Assembly (NCBI GenBank): GCA_030606335.1
Contig: JAUWGP010000002.1
Location: forward strand, 53,939 to 117,938
DNA length: 64,000 bases
Source: Caldifarciminota bacterium
Lineage (GTDB): Bacteria > Hydrothermota > UBA3073
Direction: 5' to 3'
This document shows positions 1 to 64,000 of the stretch, piece after piece. The translations under genes and the position numbers were made by a program. Under the pieces are notes generated by a model. That model saw only the letters and a program-made list of their open reading frames with translations. It was not told the DNA's origin and made no database searches. Within the stretch, counting starts at the first letter, position 1; every line of letters begins with the position of its first letter.

Positions 1-26
1 TCTCTATTGTAAATCAAAATTTCTTC

Positions 27-55
27 TTGACTTTTAATCCATTTTGTATTATATT
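27..55 (+). promoter_or_regulatory. Sigma70-like promoter TTGACT-N17-TATATT
   Basis: ttgact at 27-32, tatatt at 50-55, upstream of CDS at 89. Confidence 0.5.
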
Positions 56-88
56 ACTATAGTAGCTTTATTATAATAAGTGGTGGTT

Positions 89-2347
89 ATGTTTAAAAAA
101 ATCTTCATAATTACAGGAGTTATGCTTGTAATAACTACAAGTTATGCACAAAGGGGGTGGAATTTACAAAACCCTAATTTTTTTAAACTCCAATGTACGC
201 ATTTTATTGATACCAATAATGGATGGATAGTAGGAGAGCGTGGAACAATCCTACACACATCAGATGGTGGCAAAAGATGGTTTGAGCAAACTTCAGGAAC
301 AACAAATTTTCTTAAAAGTGTCAGCTTCGCAGATTCAAATAATGGCTGGATAGTAGGTGGGCATAATGGAGGTTGGAGTATAATACTACACACCACAGAT
401 GGTGGAAATATCTGGAACAATCAGATACCGGGAATATTTTATGAACTTTGTAGTGTTCGTTTTATAGACTCTTGTACTGGTTGGGCAGTGGGATATAATG
501 GTACAATCCTACACACTACAGATGGAGGAGACAACTGGAATATTCAGACTTCTGGAACTAATGCTACTTTTAAAGATGTATGTTTTATTGATTCTTGTAC
601 TGGTTGGGCAGTAGGCTATGTTGGCTCTAACATACGAACTGCAAGTCCAAAGATATTACACACCACAGATGGAGGAAGCAACTGGTATGCTCAACCTTAT
701 GGAGGTAATAAAAGCCTCTGGGGTGTTCACTTTATAGATTCTACTACTGGCTGGGCAGTGGGATTCAGGGGGATAATTATAAATACCTCAGATGGTGGAG
801 ATAATTGGCAGCTTCAGGATTCTGTGGGTACATATTGCCTTTGGGATGTCTTTTTTGCCGATTCAACAATGGGATGGGCAGCAGCAAACTCTGGGATATT
901 CCATACTTCTGATGGAGGGAATAATTGGGATTTTCAAGATACAGGAGGTCACCTATGCCTTTACAGTGTTTATTTTACCGATCAAGATAAAGGATGGGCT
1001 GTGGGACGTGATAGAAAAATTATCCACACCACTGATGGCGGAGACTACTGGAATAAACAGGTTTTTGGAATTATGTATGACTTGAATAGTGTTTATTTTA
1101 CAAACTATGATACTGGATGGGCAGTTGGTGAAAGCGGTGTAATATCGTATACAGAAAATGGAGGGTGCAGTTGGGATACGATGAGTTACATAACTACAAA
1201 TAATCTCTATTGCATAAATTTTACGGATGCCAATAAAGGCTGGTCAGTAGGAGATACAGGTACAATTATTCACACCACAGATGCTGGTATCAACTGGAAT
1301 GCACAAAATTCTGGAACTATTTTTGACCTTAAAAGTGTTTGTTTCGTAGATTCAAATATTGGTTGGTCAGTTGGAGATTATGGAACAATTATACATACTT
1401 CAGATGGTGGATACAACTGGGGTCCCCAAACATCTGGAGTTTACAATCTCCTTTCAAGTGTATTCTTTACCGATAAAGATACAGGCTGGGCTGTAGGAGA
1501 TAGTGGTATAATACTATACACAAAAGATGGCGGAATACACTGGGGACAGACCTCTGGTATTGAAGAACCATTTTATAAAGATGTTTATACTAACTGGGAA
1601 GTAGAGAGTGATAATGAACACTTATACACTTTATATAATAAAACCCACTTTCCAAATACTCACAGAAGTGACGATGATCTTAATAGTATATATTTTATTG
1701 ATGCAAATACTGGCTGGGCAACTGGGGATAGTGGAAGAATTATTCACACTACAGATGCTGGTAGTACATGGATTGATCAAAATTCTGGGACCAATTACAA
1801 TCTTGAAAGCGTTTATTTTGCAAATACGAGTTTCGGATGGGTAGTTGGAGAAAAAAGTATTATATTATATACAGATGACGGTGGGATAAATTGGTATCTA
1901 CAGTTTTATGCTCATAACTGGCACTTTAGGAGTGTCTTTTTCGTTGATACTTTAATCGGATGGGTAGTTGGAGATGATGGAGTAATCTTATATACATCAG
2001 ATGGTGGTATTTATTCTGTAGAAGAAGATGAGAATAACCAATATACTAGTATACATAGAAGCTTCAGTTTGTCCCAAAACTCACCTAATCCATTCAGCGG
2101 TCAAACTTCGATTAGGTATACATTAAACAAAGAAAGTAAGATTACGCTGAAAGTTTATAACCTATTGGGGCAAGAAATTATGGTTCTTGTTAATAAGCTT
2201 CATAATTCAGGTAATTATAACGTGTTTTGGGATGGAAGGGTACAATCTGGAGAGAACGCAGCAAGTGGCATATACTTCTATAAGCTTACAGTCGAGCGAG
2301 ATGATCATAGATTTGATGAAACAAAAGTAATGTTACTGATGAAATAA
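89..2347 (+). CDS. Secreted YCF48/BNR-like beta-propeller repeat protein with T9SS C-terminal sorting domain
   Basis: About 14 repeats of the form GWAVG..G.I.HT.DGG.NW; signal peptide; C-term SLSQNSPNPFSGQTSIRYTL...VYNLLGQEI...GIYFYKL; start ATG at 89. Confidence 0.85.
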   Translation: MFKKIFIITGVMLVITTSYAQRGWNLQNPNFFKLQCTHFIDTNNGWIVGERGTILHTSDGGKRWFEQTSGTTNFLKSVSFADSNNGWIVGGHNGGWSIILHTTDGGNIWNNQIPGIFYELCSVRFIDSCTGWAVGYNGTILHTTDGGDNWNIQTSGTNATFKDVCFIDSCTGWAVGYVGSNIRTASPKILHTTDGGSNWYAQPYGGNKSLWGVHFIDSTTGWAVGFRGIIINTSDGGDNWQLQDSVGTYCLWDVFFADSTMGWAAANSGIFHTSDGGNNWDFQDTGGHLCLYSVYFTDQDKGWAVGRDRKIIHTTDGGDYWNKQVFGIMYDLNSVYFTNYDTGWAVGESGVISYTENGGCSWDTMSYITTNNLYCINFTDANKGWSVGDTGTIIHTTDAGINWNAQNSGTIFDLKSVCFVDSNIGWSVGDYGTIIHTSDGGYNWGPQTSGVYNLLSSVFFTDKDTGWAVGDSGIILYTKDGGIHWGQTSGIEEPFYKDVYTNWEVESDNEHLYTLYNKTHFPNTHRSDDDLNSIYFIDANTGWATGDSGRIIHTTDAGSTWIDQNSGTNYNLESVYFANTSFGWVVGEKSIILYTDDGGINWYLQFYAHNWHFRSVFFVDTLIGWVVGDDGVILYTSDGGIYSVEEDENNQYTSIHRSFSLSQNSPNPFSGQTSIRYTLNKESKITLKVYNLLGQEIMVLVNKLHNSGNYNVFWDGRVQSGENAASGIYFYKLTVERDDHRFDETKVMLLMK

Positions 2348-2453
2348 GTTTTATGAGTGTTATATGGGGGTTAATTTCAACTTATTTTGCACGAATTGAA
2401 TTCGTGCCTACATGTCTTAAGGAACGAAGAATTTTATGTTTTTTATTTTTTTG

Positions 2454-2660
2454 TCTCATTCAAGTCTCGTCTAAGTCCCTGTTAAAAAGAGATGGGATTG
2501 CTTCGCAATGACAAAGACATTTATAGAACAGGGATTTGCCTGCTTGACGCAGTCAAATAAGAGAATTTTAAGAGAAAAATTTTTTATTCTTTATCTACAA
2601 TCTCATTCAAGTCTCGTCTAAGTCCCTGTTAAAAAGAGATGAGATTGCTTCGCAATGACA
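2454..2660. repeat. 60-bp direct repeat pair (2454-2513 and 2601-2660)
   Basis: tctcattcaagtctcgtctaagtccctgttaaaaagagatg[g/a]gattgcttcgcaatgaca occurs twice with one mismatch. Confidence 0.9.
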
Positions 2661-2680
2661 GATTAAACTTTATATTACAA

Positions 2681-5600
2681 TTATTCAGAAGAAATCGTCT
2701 CAAGCAGTAATTCAACTGCCTTTATGAGCTGACTATCAGAATCCCCTGTATCTTCTTCGGGTGGGTTGTATACAATATAATCAGGAACAGCACCTCCACC
2801 CTCCAGATTTATCTCATCATAGGCTGTATACCATCCCCTTCCCGGAACTGTAAACTTAGTTCCATCTCTAAGAGTCCTCGTGTGTGTACTAATTACACTA
2901 CCATTTGTGGTGTTCCCAACCAGCTTACCTAAACCGAGTGTCTTGTAGGCATGTGCAAATATCTCACCATTACTAAATGTACGTTCGTTTATTAGCACTA
3001 TAGAGGGTTTTGTCCAGACATAGTATGGAAGTCTCTCTGAAATAGGGTAACCTGGTTCATCTCCCCTTCTAACTGTATAGGCATGGACTCTTGTATCGAG
3101 CATTACGAGCAGATGATCGGCAATCCAACCACCTGAATTGTATCTCACATCAATAACCATTCCATCCTTTCCAAGTCCCTGTTTATAGAGCTCCTGTTGA
3201 AAATTATCCACGGATTTCCATCCCATATGTGGTATGTGTATGTAACCAAATTTACCATCGGAGAGCTCATCAACCATATCTCTTCTGAAATCCACCCATT
3301 CCTCATAAAGATACCCATTAACCTCATTCATCTCCACAGGTCTTATATTTACTATTCTCTCCTTACCAATCTCATTTAAGACCCGCAGTCTCACGAGCTC
3401 ATCGGTCTTACCCTCCATAATCTCGGATATATTTTTTTTACCAATGTCTATGCCATCGATACTTAATATGATATCACCTTCGTATAGTCGGCTGTCTCTC
3501 CTGTATGCCGGGCTATCTTTAATCACCCTATTAATCCTAAGACCTTCACCCTTATACTCATAGTCCCATATCACACCAAGTATACCTGTAGAGGGGAGTT
3601 GTGAGTTTTCTCGTTTGTATATACTTAGATGAGATGAGTTGATTTCACCCAACATAAGTCTTATAGCGCTTCTAAACTCGTATGGATGATTAACACTTAG
3701 AGCCATTTCTCTATACTTATTATACATACTATCCCAGTCAACACCATGAAAATTCTCATCGTAGAAATCATTTTTCAATGTCCTCCAAACTTCATGGAAT
3801 ATCTGTTCTCTTTCATGCTCAATATCTATTCTCTCCTTTATATTAAACCCAATTGACTTCTGTTCCCTACCACCCATATCAGTCATCCATATCTTACCCT
3901 TGCTGAGATAGTAAATTTTATCTTCATCCAGTACTACCTGAGAAGGGTTCATACCACCTGTAGTCAATGGCTTCAGATTCTCATTTTCTTTATCAATTAT
4001 ATATAGATCTTCCTTACCTGTATGGTCGCTCCTGAAAATAAACCTGTCACTTTCTGGAGCTATGGCGAATATCATGGCATCTCCCGGAAGGTCTGTGCCT
4101 TCTTTTGCCCTCTTATCTATATCCTCAAAATCTATCTTTACATCGGGAATGCTGTCTTTCTCCTCAATCAATTTCTCTCTCTTCCAATCCTCTTCTGTCT
4201 TCTCATCATCCTCCTTACGGAGATATGACCACCATATATCATAATCATCATCCTTTCTCTCTGATGAGAATGCAATTATCCTGCCATCATCCGACCAGAA
4301 AGGTAAAATGTCAGGTCTTGGATGTTTTGATATATTAAAAGATTCCCCTGTCTTTACATTTACTATGTATATGTCGTTAATATACTCCCTGCTTCTGTAT
4401 GCTATCCATCTACTATCAGGAGACCAGTTATATTCACTTATCGACCACTGCTCTGCTAACAACCTCTCCTTTTTGGTCTTTAAGTTATAAACCATCAATT
4501 TCCCTTTTTTCATTATGAATGCCAGCTTCTCCCCATCAGGTGAGACGGTTGGAGCATACTCATCAAAGGGTGAAAATATTACATTCTCCTCTTTTAAATC
4601 CAGGGAAAGATAGAGTCTCTCCTCATCAGGGTTTGAGCTTTGTAATCTATATATATCATAATCCCCATCTTTATCTGATGCGAAGAATAATGCCTCACCA
4701 TCTTCTACAAAATTTATATTCCTCACCCTGCCCTGACTTTCTGTAACCCTCCTTGCCTTACCTCCTGATGTATCTGCGATATACAAATCCCCCCGAAGGA
4801 CAAATGCAATTGCCCCATTCGATACATCAAATTCTGTTATTCCACTACAATCGGTAAGCCATACATCTTCTAACTTCTCCTCTAAGACATTCACTTTTAC
4901 AGGAGTTATTTCAAGGGTCTGGGTGTCAAGAAGATTTATATCAAACCCTCTTTCAAAAGAAATTTTATCCCCCATAAAATTTACGGATGGGAATCTTACA
5001 CCATCATTCTCAAAATATGTAAGTTGCTGAAGATCTCCTGTAATGATAGAATATCTGAAGATGTTCGAGGTTCCATCCCTGTCGGATAGAAGGTACATGG
5101 TTCCAGTATCCGCCCACATTAGATAGCCATCATTATAGTCCGTATGCTCTCCAAATATTAAATATATACTATCTCCATCTGAAATCCAAATATCACCAGA
5201 AAAAGGTCCACGGTATCCCTTTCTCCACCAGGAGTAATGACCTCTTGTGAATGCAATTAATCCTTCATTTGATATACTAATACCTGAGACAACGAATTCT
5301 ATAACCGGCTCTGGATTACCTCCTGATAATTTTATTCTATAAGGTATTGGACCAAGGTGAGTTTGTTCTCTAACTGAGGTGAATAGAATATCACCTGTTC
5401 GTGGGTCCCATCCCTGAAGTACATCGTCACCAGTATAAAAGGTAAGCTGCTCAAGAGAACCATCATCAATTGACAGTACGTATATATCAGAGTTCCCGTT
5501 TCTGTCCGAGTTAAAGGCAATATATTTGCCATCAGGTGACCATCTTGGTCTGTAATTATATCCCTTTTTCGTCAGTCTTACTGCCTGACCACCACTATCT

Positions 5601-5743
5601 GGCACAAGCCAGATATCACCACTATAAGAGAAAGTTATTCTCTTACCATCAGGTGAAAGTGTTGGCGTCCTTGGAAATGATGCCTCAACTGCAAACAGTT
5701 TAGTAAAAAAGAAAATTATAAGTGCGGGAATTATTATACGCAT
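2681..5743 (-). CDS. Tricorn-like protease: WD40/TolB-like propellers + PDZ + S41 peptidase, signal peptide
   Basis: FPRTPTLSPDGKRITFSYSGDIW, DGRIIAFSSERKDDDYDIW, PDZ GILGVIWDYEYKG, S41 region GKFGYIHIPHMGW...VIDVRYNSGGW...TFSNGEIFAHAYKTLGLGKLVG; SD GGAGGG before ATG at 5743. Confidence 0.9.
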   Translation of the reverse strand: MRIIIPALIIFFFTKLFAVEASFPRTPTLSPDGKRITFSYSGDIWLVPDSGGQAVRLTKKGYNYRPRWSPDGKYIAFNSDRNGNSDIYVLSIDDGSLEQLTFYTGDDVLQGWDPRTGDILFTSVREQTHLGPIPYRIKLSGGNPEPVIEFVVSGISISNEGLIAFTRGHYSWWRKGYRGPFSGDIWISDGDSIYLIFGEHTDYNDGYLMWADTGTMYLLSDRDGTSNIFRYSIITGDLQQLTYFENDGVRFPSVNFMGDKISFERGFDINLLDTQTLEITPVKVNVLEEKLEDVWLTDCSGITEFDVSNGAIAFVLRGDLYIADTSGGKARRVTESQGRVRNINFVEDGEALFFASDKDGDYDIYRLQSSNPDEERLYLSLDLKEENVIFSPFDEYAPTVSPDGEKLAFIMKKGKLMVYNLKTKKERLLAEQWSISEYNWSPDSRWIAYRSREYINDIYIVNVKTGESFNISKHPRPDILPFWSDDGRIIAFSSERKDDDYDIWWSYLRKEDDEKTEEDWKREKLIEEKDSIPDVKIDFEDIDKRAKEGTDLPGDAMIFAIAPESDRFIFRSDHTGKEDLYIIDKENENLKPLTTGGMNPSQVVLDEDKIYYLSKGKIWMTDMGGREQKSIGFNIKERIDIEHEREQIFHEVWRTLKNDFYDENFHGVDWDSMYNKYREMALSVNHPYEFRSAIRLMLGEINSSHLSIYKRENSQLPSTGILGVIWDYEYKGEGLRINRVIKDSPAYRRDSRLYEGDIILSIDGIDIGKKNISEIMEGKTDELVRLRVLNEIGKERIVNIRPVEMNEVNGYLYEEWVDFRRDMVDELSDGKFGYIHIPHMGWKSVDNFQQELYKQGLGKDGMVIDVRYNSGGWIADHLLVMLDTRVHAYTVRRGDEPGYPISERLPYYVWTKPSIVLINERTFSNGEIFAHAYKTLGLGKLVGNTTNGSVISTHTRTLRDGTKFTVPGRGWYTAYDEINLEGGGAVPDYIVYNPPEEDTGDSDSQLIKAVELLLETISSE

Positions 5744-5994
5744 AGTTCCCTCCATTGATTAATTGATTTAATGCAAAATACTTAACCACAGATATAAGAT
5801 TTTATTTTTATGAGTCTCTTAAAGCCTCTTTTTAAAACATAAAAGAATCTCTTTTATAATGTTAATATAACCCTTGAAAAATTCTGAATCTGCAATACAG
5901 TATTTTATCACACATTACATTATTTGTCAAGATAAATATGACATAACAATCATACAATAACTCCCAGAAACAATGAATTTTAACAACTTTTAAC

Positions 5995-6023
5995 TTGACA
6001 TTTTTAAAATTTACTATTATAAT
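5995..6023 (+). promoter_or_regulatory. Perfect consensus sigma70 promoter TTGACA-N17-TATAAT
   Basis: ttgaca 5995-6000, tataat 6018-6023, upstream of the aldolase/PFK pair. Confidence 0.8.
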
Positions 6024-6130
6024 ACACGGTTAATGTTATCGAAGTAATTTTTCCTATTTCCAGATGTCTATCTAATGCCAGTCTCGTTTGATTTTCTGAT
6101 TGAATAAATTCCAACAAAGAGGTGCTTTAT

Positions 6131-7525
6131 ATGTTTAAGGATATCAGGGATCTTATAAACTTCTCCAAAAGTTCGGTCAGACTTACAGGAGATGGATTTC
6201 AAATAATTAATGCTGAAGACTTTCGAGAGAGGGTCATTGATCGGCTCGTTTATACATCTGTCTTCCATTCTGACAGGGAATTAGTTGAAATCTGTAGATA
6301 CTTCATTTTCGAGACAGCTAAAAAACTTGGCGCCATCCCTTCCTCTATATATAATCTGTATCAATGTAGAGCATTAAACGAGTTTGGTGGTTTCAGTGTT
6401 CCTGCTATTAATATTCGAGGATTGACATATGATGTGGGGAAGACACTTTTCCGTACTATCAAAGAGCTAAATGTAGGTGCCTTTATATTCGAAATTGCAA
6501 GATCAGAAATCGACTATACTAACCAGCAACCAGCAGAATATACAACAGTTCTACTGGGAGCAGCCATAAAAGAAAATTTCCAGGGTCCGGTATTCTTTCA
6601 AGGTGATCACTTCCAGATAAACGCTAAAAAATATAAAGAGAACAAAAAAGAGGAGAGTATCACACTTAAGAAACTAATAAATGAGGCTATAGCTGCAGAG
6701 TTCTATAATATAGACATTGACAGCTCTACCATGGTTGACATCAATAAAGACTCAATTATAGAACAACAAAGACCAAATTTTGAGATAACTGCTGAGTTTA
6801 TTAAGCTAATAAGAAATCTCCAGCCCAGTGATATTATGATCACTATAGGTGGTGAAATAGGGGAGATAGGAGGTAAAAACAGTACTGTAGAAGAATTGAG
6901 AACATACATGGATGGTCTTAAAGCAGTTCTCACCAACAGAGTAGTAGGAATAAGTAAGATTAGTGTCCAAACTGGGGCTACCCACGGAGGTGTTGTGCTG
7001 CCTGACGGTTCTATTGCCAAAGTCAATATCGATTTCGATACCTTAGAGAAACTATCCCGAGTCGCAAGAGAGGAATATGGATTAGCTGGTGCAGTACAAC
7101 ATGGTGCCTCTACTCTACCGGATGATGCATTTCATCTCTTTCCTGGTGTTGAAACATGCGAGGTTCACCTTGCAACGGGTTTTCAGAACATCGTATATGA
7201 TAACCCTTTTTTGCCTGATGATTTTCGAAATAATGTGTATAAGTATTTAAGAGAGGAATGCGGAAAAGAAAGAGATAAGTACAAAACTGATGAGCAGTTT
7301 ATTTACAAAACACGTAAAAAAGGTTTCGGCCCCTTCAAAAAGGAGTGGTGGGATCTGCCTCAATCAGTAAAAACTAACATTATGAGTCGGTTAAAACAAC
7401 GTTTTAAACAGCTATTTAAGCTACTTAATGTATTAAATACAAAAGAGTTGGTTGATAGTAAAATAGATTTAAAACCCACAGAACGAGATATACCACAAGG
7501 GTTAAAACGTTTTATTTCGGTTTAA
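6131..7525 (+). CDS. Class II fructose-bisphosphate aldolase-like protein
   Basis: FSVPAINIRGLTYD, GPVFFQGDHFQI, MITIGGEIGEIGGKNSTVEE, VQTGATHGG; adjacent to PFK; SD agaggtg. Confidence 0.75.
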   Translation: MFKDIRDLINFSKSSVRLTGDGFQIINAEDFRERVIDRLVYTSVFHSDRELVEICRYFIFETAKKLGAIPSSIYNLYQCRALNEFGGFSVPAINIRGLTYDVGKTLFRTIKELNVGAFIFEIARSEIDYTNQQPAEYTTVLLGAAIKENFQGPVFFQGDHFQINAKKYKENKKEESITLKKLINEAIAAEFYNIDIDSSTMVDINKDSIIEQQRPNFEITAEFIKLIRNLQPSDIMITIGGEIGEIGGKNSTVEELRTYMDGLKAVLTNRVVGISKISVQTGATHGGVVLPDGSIAKVNIDFDTLEKLSRVAREEYGLAGAVQHGASTLPDDAFHLFPGVETCEVHLATGFQNIVYDNPFLPDDFRNNVYKYLREECGKERDKYKTDEQFIYKTRKKGFGPFKKEWWDLPQSVKTNIMSRLKQRFKQLFKLLNVLNTKELVDSKIDLKPTERDIPQGLKRFISV

Positions 7526-7552
7526 GTTATAACTTATTGGAGGCTTGTATAT

Positions 7553-8803
7553 ATGAAAAAGGAAACGCTGGCTATTATCGTTGGGGGTGGACCTGCACCT
7601 GGGATTAATGGGGTGATAAGCTCAGTAACCATTGAAGCAATCAATCTCAGGAAGAAGGTAATTGGTATTATCGGTGGTTTTAGATATATCTCCCAGGGAA
7701 GGGAAGATAAAATAAATGAACTAACGGTTTCTGACGTATCCAGGATACATGACGATGGCGGATCAATACTTGGGACATCTCGTGTTAATCCTACAAAGGA
7801 TACTCAAAAGATGAAAAATGTGTTACAACTTCTCCGAAAATATGAAGTTAAATACCTGATAACAATTGGGGGTGACGATACAGCAACGACTGCAAGTAAA
7901 ATTGCAGATGCTGTAGATGGTAAGATAAAGATCGCACATGTACCTAAAACAATAGACAATGATTTACCTCTCCCCGATAATATGCCTACCTTTGGTTTTG
8001 AAACAGCTCGTCATGCTGGTACCAAGGTCGTCTCCAATCTTATGGAAGATGCAAAAACTATAACTCGCTGGTACTTTGTTATAACTATGGGTAGATATGC
8101 GGGACACCTGGCTCTTGGAATAGGAAAATCTGCTGGAGCAACGCTTACAATAATTCCCGAGGAATTCCAGCTATACGAACAAGTAAGTTTCTCCACTGTT
8201 GCTGATATCCTCGAGGCTAGCATAATAAAAAGGAGAGCAATGGGTAGAAATGACGGTGTTGCTGTAATTGCAGAAGGTGTGACTGGAAAAATCGAAGAAG
8301 AGAACCTTATTAGTGCTATATCAAAATTAGATAAAGATGAACATGGGCATGTCCGACTTTCAGAAATTGACATTGGCAAGATACTAAAAACTGAGGTGAG
8401 AAACAGACTTCTTCAGAGGGGAATTGACATTACTATTGTAAATACCGATGTTGGTTATGAACTACGCTCTGCACCACCTATACCTTTTGACATTGAATAC
8501 ACAAGAAACCTTGGATATGGTGCAGTAAAATTTCTCTTCCAGGGTGGTACAAATTCTGTAATCGCATATCGCTATGGCAAACTATTTCCTGTTCCCTTTT
8601 CTGAGATTATAGACTCTACGACAGGAAGAGCTAAAGTCAGGCTCGTTGATATATACTCTGAATCATATGAAGTAGCCCAGGCATATATGATAAGACTGAA
8701 AAAGGAGGATTTTGAGGATAGAAAAAAGATTGAGAAACTTGCAAACGCCGGTAATCTAACCTCTAAAGAATTCGAGAAGCGTTTCCGTTACATCGCAATT
8801 TAA
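7553..8803 (+). CDS. 6-phosphofructokinase, probably pyrophosphate-dependent
   Basis: GGGPAPGINGVI, GGDDTATTAS, PKTIDNDLP, ITMGRYAGHLAL; GGDD and PKTIDND are the PPi-PFK signature residues. Confidence 0.9.
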   Translation: MKKETLAIIVGGGPAPGINGVISSVTIEAINLRKKVIGIIGGFRYISQGREDKINELTVSDVSRIHDDGGSILGTSRVNPTKDTQKMKNVLQLLRKYEVKYLITIGGDDTATTASKIADAVDGKIKIAHVPKTIDNDLPLPDNMPTFGFETARHAGTKVVSNLMEDAKTITRWYFVITMGRYAGHLALGIGKSAGATLTIIPEEFQLYEQVSFSTVADILEASIIKRRAMGRNDGVAVIAEGVTGKIEEENLISAISKLDKDEHGHVRLSEIDIGKILKTEVRNRLLQRGIDITIVNTDVGYELRSAPPIPFDIEYTRNLGYGAVKFLFQGGTNSVIAYRYGKLFPVPFSEIIDSTTGRAKVRLVDIYSESYEVAQAYMIRLKKEDFEDRKKIEKLANAGNLTSKEFEKRFRYIAI

Positions 8804-8834
8804 GGTTCCAGGTTCTTTAGTATATTTAGTTCAA

Positions 8835-9227
8835 TTAATTTTGTCCTCGCTCCTTTTCCTTTTTGATTGCAATACGATACCAGATAGCCAGTGATATTCC
8901 TATAAAAGTAAGCACTAATCCACCCCCCATAAACCATAAAGACCATCCATAAGCTCCAGTAATGAGTGCAAAAATGATGAGTCCCACTCCACTCCCCAGG
9001 CATATACATCCTCTTCGCAGACTATCCAGAGGCGTATCTACTTTAATGGCGGGTATAACCTCCGAAGGAAACTCAACTCCCTTCTCAATCGCCAACATCC
9101 TTTCCTTGCTTCTCTGCACTCTCACACGATACCAGAAATAGAATGCCATTATCGGAATGAGCATGGTCATAATAATAGCTATAATGGGTACGAGCAGTGC
9201 TTGAAACATATATGGAGCGAATGGCAT
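8835..9227 (-). CDS. DUF6249-like small membrane protein
   Basis: Three hydrophobic segments with KERMLAIEKGVEFP motif; SD aggagg. Confidence 0.6.
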   Translation of the reverse strand: MPFAPYMFQALLVPIIAIIMTMLIPIMAFYFWYRVRVQRSKERMLAIEKGVEFPSEVIPAIKVDTPLDSLRRGCICLGSGVGLIIFALITGAYGWSLWFMGGGLVLTFIGISLAIWYRIAIKKEKERGQN

Positions 9228-9594
9228 CTTTCCTCCTTTGTTGTCAAAATTTATTGTAAAAAAAACACTACCTTTTTCTTTGCCTGCATTTTTCTCATCT
9301 CATTATACTTTGACTCAATATTTTGGAAATTGTTTCAAAAATTAGCTTGTCGCATATGAAAGTATACATTGATAGGGATTTCCTATCCCGCCTTGGCAAG
9401 CAGGAAAGAGATCGAAAGATACTTTTAAAATCTCCTTTTTTCCTGATATTCCTATACAAGTATAAATAAATTCCATATTTTATTTTTAAGTTTTTTGCTC
9501 TAAGATTTTCAATTTATATTTATCTATGTTCTTCTGCGTAAATCTGTCCCGCTTCTTTCGGGATCCCGCCAAAGGCGGGACGTCCAACTTTTTC

Positions 9595-9623
9595 TTGACT
9601 TTTGTAAAAAAATTTGTTATACT
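9595..9623 (+). promoter_or_regulatory. Promoter TTGACT-N17-TATACT upstream of sigma factor gene
   Basis: ttgact 9595-9600, tatact 9618-9623. Confidence 0.75.
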
Positions 9624-9657
9624 TGAAACAAATAGGGAATTTGTTCGTCTTATTGTT

Positions 9658-10218
9658 ATGAATAAAGATAGAAACAAGGACTTTATCAGACAACTGAAGG
9701 TCGGTGATAAATCGGCATTTGAGAAACTTTTTACCGAGTACAAGAATATGATTTATACAATTGTTAACAGGATGGTGTACAACAAAAATAAAGTTGATGA
9801 TCTGGTAGCGGATATATTTGTCAAGATTTACAAGAATATTCGACAGTTTGATGGGAGGTCCAAGCTCTCGACCTGGATGTACAGGATCGCCTATAATCAT
9901 TGTCTCGATTATATAAGAAAAGCCAAAAGGGATCCTCTCGAATCCTACGAGCCTTTGGATAGTAAGTTTCACCTCTCCAGCAACGCTTTCGATAACGAGA
10001 AAACGCTCTTGAAGGAAGAGAGAGAACAAGTTTTGTATGCCCTGGTTGATTCGATGCCTGAAAGATATCGTATGGTATTAAACTTTCATTATTTTAAAGG
10101 GATTTCTTACAATGACATAAGCGAAATTATGGGAATACCGATGGGAACGGTGAAGACTTATCTTTTTAGAGCAAAGGTATATTTGAGAGAAAAAATGAAA
10201 AAGTCAGGGGTTTTATGA
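9658..10218 (+). CDS. ECF-type RNA polymerase sigma factor
   Basis: DKSAFEKLFTEYKNMIYTIVNRMV, LSTWMYRIAYNHCLDYIRK, GISYNDISEIMGIPMGTVKTYLFRAKVYLREKM; start MNKDRNK at 9658. Confidence 0.9.
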   Translation: MNKDRNKDFIRQLKVGDKSAFEKLFTEYKNMIYTIVNRMVYNKNKVDDLVADIFVKIYKNIRQFDGRSKLSTWMYRIAYNHCLDYIRKAKRDPLESYEPLDSKFHLSSNAFDNEKTLLKEEREQVLYALVDSMPERYRMVLNFHYFKGISYNDISEIMGIPMGTVKTYLFRAKVYLREKMKKSGVL

Positions 10219-10718
10219 ATGAATGTAGAGAATACATACAAATGATAATCCACTTCTTTTCAAGGGACCTTACAAGCGAGGAAGAAAAGATATTGAAAGA
10301 CCATTTGGAGAGATGTGAAGAATGTAAAAGAGAGTTTGTTTTGCAGGGAAAAATGGAATCTATACTTCAAAAAAGACCATTGTCCAAGGCTCCTGTTGCT
10401 GTTATTGAAAAAGTTCTCTCAATTATTCCCGAAAGGAAAGAGGTTTATGCAAGGCCCCATGTTAACTGGAGGGTAGCGGTTTCTATTGCATCCGTGGTAG
10501 CTGCCTGGATTATTGTCTCGCTCACGCACTATTTTACATGTCAGCCAGGTGTTTTAAGCACCTTTATAGAAGGGATGTCAACTACGATGACTAACTTTTC
10601 TTTAAACTTTACGAAACCATCATTCATCATAGGAACCATTTTATACTCTCTTGTTGTGTCTTTCTCCACTCTCTTCATTTTCTGGCGAAGTCAATTAAGA
10701 AAAGTCGTTGCTGCGTAG
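10215..10718 (+). CDS. Anti-sigma factor with putative zinc finger (zf-HC2), TM segments
   Basis: LKDHLERCEECKREF zinc-finger motif; overlaps sigma gene by 4 nt; hydrophobic C-terminal half. Confidence 0.75.
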   Translation: MNECREYIQMIIHFFSRDLTSEEEKILKDHLERCEECKREFVLQGKMESILQKRPLSKAPVAVIEKVLSIIPERKEVYARPHVNWRVAVSIASVVAAWIIVSLTHYFTCQPGVLSTFIEGMSTTMTNFSLNFTKPSFIIGTILYSLVVSFSTLFIFWRSQLRKVVAA

Positions 10719-10773
10719 AAAAACATGGAGAGCTCTGATAAATTACCTTTGAACTCTCTTAATCTGTGTAATC

Positions 10774-10803
10774 AGAGATTTCTGAACTCTTTCAGAAATC
10801 TCT
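10774..10803. terminator. 13-bp perfect hairpin agagatttctgaa-ctct-ttcagaaatctct
   Basis: Perfect 13-bp stem with 4-nt loop after anti-sigma gene; no U-run, so terminator call is tentative. Confidence 0.4.
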
Positions 10804-10813
10804 TAGAAACAAC

Positions 10814-10842
10814 TTGACATATAAAGCTTTTCGATGTATAAT
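10814..10842 (+). promoter_or_regulatory. Perfect consensus promoter TTGACA-N17-TATAAT
   Basis: ttgaca 10814-10819, tataat 10837-10842, upstream of DUF433 gene. Confidence 0.8.
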
Positions 10843-10911
10843 GTATTTGCAGTATTTTTTTGTTTATCCACGGCTAAATAGCCTCTTTGAACTCCCCAAA
10901 AGGAGGTAAAA

Positions 10912-11196
10912 ATGGCAATAATGACAGAACATCTGTACATAGTGTTTGATGAGAAAATCCTCGGAGGCGAACCTATCATTAAGGGAACAAGAACTCCTGT
11001 AAGGGCTATAGTTGAACAGTGGAGAATGGGACTCTCTCCCGAGGAGATTCGAACCAAACTGCCTCATCTGACTTTGGCACAAGTGTTCGATGCTCTAAGC
11101 TATTACAATGACCATAGTGAAGAGATTGACGAGTATATTAAAAAGAATACCGTGCCAGAAAATCTAACCGACCCTGTGATAAGAAATTTGGTATGA
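10912..11196 (+). CDS. DUF433 domain protein (putative antitoxin)
   Basis: GGEPIIKGTRTPVRAIVEQWRMGLSPEEIRTKLPHLTLAQVFDALSYYNDH. Confidence 0.85.
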   Translation: MAIMTEHLYIVFDEKILGGEPIIKGTRTPVRAIVEQWRMGLSPEEIRTKLPHLTLAQVFDALSYYNDHSEEIDEYIKKNTVPENLTDPVIRNLV

Positions 11197-11435
11197 GATT
11201 ATTCATCGAACTATACTTGGATGAGGATGTCTCAGTTCTTCTTTCCGAATTGCTGAAGAGTAGGTGATTTGTTGACTTTGAAAAATTGCATAATGAGTAC
11301 CTTAAGGCGGGTAAAGAGCACTATGGGATAATCATTGCTGGAAGGAGAGACGAGTACTCTATGTTGAAACGTATATTGAGAATTCTAAACCGTATAACAG
11401 CTGATGAAATGAAGAATAAGTTAAGATACATATAG
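11193..11435 (+). pseudogene. Degenerate DUF5615-like PIN-type toxin, internal deletion plus in-frame TGA
   Basis: ATGA overlap with DUF433; one frame reads MRLFIELYLDEDVSVLLSELLKSR*FVDFEKLHNEYLKAGKEHYGIIIAGRRDEYSMLKRILRILNRITADEMKNKLRYI*; TGA at 11265-11267; central segment missing. Confidence 0.75.
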
Positions 11436-11638
11436 AACATGATGGAAGAAAACCACAGTTATTGTGTTCGGTGGTCATGTTGAAAAATAGAAATAACTAC
11501 CATTGCAATTCACCGTCGTTAAGTTTTCATTCCAAGTAGGATATCATCCGTGGTACTTTTCTCAGATATTCTGTGCTCTCTATATCCTGATTGGCACTAA
11601 ATAAAGGCTCGCTACAATTTTCATAACTTATTTGAAGA

Positions 11639-12886
11639 TCAATTTAGCATCACACCACCCCATTCAATTACTGTTATCCCTTCTCGAACAAATTTATTGA
11701 TCTGAGGTGAAGGCAATTCCTCGAGCTTATCACAACCTTGAAAGAAGAGCCAGACTCTTAAGGATGTCTTTGCTGGTGGAGTTATCTCTAATTCTACAAA
11801 ATCTTCCAACTGCCGATTAACAACTGGAAAAATCTTGTAATATTTGTAATCTTGCAATCTGTTTAACCAATAATCCAGAAATCCCTCGGTTTCTTGCTCG
11901 TTTAATCCAATTTTCATCAGCAAATCATTAAGTTTATTCCTTAGATTCTCTTGTGAAATGCACCAGCCACAAGGAATGTCGGGTATCTTTTTTATTGAAG
12001 CCTCGTAAAAGAGATAATCATATTTGCCGTCTATTTTGCCAGATTTTTCCACAGAAACATCCCAACCAAATTTGTACTCCGGGATGCTTTTAGTAATTTT
12101 TGTTCCATTTTTCAAAATTAGTTTGACTTTAAACTGGTCATTTTCTTCTGGATAAATGTAGATTGCAGGTTTGTAAACTTGAAGCCAAGTCCATAAAAAC
12201 AATGTATCAACAGTATAGATACCCTTTCCATCGCTGTAAAAATAATCACAATCGGCGTAAATAAAACCTGTAGAATCTACACTTGCATCAGTTTTACTCG
12301 CATAAACATAATAGGTGCCAGTTCTTACATTCTCAAATGAATAACTTCCATCACCGTCAGATAAGACGCTATCAACACTTACATGACTCAGAAGAAGTTT
12401 CTTGGCATCGAGTCTTATTAATATTACCTTCGCGCTGTCGGCAGGCATTTGGGTCTCTTTTGCAATCAAATTGCCCGTTACCTTACCCTCTTCGAATACC
12501 GGATTGAGAAAGATATTTTCAAGATATGTACCAATACTGTCGTAAGAAAATCCATAAAGTGGTGTAATATGCGAAATATCAGATTCACCGGTGTCACTGT
12601 ATTTGCAGGCATAAAAACAAAAATGACCTTCTTCTATGTCTTCGAATGTAAAATATCCCATACTGTTTGTATGGGTACTATCATAAAAATGAAAGTTGTC
12701 GGAATAGCAAAAGGTTTTTCCCAACCACACCTTTGCTCCGGACGCCGGCATTGGGGAATCTACATATAAAACTCTGCCGGTTACTCCATTTCTCACGCTA
12801 CTTATGGGATTGCTACAACTTACAACGAAGAGCAAAGAGAGAAGAAAAATTGCTAATGATATTTTAATATTTTTCATTGTTCTCAC
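11639..12886 (-). CDS. Lipoprotein with carboxypeptidase-regulatory-like repeats
   Basis: Lipobox LLFVVSCSNP; NGVTGRVLYVDSPMPASGAKVWL; KVTGNLIAKETQMPADSAKVILI. Confidence 0.65.
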   Translation of the reverse strand: MRTMKNIKISLAIFLLSLLFVVSCSNPISSVRNGVTGRVLYVDSPMPASGAKVWLGKTFCYSDNFHFYDSTHTNSMGYFTFEDIEEGHFCFYACKYSDTGESDISHITPLYGFSYDSIGTYLENIFLNPVFEEGKVTGNLIAKETQMPADSAKVILIRLDAKKLLLSHVSVDSVLSDGDGSYSFENVRTGTYYVYASKTDASVDSTGFIYADCDYFYSDGKGIYTVDTLFLWTWLQVYKPAIYIYPEENDQFKVKLILKNGTKITKSIPEYKFGWDVSVEKSGKIDGKYDYLFYEASIKKIPDIPCGWCISQENLRNKLNDLLMKIGLNEQETEGFLDYWLNRLQDYKYYKIFPVVNRQLEDFVELEITPPAKTSLRVWLFFQGCDKLEELPSPQINKFVREGITVIEWGGVMLN

Positions 12887-12984
12887 CTCTGATATTTTTT
12901 GCCCAAAATCTGGAAACCACTTTTTACTCCTCCATTCCCGATAAATCCGTCGCTAAACCTACCTTGACATCCCCCTCAATATAA

Positions 12985-13013
12985 ATTATACACTACAAAC
13001 ACCCAAAAGTCAA
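12985..13013 (-). promoter_or_regulatory. Promoter TTGACT-N17-TATAAT (minus)
   Basis: + strand attata 12985-12990 and agtcaa 13008-13013, upstream of 11639..12886. Confidence 0.7.
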
Positions 13014-13484
13014 GTTTTTTGTCTGAATACCCCACATGATATTCACCCCTTATAAAATCATACAGAAGACCATCCGGGATAATAGGAGGTAAGTATATAT
13101 GTGAGCATTTTGTCCTTCTTGTATCTGTTCGTCGTCAAAGTCGAGGGCAAAGTAAGGCTAAGGTGACCAGTAGGTGATAGAAATCAAAACCCACACTGCA
13201 GGAAAACGAAGTTCACGAAGGGAGATAAATCAAGTTGCTTAAACAGATCGTCGCTCTTGTACTGCAGGAAAAGTTAATTCGATGATTGCTTAATTTTGCA
13301 ATTGTCAAATTCTCGTAGCAGATATTCAACCAGGTTCAGGTTCTTTAAGGGCTTTTGTGACTACCTTAGAACCCAAGCAGAGGTTGAAGAAAAAAGCTGA
13401 AATTAGAAAACCTAAGCTTATTCCATAATGTAAAGGGGGATTGAGAAGAACAGACAGAAAGAAGATTGCTCTTAATTATGCCTA

Positions 13485-14009
13485 TTACTTCTTCCCCACC
13501 GGAACCTGAATCTCTGTCAAAAGAGAGTCCTCCGGAACTTCTTTGGGATTATTTAAGTAGATTCCTTTTCCCGGACCTGTGGGTATATAATTATTTCTAA
13601 ATATCCATTCGTATAGCTTCTTCCAATCTTGACCGACAGTTTCATAAGAACCTTTGTGAATGAGATAAGCTACTTCTGTTTCTGGTATATCCTTTGTCCC
13701 CACTCTTTCATCTCCTTCAAGTTCAGCCTTAATTGGGATGCAAATCTCCCATCTTAGACTCTCGACTGGTATCCTCTCCGGGTCATCTTGATAATACATA
13801 CCAAAGCATGGTCCTGCAATCTTTGCTTCCCTCTCACCAAGCCAGATGTAGAGTTCTTCAATAACTGAACCCACTTTGCTGTATTCTCCCACCTCCTTGA
13901 TAAATGCTACATGAAAACCCTCGACAATCTTTACTTTTACCTTGGGAGCCTTCTCTGCACAGCCAAAGATTCCGAATATCAATATAGATGTAATAATTCC
14001 TCTAACCAT
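13485..14009 (-). CDS. GyrI-like/effector-binding domain lipoprotein
   Basis: Lipobox GIFGCAE; VAFIKEVGEYSKVGSVIEELYIWL, ETEVAYLIHKGSYETVGQDWKKLYEWI, LLTEIQVPV. Confidence 0.65.
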   Translation of the reverse strand: MVRGIITSILIFGIFGCAEKAPKVKVKIVEGFHVAFIKEVGEYSKVGSVIEELYIWLGEREAKIAGPCFGMYYQDDPERIPVESLRWEICIPIKAELEGDERVGTKDIPETEVAYLIHKGSYETVGQDWKKLYEWIFRNNYIPTGPGKGIYLNNPKEVPEDSLLTEIQVPVGKK

Positions 14010-14304
14010 ACGACCCTCTTAGAAAAATATCAAAAATCAAAATTCAAGCATCAAAATTATTCTCAGTGGGTTTTTACTGTTCCTTTCTTTTTGCTTTTAC
14101 ATAACCAATGTAAGAAAAAATGACAATGATGAGATTGCCGCGTCCTGATTGTCATCAGGACTCGCAATGACAGCTATTTCCTCGTTACTGTTCGAAACAA
14201 ACTCCACAATCTCATCGGTTGGATTCCGTGAAATAATAAGAATAGGGATAGTCCTTAGACTACCTCCAACACGCGGGATATAAAGGAAAGGATTACCAAC
14301 TTTT

Positions 14305-15876
14305 CTACATCACCTGTCTTACACAGTCAATTACTGTCCCATCCACCCATTTGATTGCAGCTATAACCCTATCACTCAATTTAGGCTTCGCCGGTTTGCC
14401 ACCGCAGATATTTTCAACCTCATCCTTTAATTCCTCGATGGTTTTAAGAGGAAGGTCAGAACCAGACACAGCGACAAGCAGGTCTTTTCTTCGAGGGTTG
14501 ATAGCAATACCCCTTTCGGTCACAATAACATCAATCAACTCACCTGGTCCGCATAAGGTTGTAACCTCATCAACAATAACAGGTATTCTATCCCTGAATG
14601 ATGGAATTGATAGTATTGTACATTTTGAGAAAAGGCAGTTCTGCCAGCCACCAATGCCGTGCAGTAGCAGTCCATCAGAATGTGTAACAACATTTGCATT
14701 AAAGTTTACATCCACTTCTGTTGCTCCAAGGACTACTGTGTCAACCATTGAGGCAAAATTCCCCTTACCATGGAAGTTATAACTTGTAAAGGGACTTGTG
14801 TTGACGTGATTAGGGTTCTCTCTCATCGAACGAACTCCATCAAGGTCAAATGTCTGACCATCGAGAATATAATCCGTTAGTCCCTCTTCAAGAAGTTGGA
14901 CAAGGTATTTTGTGCTTCCACCCCTGACAAATCTTGCCTTTATACCTTCTTCTCTCATATATCCTTCTAAGAATGTAACAAAGGCAAGGGATGTGCCCCC
15001 AGCACCAGCCTGAAATGAAAACCCGTTTTTCATAATTTTAGCCTCTTTTATGAAACGAGCAGTTAGCTCAGCAATCAACAAGCGATCTGGACTCTTTGTG
15101 ATTTGAGTAGTTCCTGAAACTATCTTTTCAGGGTCACCAATTTTGTCCATCTTTACTACAAAGTCAACATAGTTTCCCTGAATTTGCCAGGGAATACAGG
15201 GAAAATCAATCAGATTATCAGTGACTACAATTACCCTATCCGCATACTGGGAGTCTGCCAGGGCAAATCCAATAAGACCACATGCAGATGGTCCTGTGAG
15301 ACCATTGGCATTACCAAAAGGGTCTGCTGTTGGTGCTGCAATAACGGCTATATCAATATGAACGTCACCATCCTGAACTGCCTGATAGCGTCCGCCATGA
15401 GAACGCAACACACCCATGCCACGCATTTTTCCACGTGAGGCATACCTACCCAGAGGACCATTCATACTTCCCTCAATATGATGGACAACCCCTTTATTAA
15501 GGTGCTTGATTATCGGTTCCTGACAGGGGAATGATGCACTCGGAAACCATATAAGGTCCTTTACCCCAATCTCTGCACAGGCGTCAAAAATTTGATTTGC
15601 AACAAGGTCTCCGTTCCTTAAATGGTGATGGGTCGATATGGTCATACCATCTTTGATGCCCGCCTTTATCAAGGCGGTTTTCAGGTCAGGCAAAACCTTA
15701 TTCCCGTAAGGGGGATAATCAACACATGTTGATATAGGTGGAGCAGCCTTACAGCCAGTAGGTCTGTATTTACCCACCCCCTGAAATGGCACCGCAGGTT
15801 TGCCATTGATAATAGTGGGCACCATTCGACCCAATACGTTCTTCTTAAGTTTATATTCTTCACTGGACATATTCAT
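14305..15876 (-). CDS. citF: Citrate lyase alpha subunit (citrate CoA-transferase)
   Basis: STHHHLRNGDLVANQIFD, APTADPFGNANG, GAGGTSLAFV, IVDEVTTLCGPGELIDVIVTERGIAINPRRKDL. Confidence 0.88.
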   Translation of the reverse strand: MNMSSEEYKLKKNVLGRMVPTIINGKPAVPFQGVGKYRPTGCKAAPPISTCVDYPPYGNKVLPDLKTALIKAGIKDGMTISTHHHLRNGDLVANQIFDACAEIGVKDLIWFPSASFPCQEPIIKHLNKGVVHHIEGSMNGPLGRYASRGKMRGMGVLRSHGGRYQAVQDGDVHIDIAVIAAPTADPFGNANGLTGPSACGLIGFALADSQYADRVIVVTDNLIDFPCIPWQIQGNYVDFVVKMDKIGDPEKIVSGTTQITKSPDRLLIAELTARFIKEAKIMKNGFSFQAGAGGTSLAFVTFLEGYMREEGIKARFVRGGSTKYLVQLLEEGLTDYILDGQTFDLDGVRSMRENPNHVNTSPFTSYNFHGKGNFASMVDTVVLGATEVDVNFNANVVTHSDGLLLHGIGGWQNCLFSKCTILSIPSFRDRIPVIVDEVTTLCGPGELIDVIVTERGIAINPRRKDLLVAVSGSDLPLKTIEELKDEVENICGGKPAKPKLSDRVIAAIKWVDGTVIDCVRQVM

Positions 15877-17080
15877 CCCTCCAATTTTTATCTAAAATTC
15901 CCATCTCGGCAGCGAGCTTTACTGTCCTCAACGCCCTTTTAACAACTGGTGGATCGATCATCTTGCTCCCTAAGGATACAACACCCAGTCCCTCCTTTTC
16001 TGCCTTTTCGAAGGCAGATACTATCCTTTTTGCCTTTTCTATCTCTCTCTCAGCAGGTGCAAATGCATCATGGATAACCTTTATCTGTCTCGGATGAATG
16101 CATCCCTTACCCTCAAATCCCAAAGACTTTGCCTCATTCACACTCTTCTTTAATCCATCCATATCAGTAACATCAGAGAAAACGGTATCAATGGGCTGGG
16201 CACCAGCAGCACGGGCAGCATTTACTACCTGAGAGCGTGCAAAAAAGCTCTCTCTCCCTTCTTTAGTTCGCTCTGTTCCAATGTCTGCTGTATAATCCTC
16301 TAACCCGATCGCAAGAGCAATAATATTATCCGAAGAAGAAGCGATTTCATATGCCTTAATCACTCCAAGTCCGCTCTCGATTATGGGCATAAGGAATACC
16401 GATTCCTTGATATTATTCTTATTAAGTATCTCTTTAATTCTCTTATCTATCTGTTTCACCTGTTTTGAGGACTCACATTTCGGAATAAGAACAACATGGA
16501 CATTATGAGGAATTATATTTTCAAGGTCTTTAAGCCCTGCTGGTAACTGATTTATCCTGACCATTCTCTCAGCACCATAAAAATCCACCTGCCTTAAGGC
16601 ATTTCGCACAAGAACTCTTGCGGCATCCTTTTCTGCAGGTGCTACTGAGTCCTCAAGATCAAGGATGATAGCATCTGGCTTGTGTATTCCGGCATTTATC
16701 ATAAATTTTGGTTCATTGCCAGGAAGGTAGAGACGAGAACGTCGAAAACGTTCCCTCTGCGTTTTATACATAGAGTGTTTTAACATTTCAGGTAGATATT
16801 TTTTATCATTATCAGGGAGGCATCGTTTCACTGTAGTCTCTAACCTGGCTGAAATGGTAAACGGAAGAGCGCCTTGGTCCTCAAGAGTGACCAGGGCGTT
16901 TTCAACCCACAGGGTTTTAAGGACATCCATGCATAATCTTTTGATTGATTCCCCGTACATCACCACAACCTTACTTTTGAGCCTGATTTCTATTCCCCCA
17001 GAATCTCTCAATTCTAATGAGACAAAGCAGTCAGAGCGTACTTTTTCGCCACGCCTTCCTGCTTCACAAGTCTTTGCCAT
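15860..17080 (-). CDS. citE: Fused citrate lyase acyl carrier (CitD) - beta subunit (CitE)
   Basis: N-term ~90 aa: GRRGEKVRSDCFVSLELRDSGGIEIRLKSKVVVMYGESIKRL...VEDQGALPF-type CitD; then RRSRLYLPGNEPKFM...DAIILDLEDSVAPAEKDAAR...KGCIHPRQ CitE. Confidence 0.85.
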   Translation of the reverse strand: MAKTCEAGRRGEKVRSDCFVSLELRDSGGIEIRLKSKVVVMYGESIKRLCMDVLKTLWVENALVTLEDQGALPFTISARLETTVKRCLPDNDKKYLPEMLKHSMYKTQRERFRRSRLYLPGNEPKFMINAGIHKPDAIILDLEDSVAPAEKDAARVLVRNALRQVDFYGAERMVRINQLPAGLKDLENIIPHNVHVVLIPKCESSKQVKQIDKRIKEILNKNNIKESVFLMPIIESGLGVIKAYEIASSSDNIIALAIGLEDYTADIGTERTKEGRESFFARSQVVNAARAAGAQPIDTVFSDVTDMDGLKKSVNEAKSLGFEGKGCIHPRQIKVIHDAFAPAEREIEKAKRIVSAFEKAEKEGLGVVSLGSKMIDPPVVKRALRTVKLAAEMGILDKNWRDEYVQ

Positions 17081-17095
17081 ATTTTAACCCCCTTT

Positions 17096-17115
17096 GGTAT
17101 AATATTTATTATACC
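17096..17115 (-). promoter_or_regulatory. SD-adjacent palindrome GGTATAATAAATATTATACC
   Basis: Perfect inverted repeat just upstream of the citDE SD; same motif at four other genes. Confidence 0.7.
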
Positions 17116-17294
17116 TGATTACACAGATGTCTATCCACTCCTGCCTGACGGTAGGTATAGATACTCAGATTTAAATATAAGTCTCTTTATTTGACAATTT
17201 TTTATTGCCAAAATAAATCAACAATACAATACAAAGTCCTAAAGCTTTTCAATAATGCGTATTTGGATTCTCTTCTTTTATCTGTGTAATCTAA

Positions 17295-17792
17295 TTAATA
17301 ATCTGTGTAATTTTTCCCTCTTAGTTTTGCACGAGTATAGGCAATTAGACCGCCTGCATCACGTATTGCAAGTATCTCTGAAGGAAGTTTTGGAAAATAA
17401 AAACGCTTTCCTGCAATCATTATTTCCCCTTTTTCCGTATTAAGTTCAACCGTATCACCATCAGAATAAGCCCTTACTGCTTCCGGACATTCTATCAGAA
17501 TAAGACCCTGATTGATTGCTGAACGGTAAAAGATTCGAGCAAAACTCTCAGCTACTACTGCCTGAATCCCAACTTCCTTCAAACCAACTACTGGTTGCTC
17601 CCTTGAACTTCCGCAACCAAAATTCTTACCCGCCAAGATAGTATCACCCTCGTTTACCCCTTTAGAAAACGAAGGGTCAAGGTCTTCCAGTATATGGGGT
17701 TTAATCTCTTCCGGTGTGCTGCAGGTATATGTGTACTTTCCCGGGAATAACATATCTGTATTAATATTGTCCCCGTATCTCCAGATTTTCAT
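17295..17792 (-). CDS. leuD: 3-isopropylmalate dehydratase small subunit-like (aconitase swivel)
   Basis: GDNINTDMLFPGKY, GKNFGCGSSREQPV, IFYRSAINQGL. Confidence 0.85.
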   Translation of the reverse strand: MKIWRYGDNINTDMLFPGKYTYTCSTPEEIKPHILEDLDPSFSKGVNEGDTILAGKNFGCGSSREQPVVGLKEVGIQAVVAESFARIFYRSAINQGLILIECPEAVRAYSDGDTVELNTEKGEIMIAGKRFYFPKLPSEILAIRDAGGLIAYTRAKLRGKNYTDY

Positions 17793-19057
17793 TTCACTAT
17801 CACCTCTCTTGGGTCTACTATTTTACCATAAAGGGCAGATGCTGCTACTGTAGCAGGACTGGCAAGGTATATTTCAGCCTCCCTACATCCCATTCGTCCC
17901 TTAAAATTCCTATTTGCTGTACTCAGGCATCTTTCTCCCGGTGCCAAAACACCCTGATGAGCACCCAAACAGGGTCCACACCCTGGTGGCAGTATTACTG
18001 CCCCGGCTTTGCTCAGAGTATCTATAATGTCTTCCTTCAGGGCTGTTTCAAACACATCCTTTGATGCAGGCAGAACGAGCAACCTGACATTAGATGCTAC
18101 CTTCTTTCCTTTTAGAATCTCTGCTGCAACCTCGATATCCTTCAGTCTTCCATTGGTACAAGTTCCAATAAGAAATTGGTCAATTGTAAGTCCAGCAACT
18201 TCGTTGACAGTCTTTACATTGTCTACAGAATGAGGACAGGCAACCACAGGTGGAATATCTGAAAGGTTGTATGTCAATTCTTTAGAATAGCTGGCATCTT
18301 TGTCCGACCATACCGCCTTATATGATGATTCTTTTATCCCTATACCTTTAAGATATTCTAAAGTAATATCATCTACAGGAAATACTGCTACCTTTGCACC
18401 CATTTCGACTCCCATATTAGCTATCGTGAATCGTTCAGAAACGGAGAATTGTTCTAAATCACCATGGAATTCTACTGAACAGTAGTTGGCGCCTGAAGCG
18501 CTGAGGTTTCCAATAATATATAAAATTACATCCTTTGCTGAGACAGGTAGTTTAATTTTCCCTTTCATGGTTATTTTTATACTCTGAGGAACCTTTAGCC
18601 ATGTATCACCAGTTAAAAGTAAAGATGCAGCCTCTGTTCGGTCAATACCCGATGCGAATACACCAAGAGCACCATAGGAGCAGGTGTGAGAATCACTACC
18701 GAGGATAAGAGTGCCCGGTAGTGCAAGACCTTTTTCAAACAATACCTGATGGCAGATGCCTGTTCCTATATCGAAAAAGTTCTTAACACTTTGTCTCTTT
18801 ACAAATTCCCGAATCTTTTTGTGATTTAATGCCGTCTTCTCGTTTGCGGCAGGTATAACGTGGTCAAGCACAATAACAGGAAAATTTTTATCAACTATGC
18901 CATATTCATCCAGTTCTTCTTTAATCTTTGAAATTATAGGTGCAGTATTGTCATGGGTTAAAAGATGCTTTGGTCTCACTATGACAATCTGTCCAGGAAC
19001 CACCTCTTTAAGCCCTGCTTTTCTTGCAAGAATTTTTTCAGCAAATGTCTTTCCCAT
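17789..19057 (-). CDS. leuC: 3-isopropylmalate dehydratase large subunit-like (aconitase family)
   Basis: GSDSHTCSYGALGVFASGIDRTEAA, IGTCTNGRLKDIEVAA, LPPGCGPCLGAHQG. Confidence 0.88.
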   Translation of the reverse strand: MGKTFAEKILARKAGLKEVVPGQIVIVRPKHLLTHDNTAPIISKIKEELDEYGIVDKNFPVIVLDHVIPAANEKTALNHKKIREFVKRQSVKNFFDIGTGICHQVLFEKGLALPGTLILGSDSHTCSYGALGVFASGIDRTEAASLLLTGDTWLKVPQSIKITMKGKIKLPVSAKDVILYIIGNLSASGANYCSVEFHGDLEQFSVSERFTIANMGVEMGAKVAVFPVDDITLEYLKGIGIKESSYKAVWSDKDASYSKELTYNLSDIPPVVACPHSVDNVKTVNEVAGLTIDQFLIGTCTNGRLKDIEVAAEILKGKKVASNVRLLVLPASKDVFETALKEDIIDTLSKAGAVILPPGCGPCLGAHQGVLAPGERCLSTANRNFKGRMGCREAEIYLASPATVAASALYGKIVDPREVIVK

Positions 19058-19061
19058 AAGT

Positions 19062-20876
19062 TTATATCTCCTTTTTCAATAAACTCCCTCTCTGATATAT
19101 ATCCATTTGAACATCCGAGAAGGGTTGTGCCTTCAAGGTCTCATTCCTTGTAATTATTTTTATCTCACCTGACTGGAAATTTACCCTGATTATATCTCCA
19201 TACTTTAACTTAGTTAAAAAATTCTCTGCAATCATAATAGGCATTGCGCTGTTGATTGCGTTCCTTTCATAGATTGAGCCAAAGGACTCAGCAATAATAG
19301 TCGATATTCCGAGACTCCTGAAACAGTCCACTGCCTGCTGACGGGAGCTGCCGCATCCGAAGTTTTTACCTGTAACAACAATATCTCCAGGCTTCGCCTT
19401 CTTTGCAAAATCCTCATAACCCTTTAGGTTGTCGAATGTGTACTGTCCCATCTGTTTTATATCTGTGATGGATAGATAACGGTTATGATATATCATATCA
19501 GTATCAATGTTATCCATTGTTATAACCCAGGCACGACCCTCAACCTCGACTGGTTTTTTACCTTTTTCCTTCTTGAATAGTTTCTCTTCACGTCTTTCTG
19601 CTACAGGTTCTACCTTAAAAGTAACGGGTTCTGAAGGTATCCTATCTGATGATGTAATTACACCAGCTATTGATGAGGCTGCAACTGTGTCTGGTGAAGC
19701 AAGATAGACGTCTCCTTGTCCCTGCTTGCCGGGAAAGTTGCGATTACCAGTACTTACAGTAACCTCACCAGGACCATTCTGACCTATCTGTCCTGCTGCA
19801 CAACCAGCACAGCCAGGATTTCCCACCAGTGCTCCTGCTTCAACAAAGGTTTTAATTAAACCTTTATCAAGGCACTGTTTCCAGACCCTATAGGTAGATG
19901 GCACAATCTTTAAAACCACACCTGGTGCAACCTTCCGACCTTTTAAAATTCTTGCTGTCGCTTCCATATCCTCGAAACGCCCATTGGTACAGGAGCCGAT
20001 AAAACAGGAATCAATTTTAGTCTCTTTCACTTCTTCAACTGATACTACATCGTCAGGATGACCCGGTTGAGATATTAGAGGTTCTAAACCATCAATATCA
20101 ACCTCTACTACCTTGACATATTCCGCATCTGGGTCTGGATAAACCCCAGAGATATTTTTGCCAACAGCCTTCTCGCAATATCCTATTATCTCTTCATTAG
20201 GAGGAATAAAGAGAATAATTCCTGCCATCTCTGTTGCCATTGAGGAAATTGTTATTCTACTATCAAGATTCAAAGAGTCAACTATAGTTCCAAAAAGCTC
20301 TCCAGTATATCCAAGAAGTCCACCAGCACCAAATTTTTTAAGAATTGCAAGAGTAATATCCTTGGCAGTAGCATTTTCCCCTGGTTTCCCACATAAGATT
20401 ATTTTTATTGTCGGCGGAGTCCTGAACCAGACTCTCCCAAAGGCAAAGGCATGAGCTATGTCTATATCTCCCATACCCTGACCAAAAGTGCCGATTGCTC
20501 CCATAATGTTTGCGTGGGAATCTGTCGAGACCAGGGTCTCTCCAGGGGCAATCAGCCCCTCATCTATTGCAAGATGGGTGCCAATACCCTTATCAATATC
20601 ATAAATACGAATGTTTTGCCTGCGAGCAAAGGTACGACAAAACTGCTGGTTTGCAGCATATTTCTGGTCTGAACCGGTTGGATTACAATCGAAGGTGAAG
20701 AAGGTACGTTTCGGGTCATTTATCTCAAGATTATTACTTGCAAGATTCTTCACGACATTTGCACCCCCAAAATCCCGTGCAAGCCGAACGTCAATACCCA
20801 TATCAACTACATCACCTGGTTTAACAGACCTCTTGCAATGGGCTTCAATAATTTTTTCTATCATTGTTTTTGCCAT
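19062..20876 (-). CDS. Single-chain aconitase/homoaconitase-like hydratase
   Basis: STDSHANIMGAIGTFGQGMGDIDIAHA, IGSCTNGRFEDMEAT, GNPGCAGCAAGQIG, swivel GKNFGCGSSRQQAVDCFRS...IYERNAINSAMP. Confidence 0.88.
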   Translation of the reverse strand: MAKTMIEKIIEAHCKRSVKPGDVVDMGIDVRLARDFGGANVVKNLASNNLEINDPKRTFFTFDCNPTGSDQKYAANQQFCRTFARRQNIRIYDIDKGIGTHLAIDEGLIAPGETLVSTDSHANIMGAIGTFGQGMGDIDIAHAFAFGRVWFRTPPTIKIILCGKPGENATAKDITLAILKKFGAGGLLGYTGELFGTIVDSLNLDSRITISSMATEMAGIILFIPPNEEIIGYCEKAVGKNISGVYPDPDAEYVKVVEVDIDGLEPLISQPGHPDDVVSVEEVKETKIDSCFIGSCTNGRFEDMEATARILKGRKVAPGVVLKIVPSTYRVWKQCLDKGLIKTFVEAGALVGNPGCAGCAAGQIGQNGPGEVTVSTGNRNFPGKQGQGDVYLASPDTVAASSIAGVITSSDRIPSEPVTFKVEPVAERREEKLFKKEKGKKPVEVEGRAWVITMDNIDTDMIYHNRYLSITDIKQMGQYTFDNLKGYEDFAKKAKPGDIVVTGKNFGCGSSRQQAVDCFRSLGISTIIAESFGSIYERNAINSAMPIMIAENFLTKLKYGDIIRVNFQSGEIKIITRNETLKAQPFSDVQMDIYQRGSLLKKEI

Positions 20877-21461
20877 CTATTCTTCCTCCTGAATCAAAAG
20901 ACCCTTTCCAAGCATTAGAAGGGGATTAAAGGCACTGAAATCTGCCTGATGAATAAAAACTGTTTCTACTACTTGTGGTCTCCCATCACCCTCTTTGGCA
21001 TGACAGGCAATAATATTCACAATCTCCTGTGGAAGTCCTGACTCGGCAGCAATGATAGCTCCTGAGATTGGATGACGGGTACATTTTCCTGAATGGCTCT
21101 TTCTGTATTCACCCCCTCCATCTGGCTCAACTTCGAGTAATTTTCCAACGTCATGGAGTAGTCCGCCTGCTATAAGATGGTCAAAGTTAATATTATAAGG
21201 TAAAGATGAGTATGTCTCTTTCTGGGCTCTGGCAAGAGCTAAAGCACCCTTTGTAACTGCAATTGTATGTTCAATAAGGTCTACACCTTTTGAGTCAATA
21301 AGCAATGTAAAAGGTATCTTCTTTAGCTCTTCAATACTATTCCAGCCACCTTGCTGGCAGGCAATAAGCCATGCCTTTACAACCTTGTCTTTTAGTCTCA
21401 AATCTGTTATCTGGGAAAGCAATTCCTTAAAAAGTTTTTCTATATCCTCTTTTGATACCAT
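20877..21461 (-). CDS. HD-domain phosphohydrolase-like protein
   Basis: HLIAGGLLHDVGKLLEVEPDG, KSHSGKCTRHPISGAIIAAESGLP. Confidence 0.75.
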   Translation of the reverse strand: MVSKEDIEKLFKELLSQITDLRLKDKVVKAWLIACQQGGWNSIEELKKIPFTLLIDSKGVDLIEHTIAVTKGALALARAQKETYSSLPYNINFDHLIAGGLLHDVGKLLEVEPDGGGEYRKSHSGKCTRHPISGAIIAAESGLPQEIVNIIACHAKEGDGRPQVVETVFIHQADFSAFNPLLMLGKGLLIQEEE

Positions 21462-21519
21462 AATAACTTCTCCTTTTTAAACATAGATTGTAAGAGATAA
21501 AAAGAACTTTTTTTCTTTC

Positions 21520-22070
21520 AACAGGGATTGAAAGAGATTTGAAGAGTTTTTCTTTCTTATTTCCTGTTTTTTATTTCTTTAGTTCTCTCTTGATCCTTGT
21601 CAAAAAAGGTCTCTTCTTCCAAACTCAAACTTTCTTTCTCTATTTGATAGAAGTTGTCAAATCTTTTGTATTCTAACTCTTTTTTGGCGAAATTCACTAA
21701 AAATCCAATAAGAATTTTACTCACCCTTAATTGTGATATTAATTGTGCCTTATGGTCTACATTCAACTCCTTTACTGCTTTAACTTCAACAATAACTTTC
21801 TCCTCTACTAACAAGTCAGGTACATACCTGCTGACTTCTTGAGTCTCATACATAACAGGAAATTCTTTTTCAGAATCAACTTTCAAGTCTTTGTTTAACT
21901 CAATAAATAAAGCCTTGTGGTATGCTCGTTCTAATAAACCTGGACCTAATTGATTGTGAACTTTATAAAATGCTTTAATAATTTTATTTGTAATAGGTCT
22001 GAACTCAGAATCATTCCATTTCATTTTTATCTCTTAATCCGTCAGCTGACGGACTCTTTCAATCCCTGTT
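21520..22070. repeat. 17-bp perfect inverted repeat flanking a GxxExxY gene (21520-21536 and 22054-22070)
   Basis: aacagggattgaaagag versus ctctttcaatccctgtt. Confidence 0.85.
21557..22024 (-). CDS. GxxExxY family protein (putative PD-(D/E)xK nuclease-like)
   Basis: IKAFYKVHNQLGPGLLERAYHKAL, YVPDLLVEEKVIVEVKAVKEL, QLRVSKILIGFLVNF. Confidence 0.88.
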   Translation of the reverse strand: MKWNDSEFRPITNKIIKAFYKVHNQLGPGLLERAYHKALFIELNKDLKVDSEKEFPVMYETQEVSRYVPDLLVEEKVIVEVKAVKELNVDHKAQLISQLRVSKILIGFLVNFAKKELEYKRFDNFYQIEKESLSLEEETFFDKDQERTKEIKNRK

Positions 22071-22114
22071 AAAAAATAAAATCTTATCTCTGTGTTTTCG
22101 ATTTCCTGAAGGCA

Positions 22115-22143
22115 ATTATAACAAAAAAATGTCATTTTGTCAA
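22115..22143 (-). promoter_or_regulatory. Perfect promoter TTGACA-N17-TATAAT (minus)
   Basis: + strand attata 22115-22120, tgtcaa 22138-22143. Confidence 0.75.
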
Positions 22144-22481
22144 GCTTTTTCTGTTTTAAAAACAGGGAATCAAAAAGATATATCAACAGGGACTGGTACG
22201 AGACTTGAAAGAGATTTGAGCAGGAAATCAAGACTATTATTTAACAGGGATTTGAAGAGATTTGTAAGAGAAAAAGAAACTTAAAAACTATTTTTCATTA
22301 TAGGTTTTTTTATTTCAGATATGAAATACTGCTGGTAGTAGATTATGTATAATGAGGCGAAAGACAATAGGAGATGTTATTTATCTACTTTCTGCATTAT
22401 TATCAGATACTTAAACCCTTGCAGGTAGAAATTCCTTAACAACCTGTCTATCAAGCATTATACACCCTACATTTAATCCTA

Positions 22482-23939
22482 TCACCTCAATTTGATTAAC
22501 TTTACTGGTTTGGTGTCTTCTTCAGAAATACCCTCACCTACTACTCGCACAAAATAAATGCCTGACTGCACTTCTTTACCGCTTGAATCCCTTCCGTGCC
22601 AGGACACTTCAGTGATAGGTGATCGGTAATCAGTAATCGGGAGGGTGTGGATGAGACGACCGGAGATATCGTAAATGCTTATGGAGTGCTGTGACCGTGT
22701 CACAGCAGCATCAACATGGTTGATGCACTCCAAAGTAATAACCGTTCTCTCTCTGAACGGATTGGGATAGGCTTTTAGATTTTTAATGTTGTTCTCATAA
22801 GATTCATCTTCTTTTACTCCTATAGGATACCCCTCATACAGGTACATAACTCTATAAGGAGCTGAATCTCCTTGAGTCCATATTACATGACAATTAGAAA
22901 CACTGGGATAGTGCATATCCTCATCACCAAACATATAACGGAACTCATAAGAACCCCATCCTGTCATAAAATAATAACGATGTGCATAGATGTCATCGCA
23001 GCCATCGCTGTTATCTTCCCAGTAGAGGTAACTCCATGTTCCACCTAACGTGGAAACCACAGGATATCTTGAATCGCCAGATGTTAAATATCCTCCCCCA
23101 TTTCCCTCATAGAAGAAGGCATCTGATTTCCCCAGAGTACTGTCCTCCCAGGTAGCAGAAGGAGCATCCTCGCCGTGTGAATAATCAAGACTGGGATGAT
23201 GAAAAGGAATTCCTGAACAACCAGCCAAATATTCTTCGTCAGACCAGATTCCATTATCGATATACCTATGGACGATACTATAAGGACAATCTATAAGAGA
23301 ATCATATCTTTCCCATATTACATGAACCTCATCTCCATTAAAAATACTAATTGATGGATACCTGTCAGCAGCATGTTCGAGATTGCTCAAATTTATAACC
23401 TCACTAACTGCAGTATCATAATGGGCACAACAATAATATATCTCACAATTCCCTGGTGTGTCATCCTGCCATACAATATGCATACCAGCACTGTCATCTA
23501 TTGCAATAGATGGAAGTGTAGCATGTCCTGAAGTGTTACAAATCAACTGTGGGTTGCACCAGTCTAAAGGACACTTCAAGAATATATCTCCAAATCCCGA
23601 AGTATCATTGCCCTGTGAAACAACATAGGGCAGGGTGCCGTATACATCAATAGAAGGACAGTGGGCATTCCCATAAAGTGTTGCAAATAGAGGTTGTGCC
23701 TGCCATGTCATACCTCTGTTATAAGAATATGCAAAATAGCAGGTATCATCATTATAGCTATAGACAGCATATAGGGTATCCTCAGCGAAAGGACCAACAG
23801 GTACAATTTTCCGCCCATTACTAAAAGCTGTGGCATAATTAACATAGGAATAACCAATCATAGCTGTATCATCCTGAGCAGGACAGGAGACTGCACTGAA
23901 GAGCAGCATCCCAAGGCAAAAGATATAAAACACTTTCAT
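22482..23939 (-). CDS. Secreted protein with T9SS C-terminal sorting domain
   Basis: Signal peptide MKVFYIFCLGMLLFSAVSCPAQ; C-term LKAYPNPFRERTVITLE...ISIYDISGRLIHTLPI...SGIYFVRV; ATG at 23939 after GGAGG. Confidence 0.8.
   Translation of the reverse strand: MKVFYIFCLGMLLFSAVSCPAQDDTAMIGYSYVNYATAFSNGRKIVPVGPFAEDTLYAVYSYNDDTCYFAYSYNRGMTWQAQPLFATLYGNAHCPSIDVYGTLPYVVSQGNDTSGFGDIFLKCPLDWCNPQLICNTSGHATLPSIAIDDSAGMHIVWQDDTPGNCEIYYCCAHYDTAVSEVINLSNLEHAADRYPSISIFNGDEVHVIWERYDSLIDCPYSIVHRYIDNGIWSDEEYLAGCSGIPFHHPSLDYSHGEDAPSATWEDSTLGKSDAFFYEGNGGGYLTSGDSRYPVVSTLGGTWSYLYWEDNSDGCDDIYAHRYYFMTGWGSYEFRYMFGDEDMHYPSVSNCHVIWTQGDSAPYRVMYLYEGYPIGVKEDESYENNIKNLKAYPNPFRERTVITLECINHVDAAVTRSQHSISIYDISGRLIHTLPITDYRSPITEVSWHGRDSSGKEVQSGIYFVRVVGEGISEEDTKPVKLIKLR
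22683..22731. repeat. 49-bp double-hairpin palindromic element in frame in a T9SS domain (copy 1)
   Basis: ggagtg-ctgtgac-cgt-gtcacag-cag-catcaac-atg-gttgatg-cactcc. Confidence 0.85.
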
Positions 23940-23950
23940 ATCCACCTCCT

Positions 23951-23970
23951 GGTATAATATTCATTATACC
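23951..23970 (-). promoter_or_regulatory. SD-adjacent palindrome GGTATAATGAATATTATACC
   Basis: Perfect inverted repeat immediately 5' of CAGGAGG of gene 22482..23939. Confidence 0.75.
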
Positions 23971-24024
23971 TGATTACACCGATTAAGAGAGTTTAAAGGC
24001 AGTATTTCAGATCTCTCTTTTGCA

Positions 24025-25455
24025 TTATTTCAAAATAAGCATTTTTCTGGTAATCTTAAGCTCATCAGCTACCTTCAGTTGGTAGAAATAAACTCCACTG
24101 CCAACTTTACTACCCAATTCATCTTTCCCATCCCAATACACAGATTGCACAGATTCATTTGGATTACACAGATTGAGAGGGAGGGTGCGGATGAGACTAC
24201 CAGAAATGTCATAGATGTGTATGGAGTGCTGTGACCATGTCACAGCAGCATCAACACGGTTGATGCACTCCAAAGTAATAACTGTTCTCTCTCTAAATGG
24301 ATTGGGATAGTTCCGTAAAAGTTTGAAATCCAAATATAGTGACATAGCATCTTCTACACCTGTTATCTCATTATACGAGCCGTAGATATTATAATCTCCC
24401 TCTTTCTCAGATTGCCAGACTATCCATACTTTATCATCTCTATAGGCAATTGATGGTTTACCCCCCAATGCGCCATAACACGAATCAACAACCTCTATGT
24501 TAGACCAGCTAGTTTCATTGTATACACTCGCGAGAATTCTATAATTGGGAGTATATATTGCCTCTTCCTCATGCCAGACAGCCCATAGTCTTCCCTGCTC
24601 GTCTGAACATATATCTGGATGCGAATTATGACCTCCATCAGTGGTATCGAAATAATGTGGAAATTCAATCAGATTTGACCATTCTAATCCGTCATGATAC
24701 CTCATAAAGATTGCTCCTATCCCCTGGTAATACGAACTATTAAACCATGCTACCCAGATGCTTGATGAATCAGCACACATGGTGGGGTAGGCATAATCAA
24801 AACAGGTTCCGATGCTTTCAGGTGTTGACCAGTTATTTCCATTCCAGTATTGAACCCATATGGACTCGTGATCGTTATAACATACCCAGACATTACCTTC
24901 GTTGTCTATAGTAATTCCTGTGGTATAAGTTATTTCTACTGGTGTAAATTCTTTTAACGTATCAGGGACAGCCCAATTTCCCCATTCGCAATGACTCGCC
25001 AAGTATAATCCATTAGCTGTCCACATGCACCATAAGATAATACTGTCTCTGTCATAAGCAATGGCTGGATCATACCCCTCAATCCTTGAATCAGGGGGAA
25101 TTGTCCACCATGAAACAGGTGGCATCATATCGCTGAGTGTAAGTCTAACAAATCCACTTGAGTCTACCCAAGCTATTATCCAATCTGGTATTTCATAAGT
25201 ACCTTTACATGCACTTGAAGTTGTAACCTGAGGGATTTTACACTTTGTAGTGTCTATGAGAAAGACCTCTGACCAACCTACGTACGGATTATAACATCTT
25301 GTCCACAGGTGATTTGAGTTATACCAGTATACCCATACTTCACCTACTTCCTCTATGCATATTGAAGGATGTGTATCATATGAAGAATCGGGTGAGATAC
25401 GGATAGGTGATATCCACTGCTGGATTAAGAAGAATAAAATTAATAAAGGATACAT
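24025..25455 (-). CDS. Secreted protein with T9SS C-terminal sorting domain (paralogous C-term to previous)
   Basis: LLRNYPNPFRERTVITLECINRVDAAVTWSQHSIHIYDISGSLIRTLPL...GVYFYQLKVADELKITRKMLILK. Confidence 0.8.
   Translation of the reverse strand: MYPLLILFFLIQQWISPIRISPDSSYDTHPSICIEEVGEVWVYWYNSNHLWTRCYNPYVGWSEVFLIDTTKCKIPQVTTSSACKGTYEIPDWIIAWVDSSGFVRLTLSDMMPPVSWWTIPPDSRIEGYDPAIAYDRDSIILWCMWTANGLYLASHCEWGNWAVPDTLKEFTPVEITYTTGITIDNEGNVWVCYNDHESIWVQYWNGNNWSTPESIGTCFDYAYPTMCADSSSIWVAWFNSSYYQGIGAIFMRYHDGLEWSNLIEFPHYFDTTDGGHNSHPDICSDEQGRLWAVWHEEEAIYTPNYRILASVYNETSWSNIEVVDSCYGALGGKPSIAYRDDKVWIVWQSEKEGDYNIYGSYNEITGVEDAMSLYLDFKLLRNYPNPFRERTVITLECINRVDAAVTWSQHSIHIYDISGSLIRTLPLNLCNPNESVQSVYWDGKDELGSKVGSGVYFYQLKVADELKITRKMLILK
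24223..24271. repeat. 49-bp double-hairpin palindromic element in frame in a T9SS domain (copy 2)
   Basis: Identical to 22683-22731 except two substitutions, both in hairpin loops (cgt/cat, atg/acg). Confidence 0.85.
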
Positions 25456-25684
25456 ACACAGCTCACCCCCTTCTGGCCCGCAGCGTATATGCTGTGATAA
25501 TAGTTAAAAGCCATAGAAAAGACATCACATTAAATATTCCTTCCACTTGCTTTAACCCTCTGAAAGTTTTTACCAACCTCGCAGTACCAGTCCACCTATA
25601 GGACACACCGTTTATATTGCTCTAAAAAGATGGTATCTTACGAGACCGGTCCCATACTTTCCAACCTTCATTAAGAAACCAGCG

Positions 25685-26932
25685 TTACAAACTCCTAACC
25701 CACTTTTTATACCCCAGATTTAGTAACAGATGGAGGAACCAGTGCCTTTTCAGTGATCCCAATCTCGTAAATATCGACTTGTATGAATAGCATTCCTTCC
25801 ATGCCCATTTGCAACCCTCGTCCAATGCCTCTTGAGACATCAACTTCGGCTGGAAGACAGCACCGCTGTATTTACTCCAGTCTTTGGTGATTATTCTGTT
25901 CTCTTTAATTAATTTCCGGTAAAGGGGTGTTCCCGGAAAGGGAATTAGGGCTGAAAATGATACGGAGTCAAGTTTTGTTTTGTTGACAAACTCCACTGTT
26001 TTCTCAAAAACGCTCTCGTCGTCATGGTCAAACCCGAATATGAAAGCGGCATGGATTGAAATTCCATGGGCATGTATTTTCTTAATAGCTTTTTCATAAT
26101 GCTTCACAACATTAAATGATTTGCTCGCTTCTCTTAGGCTCGCCTGTGACAAAGATTCAAAACCTATAAACATTGCGATACACCCACTTTTGGCAGCCAG
26201 TTTGAGAAGCTCATCATCATTGGCAAAGGTTAATGATCCTTGACCTATCCATTTTTTCTTGCAAGGAGTCAATGCTTTAAACAACTCCTTTGCACGTCGG
26301 GGAATTCCAACAATATTGTCATCTACAAAGAATAGATATTTACCCTCAAGAGTCTCAATCTCTTTAACAACATCCTTGACTGGTCGAAAACGGTAGGTGT
26401 TTCCAAAGTAAGAGGAGACAGAACAAAAGCTGCAATGGAATGGACATCCCCTCGCTGTTTCAACTGTATTGAACAGTCTATAGGATTTGGCTTTAAGCAA
26501 ATCCCTTCTGGGAACAGGTAGATTTTCTAAATTTGCCCACTCTCTACGCCGATAAAATTTCTTAAGTCTTCCTGCCTGGAAATCATGAAGAAGCCTCGGC
26601 CATATCTCCTCTGCTTCTCCTATAACTACAGAATCGGCATGTTGACTGGCTTCTTCGGGCACCGCTGAAGCATGAAGCCCTCCCAGAACAACAGCTTTCC
26701 CTTTCTCTTTAAAGGCAGCGGCGATCTCGTATGCCCGGAGTACTGTCGCGGTCATTGCAGTTATCCCAACTAAGTCGACCTCCTCGTCAAAATTGATTTT
26801 ATCTATGTTCTCATCTATAACTGAAACTTCAATATCCTGGGGTGTCAAGGCAGCTAAGACAACAATGCTCAAATTTGGAGTCAACCCTCCTCCCCCTCCT
26901 GGTGCACGAGGTACTACCAATAGTAATCGCAA
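25685..26932 (-). CDS. B12-binding domain radical SAM protein
   Basis: LVVPRAPGGGGGLTPNLSIVVLAALTP, ETARGCPFHCSFCSVSSYFG, FVDDNIVG; probable TTG start. Confidence 0.88.
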   Translation of the reverse strand: MRLLLVVPRAPGGGGGLTPNLSIVVLAALTPQDIEVSVIDENIDKINFDEEVDLVGITAMTATVLRAYEIAAAFKEKGKAVVLGGLHASAVPEEASQHADSVVIGEAEEIWPRLLHDFQAGRLKKFYRRREWANLENLPVPRRDLLKAKSYRLFNTVETARGCPFHCSFCSVSSYFGNTYRFRPVKDVVKEIETLEGKYLFFVDDNIVGIPRRAKELFKALTPCKKKWIGQGSLTFANDDELLKLAAKSGCIAMFIGFESLSQASLREASKSFNVVKHYEKAIKKIHAHGISIHAAFIFGFDHDDESVFEKTVEFVNKTKLDSVSFSALIPFPGTPLYRKLIKENRIITKDWSKYSGAVFQPKLMSQEALDEGCKWAWKECYSYKSIFTRLGSLKRHWFLHLLLNLGYKKWVRSL

Positions 26933-26933
26933 A

Positions 26934-27164
26934 TTAAGCTCCTTTTAACATTGGGACCGATGAGCCCAGATTTCGTAAAAAATTTTTCATGGCATTATCC
27001 CACCTTTTTAACCTTTTTATTCTGGCCAATGACAGATAACGGGACAGCGGGGTATCCAAACTTGAGTCCGCCTGTCTGGCGGTTGAGATATCCTTCCGAA
27101 TTAGCGGTTTGAGCGAAGTAATTTTCAAATACGTATTACTTATATTCACAAGCTGTTTTGTCAT
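26934..27164 (-). CDS. Small hypothetical protein upstream of radical SAM gene
   Basis: 76-aa ORF ending 1 nt before radical SAM start; no recognised family. Confidence 0.35.
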   Translation of the reverse strand: MTKQLVNISNTYLKITSLKPLIRKDISTARQADSSLDTPLSRYLSLARIKRLKRWDNAMKNFLRNLGSSVPMLKGA

Positions 27165-27364
27165 TTTACCACCAATTATATGGAAAGTAAAGAACTTTTT
27201 GTATCGCTATTAATCTGTCAATCACGACAAGAACCACCCTATAAACGTGAGTGAATGCGTTATTTCAATATAAGCATTTTTCTATTCTTCTTAACATCAT
27301 CTGCTACTTTTATTCAATAAATGTAAAGATACCATAGAGTTTTACGAGCTATTTAACTTGCATA

Positions 27365-28357
27365 CTAACCATCTAATATTCCCAGATTTCTTACAAGTTC
27401 ATAATATTTCCCTTCAAGTAATCCTTCCCCAATAATATATGCACCACAGGCTGCCTCTTTTGCAACCCTCGATAACTTCTTCACCTTCACGACTGGGGTA
27501 TATTTACCTAATCTACTTGTTAATACATCGCTAATAAAATCATAATTTGTCAATCTACCAGAGATAATAATTTCCCCTGGATGAGGGACAGAGACCAGCA
27601 TTGAAGTAACATCCTTTTCTATACCTTCTCCCAAAAGAAGCAAAGCCTGTTTAAACTTTACCAAATCTTTGGGTTCAATATCTTTTCCTATAAAATCCTT
27701 TAACCCTCCCTTAAAAACAATCTCCTGTGTTATAGGATGTTTAAGTCTAATAGCAATCTCTGCATCCATTCCACCACCTCCAAGAAATCCTATACTCCCA
27801 TTCGTTCCACCAATTCCATCAATAATTTTACCCTTATCGACACCTATAACAGCCGTGAACCCATATCCTAACTCTACATATATAAAGGACGTTTTATTAA
27901 AGGGTATATTTAGTCGCTCTGATTGCTCTCTTATTCCCAGTGCTACACAGCATACCTTATCTGCTGTCCCCATATCGAACTTATTCCATTTTCTATAAGG
28001 AGGAACTGTCTTGAGGTGGACAACACCAGGGGTAAAATAAACAGGCATCTCTTTTTGTTTCATTTCTAAAAGCAAGCTTTTTATTCCCTCATTTACAGCT
28101 ACTTGTGTATCTAAAGGTATCATCTTTCCAATATCATCTGCTGTTATATCCTTTATCATCTTTAAAGGTATCCCATATCCTGATGGACCAACAATAATAT
28201 CCAATGGTATTAACTCCTCAAGCCTATCGAGTAGTATATGGGGGTTTTTGAAAATATCCGCTGTTTTTATTGATTCATCTATGATAATTTTTCTGTCATC
28301 CTCCATCCCGAAGAGGTCAAAACTATATGTCCCGGGGTCTATTCCCACTACTCTCAT
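27365..28357 (-). CDS. DUF1464 family protein (butyrate kinase-like ASKHA fold)
   Basis: MRVVGIDPGTYSFDLFGMED, DIIVGPSGYGIPLK, IDGIGGTNGSIGFLGGGGMDAEIA. Confidence 0.75.
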   Translation of the reverse strand: MRVVGIDPGTYSFDLFGMEDDRKIIIDESIKTADIFKNPHILLDRLEELIPLDIIVGPSGYGIPLKMIKDITADDIGKMIPLDTQVAVNEGIKSLLLEMKQKEMPVYFTPGVVHLKTVPPYRKWNKFDMGTADKVCCVALGIREQSERLNIPFNKTSFIYVELGYGFTAVIGVDKGKIIDGIGGTNGSIGFLGGGGMDAEIAIRLKHPITQEIVFKGGLKDFIGKDIEPKDLVKFKQALLLLGEGIEKDVTSMLVSVPHPGEIIISGRLTNYDFISDVLTSRLGKYTPVVKVKKLSRVAKEAACGAYIIGEGLLEGKYYELVRNLGILDG

Positions 28358-28417
28358 ACATTACTCTTGTTATAATATTCTGTATTGTTAAAAATATCTT
28401 AACTAATTCTAACTCTT

Positions 28418-28496
28418 GTAGGGGTCGGATTCCCGTCTGCTGTCGGGCGGGTATCCGACCCGTTTCTCTTACGGGTTCGATAAATCGAACCCCTAC
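28418..28496. repeat. 79-bp GTAGGGGTCGGATTCCC...GGGTTCGATAAATCGAACCCCTAC palindromic repeat
   Basis: Near-identical copy at 49859-49937; partial copy from 56873. Confidence 0.85.
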
Positions 28497-28757
28497 ATTT
28501 TCTCTTTTTTATTATTTTTCTCAGTATCTAATATTCATTATACCTGATTTATTCAGAGTGGTATCTTGTTAAATCGTAGGACAAGGCTTTCTGACTGTAC
28601 CGCCTACTGTAGGGCAAGGCTTCAGCCTTGCGGAAGCAAACTTAAATGTTTACCCTACATTTTTAAATAGTCATTTAATACTATTTGAAGAATATGTAAT
28701 TCTCAATCACCATTATCTCAGTGTTCTCTGCGTCCTCTGCGGTTAAAACTCAGTGGT

Positions 28758-29798
28758 TTATTCCATATTATTTTCGGTGTATCTAATTAGCTGAAGTGGG
28801 CAGGAGGGGTCCGATTCTGTCCAGCTTCCGGTTAGATTATATGTTCTTGACCTGCAACCCCCGCATTCATATAGATACTCACAACCGCTGCAAAAGTTTT
28901 CTCTTGTTGAGAAATCCTTTATCTTTTTAACCAGTTCCGAGTTCTGCATATCATTCCATATTTCATTAAGTCCCTTTTTACTCACATTACCAACTACAAT
29001 AGGTGCAAATGTACATGGTTTAACATCCCCATTTATCTCGATAAACATATATTCACCAAAGATACAACGAGAAACATCCGTATATACAATGCCATCTTGG
29101 GAATTTGCTGAATAATTAATGTTGTGCCTCTTTAAAAATGGTTTAAAGAATGGCTCATCAACATAAACATCTATTCCGTATTCCTTTTGATATTTTATAA
29201 CAGAAAGTAAAAACTCTTCATACTCTTCTGCATTCAAAACATATCTTTCGTAATCCATACAGGGTTTCAATCCCAGAAATGTAATCTTCTTATAGCCTAT
29301 ATTTTTGACAAATTCAAACAACTTATCTGTTTGCTGATAGTTATGTTTCCCAATGGTCACAGGACATGAATCAAGGATACCATATTTCTTTGCAATTGCT
29401 ATAGATTCCTTTAACCTTTTAAAACTCGCTCCTTTTCTTATTCTTTCATAACTTACTCTATCCGATCCATCCATGCTTATCATGAGATTCACATTAAACT
29501 CTGCTAATCTCCTGGCAATATCTTCATCAAGCACCATGCCATTACTGATAAGATAAATCCTTATTTTACTCCTGAAAATAATTTCAATTATTTCAAACAA
29601 CTCTTCACGTAGGAGCGGTTCTCCTCCTTCAATGATAACCCATCCTGGCTTAAGTAATGGTATCTCTTCGGCTATTTTTAAAATAGTTTTTCTATCAAGT
29701 TCTGGTTTATCTATTCCTCTACAATGTAGACAATTCAAATCGCATTTATTAGTAATAGCCCAATCAATCATGTATGGATTACTCATATCTTCCCTCAA
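28758..29798 (-). CDS. Radical SAM/SPASM domain protein
   Basis: WAITNKCDLNCLHCRG, VIIEGGEPLLREELFEI, SPASM C-term CSGCEYLYECGGCRSR. Confidence 0.88.
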   Translation of the reverse strand: MREDMSNPYMIDWAITNKCDLNCLHCRGIDKPELDRKTILKIAEEIPLLKPGWVIIEGGEPLLREELFEIIEIIFRSKIRIYLISNGMVLDEDIARRLAEFNVNLMISMDGSDRVSYERIRKGASFKRLKESIAIAKKYGILDSCPVTIGKHNYQQTDKLFEFVKNIGYKKITFLGLKPCMDYERYVLNAEEYEEFLLSVIKYQKEYGIDVYVDEPFFKPFLKRHNINYSANSQDGIVYTDVSRCIFGEYMFIEINGDVKPCTFAPIVVGNVSKKGLNEIWNDMQNSELVKKIKDFSTRENFCSGCEYLYECGGCRSRTYNLTGSWTESDPSCPLQLIRYTENNME

Positions 29799-30131
29799 AA
29801 AAATTAACCACAGAGTTCACAGAGAATTCTTTATTCTTAGTCTCGGCGTTCTCTAATCCTTCACTTACCATTATTGACTTAATTCTATTTTTCATTACTG
29901 TCACATTGAAATAGAATAATCAATCAACCTCTAAACTACTTACTTGCAAATCTTGCATACATCGTTTTTTTCAGTCTTGTTGCTAACGTTAAAAGAATAA
30001 AACATCTCGAGATAGGTGTTGAAAATTCACAATAATTATGTGCTGTATATTTTAGAGTACACAGAGTCCTATAGTCTTTTATATATTCTATCTCTGTGAA
30101 CTCAGCGTGCTCTGCGGTTTATTCATTGAAA

Positions 30132-30932
30132 TCATCTCTTTCGTCCTACTATTTCCAGATGTCCAGACCAGGGATAAAAAGCAGGATTATCATTGTACTT
30201 TAATTCCAAACGATAAAGCCACTCCCGGATTTTTGGGTCTCTTGATTTAAAACAAACAAGACGGTTGGCAATAACAAGCTTCCCGATAATTCTCTCTACT
30301 GACAACCCGTTTGACTCAAATAAACCCTTTAGTTCTTCGGGTGTAAAGGCATGGATAACATAGCATAATTCCTCTCGTTCTTGAGGCATTACCACCTTAC
30401 CCATTTCTAAAAGTTGCTGGATGGCTTTCTGGTATCCCTTTTCCCTTAACCAATTCAATGCAGCAGCTCTGCTATCAACAGAAGCAATAACTATTCCATC
30501 ACGTTTGACAACTCGTACTACTTCTTTGATGGCTGCATGATGGTCACCACAGTATGAGAGAGGGTCGCCTTCACAGAGCACCATTGCAAACTGATTATCA
30601 TCGAATTCTTTCATATTACAAATGTTAGAAATTCTAATATCAATCTTGCTATCCAACTTTAGTTTAGAAAACTTTTCCCTCGCTTTTATCAGCATTCCTT
30701 GTGATATATCTGTTAACACCACATTATAGCCCATTTTCGCCAACTCAATACTCCAGATACCAGTTCCACCACCTGCATCAAGTATTGTCGTATTTTTATC
30801 CTCAGGGAGAAATCGCTGGATATTGTTTAATGTAACTTTATGATACAGTGTAAAATATTTAGAATAGTCAGAATCATAGGTCTCTGCCCACCAGTCATGA
30901 TGTGTTGATACCTTTTTTAAGTGTTTATTCAT
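30132..30932 (-). CDS. Class I SAM-dependent methyltransferase
   Basis: ILDAGGGTGIWSIELAKMGYNVVLTDIS; MVLCEGDPLSYC. Confidence 0.85.
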   Translation of the reverse strand: MNKHLKKVSTHHDWWAETYDSDYSKYFTLYHKVTLNNIQRFLPEDKNTTILDAGGGTGIWSIELAKMGYNVVLTDISQGMLIKAREKFSKLKLDSKIDIRISNICNMKEFDDNQFAMVLCEGDPLSYCGDHHAAIKEVVRVVKRDGIVIASVDSRAAALNWLREKGYQKAIQQLLEMGKVVMPQEREELCYVIHAFTPEELKGLFESNGLSVERIIGKLVIANRLVCFKSRDPKIREWLYRLELKYNDNPAFYPWSGHLEIVGRKR

Positions 30933-31429
30933 CTTCTTCCCTCCATAAAATTAATGGAAGTGTGCAAAATCTAACCACAGAGAGCACAGAGGATCTTTAG
31001 TATTAAGGGATTATAAAAGATTTTTATTCCTCCCCTCTGTGTCCTCTTTACATAACCAATTTTTTAATCTTTATACATAGAAATTTATAATTAAAAAACA
31101 GGGATATTAAGAAATTGAAAGAGATTCATTTTTCTAAAAATAATACATTCTCTTAAGTTCTCTTTCCATCCCTGTATAATTACATCCGTTAGCTAACGGA
31201 CATTGTTCGGAGGACACAGAGAATTAAATTTACTCCCTGCCCTGTTAGATGTTCTTGTCCCGTGAGATGCTCGCTATCTAATGGGATACTATCTAACGGG
31301 GTGAATGACCTCTGTGGTTTTTCATATTCTTTCATTTTATTTTTCACAGTATCAAATTAATAGGTAAACAGCACATAACATCTGACGTGTTTACGAAGCC
31401 CAACCTTCTATGCTTTAAGCATTGCCGCC

Positions 31430-31834
31430 TTACACCCTTGCAAAAATGAACGCCTTTAATCCATTGAAACACCTCTCCTGGTGGCGAAGTGCAAAAGTCC
31501 CAGCTATAGGTGCCTTGCCTCTGATACCCACCTCAATCAATGTAGAACCATTGTCATTCTTTGACACATATATTGGATAGAAAAATCCCCAACTTGTTGG
31601 AGAAACCGAATCACTTAGGATTATACGTCCCTCCATTTCGGTGAAATCATCTATCTCATAGCCTCTTTGTATCGCAAAATCAATTATCGATTTCAGTCCC
31701 TCCCTGAGAGTCATTGTCGTTCTAAATGACATCAAGTGACGGGGCTTTTTCCTGGGCGCTCTGCGCATTCCCGCAATTATAAGGAACACTGCTATTATAA
31801 TGACTATGCCAACTAAGAAATATAAGTCATCCAT
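31430..31834 (-). CDS. Hypothetical membrane-anchored protein
   Basis: N-terminal TM VGIVIIIAVFLIIAG, RHQERCFNGLKAF C-term. Confidence 0.5.
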   Translation of the reverse strand: MDDLYFLVGIVIIIAVFLIIAGMRRAPRKKPRHLMSFRTTMTLREGLKSIIDFAIQRGYEIDDFTEMEGRIILSDSVSPTSWGFFYPIYVSKNDNGSTLIEVGIRGKAPIAGTFALRHQERCFNGLKAFIFARV

Positions 31835-31985
31835 GTTTCAACCCTCCTTCGGATTGTGTCGAGTAATCTTGTCTATCTAGTATATCCGAAATCGTGTTTG
31901 ACCCTCTTAAACAAGATACTGCTAATACAGCGGTATGTGCAAAATTAACTTTAGATATCTTTCCTTTTCCCAAATCTCTTTTACA

Positions 31986-32014
31986 ATTTTACTACCAATT
32001 TTATGAAATGTCAA
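31986..32014 (-). promoter_or_regulatory. Promoter TTGACA-N17-TAAAAT (minus)
   Basis: + strand atttta 31986-31991, tgtcaa 32009-32014. Confidence 0.55.
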
Positions 32015-32251
32015 GCACTTTTTTGATAGAGCTCTGAAAAACTACTTTGAGCTTTCTTCCTTTCTACTCTTAAAGGCATTTAACTACAGAGGACACAGAG
32101 AATAGATGAATAATTTTACATCCATTCCATAACCATAACTTTCGTAAATATTATAGGGCAGATAAATGTCTGTATTCTTTACTATAACTACTGGTAATCA
32201 AATGTATCTGTTTAAAAGCAACGGTTTGTTAAAATATTTTTGTATTTTTAT

Positions 32252-32280
32252 TTGACAAATTAAGATTTTGGTATTATAAT
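32252..32280 (+). promoter_or_regulatory. Perfect promoter TTGACA-N17-TATAAT
   Basis: ttgaca 32252-32257, tataat 32275-32280. Confidence 0.7.
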
Positions 32281-32487
32281 ATTATAAATGATATATCTTT
32301 TTATACAAATCTATTAATGTTAACAAAGAAATGCATTAGATTTATAAGCACTCACGTATAGGGTGCTACATTGATTTTTAAACTCTGTTTATACAACATC
32401 ATCAAAAAATAACCTTCAATACAGGTACTCAGATGGGTTCATTATTTTAACAAATTTTAGAGTATTTCCTAAAATCTTACAAGGGAA

Positions 32488-33486
32488 GTGAGGAAAATGA
32501 AAAGAAATTTAATTCCTTTCTTAATAGTTATTATACTTAATAATTTTATAATTGGTTGTGGTAAAAACACACCAACTGACTCCAACAATGAATCAAACTG
32601 GCATAAAGTAGAAAGCCCTACTTCAAAGGGCCTAATCTCCGTCCACTTTATAGATGAAAATAATGGCTGGGCAGTAGGTGAAAAAGGTACGATTTTACAT
32701 TATAACGGTAACGAATGGATTACTGTTGAGTCCCCTACTTCAGAGTATCTTGTGGATGTTCATTTTGTGTCCTTCGATGATGGTTGGGCTGTTAGTGAAG
32801 GAGGAACAATTATACACTATAATGGTATTGAGTGGACTATTTTTACTACTCTTTCTCAAGGTGGGATTACCTGTGTCTATTTCCTGTCAGCATCAAATGG
32901 TTGGTTAGGCACAGCCACAATTGGCAAAGGTTTTAAAGATTCACCAGAATTCTATTATCCTATATACCACTACAATGGAACTGGTTGGAGTCCGGATACT
33001 ACATCTTCTTTAGTCGGGAATGTTAATTCTATCTATTTTTTAAATAAGAATAATGGCTGGGCAGTTGGGTTTCCTATATACACACCCTCTGGTATATATC
33101 ACTATGATGGTTCGAAATGGGAAGAAATTGAAGACACAATAGATGTATGGTTAAACTCTCTCTATTTTATATCATCAGATGATGGCTGGGGAGTGGGTCA
33201 TAGGGGTATAATTGTACATTATAATGGAAATGAGTGGAATATTTTTGAACAAATGCAATGTTATGAGCTATATTCCGTTCATTTTTTAAGTGAAAACAAA
33301 GGATGGGCTGTTGGAATACTTGAATTAAGTAAAGGAGTAATTTTACACTATAATGGCAATAAATGGTATATTGACAAGATCCCAGATACTGGACACTTAT
33401 ATTCTGTTTATTTCACTTCCCAAGATAATGGTTGGGTTGTTGGAGCTGATGGGGTAATATTACATTATATATCAAGTGTAGAGTAG
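32488..33486 (+). CDS. YCF48/BNR-like repeat lipoprotein
   Basis: Lipobox FIIGCGK; repeats VHFIDENNGWAVGEKGTILHYNGNEW; lacks T9SS CTD. Confidence 0.75.
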   Translation: MRKMKRNLIPFLIVIILNNFIIGCGKNTPTDSNNESNWHKVESPTSKGLISVHFIDENNGWAVGEKGTILHYNGNEWITVESPTSEYLVDVHFVSFDDGWAVSEGGTIIHYNGIEWTIFTTLSQGGITCVYFLSASNGWLGTATIGKGFKDSPEFYYPIYHYNGTGWSPDTTSSLVGNVNSIYFLNKNNGWAVGFPIYTPSGIYHYDGSKWEEIEDTIDVWLNSLYFISSDDGWGVGHRGIIVHYNGNEWNIFEQMQCYELYSVHFLSENKGWAVGILELSKGVILHYNGNKWYIDKIPDTGHLYSVYFTSQDNGWVVGADGVILHYISSVE

Positions 33487-33637
33487 GTTTGTACTAAGTG
33501 GTTTTATCATGTTACCTTGCTCCTCATCTCATTACTATAAATCCTTCCCTTCTACACCAACCTGGATAACTTCTATATATCAATCATAGTAGTAGATATT
33601 TTGAGTTATAACCTGATAACTCTATTCTATTTTCCTC

Positions 33638-33666
33638 TTGACTTTTAACATCTTTTATAGTATAAT
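33638..33666 (+). promoter_or_regulatory. Promoter TTGACT-N17-TATAAT
   Basis: ttgact 33638-33643, tataat 33661-33666. Confidence 0.7.
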
Positions 33667-33879
33667 CATAGAATAAAAGACAACAGACCTCAGACTGTAG
33701 ACTACAGACCACATATAATATACTAAAAATAGTAAGCAGTATGTACTAAAAGAGATAACAAGAGCTAATAAAAATATTTTTCTGTGAACTCTGTTACCTT
33801 CCTGGTTAATATATTACATAACATAATTATTTAAGAGTAGAAAGATTAAAAGAGATTTGTATATTAATCTGAGTAATCA

Positions 33880-33899
33880 GGTATAATGAATATTATACC
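33880..33899 (+). promoter_or_regulatory. SD-adjacent palindrome GGTATAATGAATATTATACC
   Basis: Perfect inverted repeat directly 5' of aGGAG and ATG at 33911. Confidence 0.75.
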
Positions 33900-33910
33900 A
33901 GGAGTAGGAT

Positions 33911-35629
33911 ATGAATATAAAAGATATTATTCCCGTTGCGCTTGGCGAAGAACCGGCAGATGTCTTGATAAAGAATGCAAGAATTGTAAATGTTTTCTCC
34001 GGTACCATCGAAAAAAATAATATAGCTTTATTCAAAAAGCGGATCGCCAGCATAGGTGATTATAATCGGGGAAAAAAGGTTATAGATCTCAAGGGAATGT
34101 ACATCGTTCCAGGTCTTATCGATGCACATATTCACATAGAAAGTTCCATGCTTTCACCGAGAGAGTTCGCTAAGGTTGCACTTCTAAGAGGTACTACAAC
34201 TGTCATTGCCGACCCCCATGAAATTGCCAATGTCATTGGTCTCGAAGGTGTTGAATATATGATTCACGCGACAGAAGGAATTCCCTTAAATGTCTATGTG
34301 ACCCTTCCTTCTGCTGTGCCCTCAACCAATCTTGAAACATCTGGGGCGAGACTTGGTGTAGAGGATATGATAGGATTCCTTGAAAAACATCCAAGAATAC
34401 TCGCACTGGGAGAGGTTATGAACTATCCTGGTGTTTTAAAGAGAGACAATGAACTCATAGCAAAAATCGAACTACTAAGACATAGGTATAAAAAAATAGA
34501 TGGTCACGCACCGTCACTAACAGGGAAAAAATTAAATGCATATATTACTGCCTTTATCCGCTCAGACCACGAATGTACCGAAAAAGACGAAGCAATTGAA
34601 AAAGTAAAACGTGGTATGCAAGTTTTTATAAGAGAGGGAAGTGCAGCAAAGAATCTTAATACACTTATCGATGCCGTAGACAGCAGAAATTTTCCATATT
34701 TTTCCTTCTGCACAGATGATAGAAATCCCGTTGATATAATGAACGAAGGACATATCGATTTTATGGTGAGATCTGCTATAAAGAAAGGTGTTACCCCTGT
34801 TAATGCAATCAGAATGGCGACCATCAATACGGCAAGATACTTCAATCTAAGAAGTATGGGAGCAATAGCACCGGGTTATAAGGCAGATATGCTTGTAGTT
34901 AATGACCTTAAAGATTTCCACATTCATTCCGTAATAAAAGACTCGATAACTGTTGTTGAGGAAGGTGAGTTAATAGTAAATGTTGAGGGTATATTCCCCG
35001 AGGTAAAAGGAAGATTGGGACCAATGAATCCTAAAAGAATAAAAGAAAAGGATATTATTATAAAAGACACGGGTAAAAAAATAAGGGTAATAGAGGTTTT
35101 CTATGACACAGTTTTAACAAAGGAGCTTATTACAGAACCTACAGTGGAAGGAGGGTTGGTCGTTGCCGATCCGTACAGAGATATTATGAAACTTGTCGTT
35201 ATCGATAGATATAGAGGAGAAAATTTTACTGTGGGATTCATAAAAGGTCTCGGCATTAAACGAGGAGCAATTGGTACAAGCGTTGGACACGACTCACACA
35301 ACATTGCTATCGTCGGGGAAAACGATTCAGACATTGTCCTTGCCCTTCAAGAATTGAGAAAGATGGGCGGGGGACTTGTTGTTGTAAATAACGGTGAAGT
35401 CCTTTCAAAATTACCCCTTCATATAGCTGGTTTGATGTCTGACAAACCCCTGGAAGAGGTTGTCAAAGCTATTAACAAGATTGACAAAAGTTCAAAACTC
35501 CTTGGAATCGAGAGAGACCCATTTATGACCCTCTCATTTGTTCAGCTACCAGTCATTCCCGCAATAAGGATGACAGATAGGGGAATTGTTGATGTTAATA
35601 AACAGAGCTTCGTTTCTTTGTATATTTAG
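33911..35629 (+). CDS. ade: Adenine deaminase
   Basis: IVPGLIDAHIHIESSMLSPREFAKVALLRGTTTVIADPHEIANV; DGHAPSLTG; TSVGHDSHNIAIVGEND. Confidence 0.93.
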   Translation: MNIKDIIPVALGEEPADVLIKNARIVNVFSGTIEKNNIALFKKRIASIGDYNRGKKVIDLKGMYIVPGLIDAHIHIESSMLSPREFAKVALLRGTTTVIADPHEIANVIGLEGVEYMIHATEGIPLNVYVTLPSAVPSTNLETSGARLGVEDMIGFLEKHPRILALGEVMNYPGVLKRDNELIAKIELLRHRYKKIDGHAPSLTGKKLNAYITAFIRSDHECTEKDEAIEKVKRGMQVFIREGSAAKNLNTLIDAVDSRNFPYFSFCTDDRNPVDIMNEGHIDFMVRSAIKKGVTPVNAIRMATINTARYFNLRSMGAIAPGYKADMLVVNDLKDFHIHSVIKDSITVVEEGELIVNVEGIFPEVKGRLGPMNPKRIKEKDIIIKDTGKKIRVIEVFYDTVLTKELITEPTVEGGLVVADPYRDIMKLVVIDRYRGENFTVGFIKGLGIKRGAIGTSVGHDSHNIAIVGENDSDIVLALQELRKMGGGLVVVNNGEVLSKLPLHIAGLMSDKPLEEVVKAINKIDKSSKLLGIERDPFMTLSFVQLPVIPAIRMTDRGIVDVNKQSFVSLYI

Positions 35630-35690
35630 TTTTACATAAGGCTTCGTAAAACTAAGGGTTCAAAAACCTGAAAAATATGTTTTTAATTAG

Positions 35691-35710
35691 CCCATCGCTT
35701 CAGCGGTGGG
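35691..35710. repeat. Short hairpin repeat CCCATCGCTTCAGCGGTGGG
   Basis: Inverted repeat between ade and metallophosphoesterase. Confidence 0.6.
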
Positions 35711-35758
35711 TAGTACTTCGTGTCTTCCGTGGGAGAAATTATTAAAAAGGGAGGTTGG

Positions 35759-36925
35759 ATGCGTGAATTAATAAAAAGATGTTTCCTTTTACTTCTGGTG
35801 GCGGTTACCGTCTTCTCTTGCCAGAAACATGAGGTTACATTCACATATGAAGATGAGTATGCAAAGACAGTCCATCTCGTCGGAACTATGAATGACTGGA
35901 ATAAAACTGCAGCACCATTTATAAAAAAAGATGGGCATTTTGAGGTAACCATTGAACTTCTTCCTGGTGAATATGAATATAAGTTCCTTATCGATGGAAA
36001 GGAGTGGATAACTGACCCTACAAACGACCTGATATGTCAGGGTTATTATACCAACTCTCTTCTAATAGTTGGCACTGAAGAAGAGATAGAGGAGATAAAG
36101 GGTAAGATACGAGAAAGTGCAGAACTTGTTACCAAAATTGATAGACTCAGCGAAGATAAACTACCATTCAGATTTGCGGTTCTTGGAGACAATAGAGGTA
36201 ATTCCGAGGTTTATAAAGCACTTCTTGATGAAATCTCCACTCTTGAACCTGATTTTATATTAAACACAGGGGACCTTATCACAAATCCAGGTAACCTCTA
36301 CCAATGGAAGGAGTTTATAGAATGGTCATCGGGCTATGGTTTCCCTGTCCTTCCGGTTGTAGGAAACCATGATGTAGAACACTCAAGGTCAGAGAAGATG
36401 TACAGGGATATATTCACCCTCCTGGATGAGGAAATTTACTACTCTTTTACATATGGTAATTCGGACTTCATAGTTTTGGATTCAGAGATTCCTGGTGAGG
36501 ATAGGAGAATAATAGGAAAACAACTTGAATGGCTTAAAGAAACTCTAAAAGCTTCCTCGTCAGCATATAGATTTGTCTTTCTTCACAGGCCCCTATATGC
36601 AGATTCTCTCATTGGTAGACACTTTGGTCGCTGTATGGATAAATATCCAGAGCAGAGAGACAGCCTGTTAACTCTGTTAAAGAACAACAACGTAGATATC
36701 ATATTTGTGGGGCATGAACATCTCTTCAGAAAGACTACGCACGATGAAGTAATTCAGATTATAACAGGAGGTGCAGGCGCTCCACTCTATGCAGAAGAGG
36801 AAGATGGGGGATTCTACCATTTCATTTTAGTAGATGTATATGAAGAAAAGATCGAGGGAAAGTTGTATAAACTAAAGGATTGCGATTTTACTGAGACATT
36901 AATATTTTCACTCCCACACCTTTAA
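35759..36925 (+). CDS. Metallophosphoesterase lipoprotein with N-terminal AMPK/CBM48-like domain
   Basis: VHLVGTMNDWNKTAAPFIKKDGHFEVTIELLPGEYEYKFLIDGKEWITDP; RFAVLGDNRGN...NTGDLI...VVGNHDVE...FVGHEH. Confidence 0.85.
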   Translation: MRELIKRCFLLLLVAVTVFSCQKHEVTFTYEDEYAKTVHLVGTMNDWNKTAAPFIKKDGHFEVTIELLPGEYEYKFLIDGKEWITDPTNDLICQGYYTNSLLIVGTEEEIEEIKGKIRESAELVTKIDRLSEDKLPFRFAVLGDNRGNSEVYKALLDEISTLEPDFILNTGDLITNPGNLYQWKEFIEWSSGYGFPVLPVVGNHDVEHSRSEKMYRDIFTLLDEEIYYSFTYGNSDFIVLDSEIPGEDRRIIGKQLEWLKETLKASSSAYRFVFLHRPLYADSLIGRHFGRCMDKYPEQRDSLLTLLKNNNVDIIFVGHEHLFRKTTHDEVIQIITGGAGAPLYAEEEDGGFYHFILVDVYEEKIEGKLYKLKDCDFTETLIFSLPHL

Positions 36926-36937
36926 CATAAGTTTTCT

Positions 36938-38095
36938 ATGTTTAGATTAGTTACAAAGATCATAGATATAAAAAAGACGGGTGAACGGAAAGATGGCAAC
37001 TTCAAGGTTTCCACCTTACGTCTCAAGGTCAGAATAAAAGACTTCATCCCTAAGAGTCCAAAACCACCACCCCATATAAAGGGAAAGTCTGTTTGGGTAA
37101 CCAGGGAGTATCCTCATCCGTTCGAACCAAAAAAAGGGAACGAAATTGTTGTATCACTAAAAGAGCTACCGCAAATAATTCCCGTAAGTTCTGATGATGT
37201 AAATAGAGATGGTCATAAAGAGGTGCTCTTAAAAAATGAATTTATGGATGTTACAATCATCCCACATCTTGGGGCAAGGATCGGCTCTCTAAAATATAAA
37301 GGTAGAGAGTATTTCGGTTCTAAGATTGAACATAAATCCAGAAAATGGGTTGATGTTGGGGGAATATTTGACACAACTGATGGGAAAATTCCCGGTTCTC
37401 TCTGGAACGCCGAGTTTAAGTATCAAGAGACAAAGGATAAAAGAATAAACAAAAAACATACAACTATAAGCACTAATCGCTGTAGACTCGTACACGATAA
37501 AAAGGGTCTTGTAATTGTAAAACATTTTTCACTTCATCCCAAATACCCACTACTTACCGAAAAGACGAAAATAACAGCGAAAAGAAAGAAAAATATTATA
37601 TACTCAAAATACTTACCTGTCAAAGTAATAGACACTGAAACTGCACTGTACGTACCCACGGAGGAAAAACTCGAACATAGGTACTACCAGAAAGAATCTG
37701 TTTTGACTCTCTGGTTTCCTATCGAGTATTGTGGGTTAAGACTTGGTTCATTCCTTGTCGGTGAAAGTAATGGCAGCTTTTTATATGCCACGCATAAACA
37801 AAAAACGGAGCATTTAACACTTCGACATTCAATAAACGTCCTGTTAATATGTTTATTTTCGGAGAAAAGAGAGCTGAAGAAAGGAAAATCATTTACTTAT
37901 AGTTGTATCTATGCATTTGGTGATGAATATATAGTTACAAGGGACTTAATTGCAATAAGGGCGGAATCTCCTGAAAAGACTTTTTTTATAGTAAGAGCGA
38001 ATGATAAATTCAAAGGAGAGTTGAAGTGGGATAACATGATTGTAAAATTAAAACCACTTGAAATAAAGGACGTGGGTACATTATGGGTAAATTAA
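36938..38095 (+). CDS. Hypothetical protein (galactose mutarotase-like fold possible)
   Basis: VTIIPHLGARIGSLKYKGREYF; overlaps next CDS by 13 nt. Confidence 0.5.
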   Translation: MFRLVTKIIDIKKTGERKDGNFKVSTLRLKVRIKDFIPKSPKPPPHIKGKSVWVTREYPHPFEPKKGNEIVVSLKELPQIIPVSSDDVNRDGHKEVLLKNEFMDVTIIPHLGARIGSLKYKGREYFGSKIEHKSRKWVDVGGIFDTTDGKIPGSLWNAEFKYQETKDKRINKKHTTISTNRCRLVHDKKGLVIVKHFSLHPKYPLLTEKTKITAKRKKNIIYSKYLPVKVIDTETALYVPTEEKLEHRYYQKESVLTLWFPIEYCGLRLGSFLVGESNGSFLYATHKQKTEHLTLRHSINVLLICLFSEKRELKKGKSFTYSCIYAFGDEYIVTRDLIAIRAESPEKTFFIVRANDKFKGELKWDNMIVKLKPLEIKDVGTLWVN

Positions 38096-39306
38096 ATCCA
38101 ATAACATTTGGCTATGAATGGGAGACTCTCATTCTGAAACCAGACCTATCTATTGTTGAAGACAGGGACATTGAGTGGCTTGGAAGACATCTGCGCAACA
38201 AATTCCCATGGTCAAGAACTGGTTATGATTATCTTGGACGACGAATGGATGGAAGGCTTCTCGAAATAAGAACCGGGATTCTTACCTCATATGAACAACT
38301 CATAGAACAGACACACCTCCAGTTAGAAGAGATAAAAAGAATATGCAGGAATAAGAAATGGACATTTCTTACCGTAGCAACCCATCCAGCTATCGGAAAT
38401 GCTGTGGGGCTGCATATCCATATTGGAAGCATATACGAGTTCGTTAATGCAACAGAAATTGCAGATGTTCTTATAAAATATGCTCCCTGTTTTGCAGCAC
38501 TTGCTGTGAATTCTCCAATCTGGAGTATGTATGAGAAAGAGGAATTTAAAAGCTATAGGGTGCTGCATCATGCGGATTACTGTACAAATGTTAGAAGGAT
38601 TTCCAATCCAGAGGTAGTACAATGGAGCTGGGGAGATGATGTATGTGTTAAAACGGATGTTCACTCTACCATAGAACTTAGAATTACTGATGCTGTATCC
38701 TCTGAGGAATTATTGTACCAATTTATTGCCTTTGTAGTTGCTTTTGTTATAGGATTTCTGAAAACGAATTCGCAGAGGTTCAGTAAGAATCTATACTTAG
38801 AATACATTGAAAATAGATTCAGGGCAGCTCGATGTGGACTGCAGGCAAGGTTAAAATGGGATGGAGAAGAAAGGGATGTTACGGATATTCTTTGGGATAT
38901 GATGGATATAGCAGATTTTAAATCCATAGGAGGTGGAGAAGTAGGTTTTATTAAGGAAATGCTAAATAAACGTCAGACACAGGCAGATTTCTGTATGTTC
39001 ATATATAAATATCACAATGACCTATTCCAACTAACAAGAGAGCTCGGGAACATCATGAAGAGAAAAAACTCCTTTCTGGACTATCTAAAAAAAGCACCCG
39101 TGCTCGATACTTTAGAACCTATCAATATAGATGATTTTATTCTTTCATATATTACTCGGGAGACACCTCTATCCCATATTTATGAACTACTATATCTTCC
39201 GTATGGTGTGCTCAATGAAAGGCTTAATAAATTGATTAAGGCAGGAAAGATAACTCGAGAGAGAACCCCTGAATATGGTGAGAGATATACGAGAATAAAA
39301 AATTAA
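38083..39306 (+). CDS. Glutamate-cysteine ligase (GCS2) family carboxylate-amine ligase
   Basis: TFGYEWETLILKPD, GLHIHIGS, STIELRITDAVSSEELLYQFIA. Confidence 0.75.
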   Translation: MGKLNPITFGYEWETLILKPDLSIVEDRDIEWLGRHLRNKFPWSRTGYDYLGRRMDGRLLEIRTGILTSYEQLIEQTHLQLEEIKRICRNKKWTFLTVATHPAIGNAVGLHIHIGSIYEFVNATEIADVLIKYAPCFAALAVNSPIWSMYEKEEFKSYRVLHHADYCTNVRRISNPEVVQWSWGDDVCVKTDVHSTIELRITDAVSSEELLYQFIAFVVAFVIGFLKTNSQRFSKNLYLEYIENRFRAARCGLQARLKWDGEERDVTDILWDMMDIADFKSIGGGEVGFIKEMLNKRQTQADFCMFIYKYHNDLFQLTRELGNIMKRKNSFLDYLKKAPVLDTLEPINIDDFILSYITRETPLSHIYELLYLPYGVLNERLNKLIKAGKITRERTPEYGERYTRIKN

Positions 39307-39419
39307 CCCCGCCATGTATATAAACAGATTTGTAGGCACTATTTCAATTCGTGCATGATAATAAAATAAGAATTAACCAGAGATTATCAGCGTATATCTT
39401 CGTCCAGAGATAACAAAGC

Positions 39420-40028
39420 ATGCAGATAACAAAAATAAAAAAGGGTAAAAAGAGATACAATATATACGTAGATGGAGAGTTTTCTCTTGCGGTAGGTGAT
39501 GAAACGCTTCTTAAATTGGACCTGTTCAACGGTAAGAAGATTGAGGAGAAAGAGCTTAGTAAGATAATTACCTATGAAGAGGGAGTTAGAGCAAGAGATT
39601 ATGCGCTCAATCTTCTCTCTTATAGACCTCGAACCAAAAGAGAACTCCTTCGAAGATTAAAGCAGAAAAAATATGATGTTCGAACAGCAGAAGAAACCGT
39701 ATCTAAGCTTGAGAGAAGCGGGCTTATAAACGATTACTCCTTTGCAAAACTTTTCATTGAAACCTTTAGAGATAGAAGGGGTATATATAGATTAAAGAAC
39801 GATCTCTTTAAACATGGGGTTGAAAAGACGATTATTGAAAAGGTTCTTAAGGAGGTTCCTGTTAATGAAAATAAGACAGCGAAAAAACTTATTGATAAAT
39901 GGCTGCGAACTCATAAAACAAGGGACGAAAAGGTCAAAAGCAGGCTTTTAAATTTTCTTGTTCAGAGAGGAATATCCTGGGATACTATATCAGAACTGCG
40001 GAATTACATTAAAACCATTATATCTTAA
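39420..40028 (+). CDS. recX: Regulatory protein RecX
   Basis: RARDYALNLLSYRPRTKRELLRRLKQKKYD, LINDYSFAKLFIETFRDRRGIYRLKNDLFKHGV. Confidence 0.88.
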   Translation: MQITKIKKGKKRYNIYVDGEFSLAVGDETLLKLDLFNGKKIEEKELSKIITYEEGVRARDYALNLLSYRPRTKRELLRRLKQKKYDVRTAEETVSKLERSGLINDYSFAKLFIETFRDRRGIYRLKNDLFKHGVEKTIIEKVLKEVPVNENKTAKKLIDKWLRTHKTRDEKVKSRLLNFLVQRGISWDTISELRNYIKTIIS

Positions 40029-40122
40029 ACAGACTGATTATAATGGCATAATTGCAATCTCTTTAGATCCCTGTTGAATGAAAATCTTTGTAATGTGGTG
40101 TTTTTTTATATCTGAGTAATCA

Positions 40123-40142
40123 GGCATAATGAACATTATACC
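40123..40142 (+). promoter_or_regulatory. SD-adjacent imperfect palindrome GGCATAATGAACATTATACC
   Basis: Directly 5' of AGGAGG, ATG at 40153. Confidence 0.65.
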
Positions 40143-40152
40143 AGGAGGAACT

Positions 40153-40623
40153 ATGTCTATACTCAAAAAACTGACGATAGTGCTCTGCGGCATCTCTATC
40201 ATAATCTCTCCTGTTTTCTGTCAGGAAGATGAACCTCAGATGTCCATGGAAGAGGCACTAAGGGCTATGGAAGTAGTCGGAGAATGGATGCAGATATGGG
40301 TTATATGGGCGTATACGGTGCCACTGCTTGAGTACAGCGATTATCTATATGAAGATGAATTGGTTACAGGAGAGGATTGTAGTAAATTAGATGATGCAGT
40401 GGTCAATATTGCTGAGGTTGTGCAGAATGTGCTTCCAAATGTTGGTGATGCAACGCTGCAGACCGAAGGTCTTGCTTCTATTGCTGCTATAATAGACTGG
40501 GCGAAATATCAAAAACAGTACCACCTGACTGGAGATACAGGATACAAAGAAAAGGCAGAGCAGGCAGAGACTGAAATGGAAAAACACAATAAAAAAATTG
40601 ATGAATATATTGGCTCGTTTTAA
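40153..40623 (+). CDS. Hypothetical secreted protein
   Basis: Signal peptide MSILKKLTIVLCGISIIISPVFCQ; SD aggagg. Confidence 0.6.
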   Translation: MSILKKLTIVLCGISIIISPVFCQEDEPQMSMEEALRAMEVVGEWMQIWVIWAYTVPLLEYSDYLYEDELVTGEDCSKLDDAVVNIAEVVQNVLPNVGDATLQTEGLASIAAIIDWAKYQKQYHLTGDTGYKEKAEQAETEMEKHNKKIDEYIGSF

Positions 40624-40652
40624 GAATAACAGCCGGTTATCATATAATCTCT

Positions 40653-40685
40653 ATACGGGGTAGGGTTCAAAACCCTACCCCGTAT
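40653..40685. terminator. Bidirectional hairpin ATACGGGGTAGGGTT-CAA-AACCCTACCCCGTAT
   Basis: Perfect 15-bp stem between convergent genes; overlaps 3' end of asnB. Confidence 0.75.
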
Positions 40686-42445
40686 TTCTTTCGCCATAAC
40701 TCAAATACTATTAATGTCCAGAGTTTCCTTGCATAACCCCTATCCATTCCCGCACGTTTAATTATCTCTTCCACGAATTTATAGTTAAACATACTTTTCC
40801 CAAGGATAGATTGGCACACACTAAGAAAACTTTCGTCAAACCACTCTTCAAAGGGTGATAGAAATCCATGCTTTCTACGTCTTAATATCTCACCAGGAAG
40901 AATATCCTTATATGCAAAATTAAGTATATATTTTGTGTTAAACCGTTTAAGTTTCAGGTTTTTATTAATACCCCTACAATATGAAACAAGTTTATGGTCC
41001 AAAAGCGGCACCCTACCCTCTATCGAGTTCGCCATGGTCATTCGGTCGAGCTTCTGTAGCACATCATCAGGAAGCCATCTTTCAAGGTCAAAGCGGAAAA
41101 GGGATTCTATACCCTTTCCAGAGATTTCGAGCTCGGTTAAATTTTCGTTATATAACCTCTTCTTCTCCTCCTCTGAAAATATTGAAAGCCAGCTAATGTT
41201 CTTCTTGAGAATATCCCTCTCCTGCATAAACAACTTTTCAAGGTATATCCTTTGTCTTTTGCCTAAAAAAGGCAAAATAACCTTAGAGGTTATTTTGAAA
41301 AACCCCTTATCACCAAACTTCTCAGATAGTATGGCAAGCAAATACCTGGGATATCCTGCAAAGTTCTCATCTCCACCCTCCCCTGTGAGAACTACCTTGA
41401 CTTCCTCAGATGCAAGTTTTGATATAAGATAGGTCGTTATAAGCGCCTCATCCGCTATTGGCTCATCAACAAATTCCATAACTTTATATAGATATTCTTC
41501 TATCCCAGAATCAATCTGTATATCCCTATGCTCGGTATTGAATCTTTCAGATACTATTTTAGCATACCCTCTTTCATCGTATTCCTTTGACTTAAATCCC
41601 ACGGTAAAGGTCTTCAAGCGAGACTTATATTTACTTGCAACAGCAGTTATGATTGCCGAGTCAAGCCCACCAGAAAGCAGGACACCTAACGGAACATCAG
41701 CCTGCAATCTTACTTTAACTGAATTATCTATAAGGGTTCTAATATTCTCAGCTACATCAGATATATCCTGGTTTTCTTTATTATTTCTTTCTTCCCTTTT
41801 ATCAAGACTCCAGTATTTCTCAATCCTGAGTTTTCCATCCTTCCAGATTGCAAAATGTCCCTGCGGGAGTCTTTTTACACCCTTAAGGATTGCATGTGGA
41901 GAGATTACGTATCCAAGCGTAAGGTAAGATGAAAAGGCAAAAGGGTCTATTTCTTTTCTGTTCAACTGTGGAATTAGTGCCTTCAGTTCTGATGCAAAGA
42001 CAAAAGCTCCGTCATCTGTATAATAGAGAGGTTTTATACCCATTCTATCCCTGGCAAGCAGTAATTTTCTCTCACTTTTGTCCCATATAGCAAATGCAAA
42101 CATACCATTTAGTTTATTTAAACATTTCGAACCCAATTCTTCATATAGGTGCACTATAACCTCTGTATCACTATCTGTATAAAATCTATGTCTTGATTTC
42201 AATTCTCTTCTCAGTTCTTTATAGTTATAAATCTCTCCGTTAAAAACTATACAAATATCTCTATTTTCATTAAAAATAGGTTGGTCTCCTGTTTCAAGAT
42301 CTATTATTGCAAGTCTACTGTGACCAAGCGATATGTTATCATCCTCATAATATCCCGCACCATCAGGACCACGATGAGCCATTGAGGTATTCATTCTTTT
42401 AATAGCCTCTTTAGAGGATGGGATTATGCCGCATATACCACACAT
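40667..42445 (-). CDS. asnB: Asparagine synthase (glutamine-hydrolysing)
   Basis: MCGICGIIPSSKEAIKRMNTSMAHRGPDGAGYY; LLSGGLDSAII; catalytic Cys2 start at 42445. Confidence 0.92.
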   Translation of the reverse strand: MCGICGIIPSSKEAIKRMNTSMAHRGPDGAGYYEDDNISLGHSRLAIIDLETGDQPIFNENRDICIVFNGEIYNYKELRRELKSRHRFYTDSDTEVIVHLYEELGSKCLNKLNGMFAFAIWDKSERKLLLARDRMGIKPLYYTDDGAFVFASELKALIPQLNRKEIDPFAFSSYLTLGYVISPHAILKGVKRLPQGHFAIWKDGKLRIEKYWSLDKREERNNKENQDISDVAENIRTLIDNSVKVRLQADVPLGVLLSGGLDSAIITAVASKYKSRLKTFTVGFKSKEYDERGYAKIVSERFNTEHRDIQIDSGIEEYLYKVMEFVDEPIADEALITTYLISKLASEEVKVVLTGEGGDENFAGYPRYLLAILSEKFGDKGFFKITSKVILPFLGKRQRIYLEKLFMQERDILKKNISWLSIFSEEEKKRLYNENLTELEISGKGIESLFRFDLERWLPDDVLQKLDRMTMANSIEGRVPLLDHKLVSYCRGINKNLKLKRFNTKYILNFAYKDILPGEILRRRKHGFLSPFEEWFDESFLSVCQSILGKSMFNYKFVEEIIKRAGMDRGYARKLWTLIVFELWRKKYGVGF

Positions 42446-42626
42446 AGATAAAAAGTAAGTAGTAGAAGGTAAATATCTAATTTCTAATGTCAAATGTATA
42501 ATATAAAGTCTAAAGGTCTACAGGTCAAACTTGCGCCTTACGCTTTACTCCTTACGCTATATGCTTTACGATTATCCATAGGTTCTATATTGACCAACGA
42601 ATAATTACTAATAGTTCGTATCTTAG

Positions 42627-43391
42627 TTATCCATCTCCTATGCTTCGATTTCTTTGTCCCATTCTCCAGAGATTTACAAGTTCTTCAGGCGTAAGGTCTT
42701 CTGCTCTCTTTTTCCCAAGTTCTCCTTTTGCTCCCACACTATTTTTGAGCATTTTTCTCCTTGAGGCAAAACAGGTCTTAATAAATGAGAAAAAACTTTT
42801 ATAATCGTCTATTTGATACCTTGGATTAGATAGAATTTCTATCCTCACTACAAGGGAAGAGACCTTTGGTCTTGGATAGAAGAAAGAAGGTGGGATGGGA
42901 AAAAGTATCTCTGTATTGCAAAAACATTGATACATAATTGATAGTAGTCCATGCTGCTTTTTATCCTTCTGGGCTATCAATCTCTGAGCAACCTCCCGTT
43001 GGAGTGTAAGAACAGCGTACGAAAACAATTCCCGGTTCTCTAACAAAAGATAAAGGAACTTTTTTGAAATGGAGTATGGAAGGTTAGAGATGAGTTTTAA
43101 TCTTAATCCTGATGAGAGTTCTTTTATATCCTGCTTAAGGATATCACCCTCGTAAATAATGATATTTTTATTATTCTTGAACTTATCACCTATTAACCGA
43201 ACTAAATCCCTATCCTTTTCAACTACAATAACCTTTCCTGCCTGCTCAACAAGGAACTGTGTGAGAATGCCTGTCCCGGGACCTATCTCAAGAACAGTAT
43301 CTTCCTTTGTAAGAGACAATGCCCCCACGATCTTCTTGGCTATCCCTTTGCTCTTTAAGAAGGATTGAGAGAGAAATTTTTTGGGGTACAT
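42627..43391 (-). CDS. rsmA: 16S rRNA (adenine1518/1519-N6)-dimethyltransferase KsgA
   Basis: MYPKKFLSQSFLK, VLEIGPGTGILTQFL, KLISNLPYSISKKFL, FASRRKMLKN. Confidence 0.9.
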   Translation of the reverse strand: MYPKKFLSQSFLKSKGIAKKIVGALSLTKEDTVLEIGPGTGILTQFLVEQAGKVIVVEKDRDLVRLIGDKFKNNKNIIIYEGDILKQDIKELSSGLRLKLISNLPYSISKKFLYLLLENRELFSYAVLTLQREVAQRLIAQKDKKQHGLLSIMYQCFCNTEILFPIPPSFFYPRPKVSSLVVRIEILSNPRYQIDDYKSFFSFIKTCFASRRKMLKNSVGAKGELGKKRAEDLTPEELVNLWRMGQRNRSIGDG

Positions 43392-43454
43392 ATACAAAGC
43401 TCCTTTAGCTAACTTCCGATATATACACAATCATATATTTTTATCTATTGTAAT

Positions 43455-43483
43455 ATTATACCCCAACTTTACCTGATTGTCAA
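43455..43483 (-). promoter_or_regulatory. Perfect promoter TTGACA-N17-TATAAT (minus)
   Basis: + strand attata 43455-43460, tgtcaa 43478-43483. Confidence 0.75.
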
Positions 43484-43631
43484 TACTTTTTCTTACCTCT
43501 GCTCCTCTACGGGTCATGTTAAGAGATAATTACTTGAAATAGGGGATAAGTTATGCTAAAATAAAGATATACTCTGAAACCCGAGAATATATTTCTTATT
43601 TCCGGGTCTGATCCCAATCTCTATTTTTTGC

Positions 43632-43660
43632 TTGACTTTTTTAGCTTTTTATGTTAGAAT
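43632..43660 (+). promoter_or_regulatory. Promoter TTGACT-N17-TAGAAT driving tRNA
   Basis: ttgact 43632-43637, tagaat 43655-43660, 8 nt before tRNA. Confidence 0.8.
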
Positions 43661-43667
43661 ATATGCG

Positions 43668-43741
43668 GGGCCCGTAGCTCAGTTGGTTAGAGCAGCTGAC
43701 TCATAATCAGCGGGTCGGGGGTTCGAGTCCCTCCGGGCCCA
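43668..43741 (+). tRNA. tRNA with CAU anticodon (Met elongator or Ile2/lysidine type)
   Basis: Cloverleaf: GGGCCCG/CGGGCCC acceptor, GCTGA-CTCATAA-TCAGC anticodon arm (CAT 43702-43704), GGTTCGAGTCC T-arm; CCA not encoded. Confidence 0.95.
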
Positions 43742-43759
43742 TTTTAGGACGCATTTATG

Positions 43760-44211
43760 GGACGCAGATGAACGCAGATAACCAAGATAATGAATTCAAA
43801 TATAAAGAACTAACTGGAAAAATTATAAAAATTTACTACAAGGTTTATAACAAATTAGGATACGGTTTCTTAGAGAAAGTATACGAAAATGCATTGATGA
43901 TAGAATTCAAAAAAGAAGGAATACCAGCAGTAGCACAAGTCCCAATTAATGTATACTATGACAATAATGAGATTATAGGCGAATATTATACTGACATATT
44001 GGTTGATGAAAAAGTCATAGTTGAAATTAAAGCAAATAAAAAGCTAATAGAAGAGAACGAGGCTCAGTTATTGAATTATTTAAGAGCAACAGACATTGAA
44101 GTAGGTTTACTACTCAACTTTGGACCTGACCCAGAATTTAAAAGAAAGGCATTTGATAATAGTAGAAAAAAGAAAATAAAGAATCCTGATGACCTGCGTT
44201 AATCTGCGTCC
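43760..44211. mobile_element. GxxExxY gene unit bounded by 19-bp imperfect inverted repeats containing its start and stop codons
   Basis: ggacgcagatgaacgcaga (43760-43778) versus cctgcgttaatctgcgtcc (44193-44211), 17/19 complementary. Confidence 0.55.
43768..44202 (+). CDS. GxxExxY family protein (putative PD-(D/E)xK nuclease-like)
   Basis: IIKIYYKVYNKLGYGFLEKVYENAL, YTDILVDEKVIVEIKANKKL, LLNYLRATDIEVGLLLNFG. Confidence 0.88.
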   Translation: MNADNQDNEFKYKELTGKIIKIYYKVYNKLGYGFLEKVYENALMIEFKKEGIPAVAQVPINVYYDNNEIIGEYYTDILVDEKVIVEIKANKKLIEENEAQLLNYLRATDIEVGLLLNFGPDPEFKRKAFDNSRKKKIKNPDDLR

Positions 44212-44227
44212 AAAATAGAGTAGGAGC

Positions 44228-45247
44228 TTAAGGTGTGATTACTACCTTAATCGTCTTTCCACCCTTTACTACCAGCTCAAATCCTTTCTTTATCTCATCC
44301 AGTGGAAGTACGTGAGTTATCATATCCTTAACATTAATTTTCCCTGTTTTTATAAGTTCTATAGCTTCCATATTATCCTCACGAACAGCAGCATAGGTAG
44401 TTGTTATTGTTACCAATTTGTTCCAGATATCGAAAAGATGGAACGGGATCTTAACTCCAGGTTCAGTCATTGCAAAAAATAGAATCCATCCTCCACCGTC
44501 AACTGAATTCATTCCCTGTTCAATTGCAGATATTGCTGCAGTACAGATTATAACACGATCAGCAAGCCTACCATTGTTGGCTTCACATACCTTCTTCTGT
44601 ATATTCTCTCTGGCATCTATCACTACATCCGCCCCAAAAGTTCTGGCAGCCTTAAGTCGATGCTCGTTTATATCTGTTGCTATAATCCTATCTGCTCCCT
44701 TATTGCGTGCAAGTTGTATGTGTAGAAGCCCGGATAGACCGCTTCCTATTACCAGTACAGTATCTCCTTTACCTATTCTTGCCACTCTCTGACCCCTAAC
44801 CACGCATCCAAGGGGTTCTACAAATGTTCCATCCTCATCTGAAATCTCATCTGGCAAGAGGTAAACACCCTTTTCAACATTTATTTTTGGCACCCTTATA
44901 TATTCAGCAAATCCTCCCGGGAAAAAATTAGTCGAGCGAAGTGTTTTACATACACTATGATAACCTCTCTTGCAATACCAGCACTCGCCACAGGGAACGT
45001 GATGGGTAACAAATACCCTGTCACCTTCCTTATATGTCTTAACATCCTTTCCAACTTTAACTATTTCTCCTGTAACCTCATGTCCCAAGACACGTGGCGC
45101 CTTCTTTATCCTGTACCACTCCATAACATCACTGCCGCAGATGCCACATGCTTTCATTTTGACAAGTATCTCTCCTTCACCTATTTCAGGAACAGTCATT
45201 TCTTCCACTCTTACATCATCGTTCCTGTAATACATACCAACTTTCAT
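44228..45247 (-). CDS. Zinc-dependent alcohol dehydrogenase/medium-chain dehydrogenase
   Basis: ACGICGSDVMEWYR, VLGHEVTGEIVKVG, CGECWYCKRGYHSVC, VLVIGSGLSGLLHIQLAR. Confidence 0.9.
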   Translation of the reverse strand: MKVGMYYRNDDVRVEEMTVPEIGEGEILVKMKACGICGSDVMEWYRIKKAPRVLGHEVTGEIVKVGKDVKTYKEGDRVFVTHHVPCGECWYCKRGYHSVCKTLRSTNFFPGGFAEYIRVPKINVEKGVYLLPDEISDEDGTFVEPLGCVVRGQRVARIGKGDTVLVIGSGLSGLLHIQLARNKGADRIIATDINEHRLKAARTFGADVVIDARENIQKKVCEANNGRLADRVIICTAAISAIEQGMNSVDGGGWILFFAMTEPGVKIPFHLFDIWNKLVTITTTYAAVREDNMEAIELIKTGKINVKDMITHVLPLDEIKKGFELVVKGGKTIKVVITP

Positions 45248-45380
45248 AATATACTCCACTTTTTAAAAGTATAATATCAACCGCAGATTCACCCCGCACT
45301 TATATATGTTGCGGGGGAGCCACGGAGATTTTTATATGTCCTTAACTAGGCTTTGCGAAATATCGCAGGCCCCCACGAGG

Positions 45381-45409
45381 ATTATAGCATATAAAAGGAG
45401 ATTTGTCAA
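45381..45409 (-). promoter_or_regulatory. Perfect promoter TTGACA-N17-TATAAT (minus)
   Basis: + strand attata 45381-45386, tgtcaa 45404-45409. Confidence 0.75.
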
Positions 45410-45429
45410 GATTTTTACAGAGCTTGGAA

Positions 45430-45880
45430 AAGGGGGTCAGGCTAAGAGATAAGAGATAGATTGTGAGATTGTTCTACAACTTTGGTCTATCTATAATATC
45501 ATTTAATTCCTCTTTTATTAATTTCTTTTTTTGTTGGTTGATAAAATTTCAATGCTTTAATTACTTCCTCGTTTATCACTTTCATTCCTTAATGCTTGTT
45601 TTGTTACTCCAGTAGGTTATTCCACATTAGCTAAAACTTATTCAGATGCAATAGTATATATTCAGACCTCCTCTTATACTCCTTTAATTTATCCAAAAAC
45701 CTCTCTTTATCTTTATCAAAAAGAAATACAGATTCACTACTATTACAATTAAATATCACATGGTAAAAAGCTCCTTCATATTCTATCCACGGTTTCCTGT
45801 AAATGTCTTCATTATATCACGACTCTTACTTAATATTCAATATAATGCAATTATCTCTTATCTCTTAGCCTGACCCCCTT
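45430..45880 (-). mobile_element. Decayed RAYT/Y1-transposase element between perfect 29-bp inverted repeats
   Basis: AAGGGGGTCAGGCTAAGAGATAAGAGATA at 45430-45458 and its reverse complement at 45852-45880. Confidence 0.75.
45631..45798 (-). pseudogene. REP-associated tyrosine transposase N-terminal fragment
   Basis: Minus frame reads RKPWIEYEGAFYHVIFNCNSSESVFLFDKDKERFLDKLKEYKRRSEYILLHLNKF*. Confidence 0.7.
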
Positions 45881-45896
45881 ATTACAGTTTTTTTTC

Positions 45897-45925
45897 TTGA
45901 CAAAGTATAAAATTTAGAGTAAAAT
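45897..45925 (+). promoter_or_regulatory. Promoter TTGACA-N17-TAAAAT
   Basis: ttgaca 45897-45902, taaaat 45920-45925, 9 nt before small CDS. Confidence 0.7.
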
Positions 45926-45934
45926 ATACAATCT

Positions 45935-46072
45935 ATGAAAAGGCTTTTTTACATAATACCACTCGCTCTTCTTTTTATCTCTCTTATATTCTGGGGAGCG
46001 AGAAGGGGAGAATTCGGTGAGACACTACAGAATGCATCCATTCTCTGTCTTTCCTGTATAGGCATTGAATGA
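45935..46072 (+). CDS. CD1871A-like small CXXC membrane protein (not in ORF track)
   Basis: MKRLFYIIPLALLFISLIFWGARRGEFGETLQNASILCLSCIGIE*. Confidence 0.7.
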   Translation: MKRLFYIIPLALLFISLIFWGARRGEFGETLQNASILCLSCIGIE

Positions 46073-46092
46073 GATAAATACTTTAAACCAAA

Positions 46093-46887
46093 ATGAGAAG
46101 AATAATTCAGGTCTTATCCCTTATTATCAATAACAGTTTCCTGGCTGCCCTATGGAAGAGAACAATATACCAGGGTTCTACAAAATCCATATGCGTTCCT
46201 TTACTCAACTGCTATGCCTGCCCCCTTGCAACAACCTCGTGTCCTATAGGAACTCTTCAACATTTTATCGTAACAAAGGCAATTTCCCTATACGTGATAG
46301 GAGTGTTTGGAACTATCGGTATAATTCTCGGTAAATGGACCTGTGGTTGGCTCTGTCCATTTGGTCTTCTTCAGGAGCTCCTGTATAAAATAAAGAGTCG
46401 AAAGATAATAATGAAAAGGCTATTCAGCCTATCTAAATACTTAGTACTTATTTTTATGGTTATTCTTATCCCTTTCTTTACCCTTGAAACTTGGTTCTGC
46501 AAGCTTTGTCCTCAGGGGACACTTGAGGGTGGTCTACCAATTGCCTTTGGCTTCCTTGGTGGATATCTACAGTCTCAGATACTAACATCGTCTCTATTTT
46601 ATCTAAAGCTTTTTATACTATTATCAGTTATTGTCCTCTCAATATTTATAAAAAGAATTTTCTGCAGGACAATGTGCCCGCTTGGAGCAATTCTTGGTCT
46701 TTTTAACCCCATAAGTCTCTTAAAGCTTAAAGTTATCGATTCAAAATGCAACAAATGTGACATATGTATGAATGTATGTCCTGTAGATATAAAAGTATAT
46801 GAGAGTCCTAATTCACCTGAATGTATAAGATGCATGGAATGTAAGAAAGTATGCAAGAGAAATGCTATAGAATGGAGCTGGAGGTAA
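46093..46887 (+). CDS. 4Fe-4S binding membrane protein (NapH/YccM-like)
   Basis: NCYACPLATTSCPIG, GKWTCGWLCPFGLLQELLYK, CRTMCPLGAILGL, CNKCDICMNVCPVDI, CIRCMECKKVCKRNAI. Confidence 0.88.
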   Translation: MRRIIQVLSLIINNSFLAALWKRTIYQGSTKSICVPLLNCYACPLATTSCPIGTLQHFIVTKAISLYVIGVFGTIGIILGKWTCGWLCPFGLLQELLYKIKSRKIIMKRLFSLSKYLVLIFMVILIPFFTLETWFCKLCPQGTLEGGLPIAFGFLGGYLQSQILTSSLFYLKLFILLSVIVLSIFIKRIFCRTMCPLGAILGLFNPISLLKLKVIDSKCNKCDICMNVCPVDIKVYESPNSPECIRCMECKKVCKRNAIEWSWR

Positions 46888-47744
46888 ATAATTTATCTCT
46901 TTATCATAGCCTTGAATGCGGACAGGCATTCAGATGGGATAAACTACCCGATGGCTCCTATTTCGGAGTTGTTGGTGAAAATGCCTTTCTGATAAACCAG
47001 AAAAGAGAAAGGTTAGAAATTATCTCAACAATTGAAGACTCAATTAACTGGGCAAAAATTTATTTTGCGCTTGATATCGACCTTGAGAGAATTCTTCTCA
47101 AAATAGATACCGATGAGTATATACACACGGCAATCAAATCATGCAGCGGTCTTCGGATTTTACGACAGGAACCATGGGAGACACTCGCCTCATTTATACT
47201 TTCCTCCAACAACAGTATCCAGAACATTAAAAGGATGATAAAGACCCTTTCTCAGAGACTTGGCTCAAAAATAGAATTAAATGGTCATCAGGGTTATTCA
47301 TTTCCATCGCCATATTCAATAGTTAAAAACAAGGGTATTGTAAATACTTGCAGACTTGGTTTTAGACGTGACTACCTCATAGAAACGGCTGAGATGATAA
47401 CAAATGGAGATATAGATTTGGAAGAATTAAGGGAACTGCCCTATAAGGGCTTAAGAGAGAAACTTTTCAAGCTTAAAGGTGTGGGACCAAAGGTCGCAGA
47501 CTGCGTAGCGTTATTCGCCTTTGAAAAGAGTGAATCATTTCCCGTAGATGTATGGATAAAGAGAATTATGCAGAAACTATACTTTTCAAATAAAGTGGTA
47601 AACGATAAAAAGTTATACTCCTTTGCAAGAAAGCATTTTGGGAGGTACTGCGGATATGCTCAGGAATATCTTTACTGTTATTATAGACTTAAGATAACTC
47701 AGGAGATTACCTCACAAAAAGTGGGGCAAGAACTAAAGAGATAA
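46872..47744 (+). CDS. ogg: 8-oxoguanine DNA glycosylase (OGG1-type, HhH-GPD)
   Basis: [76 protein letters not shown]. Confidence 0.88.
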
Positions 47745-49728
47745 CAGTCATAAGTTTTATTAGTATATTTATTGAAGGACCAATTGTATCCTTCAAAGGA
47801 TCACCCACTGTATCACCAATTACTGCTGCCTTATGAGCTTCAGTTCCTTTTCCACCAAGAGCCCCGCCTTCTATATATTTCTTTGCGTTATCAAGTGCTG
47901 CACCAGAGTTTGCAAACTGTATTGCGAGAACTAGCCCTGTAACAAGTGCTCCCATAAGAACACCTGCAAGAACTACAGGTCCGAGAAAAAGTCCAACCAG
48001 TATTGGTATAACAATGACAAGTATACCCGGTAATAACATACTTTTAATAGCCCCTTTTGTGGCAATATCAACACAAGACGATACATCAGGTGAGGCTGTG
48101 CCTTCCATAAGACCTGTTATCTCCTTGAATTGTCTCCTCACCTCGTCTATGATTTTCCCGGCAACCTTTTCTACACCCCCTGCAAGAAGAGAGCCAAAAA
48201 GGAATGGTATCATTCCACCAAACAGGAGTCCAACGATAAGCCAGGGATCGGTCAACGAAAGACGTATGGGTTCTTGTGCAAATCTATTTATGGTAGCAAG
48301 ATATGCAACAAACAACCCAACCGCTGCAAATGCAGCACTTCCTATCGCAAATCCCTTGCCTATTGCGGCTGTAGTATTTCCCACTGCATCAAGGGAATCC
48401 GTAATCTTCCTGACACTCTCCGGCAGCTCAGCCATCTGTGCAATACCTCCTGCATTATCCGCAACAGGCCCATATGAATCAACTGCAAGTGTTATGCCAA
48501 GTATAGATAACATACCAAAGGAAGCGAGTGCAATTCCGTAAACACCTCCGAATTTATAACCCAATAATATACTTATACCTATGATAACTACTGGTATAAG
48601 TGTACTCCCCATACCAAGACCTAATCCTCCAACAATGACGACTGCAGGTCCTCTCTTGGCAGCCTTTGCGAGCTCTCTGGTGGGTCTATACTTATAGGAA
48701 GTATAGAACTCTGATACAAGCCCTATTATAATGCCTGATGCTACACCTGCTACTATACACCACAAGAGTGGCATTGCAGAAAATGTTATATTTTCATCTA
48801 TATATTTTACTCCTGACATCCTTAATATAAAGAAGCTACCCAGAATCATAAGTACAGCAGATATATATACACCGGAATTCAGGGTGTTTTGTGGGTCTTT
48901 CACAATCCCGCTTTTAACCCATAGAGCACCAATTATACTACACACAATACCCCAGGAAGCAAGCATTATTGGCAGTAAAATGAGACTGCCTCTCAGTACG
49001 ATTAAACTTGCTGCTATTGCAATCGTCGCTATTATCGATTCAACATAGGATTCGAGCAGATCTGCCCCAAGACCTGCAGTATCCCCGACATTATCACCTA
49101 CATTGTCCGCAATCACGGCAGGGTTTCTCGGGTCGTCTTCTGGTATATTCTGCTCGACCTTACCAACCAAATCAGCACCCATATCAGCGCCTTTGGTATA
49201 TATACCACCACCCGCACGCGCAAAAAGGGCAAAAAGAGATGCTCCCATTGCATAACCACTTATTGCTACTGGATCAGCCTTGAAAACTATAAAGACCGCT
49301 GAAAGACCAAGAAGTCCTATTCCAACCACTGCAAGGCCGGTAGTAGCACCACCAGTAAATGAGACTGATAGTGCCTCCTTCAACCCCTTTCGAGCCGCTT
49401 CTGTAGTTCTTGAATTCGCCCTTGTTCCAACGGACATGGCAAGGTAGCCGGATATAGCTGATGCAACAGCACCGGTCACAAATGATACAGCGGTTCGCCA
49501 GTCTACATCGAGCCCTGTTCTACCCAATAAAATAAGAAAAATTGTAAACACTACTACAACTATAAATACAAAGAAATATTCTCTCTTTAGAAATGTCCTT
49601 GCACCACTTTGAATTAGTGACGAAATCTCCCGCATCTTTTCATTCCCCTGAGGTTTCTTAAGAAGGGATATTGAAAATATAAGAATTGTTATAAGTGCTA
49701 ATCCACTTGCAACAAAGGGAATCCACAT
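47707..49728 (-). CDS. hppA: Membrane-bound ion-translocating pyrophosphatase
   Basis: [87 protein letters not shown]. Confidence 0.95.
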
Positions 49729-49858
49729 AAATCCTCCTATATTAATTATTGGTAGTATGCAAAATCTTTTGTGGATTTTCTCTTGTTTCGTTAACTAAGG
49801 AATAATCCACTGTTTTTTATATAGTTATTAACTTTTGACTTGTCTCTCTCTAATTCTT

Positions 49859-50092
49859 GTAGGGGTCGGATTCCCGTCTGCCGTCGGGCGGGTATCCGAT
49901 CCGTTTCTTTTGCGGGTTCGATAAATCGAACCCCTACATTTTTGCTTTCATATTATTTCTACTAACGATTGTCCTCTATATACTTACGAATATTATGTAA
50001 GGCTTTCGCGTTCCTTATTTGCGGGTTTGATAAATCGAACCCCTACATTTTTGCTTTCATATTCTATCATACTATTTTTCACAGTATCTAAT
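49859..50092. repeat. Composite palindromic repeat block upstream of hppA
   Basis: 79-bp unit matching 28418-28496, followed by ~125-bp segment (from 49967) near-identical to 56951-57076. Confidence 0.85.
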
Positions 50093-50121
50093 TATTATTA
50101 GTCCCAAATAATTTATGTCGA

Positions 50122-50150
50122 AGTATACCATATGCTCTATGAAAAGTCAA
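50122..50150 (-). promoter_or_regulatory. Promoter TTGACT-N17-TATACT (minus)
   Basis: + strand agtata 50122-50127, agtcaa 50145-50150; divergent from 50161 promoter. Confidence 0.6.
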
Positions 50151-50160
50151 GAAAAAAATC

Positions 50161-50189
50161 TTGACTTTTCTCCTTTTATATGATATAAT
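50161..50189 (+). promoter_or_regulatory. Promoter TTGACT-N17-TATAAT
   Basis: ttgact 50161-50166, tataat 50184-50189, upstream of prs. Confidence 0.75.
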
Positions 50190-50387
50190 ACACCCGCAAA
50201 CTATTAAACTGAATTATCTTTCTAAAAGACATAAAATGGTTCAACCACAGAGACTATAGAAAAAAAGAGTTTCCTTTTAAGTATATCATTAAGAAGTAAT
50301 ATATCAAAGTATTAAAAAATCTCGGCGTTCTCTGCGCCCTCTGTGGTTAAAGATTTACACCATCTTTATCTGTTAAAGGAGGTGATA

Positions 50388-51320
50388 ATGCCTGAAGAAA
50401 TAAAGGTATTTGGTGGTAATTCGAATCCTTCATTGACAAAAAAGATATGTGATTACCTTGAATTGCCTGTTGGGAACATAACCTGTAAAAGGTTTTCTGA
50501 TGGTGAGATATTCGTGAAGATAAACGAGAACGTGCGAGGAGAGAACGTTTTTCTTGTTCAATCTACCCAACCACCTGCAGAAAACCTTCTTGAACTTCTA
50601 CTTATGATAGATGCAGCGAGAAGGGCGTCTGCAGAGAGAATCACTGCTATTATTCCATACTTTGGTTACGCAAGACAGGATAAAAAAGATGAACCAAGGG
50701 TCCCAATATCTGCAAAATTGATTGCTAATCTCATTGTTACGGCTGGAGCTGATAGGATCCTTACATGCGATCTTCATGCCGAACAGATTCAGGGTTTCTT
50801 TGACATTCCATTCGACCACCTATATGCTCTGCCGGTATTCTTAGAATATGCGGGTGAAAAAGACCTTTCTAATTTCACCATTGTATCACCTGATACAGGT
50901 GGAGTAAGAAGAACCTGGGGGTTTGCGAAGAGACTTGGAGGATTACCAATAGCTATAGTAGACAAGAGAAGACCAGCACCAAATCAGTCTTATGTAATGA
51001 ACATAATCGGTGAGGTAAATAACAGAAATGTATTAATAGTTGATGACATAATAGACACTGGTGGTACTATAATAGGAGCAGCACAGGCATTAAAATCAGC
51101 AGGAGCAATTGATGTATATTGTTTCTGTACCCATCCAATATTATCTGGGAACGCAAAGCAGAACATTGATTCTTCAGTAATAGCAGAATTTATTACTACA
51201 GATACACTACCTCTCAACTGGAATTCAAAAAAATTAAACATTCTTTCTGTTTCAAAACTCCTTGGTGAGGCAATACGAAGAATACACAACAGTGAATCCG
51301 TAAGTTCTTTATTCGTTTGA
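50388..51320 (+). CDS. prs: Ribose-phosphate pyrophosphokinase
   Basis: RFSDGEIFVKINENVRGENVFLVQS, YFGYARQDKKDEPRVPISAKL, DLHAEQIQGFFDIPFDHL, VDDIIDTGGTI. Confidence 0.95.
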   Translation: MPEEIKVFGGNSNPSLTKKICDYLELPVGNITCKRFSDGEIFVKINENVRGENVFLVQSTQPPAENLLELLLMIDAARRASAERITAIIPYFGYARQDKKDEPRVPISAKLIANLIVTAGADRILTCDLHAEQIQGFFDIPFDHLYALPVFLEYAGEKDLSNFTIVSPDTGGVRRTWGFAKRLGGLPIAIVDKRRPAPNQSYVMNIIGEVNNRNVLIVDDIIDTGGTIIGAAQALKSAGAIDVYCFCTHPILSGNAKQNIDSSVIAEFITTDTLPLNWNSKKLNILSVSKLLGEAIRRIHNSESVSSLFV

Positions 51321-51549
51321 GGCTTATCAACTATAAGCAGTAGCAAGCTTCTGCACTCCAAATAATATTAATAAGAGTTGTTTTAAATTATGTCAGAAGT
51401 TAAATTTTAATATGGTAGAAAATAGAATTTAGTGTCGAAAATAAAGTAATATAAAAACTCAAAAATTAAGATTACAAAATCTCCAATTATAGCTATGTTA
51501 TTATATTTGATTTTTGATATTTAATTTTTTATTTATTATCGGGGGTATT

Positions 51550-52191
51550 ATGAAGACTTTAAAGATTGAAAAAAGGGGAAGGGTCGGTAAAAGCGATGCC
51601 AGACGATTGAGAAAAGAGGGCAAAATACCTGCTGTAATATATGGACATGGTGAAAAGACTGAAAATATTGTAATTTCTAAAAGTATTCTTAAAACTTACA
51701 TTCATGAACACAAAGAAGAGATTATAAGATTAGGTCCTGGTAAGGGAAAGGATGTTGTGATAAAAGAGATTCAATATGACCCTATAACAGATGAAGTTAA
51801 TCATATAGATTTTATGCATATTCACAAAGGAGAAAAACTAAAGGTATCTATTCCAATCATTATTGATGGTACCTCCCAGGGTGTGAAGGTTGGTGGAGTA
51901 TTGGAGCACTGGATTAGACAGCTCGATATAGAATGCCTCCCAAAAGACATTCCAAATGAATTCAACCTTGACATTACTGAGCTAAATATTGGTGAATCTC
52001 TGCATGTAAAGGACCTCTCCATAGGAGAAGGGATAAAAGTTCTTGCTAGACCTGATGACGCTATCGTTAGTGTAATGGCTCCGAGAAAAGAAGAGGTGAA
52101 GGTAGTAGTCGAAGAAGAGGAGGTTGAGGAAGTAGAAGAAGAGGTAGAAGTAACAGAAGAAAAGGAAGAGAAGGAAGTCACAGAAGAATGA
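51550..52191 (+). CDS. rplY: 50S ribosomal protein L25 (Ctc-type)
   Basis: KSDARRLRKEGKIPAVIYGHGE, IDFMHIHKGEKLKVSIPI; acidic C-term tail. Confidence 0.9.
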   Translation: MKTLKIEKRGRVGKSDARRLRKEGKIPAVIYGHGEKTENIVISKSILKTYIHEHKEEIIRLGPGKGKDVVIKEIQYDPITDEVNHIDFMHIHKGEKLKVSIPIIIDGTSQGVKVGGVLEHWIRQLDIECLPKDIPNEFNLDITELNIGESLHVKDLSIGEGIKVLARPDDAIVSVMAPRKEEVKVVVEEEEVEEVEEEVEVTEEKEEKEVTEE

Positions 52192-52739
52192 ATATTATCC
52201 TCGGTATAGGCAATCCCGGTAAAGATTATGAACTCACACGACATAATGTGGGACACCTCCTAATAGACAGCCTATCCAGAGATTACAAAACCTCTCTTAA
52301 AGGTGCAAAAGGCGAATATCTCGAGGCGGATATTGGCATAAAAGGACATCCCTGTAAGATTATAAAGTCCCTCGTATTTATGAATCATTCCGCTATTGTT
52401 GCAAGACAAATTTCAAATTTGCCACAGTATTCACTTTCTCAATTCCTTGTGATAATGGACGATTTCGATATCCCTATCGGTAATATACGACTGAGAAGAA
52501 AAGGAGGCTCAGGTGGACACAGGGGACTTGAATCTATAATATATGCCCTCAATAGTGAGGAATTCCCAAGATTACGTATTGGTATAGGACCATTTGAGGG
52601 GGATGCGGTGGACTTCGTACTATCGAGATTTACCAACAAGGAAATGGATATTTTAAAAGACTCTATAGAAAAGGCACTGAAGGCAGTTAAGCTATTTGTT
52701 ATAGAGGGAGTAGACAGTGCAATGAATTACGCAAATTAG
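52188..52739 (+). CDS. pth: Peptidyl-tRNA hydrolase
   Basis: ILGIGNPGKDYELTRHNVGHLLID, VIMDDFDIPIGNIRLRRKGGSGGHRGLESI. Confidence 0.93.
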   Translation: MNIILGIGNPGKDYELTRHNVGHLLIDSLSRDYKTSLKGAKGEYLEADIGIKGHPCKIIKSLVFMNHSAIVARQISNLPQYSLSQFLVIMDDFDIPIGNIRLRRKGGSGGHRGLESIIYALNSEEFPRLRIGIGPFEGDAVDFVLSRFTNKEMDILKDSIEKALKAVKLFVIEGVDSAMNYAN

Positions 52740-53092
52740 TATAGTTTGATAAATTTTTACAAATACAAAAATTTTTACTCTAATATACTACTTACTAACG
52801 ACTATTGCCGATATCTACCATTTCGAGCATTAGCATAATAATCTTATTAATAATGTCGTTTTTATACTCCATTTTCAAGTATTTCTGTAAAAAGCTATTG
52901 CTTCACCTGCCTGCCGGCAGGCAGGTTGTCCGTCAATCCGTCGCACTTCTTGACAGACGATAGACTCCTCGCAATGACAATTACCTGTTTTCTGTCGTTC
53001 GCAGGCATAAAGCCTGCGGCTACCATTTTAAACTTTGGAGTTCTGTGAAAGTGTTTACCCTGTAGAGGAATACTCTATGGGGTCACAGTTCT

Positions 53093-53111
53093 GCATTAAC
53101 ACGGTTAATGC
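53093..53111. repeat. Hairpin GCATTAAC-ACG-GTTAATGC, intergenic relative of the T9SS palindromic element
   Basis: Compensatory change relative to GCATCAAC-ACG-GTTGATGC at 24223-24271. Confidence 0.65.
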
Positions 53112-53154
53112 ACTACATAGTACTCCAAAACAATAGATAAGGGGGGTAACATAA

Positions 53155-53997
53155 ATGCGTAAAAATATATACATCATAATCGGTGTGGTTATATTTATCA
53201 TTCTCCTTCTTGCTATTTTCTCAGTATCAATCACGTCAAGGTTCTTAACAAGAGGAAACATCGCATTAATAGAGATCGAAGGTGAGATTGTCGAATCGAA
53301 AAAAATAATCAAAAACCTCGAAAAGGTGAAGGAAAGTCCCTTCATAAAAGGTGTCGTCGTTCGTCTCGAAACACCGGGTGGGGCGGTGGTTCCCTGTCAG
53401 GAGATAGTGGACGAGATAGACATACTGCAGGATGAGGGAAAGATCGTTGTGGCTTCACTCGGAACCATTGCAACATCCGGTGGCTACTACATAGCATCCA
53501 CCGCAGACAGAATAGTGTCGAATCCAGGGACCATCACGGGTTCAATAGGTGTGATAATGCAGCTACCATCTGTGGAAGAACTCACAAAGAAAATAGGTAT
53601 TGAGATGAGGGTGATAAAGTCGAGAGAATATAAGGATATAGCCTCACCATTCAGGAAAATGAGGAAAGATGAGAGGGAACTATTACAAGATGTAGTAAAT
53701 GATGTGTACAACCAGTTTGTGGATGAGGTAGTGAATGGCAGGGGAATAGATAAAGACAGCATTTTAAAGATTGCCGACGGAAGGATATTTTCCGGTAAAA
53801 TTGCAAAGGAATTGGGGCTTGTTGATACCCTTGGCACACTAAATGATGCAATAGCCATTGCCGGAGAACTTGCTGGTATAAAAGGGAAACCTAACGTAAT
53901 CACACTCAAGGAGAGAAAGACACCCGCAATATTCAGACTGTTCTCGTCCATTGACAACAAAATGGGTGTTAGTCTTAAATACATTTACAATCCATAA
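53155..53997 (+). CDS. sppA: Signal peptide peptidase SppA (S49)
   Basis: KGVVVRLETPGGAVVPCQEI, ATSGGYYIASTADRIVSNPGTITGSIGVIM. Confidence 0.92.
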   Translation: MRKNIYIIIGVVIFIILLLAIFSVSITSRFLTRGNIALIEIEGEIVESKKIIKNLEKVKESPFIKGVVVRLETPGGAVVPCQEIVDEIDILQDEGKIVVASLGTIATSGGYYIASTADRIVSNPGTITGSIGVIMQLPSVEELTKKIGIEMRVIKSREYKDIASPFRKMRKDERELLQDVVNDVYNQFVDEVVNGRGIDKDSILKIADGRIFSGKIAKELGLVDTLGTLNDAIAIAGELAGIKGKPNVITLKERKTPAIFRLFSSIDNKMGVSLKYIYNP

Positions 53998-54481
53998 TAG
54001 CTTCACAAAATAAAGGTATCGAAGCTGGGTTGTCGGTAGCGAAACTCGTAACGAAACTCGAAACTGGAAGCTCGAAACTGGAAAGATAATAGAAACAAGA
54101 AAAGCCATAAGAAGTTTTATTGTAAAACCTGTTGGTGCTGGTTTAAATAATATGAGTTTTGTATCGCTCCACCAAGGTGGAGCACTCCATTCACATACAG
54201 ATATGTTTCGGAGTGCAATAGCTTGCTATTGCAAAATAAAAAGTAATCTTTCTTAAAAGGCATCAGGAGATAGGAAGATTTCAGGAAGAGGTGGTTGTTC
54301 TCGAACTCTTTGTCAGTATTGGCTCAGGACGAGCTTCGAGCCTCAATACCTGCCTACCGCAGGCAGGCGAGCATGGACAACGTTAAACGAAAAAGGTTTA
54401 GAAGCTGGGTTCACCCCGTTAAATAAAAGTAATTTAACAGGGTGAACAGTAACAAAACTCATAAACAACAATTAAAAACAT

Positions 54482-55396
54482 ATGACAGAAATCACCTGCA
54501 TAGATGTGGGAGGTACTTATATAAAAGCAGGAAACGTGGTGAAAGGTAAGGTGAAAGACGAAAGAAAGGTAGATACAGGCGAGTCACGTATGCTTCCCAG
54601 AACCCTGCTTAAGATTATTGTTGAATTGGGTGGTGAGGCAGTTGGTATTGGTATGCCAGGGTTGGTCGACTGTGATGGAAGAGTTTCGTTCCCGCCAAAC
54701 CTTTCAGGTATAGAGTCACTCTCTATAAAAGAATTCCTTGAAGGAGAACTCAATATCCCTGTATTTGTTGATAATGACGCAAATATGGCTGCACTTGGTG
54801 AGTTCAAATACGGAGCAGGAAGAGGAGTAGAAAATCTTATTATGTTAACACTTGGAACCGGTGTTGGAGGTGGGATAATTATAGATGGCAAGGTCTATCA
54901 TGGTAGGGGATATGCTGGGGAAGTGGGACATATTACAATAAATCCAGATGGTCCTCTTTGCAATTGTAGTAACTATGGATGCCTTGAAGCATTTATAGGT
55001 TCAAGCAGTATTACTCATAGGGCAGAAAATTATGTGAAAATTGGAATAAAAACCACTCTGAAAAGGCACGCTGGTAAAATCACACCAAAGATTATTGAGG
55101 ATGAAGCAAATAAGGGTGATTCTGTAGCGAAGGATGTTGTAACAAAGATGGGAATCTATCTTGGCATAGCTATCTCAAATTACTGTGCTGTACTCGACCC
55201 GGAAAGGGTAATTATAGGTGGTGGTTTATCAAAAATGGGTAATATCCTACTCGAAAGCACTAAAAAAGAGGTTCAAAAGAGGTTGTATACAAGGAAAGAT
55301 GTTGATATAGTGTTTGGTCAATTAGGAGACCAGGCAGCCTTGCTCGGATGTTATGAAATGGTAATTTATGGGGTCGGGCTGGAATCTGGAATCTAA
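54482..55396 (+). CDS. ROK family protein (glucokinase-like)
   Basis: CIDVGGTYIKAG, VFVDNDANMAALGE, LTLGTGVGGGIIIDG, GEVGHITINPDGPLCNCSNYGCLEAF. Confidence 0.9.
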   Translation: MTEITCIDVGGTYIKAGNVVKGKVKDERKVDTGESRMLPRTLLKIIVELGGEAVGIGMPGLVDCDGRVSFPPNLSGIESLSIKEFLEGELNIPVFVDNDANMAALGEFKYGAGRGVENLIMLTLGTGVGGGIIIDGKVYHGRGYAGEVGHITINPDGPLCNCSNYGCLEAFIGSSSITHRAENYVKIGIKTTLKRHAGKITPKIIEDEANKGDSVAKDVVTKMGIYLGIAISNYCAVLDPERVIIGGGLSKMGNILLESTKKEVQKRLYTRKDVDIVFGQLGDQAALLGCYEMVIYGVGLESGI

Positions 55397-55507
55397 CTCA
55401 ATTTCTATCTAATCTTTCTCTTCACTCGATTTCTCGCTAACAGATATAAGATAAAAAATGTTAGAAGTTTCCGGGACTTAACTAAGAAAATATTAACCGA
55501 CGAAAGT

Positions 55508-56761
55508 CTATTTACTTGGATCACTAACCCTTCCTAAGAATAAGATAATTCCTGTTTCCCTGTCTTGAATTAAAAATATAAATGGATGGTCTGCACGGAA
55601 TGTTGGTATTCTTGGTTCATCAGGTCCAATAGAAGTCATTTTCATAATAACAGCAGTTGCTGCTGCAGCTTCTGTACCCTCTTCATTTACTTCAACAAAA
55701 GCCTGATGTATTACCTGGCTAATGGTTAAATCTTTATTTCCTGTCATTCCAGAGAAATCTGCAACCCCAGAAAAGGCGATAGGCATTCCCATTTCTTCGA
55801 GTGTGTTCGCCATAAAATATTTAGTCTCAAACTTAAACCTGGGTATAAAGATATCAACTCTCTGTTCTTTTAGCTCTTCTTTCATTTTTAATAATTCATT
55901 TATATCAAGAGAGTTTTCAAGAGCTTCCATATCATTATTTTTGGGAAGAAGGATTAACATTGATAATTCTTCACCAGAATAGGGTAATTCAAGAATCTGG
56001 AGTTTATCATTTTCAGCATAATTGAATACAGCTTTATCATCGGTTCGTTGCATCATGGGAACCTTTACAATATTATTTGATGTTATACGAAAATCTTGTT
56101 CTATTGTATCGTCTTTATTGAATTGCTTAACCCACTCACCCTTAAAATAAATTGCATTTGTAAGAACCAATCTTGTTAGTGGGGTGATCAATCCAGTAGG
56201 AATTAAATCTTTTATTTTATTATTTGTATGATCTTCAATCCAGTTATTTATTGTAACACGAGAGCCTTCTTGATCTCCCTTAAAATTAAGATTTGTTACT
56301 TTACCACCATAACATTTTTCTACTATATCGAAATATTCATCTAAGAATTGATAATATTGCTGTGCCCACAAAGCATTAGCTGTATGAAGCTTGTACTTTT
56401 TATCTTTTTTATTTATTTCGTTGTATAAATTAGCATAACCCGACCTTCTTGTCTTGTCGTCTTCTGGAAAATGAAAGACAGATAATATTTCTTCTGCTGT
56501 TTGTCCTCTTGCTCCCTCATACGTCATTGCTAATGCTGTTGAGATGCTATAAGGAGAAAAGAAGATATTGCCCTCTTTTGATTTATATTTCGAGTAAAGA
56601 TCGAAGGCAAATTGATTGTTGGCATCAATAACGTCACTTAAAGCCTTAGTAGTTACTCCACTATTATCTACTTCAGGTCCTTTTTTGATACATCCAGGCA
56701 AAAAGATACCTGAAATTGTTAAAGCAGCCAAAACCAAGGCTAACAGGAATTTTTTATACAT
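55508..56761 (-). CDS. Serpin family lipoprotein
   Basis: NIFFSPYSISTALAMTYEGARGQTAEEI, LTNAIYFKGEWVKQF, HQAFVEVNEEGTEAAAATA, DHPFIFLIQDRETGIILFLGRV. Confidence 0.93.
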   Translation of the reverse strand: MYKKFLLALVLAALTISGIFLPGCIKKGPEVDNSGVTTKALSDVIDANNQFAFDLYSKYKSKEGNIFFSPYSISTALAMTYEGARGQTAEEILSVFHFPEDDKTRRSGYANLYNEINKKDKKYKLHTANALWAQQYYQFLDEYFDIVEKCYGGKVTNLNFKGDQEGSRVTINNWIEDHTNNKIKDLIPTGLITPLTRLVLTNAIYFKGEWVKQFNKDDTIEQDFRITSNNIVKVPMMQRTDDKAVFNYAENDKLQILELPYSGEELSMLILLPKNNDMEALENSLDINELLKMKEELKEQRVDIFIPRFKFETKYFMANTLEEMGMPIAFSGVADFSGMTGNKDLTISQVIHQAFVEVNEEGTEAAAATAVIMKMTSIGPDEPRIPTFRADHPFIFLIQDRETGIILFLGRVSDPSK

Positions 56762-57079
56762 AATACCTCCTGGTATAATATTCAGTAGTGCCAAAAATCT
56801 CTCAACTAATTTTTCATAAACTATAGCTTTCAAAGTAATTATCTACTTTTTGCTTGCCTCCCATCAATTCTTGTAGGGGTCGGATTCCTGCCCGACGGGA
56901 ATCCGACCCGTTTCTATAGAATTCTTCAAATCTTATTCTTACTACTATCGGATTGTCCTCTATATACTTACGAATATTATGTAAGGCTTTCGCGTTCCTT
57001 ATTGGCGGGTTTGATAAATCGAACCCCTACATTTTTGCTTTCATATTCTTTCATATTATTTTTCACAGTATCTAATTTC

Positions 57080-57155
57080 CGACAACGGTTTCGGTGTTTA
57101 TGAAGGATGGAGATGATTTAACGAAGCGTTGCAAGCATGCTGTTAACCGCTGTCT
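57080..57155 (-). repeat. attC-like site (weak stem) downstream of pyrE
   Basis: Minus strand CAGCGGTTAACAGC...GAAACCGTTGTCGG; pyrE stop TAA lies in the RYYYAAC-like box. Confidence 0.45.
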
Positions 57156-57679
57156 TGCACAAAACGTTCGAGTTCATCCAGGGTAAAGACTGAAGTAAGG
57201 GAACATCCTATATCCTTGATGTTCTCGCGACCACCTTGTTGCCGATCGATTACACATACGACATGCTTGACTTTTAGTCCCAGTTCCCGCATTTGTCTAA
57301 CCGATGAACACACCTGCCCGGCGGTAGTTATTACATCCTCTACCACCACCGCCGTTTCACCTTCCTTGAATTCACCTTCCACCAGGTTACAAGTGCCATA
57401 TTTCTTGGCAACCTTACGAACGTATAAACAAGGCTTGCCAATCTTTAGGGAAAGTACAGTAGCCAATGGAATACCACCCAACTCTAAACCAGCCAGTTTG
57501 TCGAAAAATGCTGGTAAAAGTCTCTGTAATTCATCCACGACAGCGCTTAATAACACTGGATCGCTTTCAAAGCGGTACTTGTCCCAGTAGAATGAACTGA
57601 TTTTTCCTGACCGCAGCTTGAACTCCCCGGTTAGAAACGAGGTAACTTTTATCTGTTTTGCTAATTTAGCTTTTTCCAT
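57143..57679 (-). CDS. pyrE: Orotate phosphoribosyltransferase
   Basis: LRSGKISSFYWDKYRFESDP, GLELGGIPLATVLSLKIGKPCLYVRKVAKKYG, VVVEDVITTAGQV. Confidence 0.85.
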   Translation of the reverse strand: MEKAKLAKQIKVTSFLTGEFKLRSGKISSFYWDKYRFESDPVLLSAVVDELQRLLPAFFDKLAGLELGGIPLATVLSLKIGKPCLYVRKVAKKYGTCNLVEGEFKEGETAVVVEDVITTAGQVCSSVRQMRELGLKVKHVVCVIDRQQGGRENIKDIGCSLTSVFTLDELERFVQDSG

Positions 57680-57705
57680 AGAATCCTCCTACATTTATGG
57701 CATCG

Positions 57706-58266
57706 TCACAATTTCGGTATTCCTATCCATCTTGGGGTCCTGTTCATGTATTCTTGATATTCATTACCATATGCCTTAAGGCATTCGCGTTCTTCAGGAA
57801 TTGCAATAACAAATGAAAGAATTGTGTATACAATAGAAAACAGTAGGAAAACCCACGAAGCCGAAGCTATACCTACTCCTGTAAACATCACCAATTGAGT
57901 GATGTACATAGGATGTCTTGAAAAACGGTAAAGTCCTTTGGTGAGTGGTTTATTATCAATTGGAGTAGTAGCAGAAGCCACAATAGCTATTGTGTAGGTA
58001 ATTAATCCTACTATAGAAATGGGAAGACCTATGTAGAACCATATCGTCTCTAACTGTAGGGGTAAGAAAATGGAGTATATGAAGGCGAGAAGCCAGATTA
58101 TCCACATAACGGGATGGAGTTTCTTCTCAGTCTCGCTATGTGGTTCATTTACTTTTTTTGCCAGACCTTTGTGAATTAGCATCAGTAAAGGCATTGGCAA
58201 GAAATGATAAAGCATGAAAATCCAGGCATTCCATAAACCCGGGTCAAAGGTCGGTATAATTGGCAT
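57706..58266 (-). CDS. Isoprenylcysteine carboxyl methyltransferase (ICMT)-like membrane protein
   Basis: TKGLYRFSRHPMYITQLVMFTGVGIASASW, PEERECLKAYGNEYQEYMNRTPRWIG. Confidence 0.8.
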   Translation of the reverse strand: MPIIPTFDPGLWNAWIFMLYHFLPMPLLMLIHKGLAKKVNEPHSETEKKLHPVMWIIWLLAFIYSIFLPLQLETIWFYIGLPISIVGLITYTIAIVASATTPIDNKPLTKGLYRFSRHPMYITQLVMFTGVGIASASWVFLLFSIVYTILSFVIAIPEERECLKAYGNEYQEYMNRTPRWIGIPKL

Positions 58267-58281
58267 TTTTTTCTCCTTCTT

Positions 58282-58512
58282 TTACTTTTTTTTCGTTATA
58301 TCTTTATACAATCTCAATATCTCTTTTTTGTATTCAGAAGGTGCTTCGACATGCCCCCAGCCCATCTGGCTTTGCCATAATCCATCATATGCAGAATCAT
58401 GGTACGACTTCAACAAATACGGAATGTTGCATTCCTGCAGTATAGACTCTAATAATATTGCTTCCACTTCATTATTAAGAATAACTATCTTCTCATACCT
58501 ATCATCGCTCAT
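58282..58512 (-). CDS. DUF2007-like small protein
   Basis: YEKIVILNNEVEAILLESILQECNIPYLLKSYHDSAYDG...GHVEAPSEYKKEILRLY. Confidence 0.6.
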   Translation of the reverse strand: MSDDRYEKIVILNNEVEAILLESILQECNIPYLLKSYHDSAYDGLWQSQMGWGHVEAPSEYKKEILRLYKDITKKK

Positions 58513-58579
58513 ATTTATTTCCCTTTTAGATAAGTGTTTTACAATTTCTTTTAAGTGACATTCAGTCAAATGTCAAATA

Positions 58580-58657
58580 ACAAGCCGAGGGTTGGCAAAG
58601 TCCCAAAGTGATTTAGCGAAGCGTCTTAGATACGCTATTATATTACGTTACGGAACT
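58580..58657 (-). repeat. attC-like site (weak stem)
   Basis: Minus strand TTCCGTAAC...ACGCTTCGCTAAATCA...GGCTTGTTATTTG; shares ACGCTTCGYTAAATCA with the 57080 site. Confidence 0.35.
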
Positions 58658-58903
58658 ATTTTTATCAAATGAAATTGCAGAGAGACTTATTTTTTTATAA
58701 ATTTTAAAATCAAAAGAATTCCAGTTATGGGGAAGGGTAGCTGAGCTAATATCTTCAATGACATCCTGTAAAAATACGTTTATTATTTTTATTCCTTTGA
58801 GCCGTTTATGAACCATTTATAAGACATTTGAGTCAACAAATTTTGAAAATTAATAGCCAGATAATTGCCAAAATCGCCAAGCAAATGCCAACTAATCGCC
58901 AAA

Positions 58904-59150
58904 TTATTTGAGAACATAATGAACATTCCTACCTCTACCTTTTGGTAGTAATACTCCTTTCTCAACTAAGTTATTCAAATCTATCCTCGCACCTTCATCT
59001 GAAAGTCCAGTAATTTCACGATACTCTTTATTTGTAATCTTTCCCTTTTCTTTAACATACATCACCGCCTTAATCTGCCTTTCATTCAATCCCAGCTTTC
59101 TCAAATTTTCCTCTGTATAAATATTTTTATAAAACTTGACCGTCAGGCAG
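58904..59150 (-). pseudogene. C-terminal fragment of AlbA_2/RecG-like ATP-binding protein (winged helix), 5' truncated by a palindromic repeat
   Basis: VKFYKNIYTEENLRKLGLNERQIKAVMYVKEKGKITNKEYREITGLSDEGARIDLNNLVEKGVLLPKGRGRNVHYVLK; frame runs into gaccgtcaggcaggc repeat. Confidence 0.65.
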
Positions 59151-59348
59151 GCTTGCCCTACGTCTGTTTACCTGTCTTCCGACAGAGTTAGAGAGGGACA
59201 AATCGGCTTTAATGGTAGCACTATTGCATAGTGCTCCATTAACCTGTCTGTCCCCGCCAAGACGGGGTGGACTATAGGCAGAAAAGGCTTCGGAATAATT
59301 TCTTGCTTAAAGTCAATTTGTGTTGTCCGTATGGATCCTCTGGATATA

Positions 59349-59377
59349 ATTATATATCACAATAAATGTTTTGTCAA
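59349..59377 (-). promoter_or_regulatory. Perfect consensus promoter TTGACA-N17-TATAAT (minus) inside the cassette-like array
   Basis: + strand attata 59349-59354, tgtcaa 59372-59377. Confidence 0.75.
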
Positions 59378-59470
59378 GGGAAAAAAGGGGGGAGGTGTGA
59401 TGGATTGTAGAAAGCAAGTAAGTTACCTGTCTGCCCCCGCCAAGGCGGGGTGGACTATAAGTAGATGTGT

Positions 59471-60411
59471 GTTGTGCGACATCGCAGGGCAATTTCTTAT
59501 TAGTAAATTCAATATTAATGTTCATTTAATACCCAGAATATAATTGATTTATCTTTCAACTTAATGGTTTTTTACATCTAATAGAAACCAACTCACCTAC
59601 TTTATTTAATGGTGGTTCGTCTGATTGATATTTGCCTACTCCAATATCAATAAACCCTTCATCTTCAAGTAATTTACAAATTATTTTTGGATCATTAAAA
59701 CGCATTGGATCTTCAAATGCCTGTTTATTTTTCAAATTGCCATTTATGAAAAGTTCATGAGTTTTTACTCCCGGTCTTAGATTAGTTTTAGGATCATATC
59801 TGTAAATTGTTCTTGATATAATTATTTGTTTACCATCTTTTGATGAAACCCAACATGCATTATTTCCTGATTTCATATGATTAGGGTCTGGTATTGTTTC
59901 AATGTCAAACAGAAAAGTTCCACCTGGTTTCAGGTGTCTTTTAACGTTTTGAATTGTAGCAATTTGGTCTGACTCACTAACAAGTAAGTCGAATGAACAG
60001 TCTGCAATAAATATTAAACCAAACAGCATGTTAATCGAAAAATTTTGCATAAATTGTTTGTAGGTTTTTACTTGAAATCCATATTCATTTTCTTTTAATT
60101 TGCACCTTTTTAACATTTCTGGAGAACTATCTATACCAATTACTTCGTAGCCAAGTTTTTTTATGGGAAAAAGCAATCTTCCAGTACCACAAGCAAGATC
60201 CAATACAGGCATTTCACAAGATTTTAAATAACTTTGTAAAAACTCAAGTTGCCCTTCATCAGGACCCGGTCTTGACATATCCATTGCCAATGCCATCAAG
60301 TCACTATAATGAGAATATATCATAATTTGTCCTCCTTAATATTTGTATTCTGGGTATTTTATCCATTTACTAATTTTAATTAATTAAATTGCCCTTTAGA
60401 TGTCGCACAAC
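59471..60411 (-). mobile_element. Putative gene cassette: methyltransferase bounded by a 13-bp perfect inverted pair
   Basis: gttgtgcgacatc (59471-59483) and gatgtcgcacaac (60399-60411). Confidence 0.6.
59556..60323 (-). CDS. Class I SAM-dependent methyltransferase
   Basis: MPVLDLACGTGRLLFPIKKLGYEVIGIDSSPEML, LKPGGTFLFDIETIPDP. Confidence 0.88.
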   Translation of the reverse strand: MIYSHYSDLMALAMDMSRPGPDEGQLEFLQSYLKSCEMPVLDLACGTGRLLFPIKKLGYEVIGIDSSPEMLKRCKLKENEYGFQVKTYKQFMQNFSINMLFGLIFIADCSFDLLVSESDQIATIQNVKRHLKPGGTFLFDIETIPDPNHMKSGNNACWVSSKDGKQIIISRTIYRYDPKTNLRPGVKTHELFINGNLKNKQAFEDPMRFNDPKIICKLLEDEGFIDIGVGKYQSDEPPLNKVGELVSIRCKKPLS

Positions 60412-60477
60412 GTTGTTTATGTGTAGTTTTCGCCCTCATTTCAATTCGACTACTTGGCATCTGATAGTGTCTCCTAT

Positions 60478-60933
60478 TCAGTGAACTACTATACTCCTGT
60501 CTCTTATTCTTTCTCTCAACTCCCACAATGCCGTTTTGTTGCTCTCATACCTAAGGCAATTCATGGCTTCTTCATAGCTCACCCACGAATACTCGGAATG
60601 CTCTCCCGAACGAAGCAAAGCCTTGTTTTCTATCAATACTCCAAAGCAATATTCAGGAATGACATAGAGACCTGTCTTACTCTTATGCTCACGAAAGTGG
60701 CTTTTTGGAATCATTGCCATAGTATCAAGCTTGAAGTACTTGCTATCTCTTGCGATTCCTGCTTCTTCATATGCTTCTCTCTGAGCTGCTTCGAGTAATG
60801 TTTCATTGTTCTCACCACCGCCAGCTATGAATTGCCAATATCCCTCGCCTTTTCTTTTGAAAACGGCTACTTCCAGCTTTACGTTTTCACCGATAACAAA
60901 CGGAATTACCAATACCTGAAACTCAGCTCTCAT
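60478..60933 (-). CDS. NUDIX hydrolase
   Basis: GGGENNETLLEAAQREAYEEAGI Nudix box. Confidence 0.9.
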   Translation of the reverse strand: MRAEFQVLVIPFVIGENVKLEVAVFKRKGEGYWQFIAGGGENNETLLEAAQREAYEEAGIARDSKYFKLDTMAMIPKSHFREHKSKTGLYVIPEYCFGVLIENKALLRSGEHSEYSWVSYEEAMNCLRYESNKTALWELRERIRDRSIVVH

Positions 60934-61082
60934 ATTGATCCATTCCTAAAGGGTGAAAATTACATATAACGGTTATACTATAAAAATAAACGGATGTATA
61001 TTTAAATTTTTTTAAATGCTCTCTGTCTGCTTATAGAGCCTGCCCCACGTCTTTTTGGAGGGACAAATTGCCTTTAATATGT

Positions 61083-61798
61083 GTTATCGGAAGTTCTGTT
61101 TTTCTTTATTTCGATTCAGTGGAAGGATCGATTCGTTTCTGTCTATCCTTTGGGTATCGAAATTGAACGATTAGATCTATAGGTTTTATAACAACAACTT
61201 CACCTTTCTTTTCACCGCCTGTGCGGTAAGAAGCACATATCTTGTAACCGGAAGGTGGTATTCGACCTCTTTCACCATCTCCAAATTTTATTTCACCTGT
61301 TTCTCTGTTAATGATATAATGGGGTTCATCATCCCCAATTAGAGACAAGATAACAACCCCTTCATGCTCCTCCATCTTCTGGAGCAGGTAGTTTATCTCT
61401 ATATTAGCATAACGATCGTGAGAATCTCTCACTTCTGGTCGTTTTCCAAAAAGCGCATCTGCTTCATCAAAGAAAAGGACAGCATTACTGGTTTCGGCTT
61501 CCTTGAAGATTTTACTTAAATTTTTCTCAGTTTCACCAATATATTTGCTGACAACACAGGAGAGGTCAATCTTATGTAGGTCAAGATTAAGCTTATTGGC
61601 AATGATTTCTGCAGCCTTTGTCTTACCCGCACCGCTTGGTCCAGAAAATAATAGGCGAGTATTTCCTCTCTTGAGCGAAAAATTCAATACTATACTTCTT
61701 ATAGCCTGATTATAAATTGCAGTTCCATATCTAACGATGATCGCCTTGTTTTTTGGATTTCTCGTTATATTCATTTTTCTCACGGTTTTTCCGATAAC
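61083..61798 (-). mobile_element. Putative gene cassette: AAA+/baseplate chimera bounded by a 10-bp perfect inverted pair
   Basis: gttatcggaa (61083-61092) and ttccgataac (61789-61798). Confidence 0.6.
61106..61783 (-). CDS. Chimeric AAA+ ATPase (contractile-injection-system type) fused to baseplate-like fragment
   Basis: LLFSGPSGAGKTKAAEIIANKL...FFDEADALFGKRPEVRDSHDRYANIEINYLLQKMEEHEGVVILS then YIINRETGEIKFGDGERGRIPPSGYKICASYRTGGEKKGEV. Confidence 0.7.
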   Translation of the reverse strand: MRKMNITRNPKNKAIIVRYGTAIYNQAIRSIVLNFSLKRGNTRLLFSGPSGAGKTKAAEIIANKLNLDLHKIDLSCVVSKYIGETEKNLSKIFKEAETSNAVLFFDEADALFGKRPEVRDSHDRYANIEINYLLQKMEEHEGVVILSLIGDDEPHYIINRETGEIKFGDGERGRIPPSGYKICASYRTGGEKKGEVVVIKPIDLIVQFRYPKDRQKRIDPSTESK

Positions 61799-61876
61799 GG
61801 TTTGCGGATAAAAGAAGTTGCCGAAGGCAATTTTGGCAAAGTGAAACGCAGCCTTTTATCCGCTGTTATACGCTGT
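61791..61876 (-). repeat. Best attC-like site (86 bp)
   Basis: Minus: CAGCGTATAACA-GCGGATAAAAG-GCTGCGTTTCACTTTGCCAAAATTGCCTTCGGCAACTT-CTTTTATCCGC-AAACCGTTATCGG; 11-bp perfect stem, conserved ends, upstream gene stop inside GTATAAC. Confidence 0.65.
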
Positions 61877-62263
61877 AAATTTTTCTTCCATATCTCAATA
61901 TGCAAAATGCAAAAACAACAATAAACATTATGCCGGTAATTAAACCCGGCATGTATTGATACAGGTAGATTGACCATCCTATATGCCAAATGCCATTCAA
62001 TATCATCAATATTGAGAAAGCCCGTGCAATATTGATAGCCCACGACTTATTATGCCATAAACATATCCAAACAAGGATAAGAACTATACTCACCGTTACA
62101 TTAAAAATTATGAATACACTTTTTGACATATCGTATAGGGGGAATACCTCCCAAAGTTCGTATATGTATTCCTCTATTTGATGGGCTATGAGGACCATAT
62201 ACATCAATATTGCAAGATGTTTTAGATTCATGGCAATTCCCTTAAAAATTTATGGCGTATAAC
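61865..62263 (-). mobile_element. Putative gene cassette: small membrane protein bounded by a 9-bp perfect inverted pair
   Basis: gttatacgc (61865-61873) and gcgtataac (62255-62263). Confidence 0.6.
61866..62231 (-). CDS. Small four-TM membrane protein (HXXEE/DUF-like)
   Basis: Hydrophobic segments LAILMYMVLIAHQIEEYIYELW...GIMFIVVFAFCILRYG; HQIEE motif. Confidence 0.6.
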   Translation of the reverse strand: MNLKHLAILMYMVLIAHQIEEYIYELWEVFPLYDMSKSVFIIFNVTVSIVLILVWICLWHNKSWAINIARAFSILMILNGIWHIGWSIYLYQYMPGLITGIMFIVVFAFCILRYGRKIYSV

Positions 62264-62505
62264 TTGTTTATATACGAAATAGGTTCGTATATATTCCCAA
62301 AATGGAGGTATATCTGAAATAGGTTCGTATATACCTCATATGTGTATTTAGATTTTCGGATGCCACTTCCGCTTTAACTGCCTCTATTTCTCTCGCAAAC
62401 ATAGGTGTAAATCACCATTGTTTTGGAACTTTTGCCTGCCCCGCCTCTGGCGGGGACAAAGCGCCTTTAATGGCAGCACTATGCAATAGTGCTCCATTAA
62501 TATAT

Positions 62506-63544
62506 GTTAGGCGATGTATTTGGTACTCTATCCAATAAATACTTCTTTTCCTTTTTCCAAAGCTTCTTTTGCTTTAAGACATATAGTAATAGCATCAATA
62601 GCTGCTTGTGCAGATAACAGATCATTTTCTTGTCCTTTATTTACACTTTCAACGAATAGTTTGCATTCTTCTTCATACGGATTAATGTTTTCGATATCCA
62701 ATTCTTCTGGATTCCCTTGTGAAGGATATTTGATTGTCTTAAAATCTGGATAACCATTTTTACCAATAGTAAAAAAAGTTTCTATTGCTCCGTTTTCGCA
62801 AATGATTCTGATTCCTGCGCTAAAAGGGAAGCTCTCTGGCATAATATTACTTGTTTCTGCAAGTCCCAACAATCCGTTATTATATTTTAATATTATTGTG
62901 GCATGTTCGTGACGTTCTTCTTTTACAATTCTACTTGAAAATATTGAATTGGGTAATCCGAAAGTCCAGTTTAAAAAATCAAAATCAAAGTTTAATAATT
63001 CAATTACAGGTCCGGGATAATGTTCTATTGGATAAGGTTTGCTAAATCTATATGCTCGAAAAGTCAATGATTTACCTAATTCCTTCGAATCAATAATCTT
63101 TTTTACAGTTCTATATTCTGCTACATTTCTCATGAGTAAGGCTATCATGAATATCTTTTTCTTTTTCTTAGCGATTCCCTGCATTTCAATAGCTTCATCC
63201 AGATCCAATGCAATTGGGGTTTCGCAAAATACATGTTTATCTGCTTGTAATGCCGCAATAACATGCTTTTTATGCAAATAAGTCGGCAAGCAAATATCTA
63301 CTGCATCAATTGCATTATCATTAATTATTTCATCAAAGTCTGTGACTACTTTGACACCTAATTTCTTAGTGAGGTTCTTTGCTTTTTCACTAGATCGGGT
63401 GTAGATAGCAGAAACCTCTATATTAGGTATTCCTTTGTAGCAATTGAAATGCTCACTACCCATTGAACCTGCTCCTAAAATACCAAGTTTCATATTGCGC
63501 CTTCTATATATTAGAATAATATTTTACCAAATATGTCGCATAAC
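62506..63544 (-). mobile_element. Putative gene cassette: Gfo/Idh/MocA oxidoreductase bounded by an 8/10 inverted pair
   Basis: gttaggcgat (62506-62515) and gtcgcataac (63535-63544). Confidence 0.5.
62528..63493 (-). CDS. Gfo/Idh/MocA family oxidoreductase
   Basis: LGILGAGSMGSEHFNCYKGIPNIEVSAIYTRS, AVDICLPTYLHKKHVIAALQADKHVFCETPIALDLDEA. Confidence 0.92.
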   Translation of the reverse strand: MKLGILGAGSMGSEHFNCYKGIPNIEVSAIYTRSSEKAKNLTKKLGVKVVTDFDEIINDNAIDAVDICLPTYLHKKHVIAALQADKHVFCETPIALDLDEAIEMQGIAKKKKKIFMIALLMRNVAEYRTVKKIIDSKELGKSLTFRAYRFSKPYPIEHYPGPVIELLNFDFDFLNWTFGLPNSIFSSRIVKEERHEHATIILKYNNGLLGLAETSNIMPESFPFSAGIRIICENGAIETFFTIGKNGYPDFKTIKYPSQGNPEELDIENINPYEEECKLFVESVNKGQENDLLSAQAAIDAITICLKAKEALEKGKEVFIG

Positions 63545-63859
63545 GTTGTATATGCGAACAAGTTCACATATACATCCCCGTAACTTAATCTCTTCAATTA
63601 ACTTATTTATCGCTTTTCTCCTCTTCCAACCTATCTAACGGACTGATGATCTTGCCGATAAAACTTTTACTCACATGGGTATAAATCTCCGTTGTTTTGA
63701 TACTCTTGCCTGCCTACCGTCAGGCAGGCCTGTCCTACATATTTTTGTTCAAAGAATCCTGTGGAAAGGGACAAATCGCCTTTTATTGTAGCACTATGAA
63801 TAGTGCTCCATTAATATGTGTTGTATGCAGTCGGGTCGAAAATCAGTATAAAAGCTGAA

Positions 63860-64000
63860 CTACGTATATTGATTTTGTCTAAACATATCTGTAATTTCCA
63901 CATTAGGGTGGTGATAATTTTTTCCCTCAACTCTCAACCAGTGGTGAATCGCCTTTTTTGGACACCATTCGGCACAGGCAAGACACATCTCACAATGATG
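63860..64000 (-). CDS. EFR1-like 4Fe-4S ferredoxin, C-terminal part (runs off window edge)
   Basis: Minus frame from 64000: HHCEMCLACAEWCPKKAIHHWLRVEGKNYHHPNVEITDMFRQNQYT*; not in ORF track. Confidence 0.7.
   Translation of the reverse strand, partial: HHCEMCLACAEWCPKKAIHHWLRVEGKNYHHPNVEITDMFRQNQYT

Follow-up and report, generated by a model that had tools for sequence, protein, structure and literature searches.

GxxExxY unit and its terminal repeats

In the window, the whole analyzed stretch of 64,000 nucleotides, a GxxExxY gene is enclosed by short terminal repeats. The left repeat GGACGCAGATGAACGCAGA (43760-43778) and the right repeat CCTGCGTTAATCTGCGTCC (44193-44211) are inverted-complementary at 17 of 19 positions, exactly as a preliminary description of this DNA had claimed. 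The best 19-mer pair of equal spacing at 300 random window positions reached only 14 of 19. The full left array (43760-43779) reads GGACGCAGATGAACGCAGAT. The features of the locus are as follows:

43747..43753, + strand: vestigial half word GGACGCA directly outside the left array (sequence; the alignment with sister genome G001 breaks at 43753)
43760..43779, + strand: left terminal word array GGACGCAGAT GAACGCAGAT, two CGCAGAT words with a 10-bp period (sequence, word pattern scan)
43768..44202, + strand: GxxExxY gene, 144 amino acids, predicted RecB/Cas4-like PD-(D/E)xK nuclease (TIGR04256, PF13366, AF2 model, fold matches)
44193..44211, - strand: right terminal word array CCTGCGTTAATCTGCGTCC, an inverted copy of the left array (17/19 complementarity)

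The open reading frame starts with an ATG within the left repeat and ends with a TAA within the right one. This arrangement, pointed out in the preliminary description, holds for the window copy but not as a general rule: of 150 loci flanked by words at both ends, 55 have an ATG within their left array, and just 13 have the stop codon within the right one. The adjacent tRNA gene had been regarded as meaningful context; it is incidental, as such a neighbor is not general among the copies, and a tRNA-targeted island was ruled out on the same ground. No known RNA family was detected in the repeats by Rfam, the tRNA being its sole match in the window.

Further copies in the window and the source genome

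Thirteen GxxExxY genes are present in the 2.43-Mb source genome (G000). Four of them, including the window copy, have approximately 80% DNA identity and a common GGACGCAGAT boundary repeat, and the remaining paralogues are flanked by different repeated words, such as CCCACGAAGGACACGAAG, AACAGGGACTTGGAAGAGACTTG, and GGAGAAAAAAGGAG. Allowing up to 3 mismatches, the window terminal word occurred 35 times in this genome, compared to 0 occurrences of the reversed control. Some of these matches are gene-less inverted pairs spaced by about 80 to 260 bp, one of which contains gene remnants. Many truncated or stop-containing gene copies were also found. The window itself carries a second gene with another word family and several gene-less arrays:

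21520..21539, + strand: word of the second element, AACAGGGATTGAAAGAGATT
21653..22027, - strand: second GxxExxY gene, other word family (HMM match of 153.8 bits; the same gene as G000:C11:75597-75932)
22057..22070, - strand: inverted partner of the second element's word, TTTCAATCCCTGTT
24139..24154, + strand: gene-less CACAGAT array (word pattern scan)
28717..28741, - strand: gene-less CGCAGAG array (word pattern scan)
29809..29824, + strand: gene-less CACAGAG array, 9-bp period
30976..30991, + strand: gene-less CACAGAG array (in G001, a 66-bp CCCTGTTAAATA palindrome separates two words at that site)
50321..50345, - strand: gene-less C(A/G)C(A/C)GAG array (word pattern scan)

Separately, the intergenic segment 49726-50093 matches at least 30 dispersed places in G001 and represents another repeat family.

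Properties of the encoded protein

The window protein is a clear member of the GxxExxY family, scoring 132.3 bits against TIGR04256 (cut-off, 35; E = 1e-38) and 136.8 bits against PF13366 (PDDEXK_3; cut-off, 22; E = 5.6e-40), well above the curated thresholds. Only these two models were matched; no transposase or recombinase domain was found in it. Its AlphaFold (AF2) model is confident, with a mean pLDDT of 89.3. The best fold matches in the PDB (Foldseek, probability of 1.00) were LHK-Exo and the Cas4 protein SSO0001, with lambda exonuclease matched as well, at a modest TM score of about 0.5. Cas4 profiles gave weak matches among defense models, and a sequence-only PDB search returned merely insignificant matches to T7 endonuclease I (E of 0.55 to 0.78).

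Residues E36, D76, E86, K88, Q100, and Y104 are the putative catalytic residues; all six are conserved, in the manner of RecB-type PD-(D/E)xK nucleases. Conservation among 257 copies was 255 for D76, 251 for E86, 253 for K88, 247 for Q100, and 236 for Y104, and the putative active site is retained in about 98% of copies. The protein thus fulfills the criterion of a PD-(D/E)xK core fold combined with a D...ExK...QxxxY motif. The PD-(D/E)xK core suggested earlier is supported by Pfam, by the confident model, and by the LHK-Exo/lambda exonuclease and Cas4 fold matches. On this basis the GxxExxY protein is predicted to be a RecB/Cas4/lambda-exonuclease-like PD-(D/E)xK nuclease; its activity is inferred and has not been shown.

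Repeats accompany GxxExxY genes across phyla

The preliminary description had proposed a search for terminal inverted repeats around GxxExxY genes from many genomes, and had accepted in advance that flanking repeats equally frequent elsewhere would count against it. A global sample of 80 GxxExxY loci from approximately 25 phyla, including archaea, was assembled with flanks of up to 10 kb. The search pattern was built from a 7-sequence subset, which biases the sample toward the "GFLEKVYE" branch; the sets of relatives and of held-out loci are free of this bias. A strong inverted repeat (local alignment score of at least 32, 250-bp flanks) was found at 57% of 77 loci, compared to 0.45% of 2,690 control positions. 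Direct repeats were present at 35% of the 77 loci versus 1.3% of control positions of those loci. When either kind of repeat was counted at a score of at least 36, the values were 57% for GxxExxY genes and 3.0% for ordinary open reading frames of the same loci. The expected repeats were hence present, and the refuting outcome did not occur. Linkage between gene and arrays across phyla, as well as their inverted layout, is established by these computations.

Organization of the word arrays

The flanking repeats are arrays of a 7-bp word, C-R-C-N-R-A-N, spaced every 8, 9, or 10 bp. The words found include CACAGAT, CGCAGAT, CACGGAT, CACGAAT, CGCCGAT, CACAGAG, CGCAGAG, CACGAAG, CACAAAG, and others. 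The autocorrelation of the flanks in the global set displayed a clear excess at 10 and 20 bp only. Three or more copies of one CRCNRAN word within 200 bp were detected at 125 of 205 loci (99 genomes). The pattern had 1,067 matches, compared to 324 ± 121 with permuted tokens, a few near-identical permutations still reaching 700 to 980. Words pointed inward 469 times and outward 147 times, the inward direction prevailing on both flanks, and roughly TTAACC precedes the first word at the outer end of either side. The unit length is 10 bp in most T-ending words and 8 to 9 bp in most G- or A-ending words. About 40% of the 205 loci lack a recognizable CRCNRAN word, being either decayed or of other types (e.g., AACAGGG or TGATTA). 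Several subfamilies (L056, L059, L060, L247, and L248) use non-CRCNRAN words (TGATTA-like, AACAGGG, ACAGGAT, and CACAAGAT); the vocabulary as a whole thus exceeds what the tested code covers.

Three further observations concern sequences inside or around arrays. Palindromic mini-elements of about 66 to 80 bp, CCCTGTTAAATA...TATTTAACAGGG, repeatedly occupy the precise gap that separates an array's two words (L120:3933-4015 in G001, L053/L210, L121:365-434, L224, and L217); one clean empty site was seen when L053 was compared to L210, a comparison that also shows a second hairpin. Inside the word, at ATCTG^CGTCC, a GC-rich hairpin of 34 bp, TCCCGCTTTCTTCGGGATCCCGCCAAAGGCGGGA, is found repeatedly, in L053 (G000:C42), L224 (G001:C19), and L266 (G000:C11). 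Finally, the two strains differ by about 400 bp in the long tandem AACAGGGACTTGGAAGAGACT arrays that surround a GxxExxY gene (G000:C57:8100-9800, L267, versus G001:C135, L246).

Protein residues predict letters of the words

Word similarity correlated with protein identity (r = 0.455; 7,750 pairs), and none of 2,000 permutations gave a value as high. The correlation persisted between different genomes at less than 60% identity (r = 0.436). Paralogues of one genome have different words, and within single genomes it reached 0.531, unmatched in 2,000 within-genome shuffles. Limited to pairs with less than 60% identity, the same-genome correlation was only marginal (101 of 2,000).

Associations between single residues and letters were pooled over 162 loci. 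Thr16 was accompanied by G at letter 5 in 92 of 92 cases, and Ala, Val, Ile, Met, or Cys at this position by A in 24 of 24; Ser16 occurred with either G or A. Asn28 was found with T at letter 7 (73/73) and Asn13 with A at letter 4 (40/42). A C at letter 4 always coincided with Asp13 (13 loci) or Glu13 (1 locus), Asp13 being seen with A and G as well, and a T at letter 4 coincided with Ser13 in 6 of 7 loci. Unit length was associated with residue 37 (Lys in 72 of the 77 ten-bp loci) and with residue 103. In trees built without the helix, residue 16 was the top-ranking column in co-change with letter 5 (8 branches in common, 1.4 to 1.5 expected), as residue 28 was for letter 7 (4 of 8 to 9 branches, about 0.35 expected). 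All four combinations of residue 16 with residue 28 exist, each with the expected words.

Predictions from residues 16 and 28, though not from residue 13, were fixed in advance and then applied to 52 held-out loci, retrieved afterwards from further genomes of the phylum; a word could be called at 37 of them. Letter 5 was predicted correctly from residue 16 in 25 of 25 cases, and Asn28 predicted T in 10 of 10. The inference from Arg28 or Lys28 to "not T" was correct at only 17 of 25 loci, with mostly Arg among the exceptions. With failures at 8 of 25, this inference falls short of a full rule; Arg28 leaves letter 7 unfixed.

The associated residues (13, 16, 17, 20, 24, 27, and 28) lie on one face of the first predicted helix (residues 13 to 30), which in the window protein bears the putative word-reading residues K13, T16, and N28. 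Its T16, N28, and K37 agree with CGCAGAT words at a 10-bp period. Contacts of Asn with A, Asp with C, and Arg or Lys with G are well known from protein-DNA complexes, which makes direct reading of the word plausible. The residue-letter code itself is a computed result. That single residues predict letters strongly supports the view that the protein reads its own repeats and that its first helix does so through residues 13, 16, and 28. Probably one protomer sits on each word along one face of the DNA, as we infer. The preliminary description had missed both the composition of the repeats from tandem 8- to 10-bp words and the relation of their letters to the protein.

These results bear on the possibility that an unrelated transposase mobilizes the arrays as miniature elements, with GxxExxY merely inside some of them. 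Terminal inverted repeats and gene-less derivatives do exist, and the GxxExxY nuclease is not a known transposase, as this reading would have it. However, a single gene family occupies the arrays over about 25 phyla, its residues predict letters on held-out genomes, and no other gene was found within the units examined; we give this reading little credence.

Presence and absence of units in closely related genomes

The sister genome G001 belongs to the same genus and is approximately 97% identical to G000, with 94 to 98% identity in most flanks compared. Both are draft metagenome-type assemblies in which single junctions could be assembly errors, and single junctions are therefore weaker evidence than the overall pattern. 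Two insertions are precise and have an empty counterpart in G000: L248, a unit of 513 bp, and L247, one of 435 bp. The empty sites contain no words, and the target duplication is 0 bp at L247 and 2 bp (AG) at L248. Further presence/absence differences, with different or leftover sequence in the other genome, were seen for L250, L245, L239, and the gene fragment L060. Word families were swapped at the same site in L055/L211, L020/L215 (equivalent to L237/L262), L049/L217, and L251/L265, the last with a remnant. A solo array faces a fuller unit at one site in L033/L229 and L024/L216, and L050, L053, L057, and L058 are common to both genomes. At the window site, homology to G001 is broken at 43753/44202, where G001 carries a decayed, oppositely oriented unit from that family.

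Polymorphism of the units between strains is thus visible in the aligned genomes, and the occupied and empty pairs that had been called for exist. The suggestion of a small mobile or repeat-propagating element is sustained by these pairs and by the linkage of repeats to the gene; movement catalyzed by the protein remains inferred.

Could these differences result from a homing-type selfish nuclease, which cuts gene-less word arrays so that homologous repair, guided by the shared arrays, inserts a copy of the unit? Inverted ends would permit copying in either orientation, in agreement with the opposite orientation at the window site in G001, and the solo arrays facing full units, the gene-less units, and the families swapped at identical sites are also compatible with it. 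Yet the insertions at L247 and L248 entered word-free sites, swaps between unrelated word families cannot rely on array homology, and arrays of just 20 to 40 bp or so are short for homologous repair. In homing, an insertion splits the recognition site and the empty site holds it; this was not fulfilled at L247 and L248, and some other sites keep a solo array. As a general account we therefore regard homing as unlikely, although homing via array homology remains possible for some events, such as the orientation flip and the solo arrays.

Two observations on neighboring genes are added here. In one GxxExxY family (L245, L247, L248, and L060 in G000/G001), the terminal palindrome GGTATAATGAACATTATACC lies directly 5' of a Shine-Dalgarno-like AGGAGG or AGGGGG and a start codon; this family may insert at Shine-Dalgarno sites and supply a promoter. 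Among the 150 loci with words on both sides, a codirectional downstream gene start with a Shine-Dalgarno sequence was located within 100 bp of the right unit end in 38, and an outward start at the left end in 4; the value for random positions was 6%.

Gene-less arrays and occurrence outside chromosomes

In 40 related genomes, a two-word pattern yielded 1,021 matches versus 71 for its reversed control. The number of arrays tracked the number of GxxExxY genes (rho = 0.72), with a median of 16 arrays in the 26 genomes with the gene and 0 in the 14 genomes without it. Some draft genomes have arrays without a matching gene, namely G036 and G020, the latter with 15 arrays and an exception among the 14. 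The existence of dispersed gene-less arrays is accordingly a computed observation. Reversed-pattern controls (0 versus 35 in the source genome, 71 versus 1,021 here), together with the position and open reading frame controls, already refute an origin of the repeats by chance from AT-rich intergenic DNA, which has nothing but the AT richness of the genome in its favor and can be practically dismissed.

Almost no arrays were found in three genomes (G027, G033, and G038) that have only a longer GxxExxY variant (L080-L082), with frames of 271 to 279 amino acids; the G038 frame contains two adjacent matches. This variant is perhaps a domesticated branch.

GxxExxY was detected in 0 of 50,697 phages and 7 of 72,556 plasmids, and a single relative was present among 2.9 million viral contigs. 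The units do not meet the criterion of being common in phage or plasmid records, and a viral origin was ruled out by their near-absence from phages and viral contigs.

A resident DNA-binding nuclease with a role in regulation or defense might alternatively use the arrays as operators, or have them as protected targets, without carrying them. An autoregulator would likewise read flanking words directly, and the weak Cas4-like matches among defense models fit such a role. Against this stand the inverted arrays that flank the gene left and right, the dozens of dispersed gene-less arrays, whole units present or absent between sister genomes, the many truncated gene copies, and the near-lack of phage and plasmid occurrence. 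We consider this explanation improbable.

A probable self-propagating repeat unit

In our judgment, the window feature is probably one copy of a very widespread repeat unit that propagates itself by means of a word-reading nuclease, the catalysis of movement being inferred. Each unit comprises an inward array of 7-bp words (8-, 9-, or 10-bp period), the GxxExxY gene, and the same array inverted, usually within about 0.4 to 0.95 kb. Its sole gene product is a predicted RecB/Cas4/lambda-exo-like PD-(D/E)xK nuclease of approximately 125 amino acids. Protomers bound to the two inverted arrays may pull the ends together, and the nuclease would then cut at the synapsed ends; host repair would assist in transferring or copying to another place either the unit itself or, in trans, a derivative without the gene. 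Synapsis, cleavage, and transfer are all inferred. In the resolved insertions the target was not a word array, the duplication was 0 to 2 bp, and one family lies beside Shine-Dalgarno sequences.

Several observations count against this explanation. The units encode no enzyme for strand transfer, no clear target duplication was seen, and PD-(D/E)xK nucleases are not known to join ends on their own. The loci without a CRCNRAN word, the arrays in genomes without a matching gene, the failure of Arg28 to fix letter 7, and the draft state of the sister assemblies also weigh against it.

With less assurance, we lean toward a broader proposition: GxxExxY units are previously unrecognized, pan-prokaryotic autonomous mobile elements, in which one nuclease with a code (residue 13 for letter 4, 16 for letter 5, 28 for letter 7, and 37 for spacing) recognizes the arrays and is responsible for spreading itself along with thousands of arrays that lack the gene. 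If true, this would provide a function for one of the most widely scattered uncharacterized small proteins of bacteria and archaea, account for a large class of dispersed intergenic repeats (CACAGAT, CGCAGAT, CACGAAG, CACAGAG, and others), and define a new type of mobile element with a PD-(D/E)xK nuclease as its sole enzyme. The residue-to-letter relation is directly testable and could serve the design of word-specific DNA-binding proteins. Replacement of word families at the same site raises the question of competition between elements at preferred sites.

Comparison with known systems

No description of GxxExxY units was found in the open-licence PMC literature by family name, accessions, or words; prior description elsewhere is not excluded. 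A passage of one paper mentions GxxExxY merely as a gene adjoining a reverse transcriptase (PMC8934634). The family names TIGR04256 and PF13366 (GxxExxY, PDDEXK_3), to which the window protein clearly belongs, carry no function.

Homing endonucleases, which include PD-(D/E)xK types, are likewise small selfish nucleases that recognize DNA and spread their own gene. GxxExxY genes differ from them in that they are not carried by an intron or intein, the recognition words on either flank form inverted arrays and remain intact, and no words were present in the resolved empty sites. The PD-(D/E)xK fold is common to TnsA, which cuts transposon ends, and to the Cas4/lambda-exonuclease group, but GxxExxY stands alone, without TnsB or Cas1, and residues of its N-terminal helix covary with DNA words. 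Insertion sequences and their miniature derivatives (MITEs) have the same unit of a gene between terminal inverted repeats, internally deleted gene-less derivatives, and presence or absence between strains. The insertion-sequence criterion of terminal inverted repeats enclosing a gene is fulfilled by GxxExxY units, whereas that of a known transposase or recombinase is not: they encode no DDE, HUH, tyrosine, or serine recombinase. They also differ in having arrays of direct words inside each end, and the target duplications at the two resolved insertions (0 bp at L247, 2 bp at L248) are not clear ones.

A similar outline is that of REPIN-RAYT systems, in which a single nuclease-type gene, usually in few copies per genome, is flanked by its own short repeats, many gene-less inverted pairs are dispersed, and the partner protein reads the repeats sequence-specifically (PMC3116915, PMC8266576). 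GxxExxY units are alike in the gene with its own flanking repeats, the usually low gene number per genome, the dispersed gene-less pairs, and the inferred specific reading of repeats, and they fulfill the criterion of dispersed gene-less repeats that depend on the cognate gene (rho of 0.72). RAYTs (TnpA-REP tyrosine transposases) are HUH/Y1 enzymes acting on single-stranded hairpins of 20- to 40-bp palindromes; GxxExxY proteins are RecB/Cas4-like PD-(D/E)xK proteins by prediction, with tandem 8- to 10-bp words in inverted arrays and units present or absent between strains, and the HUH/Y1 gene criterion is not met. GxxExxY units thus resemble REPIN-RAYT systems in outline, yet fail both the enzyme criterion of those systems and the transposase criterion of insertion sequences.
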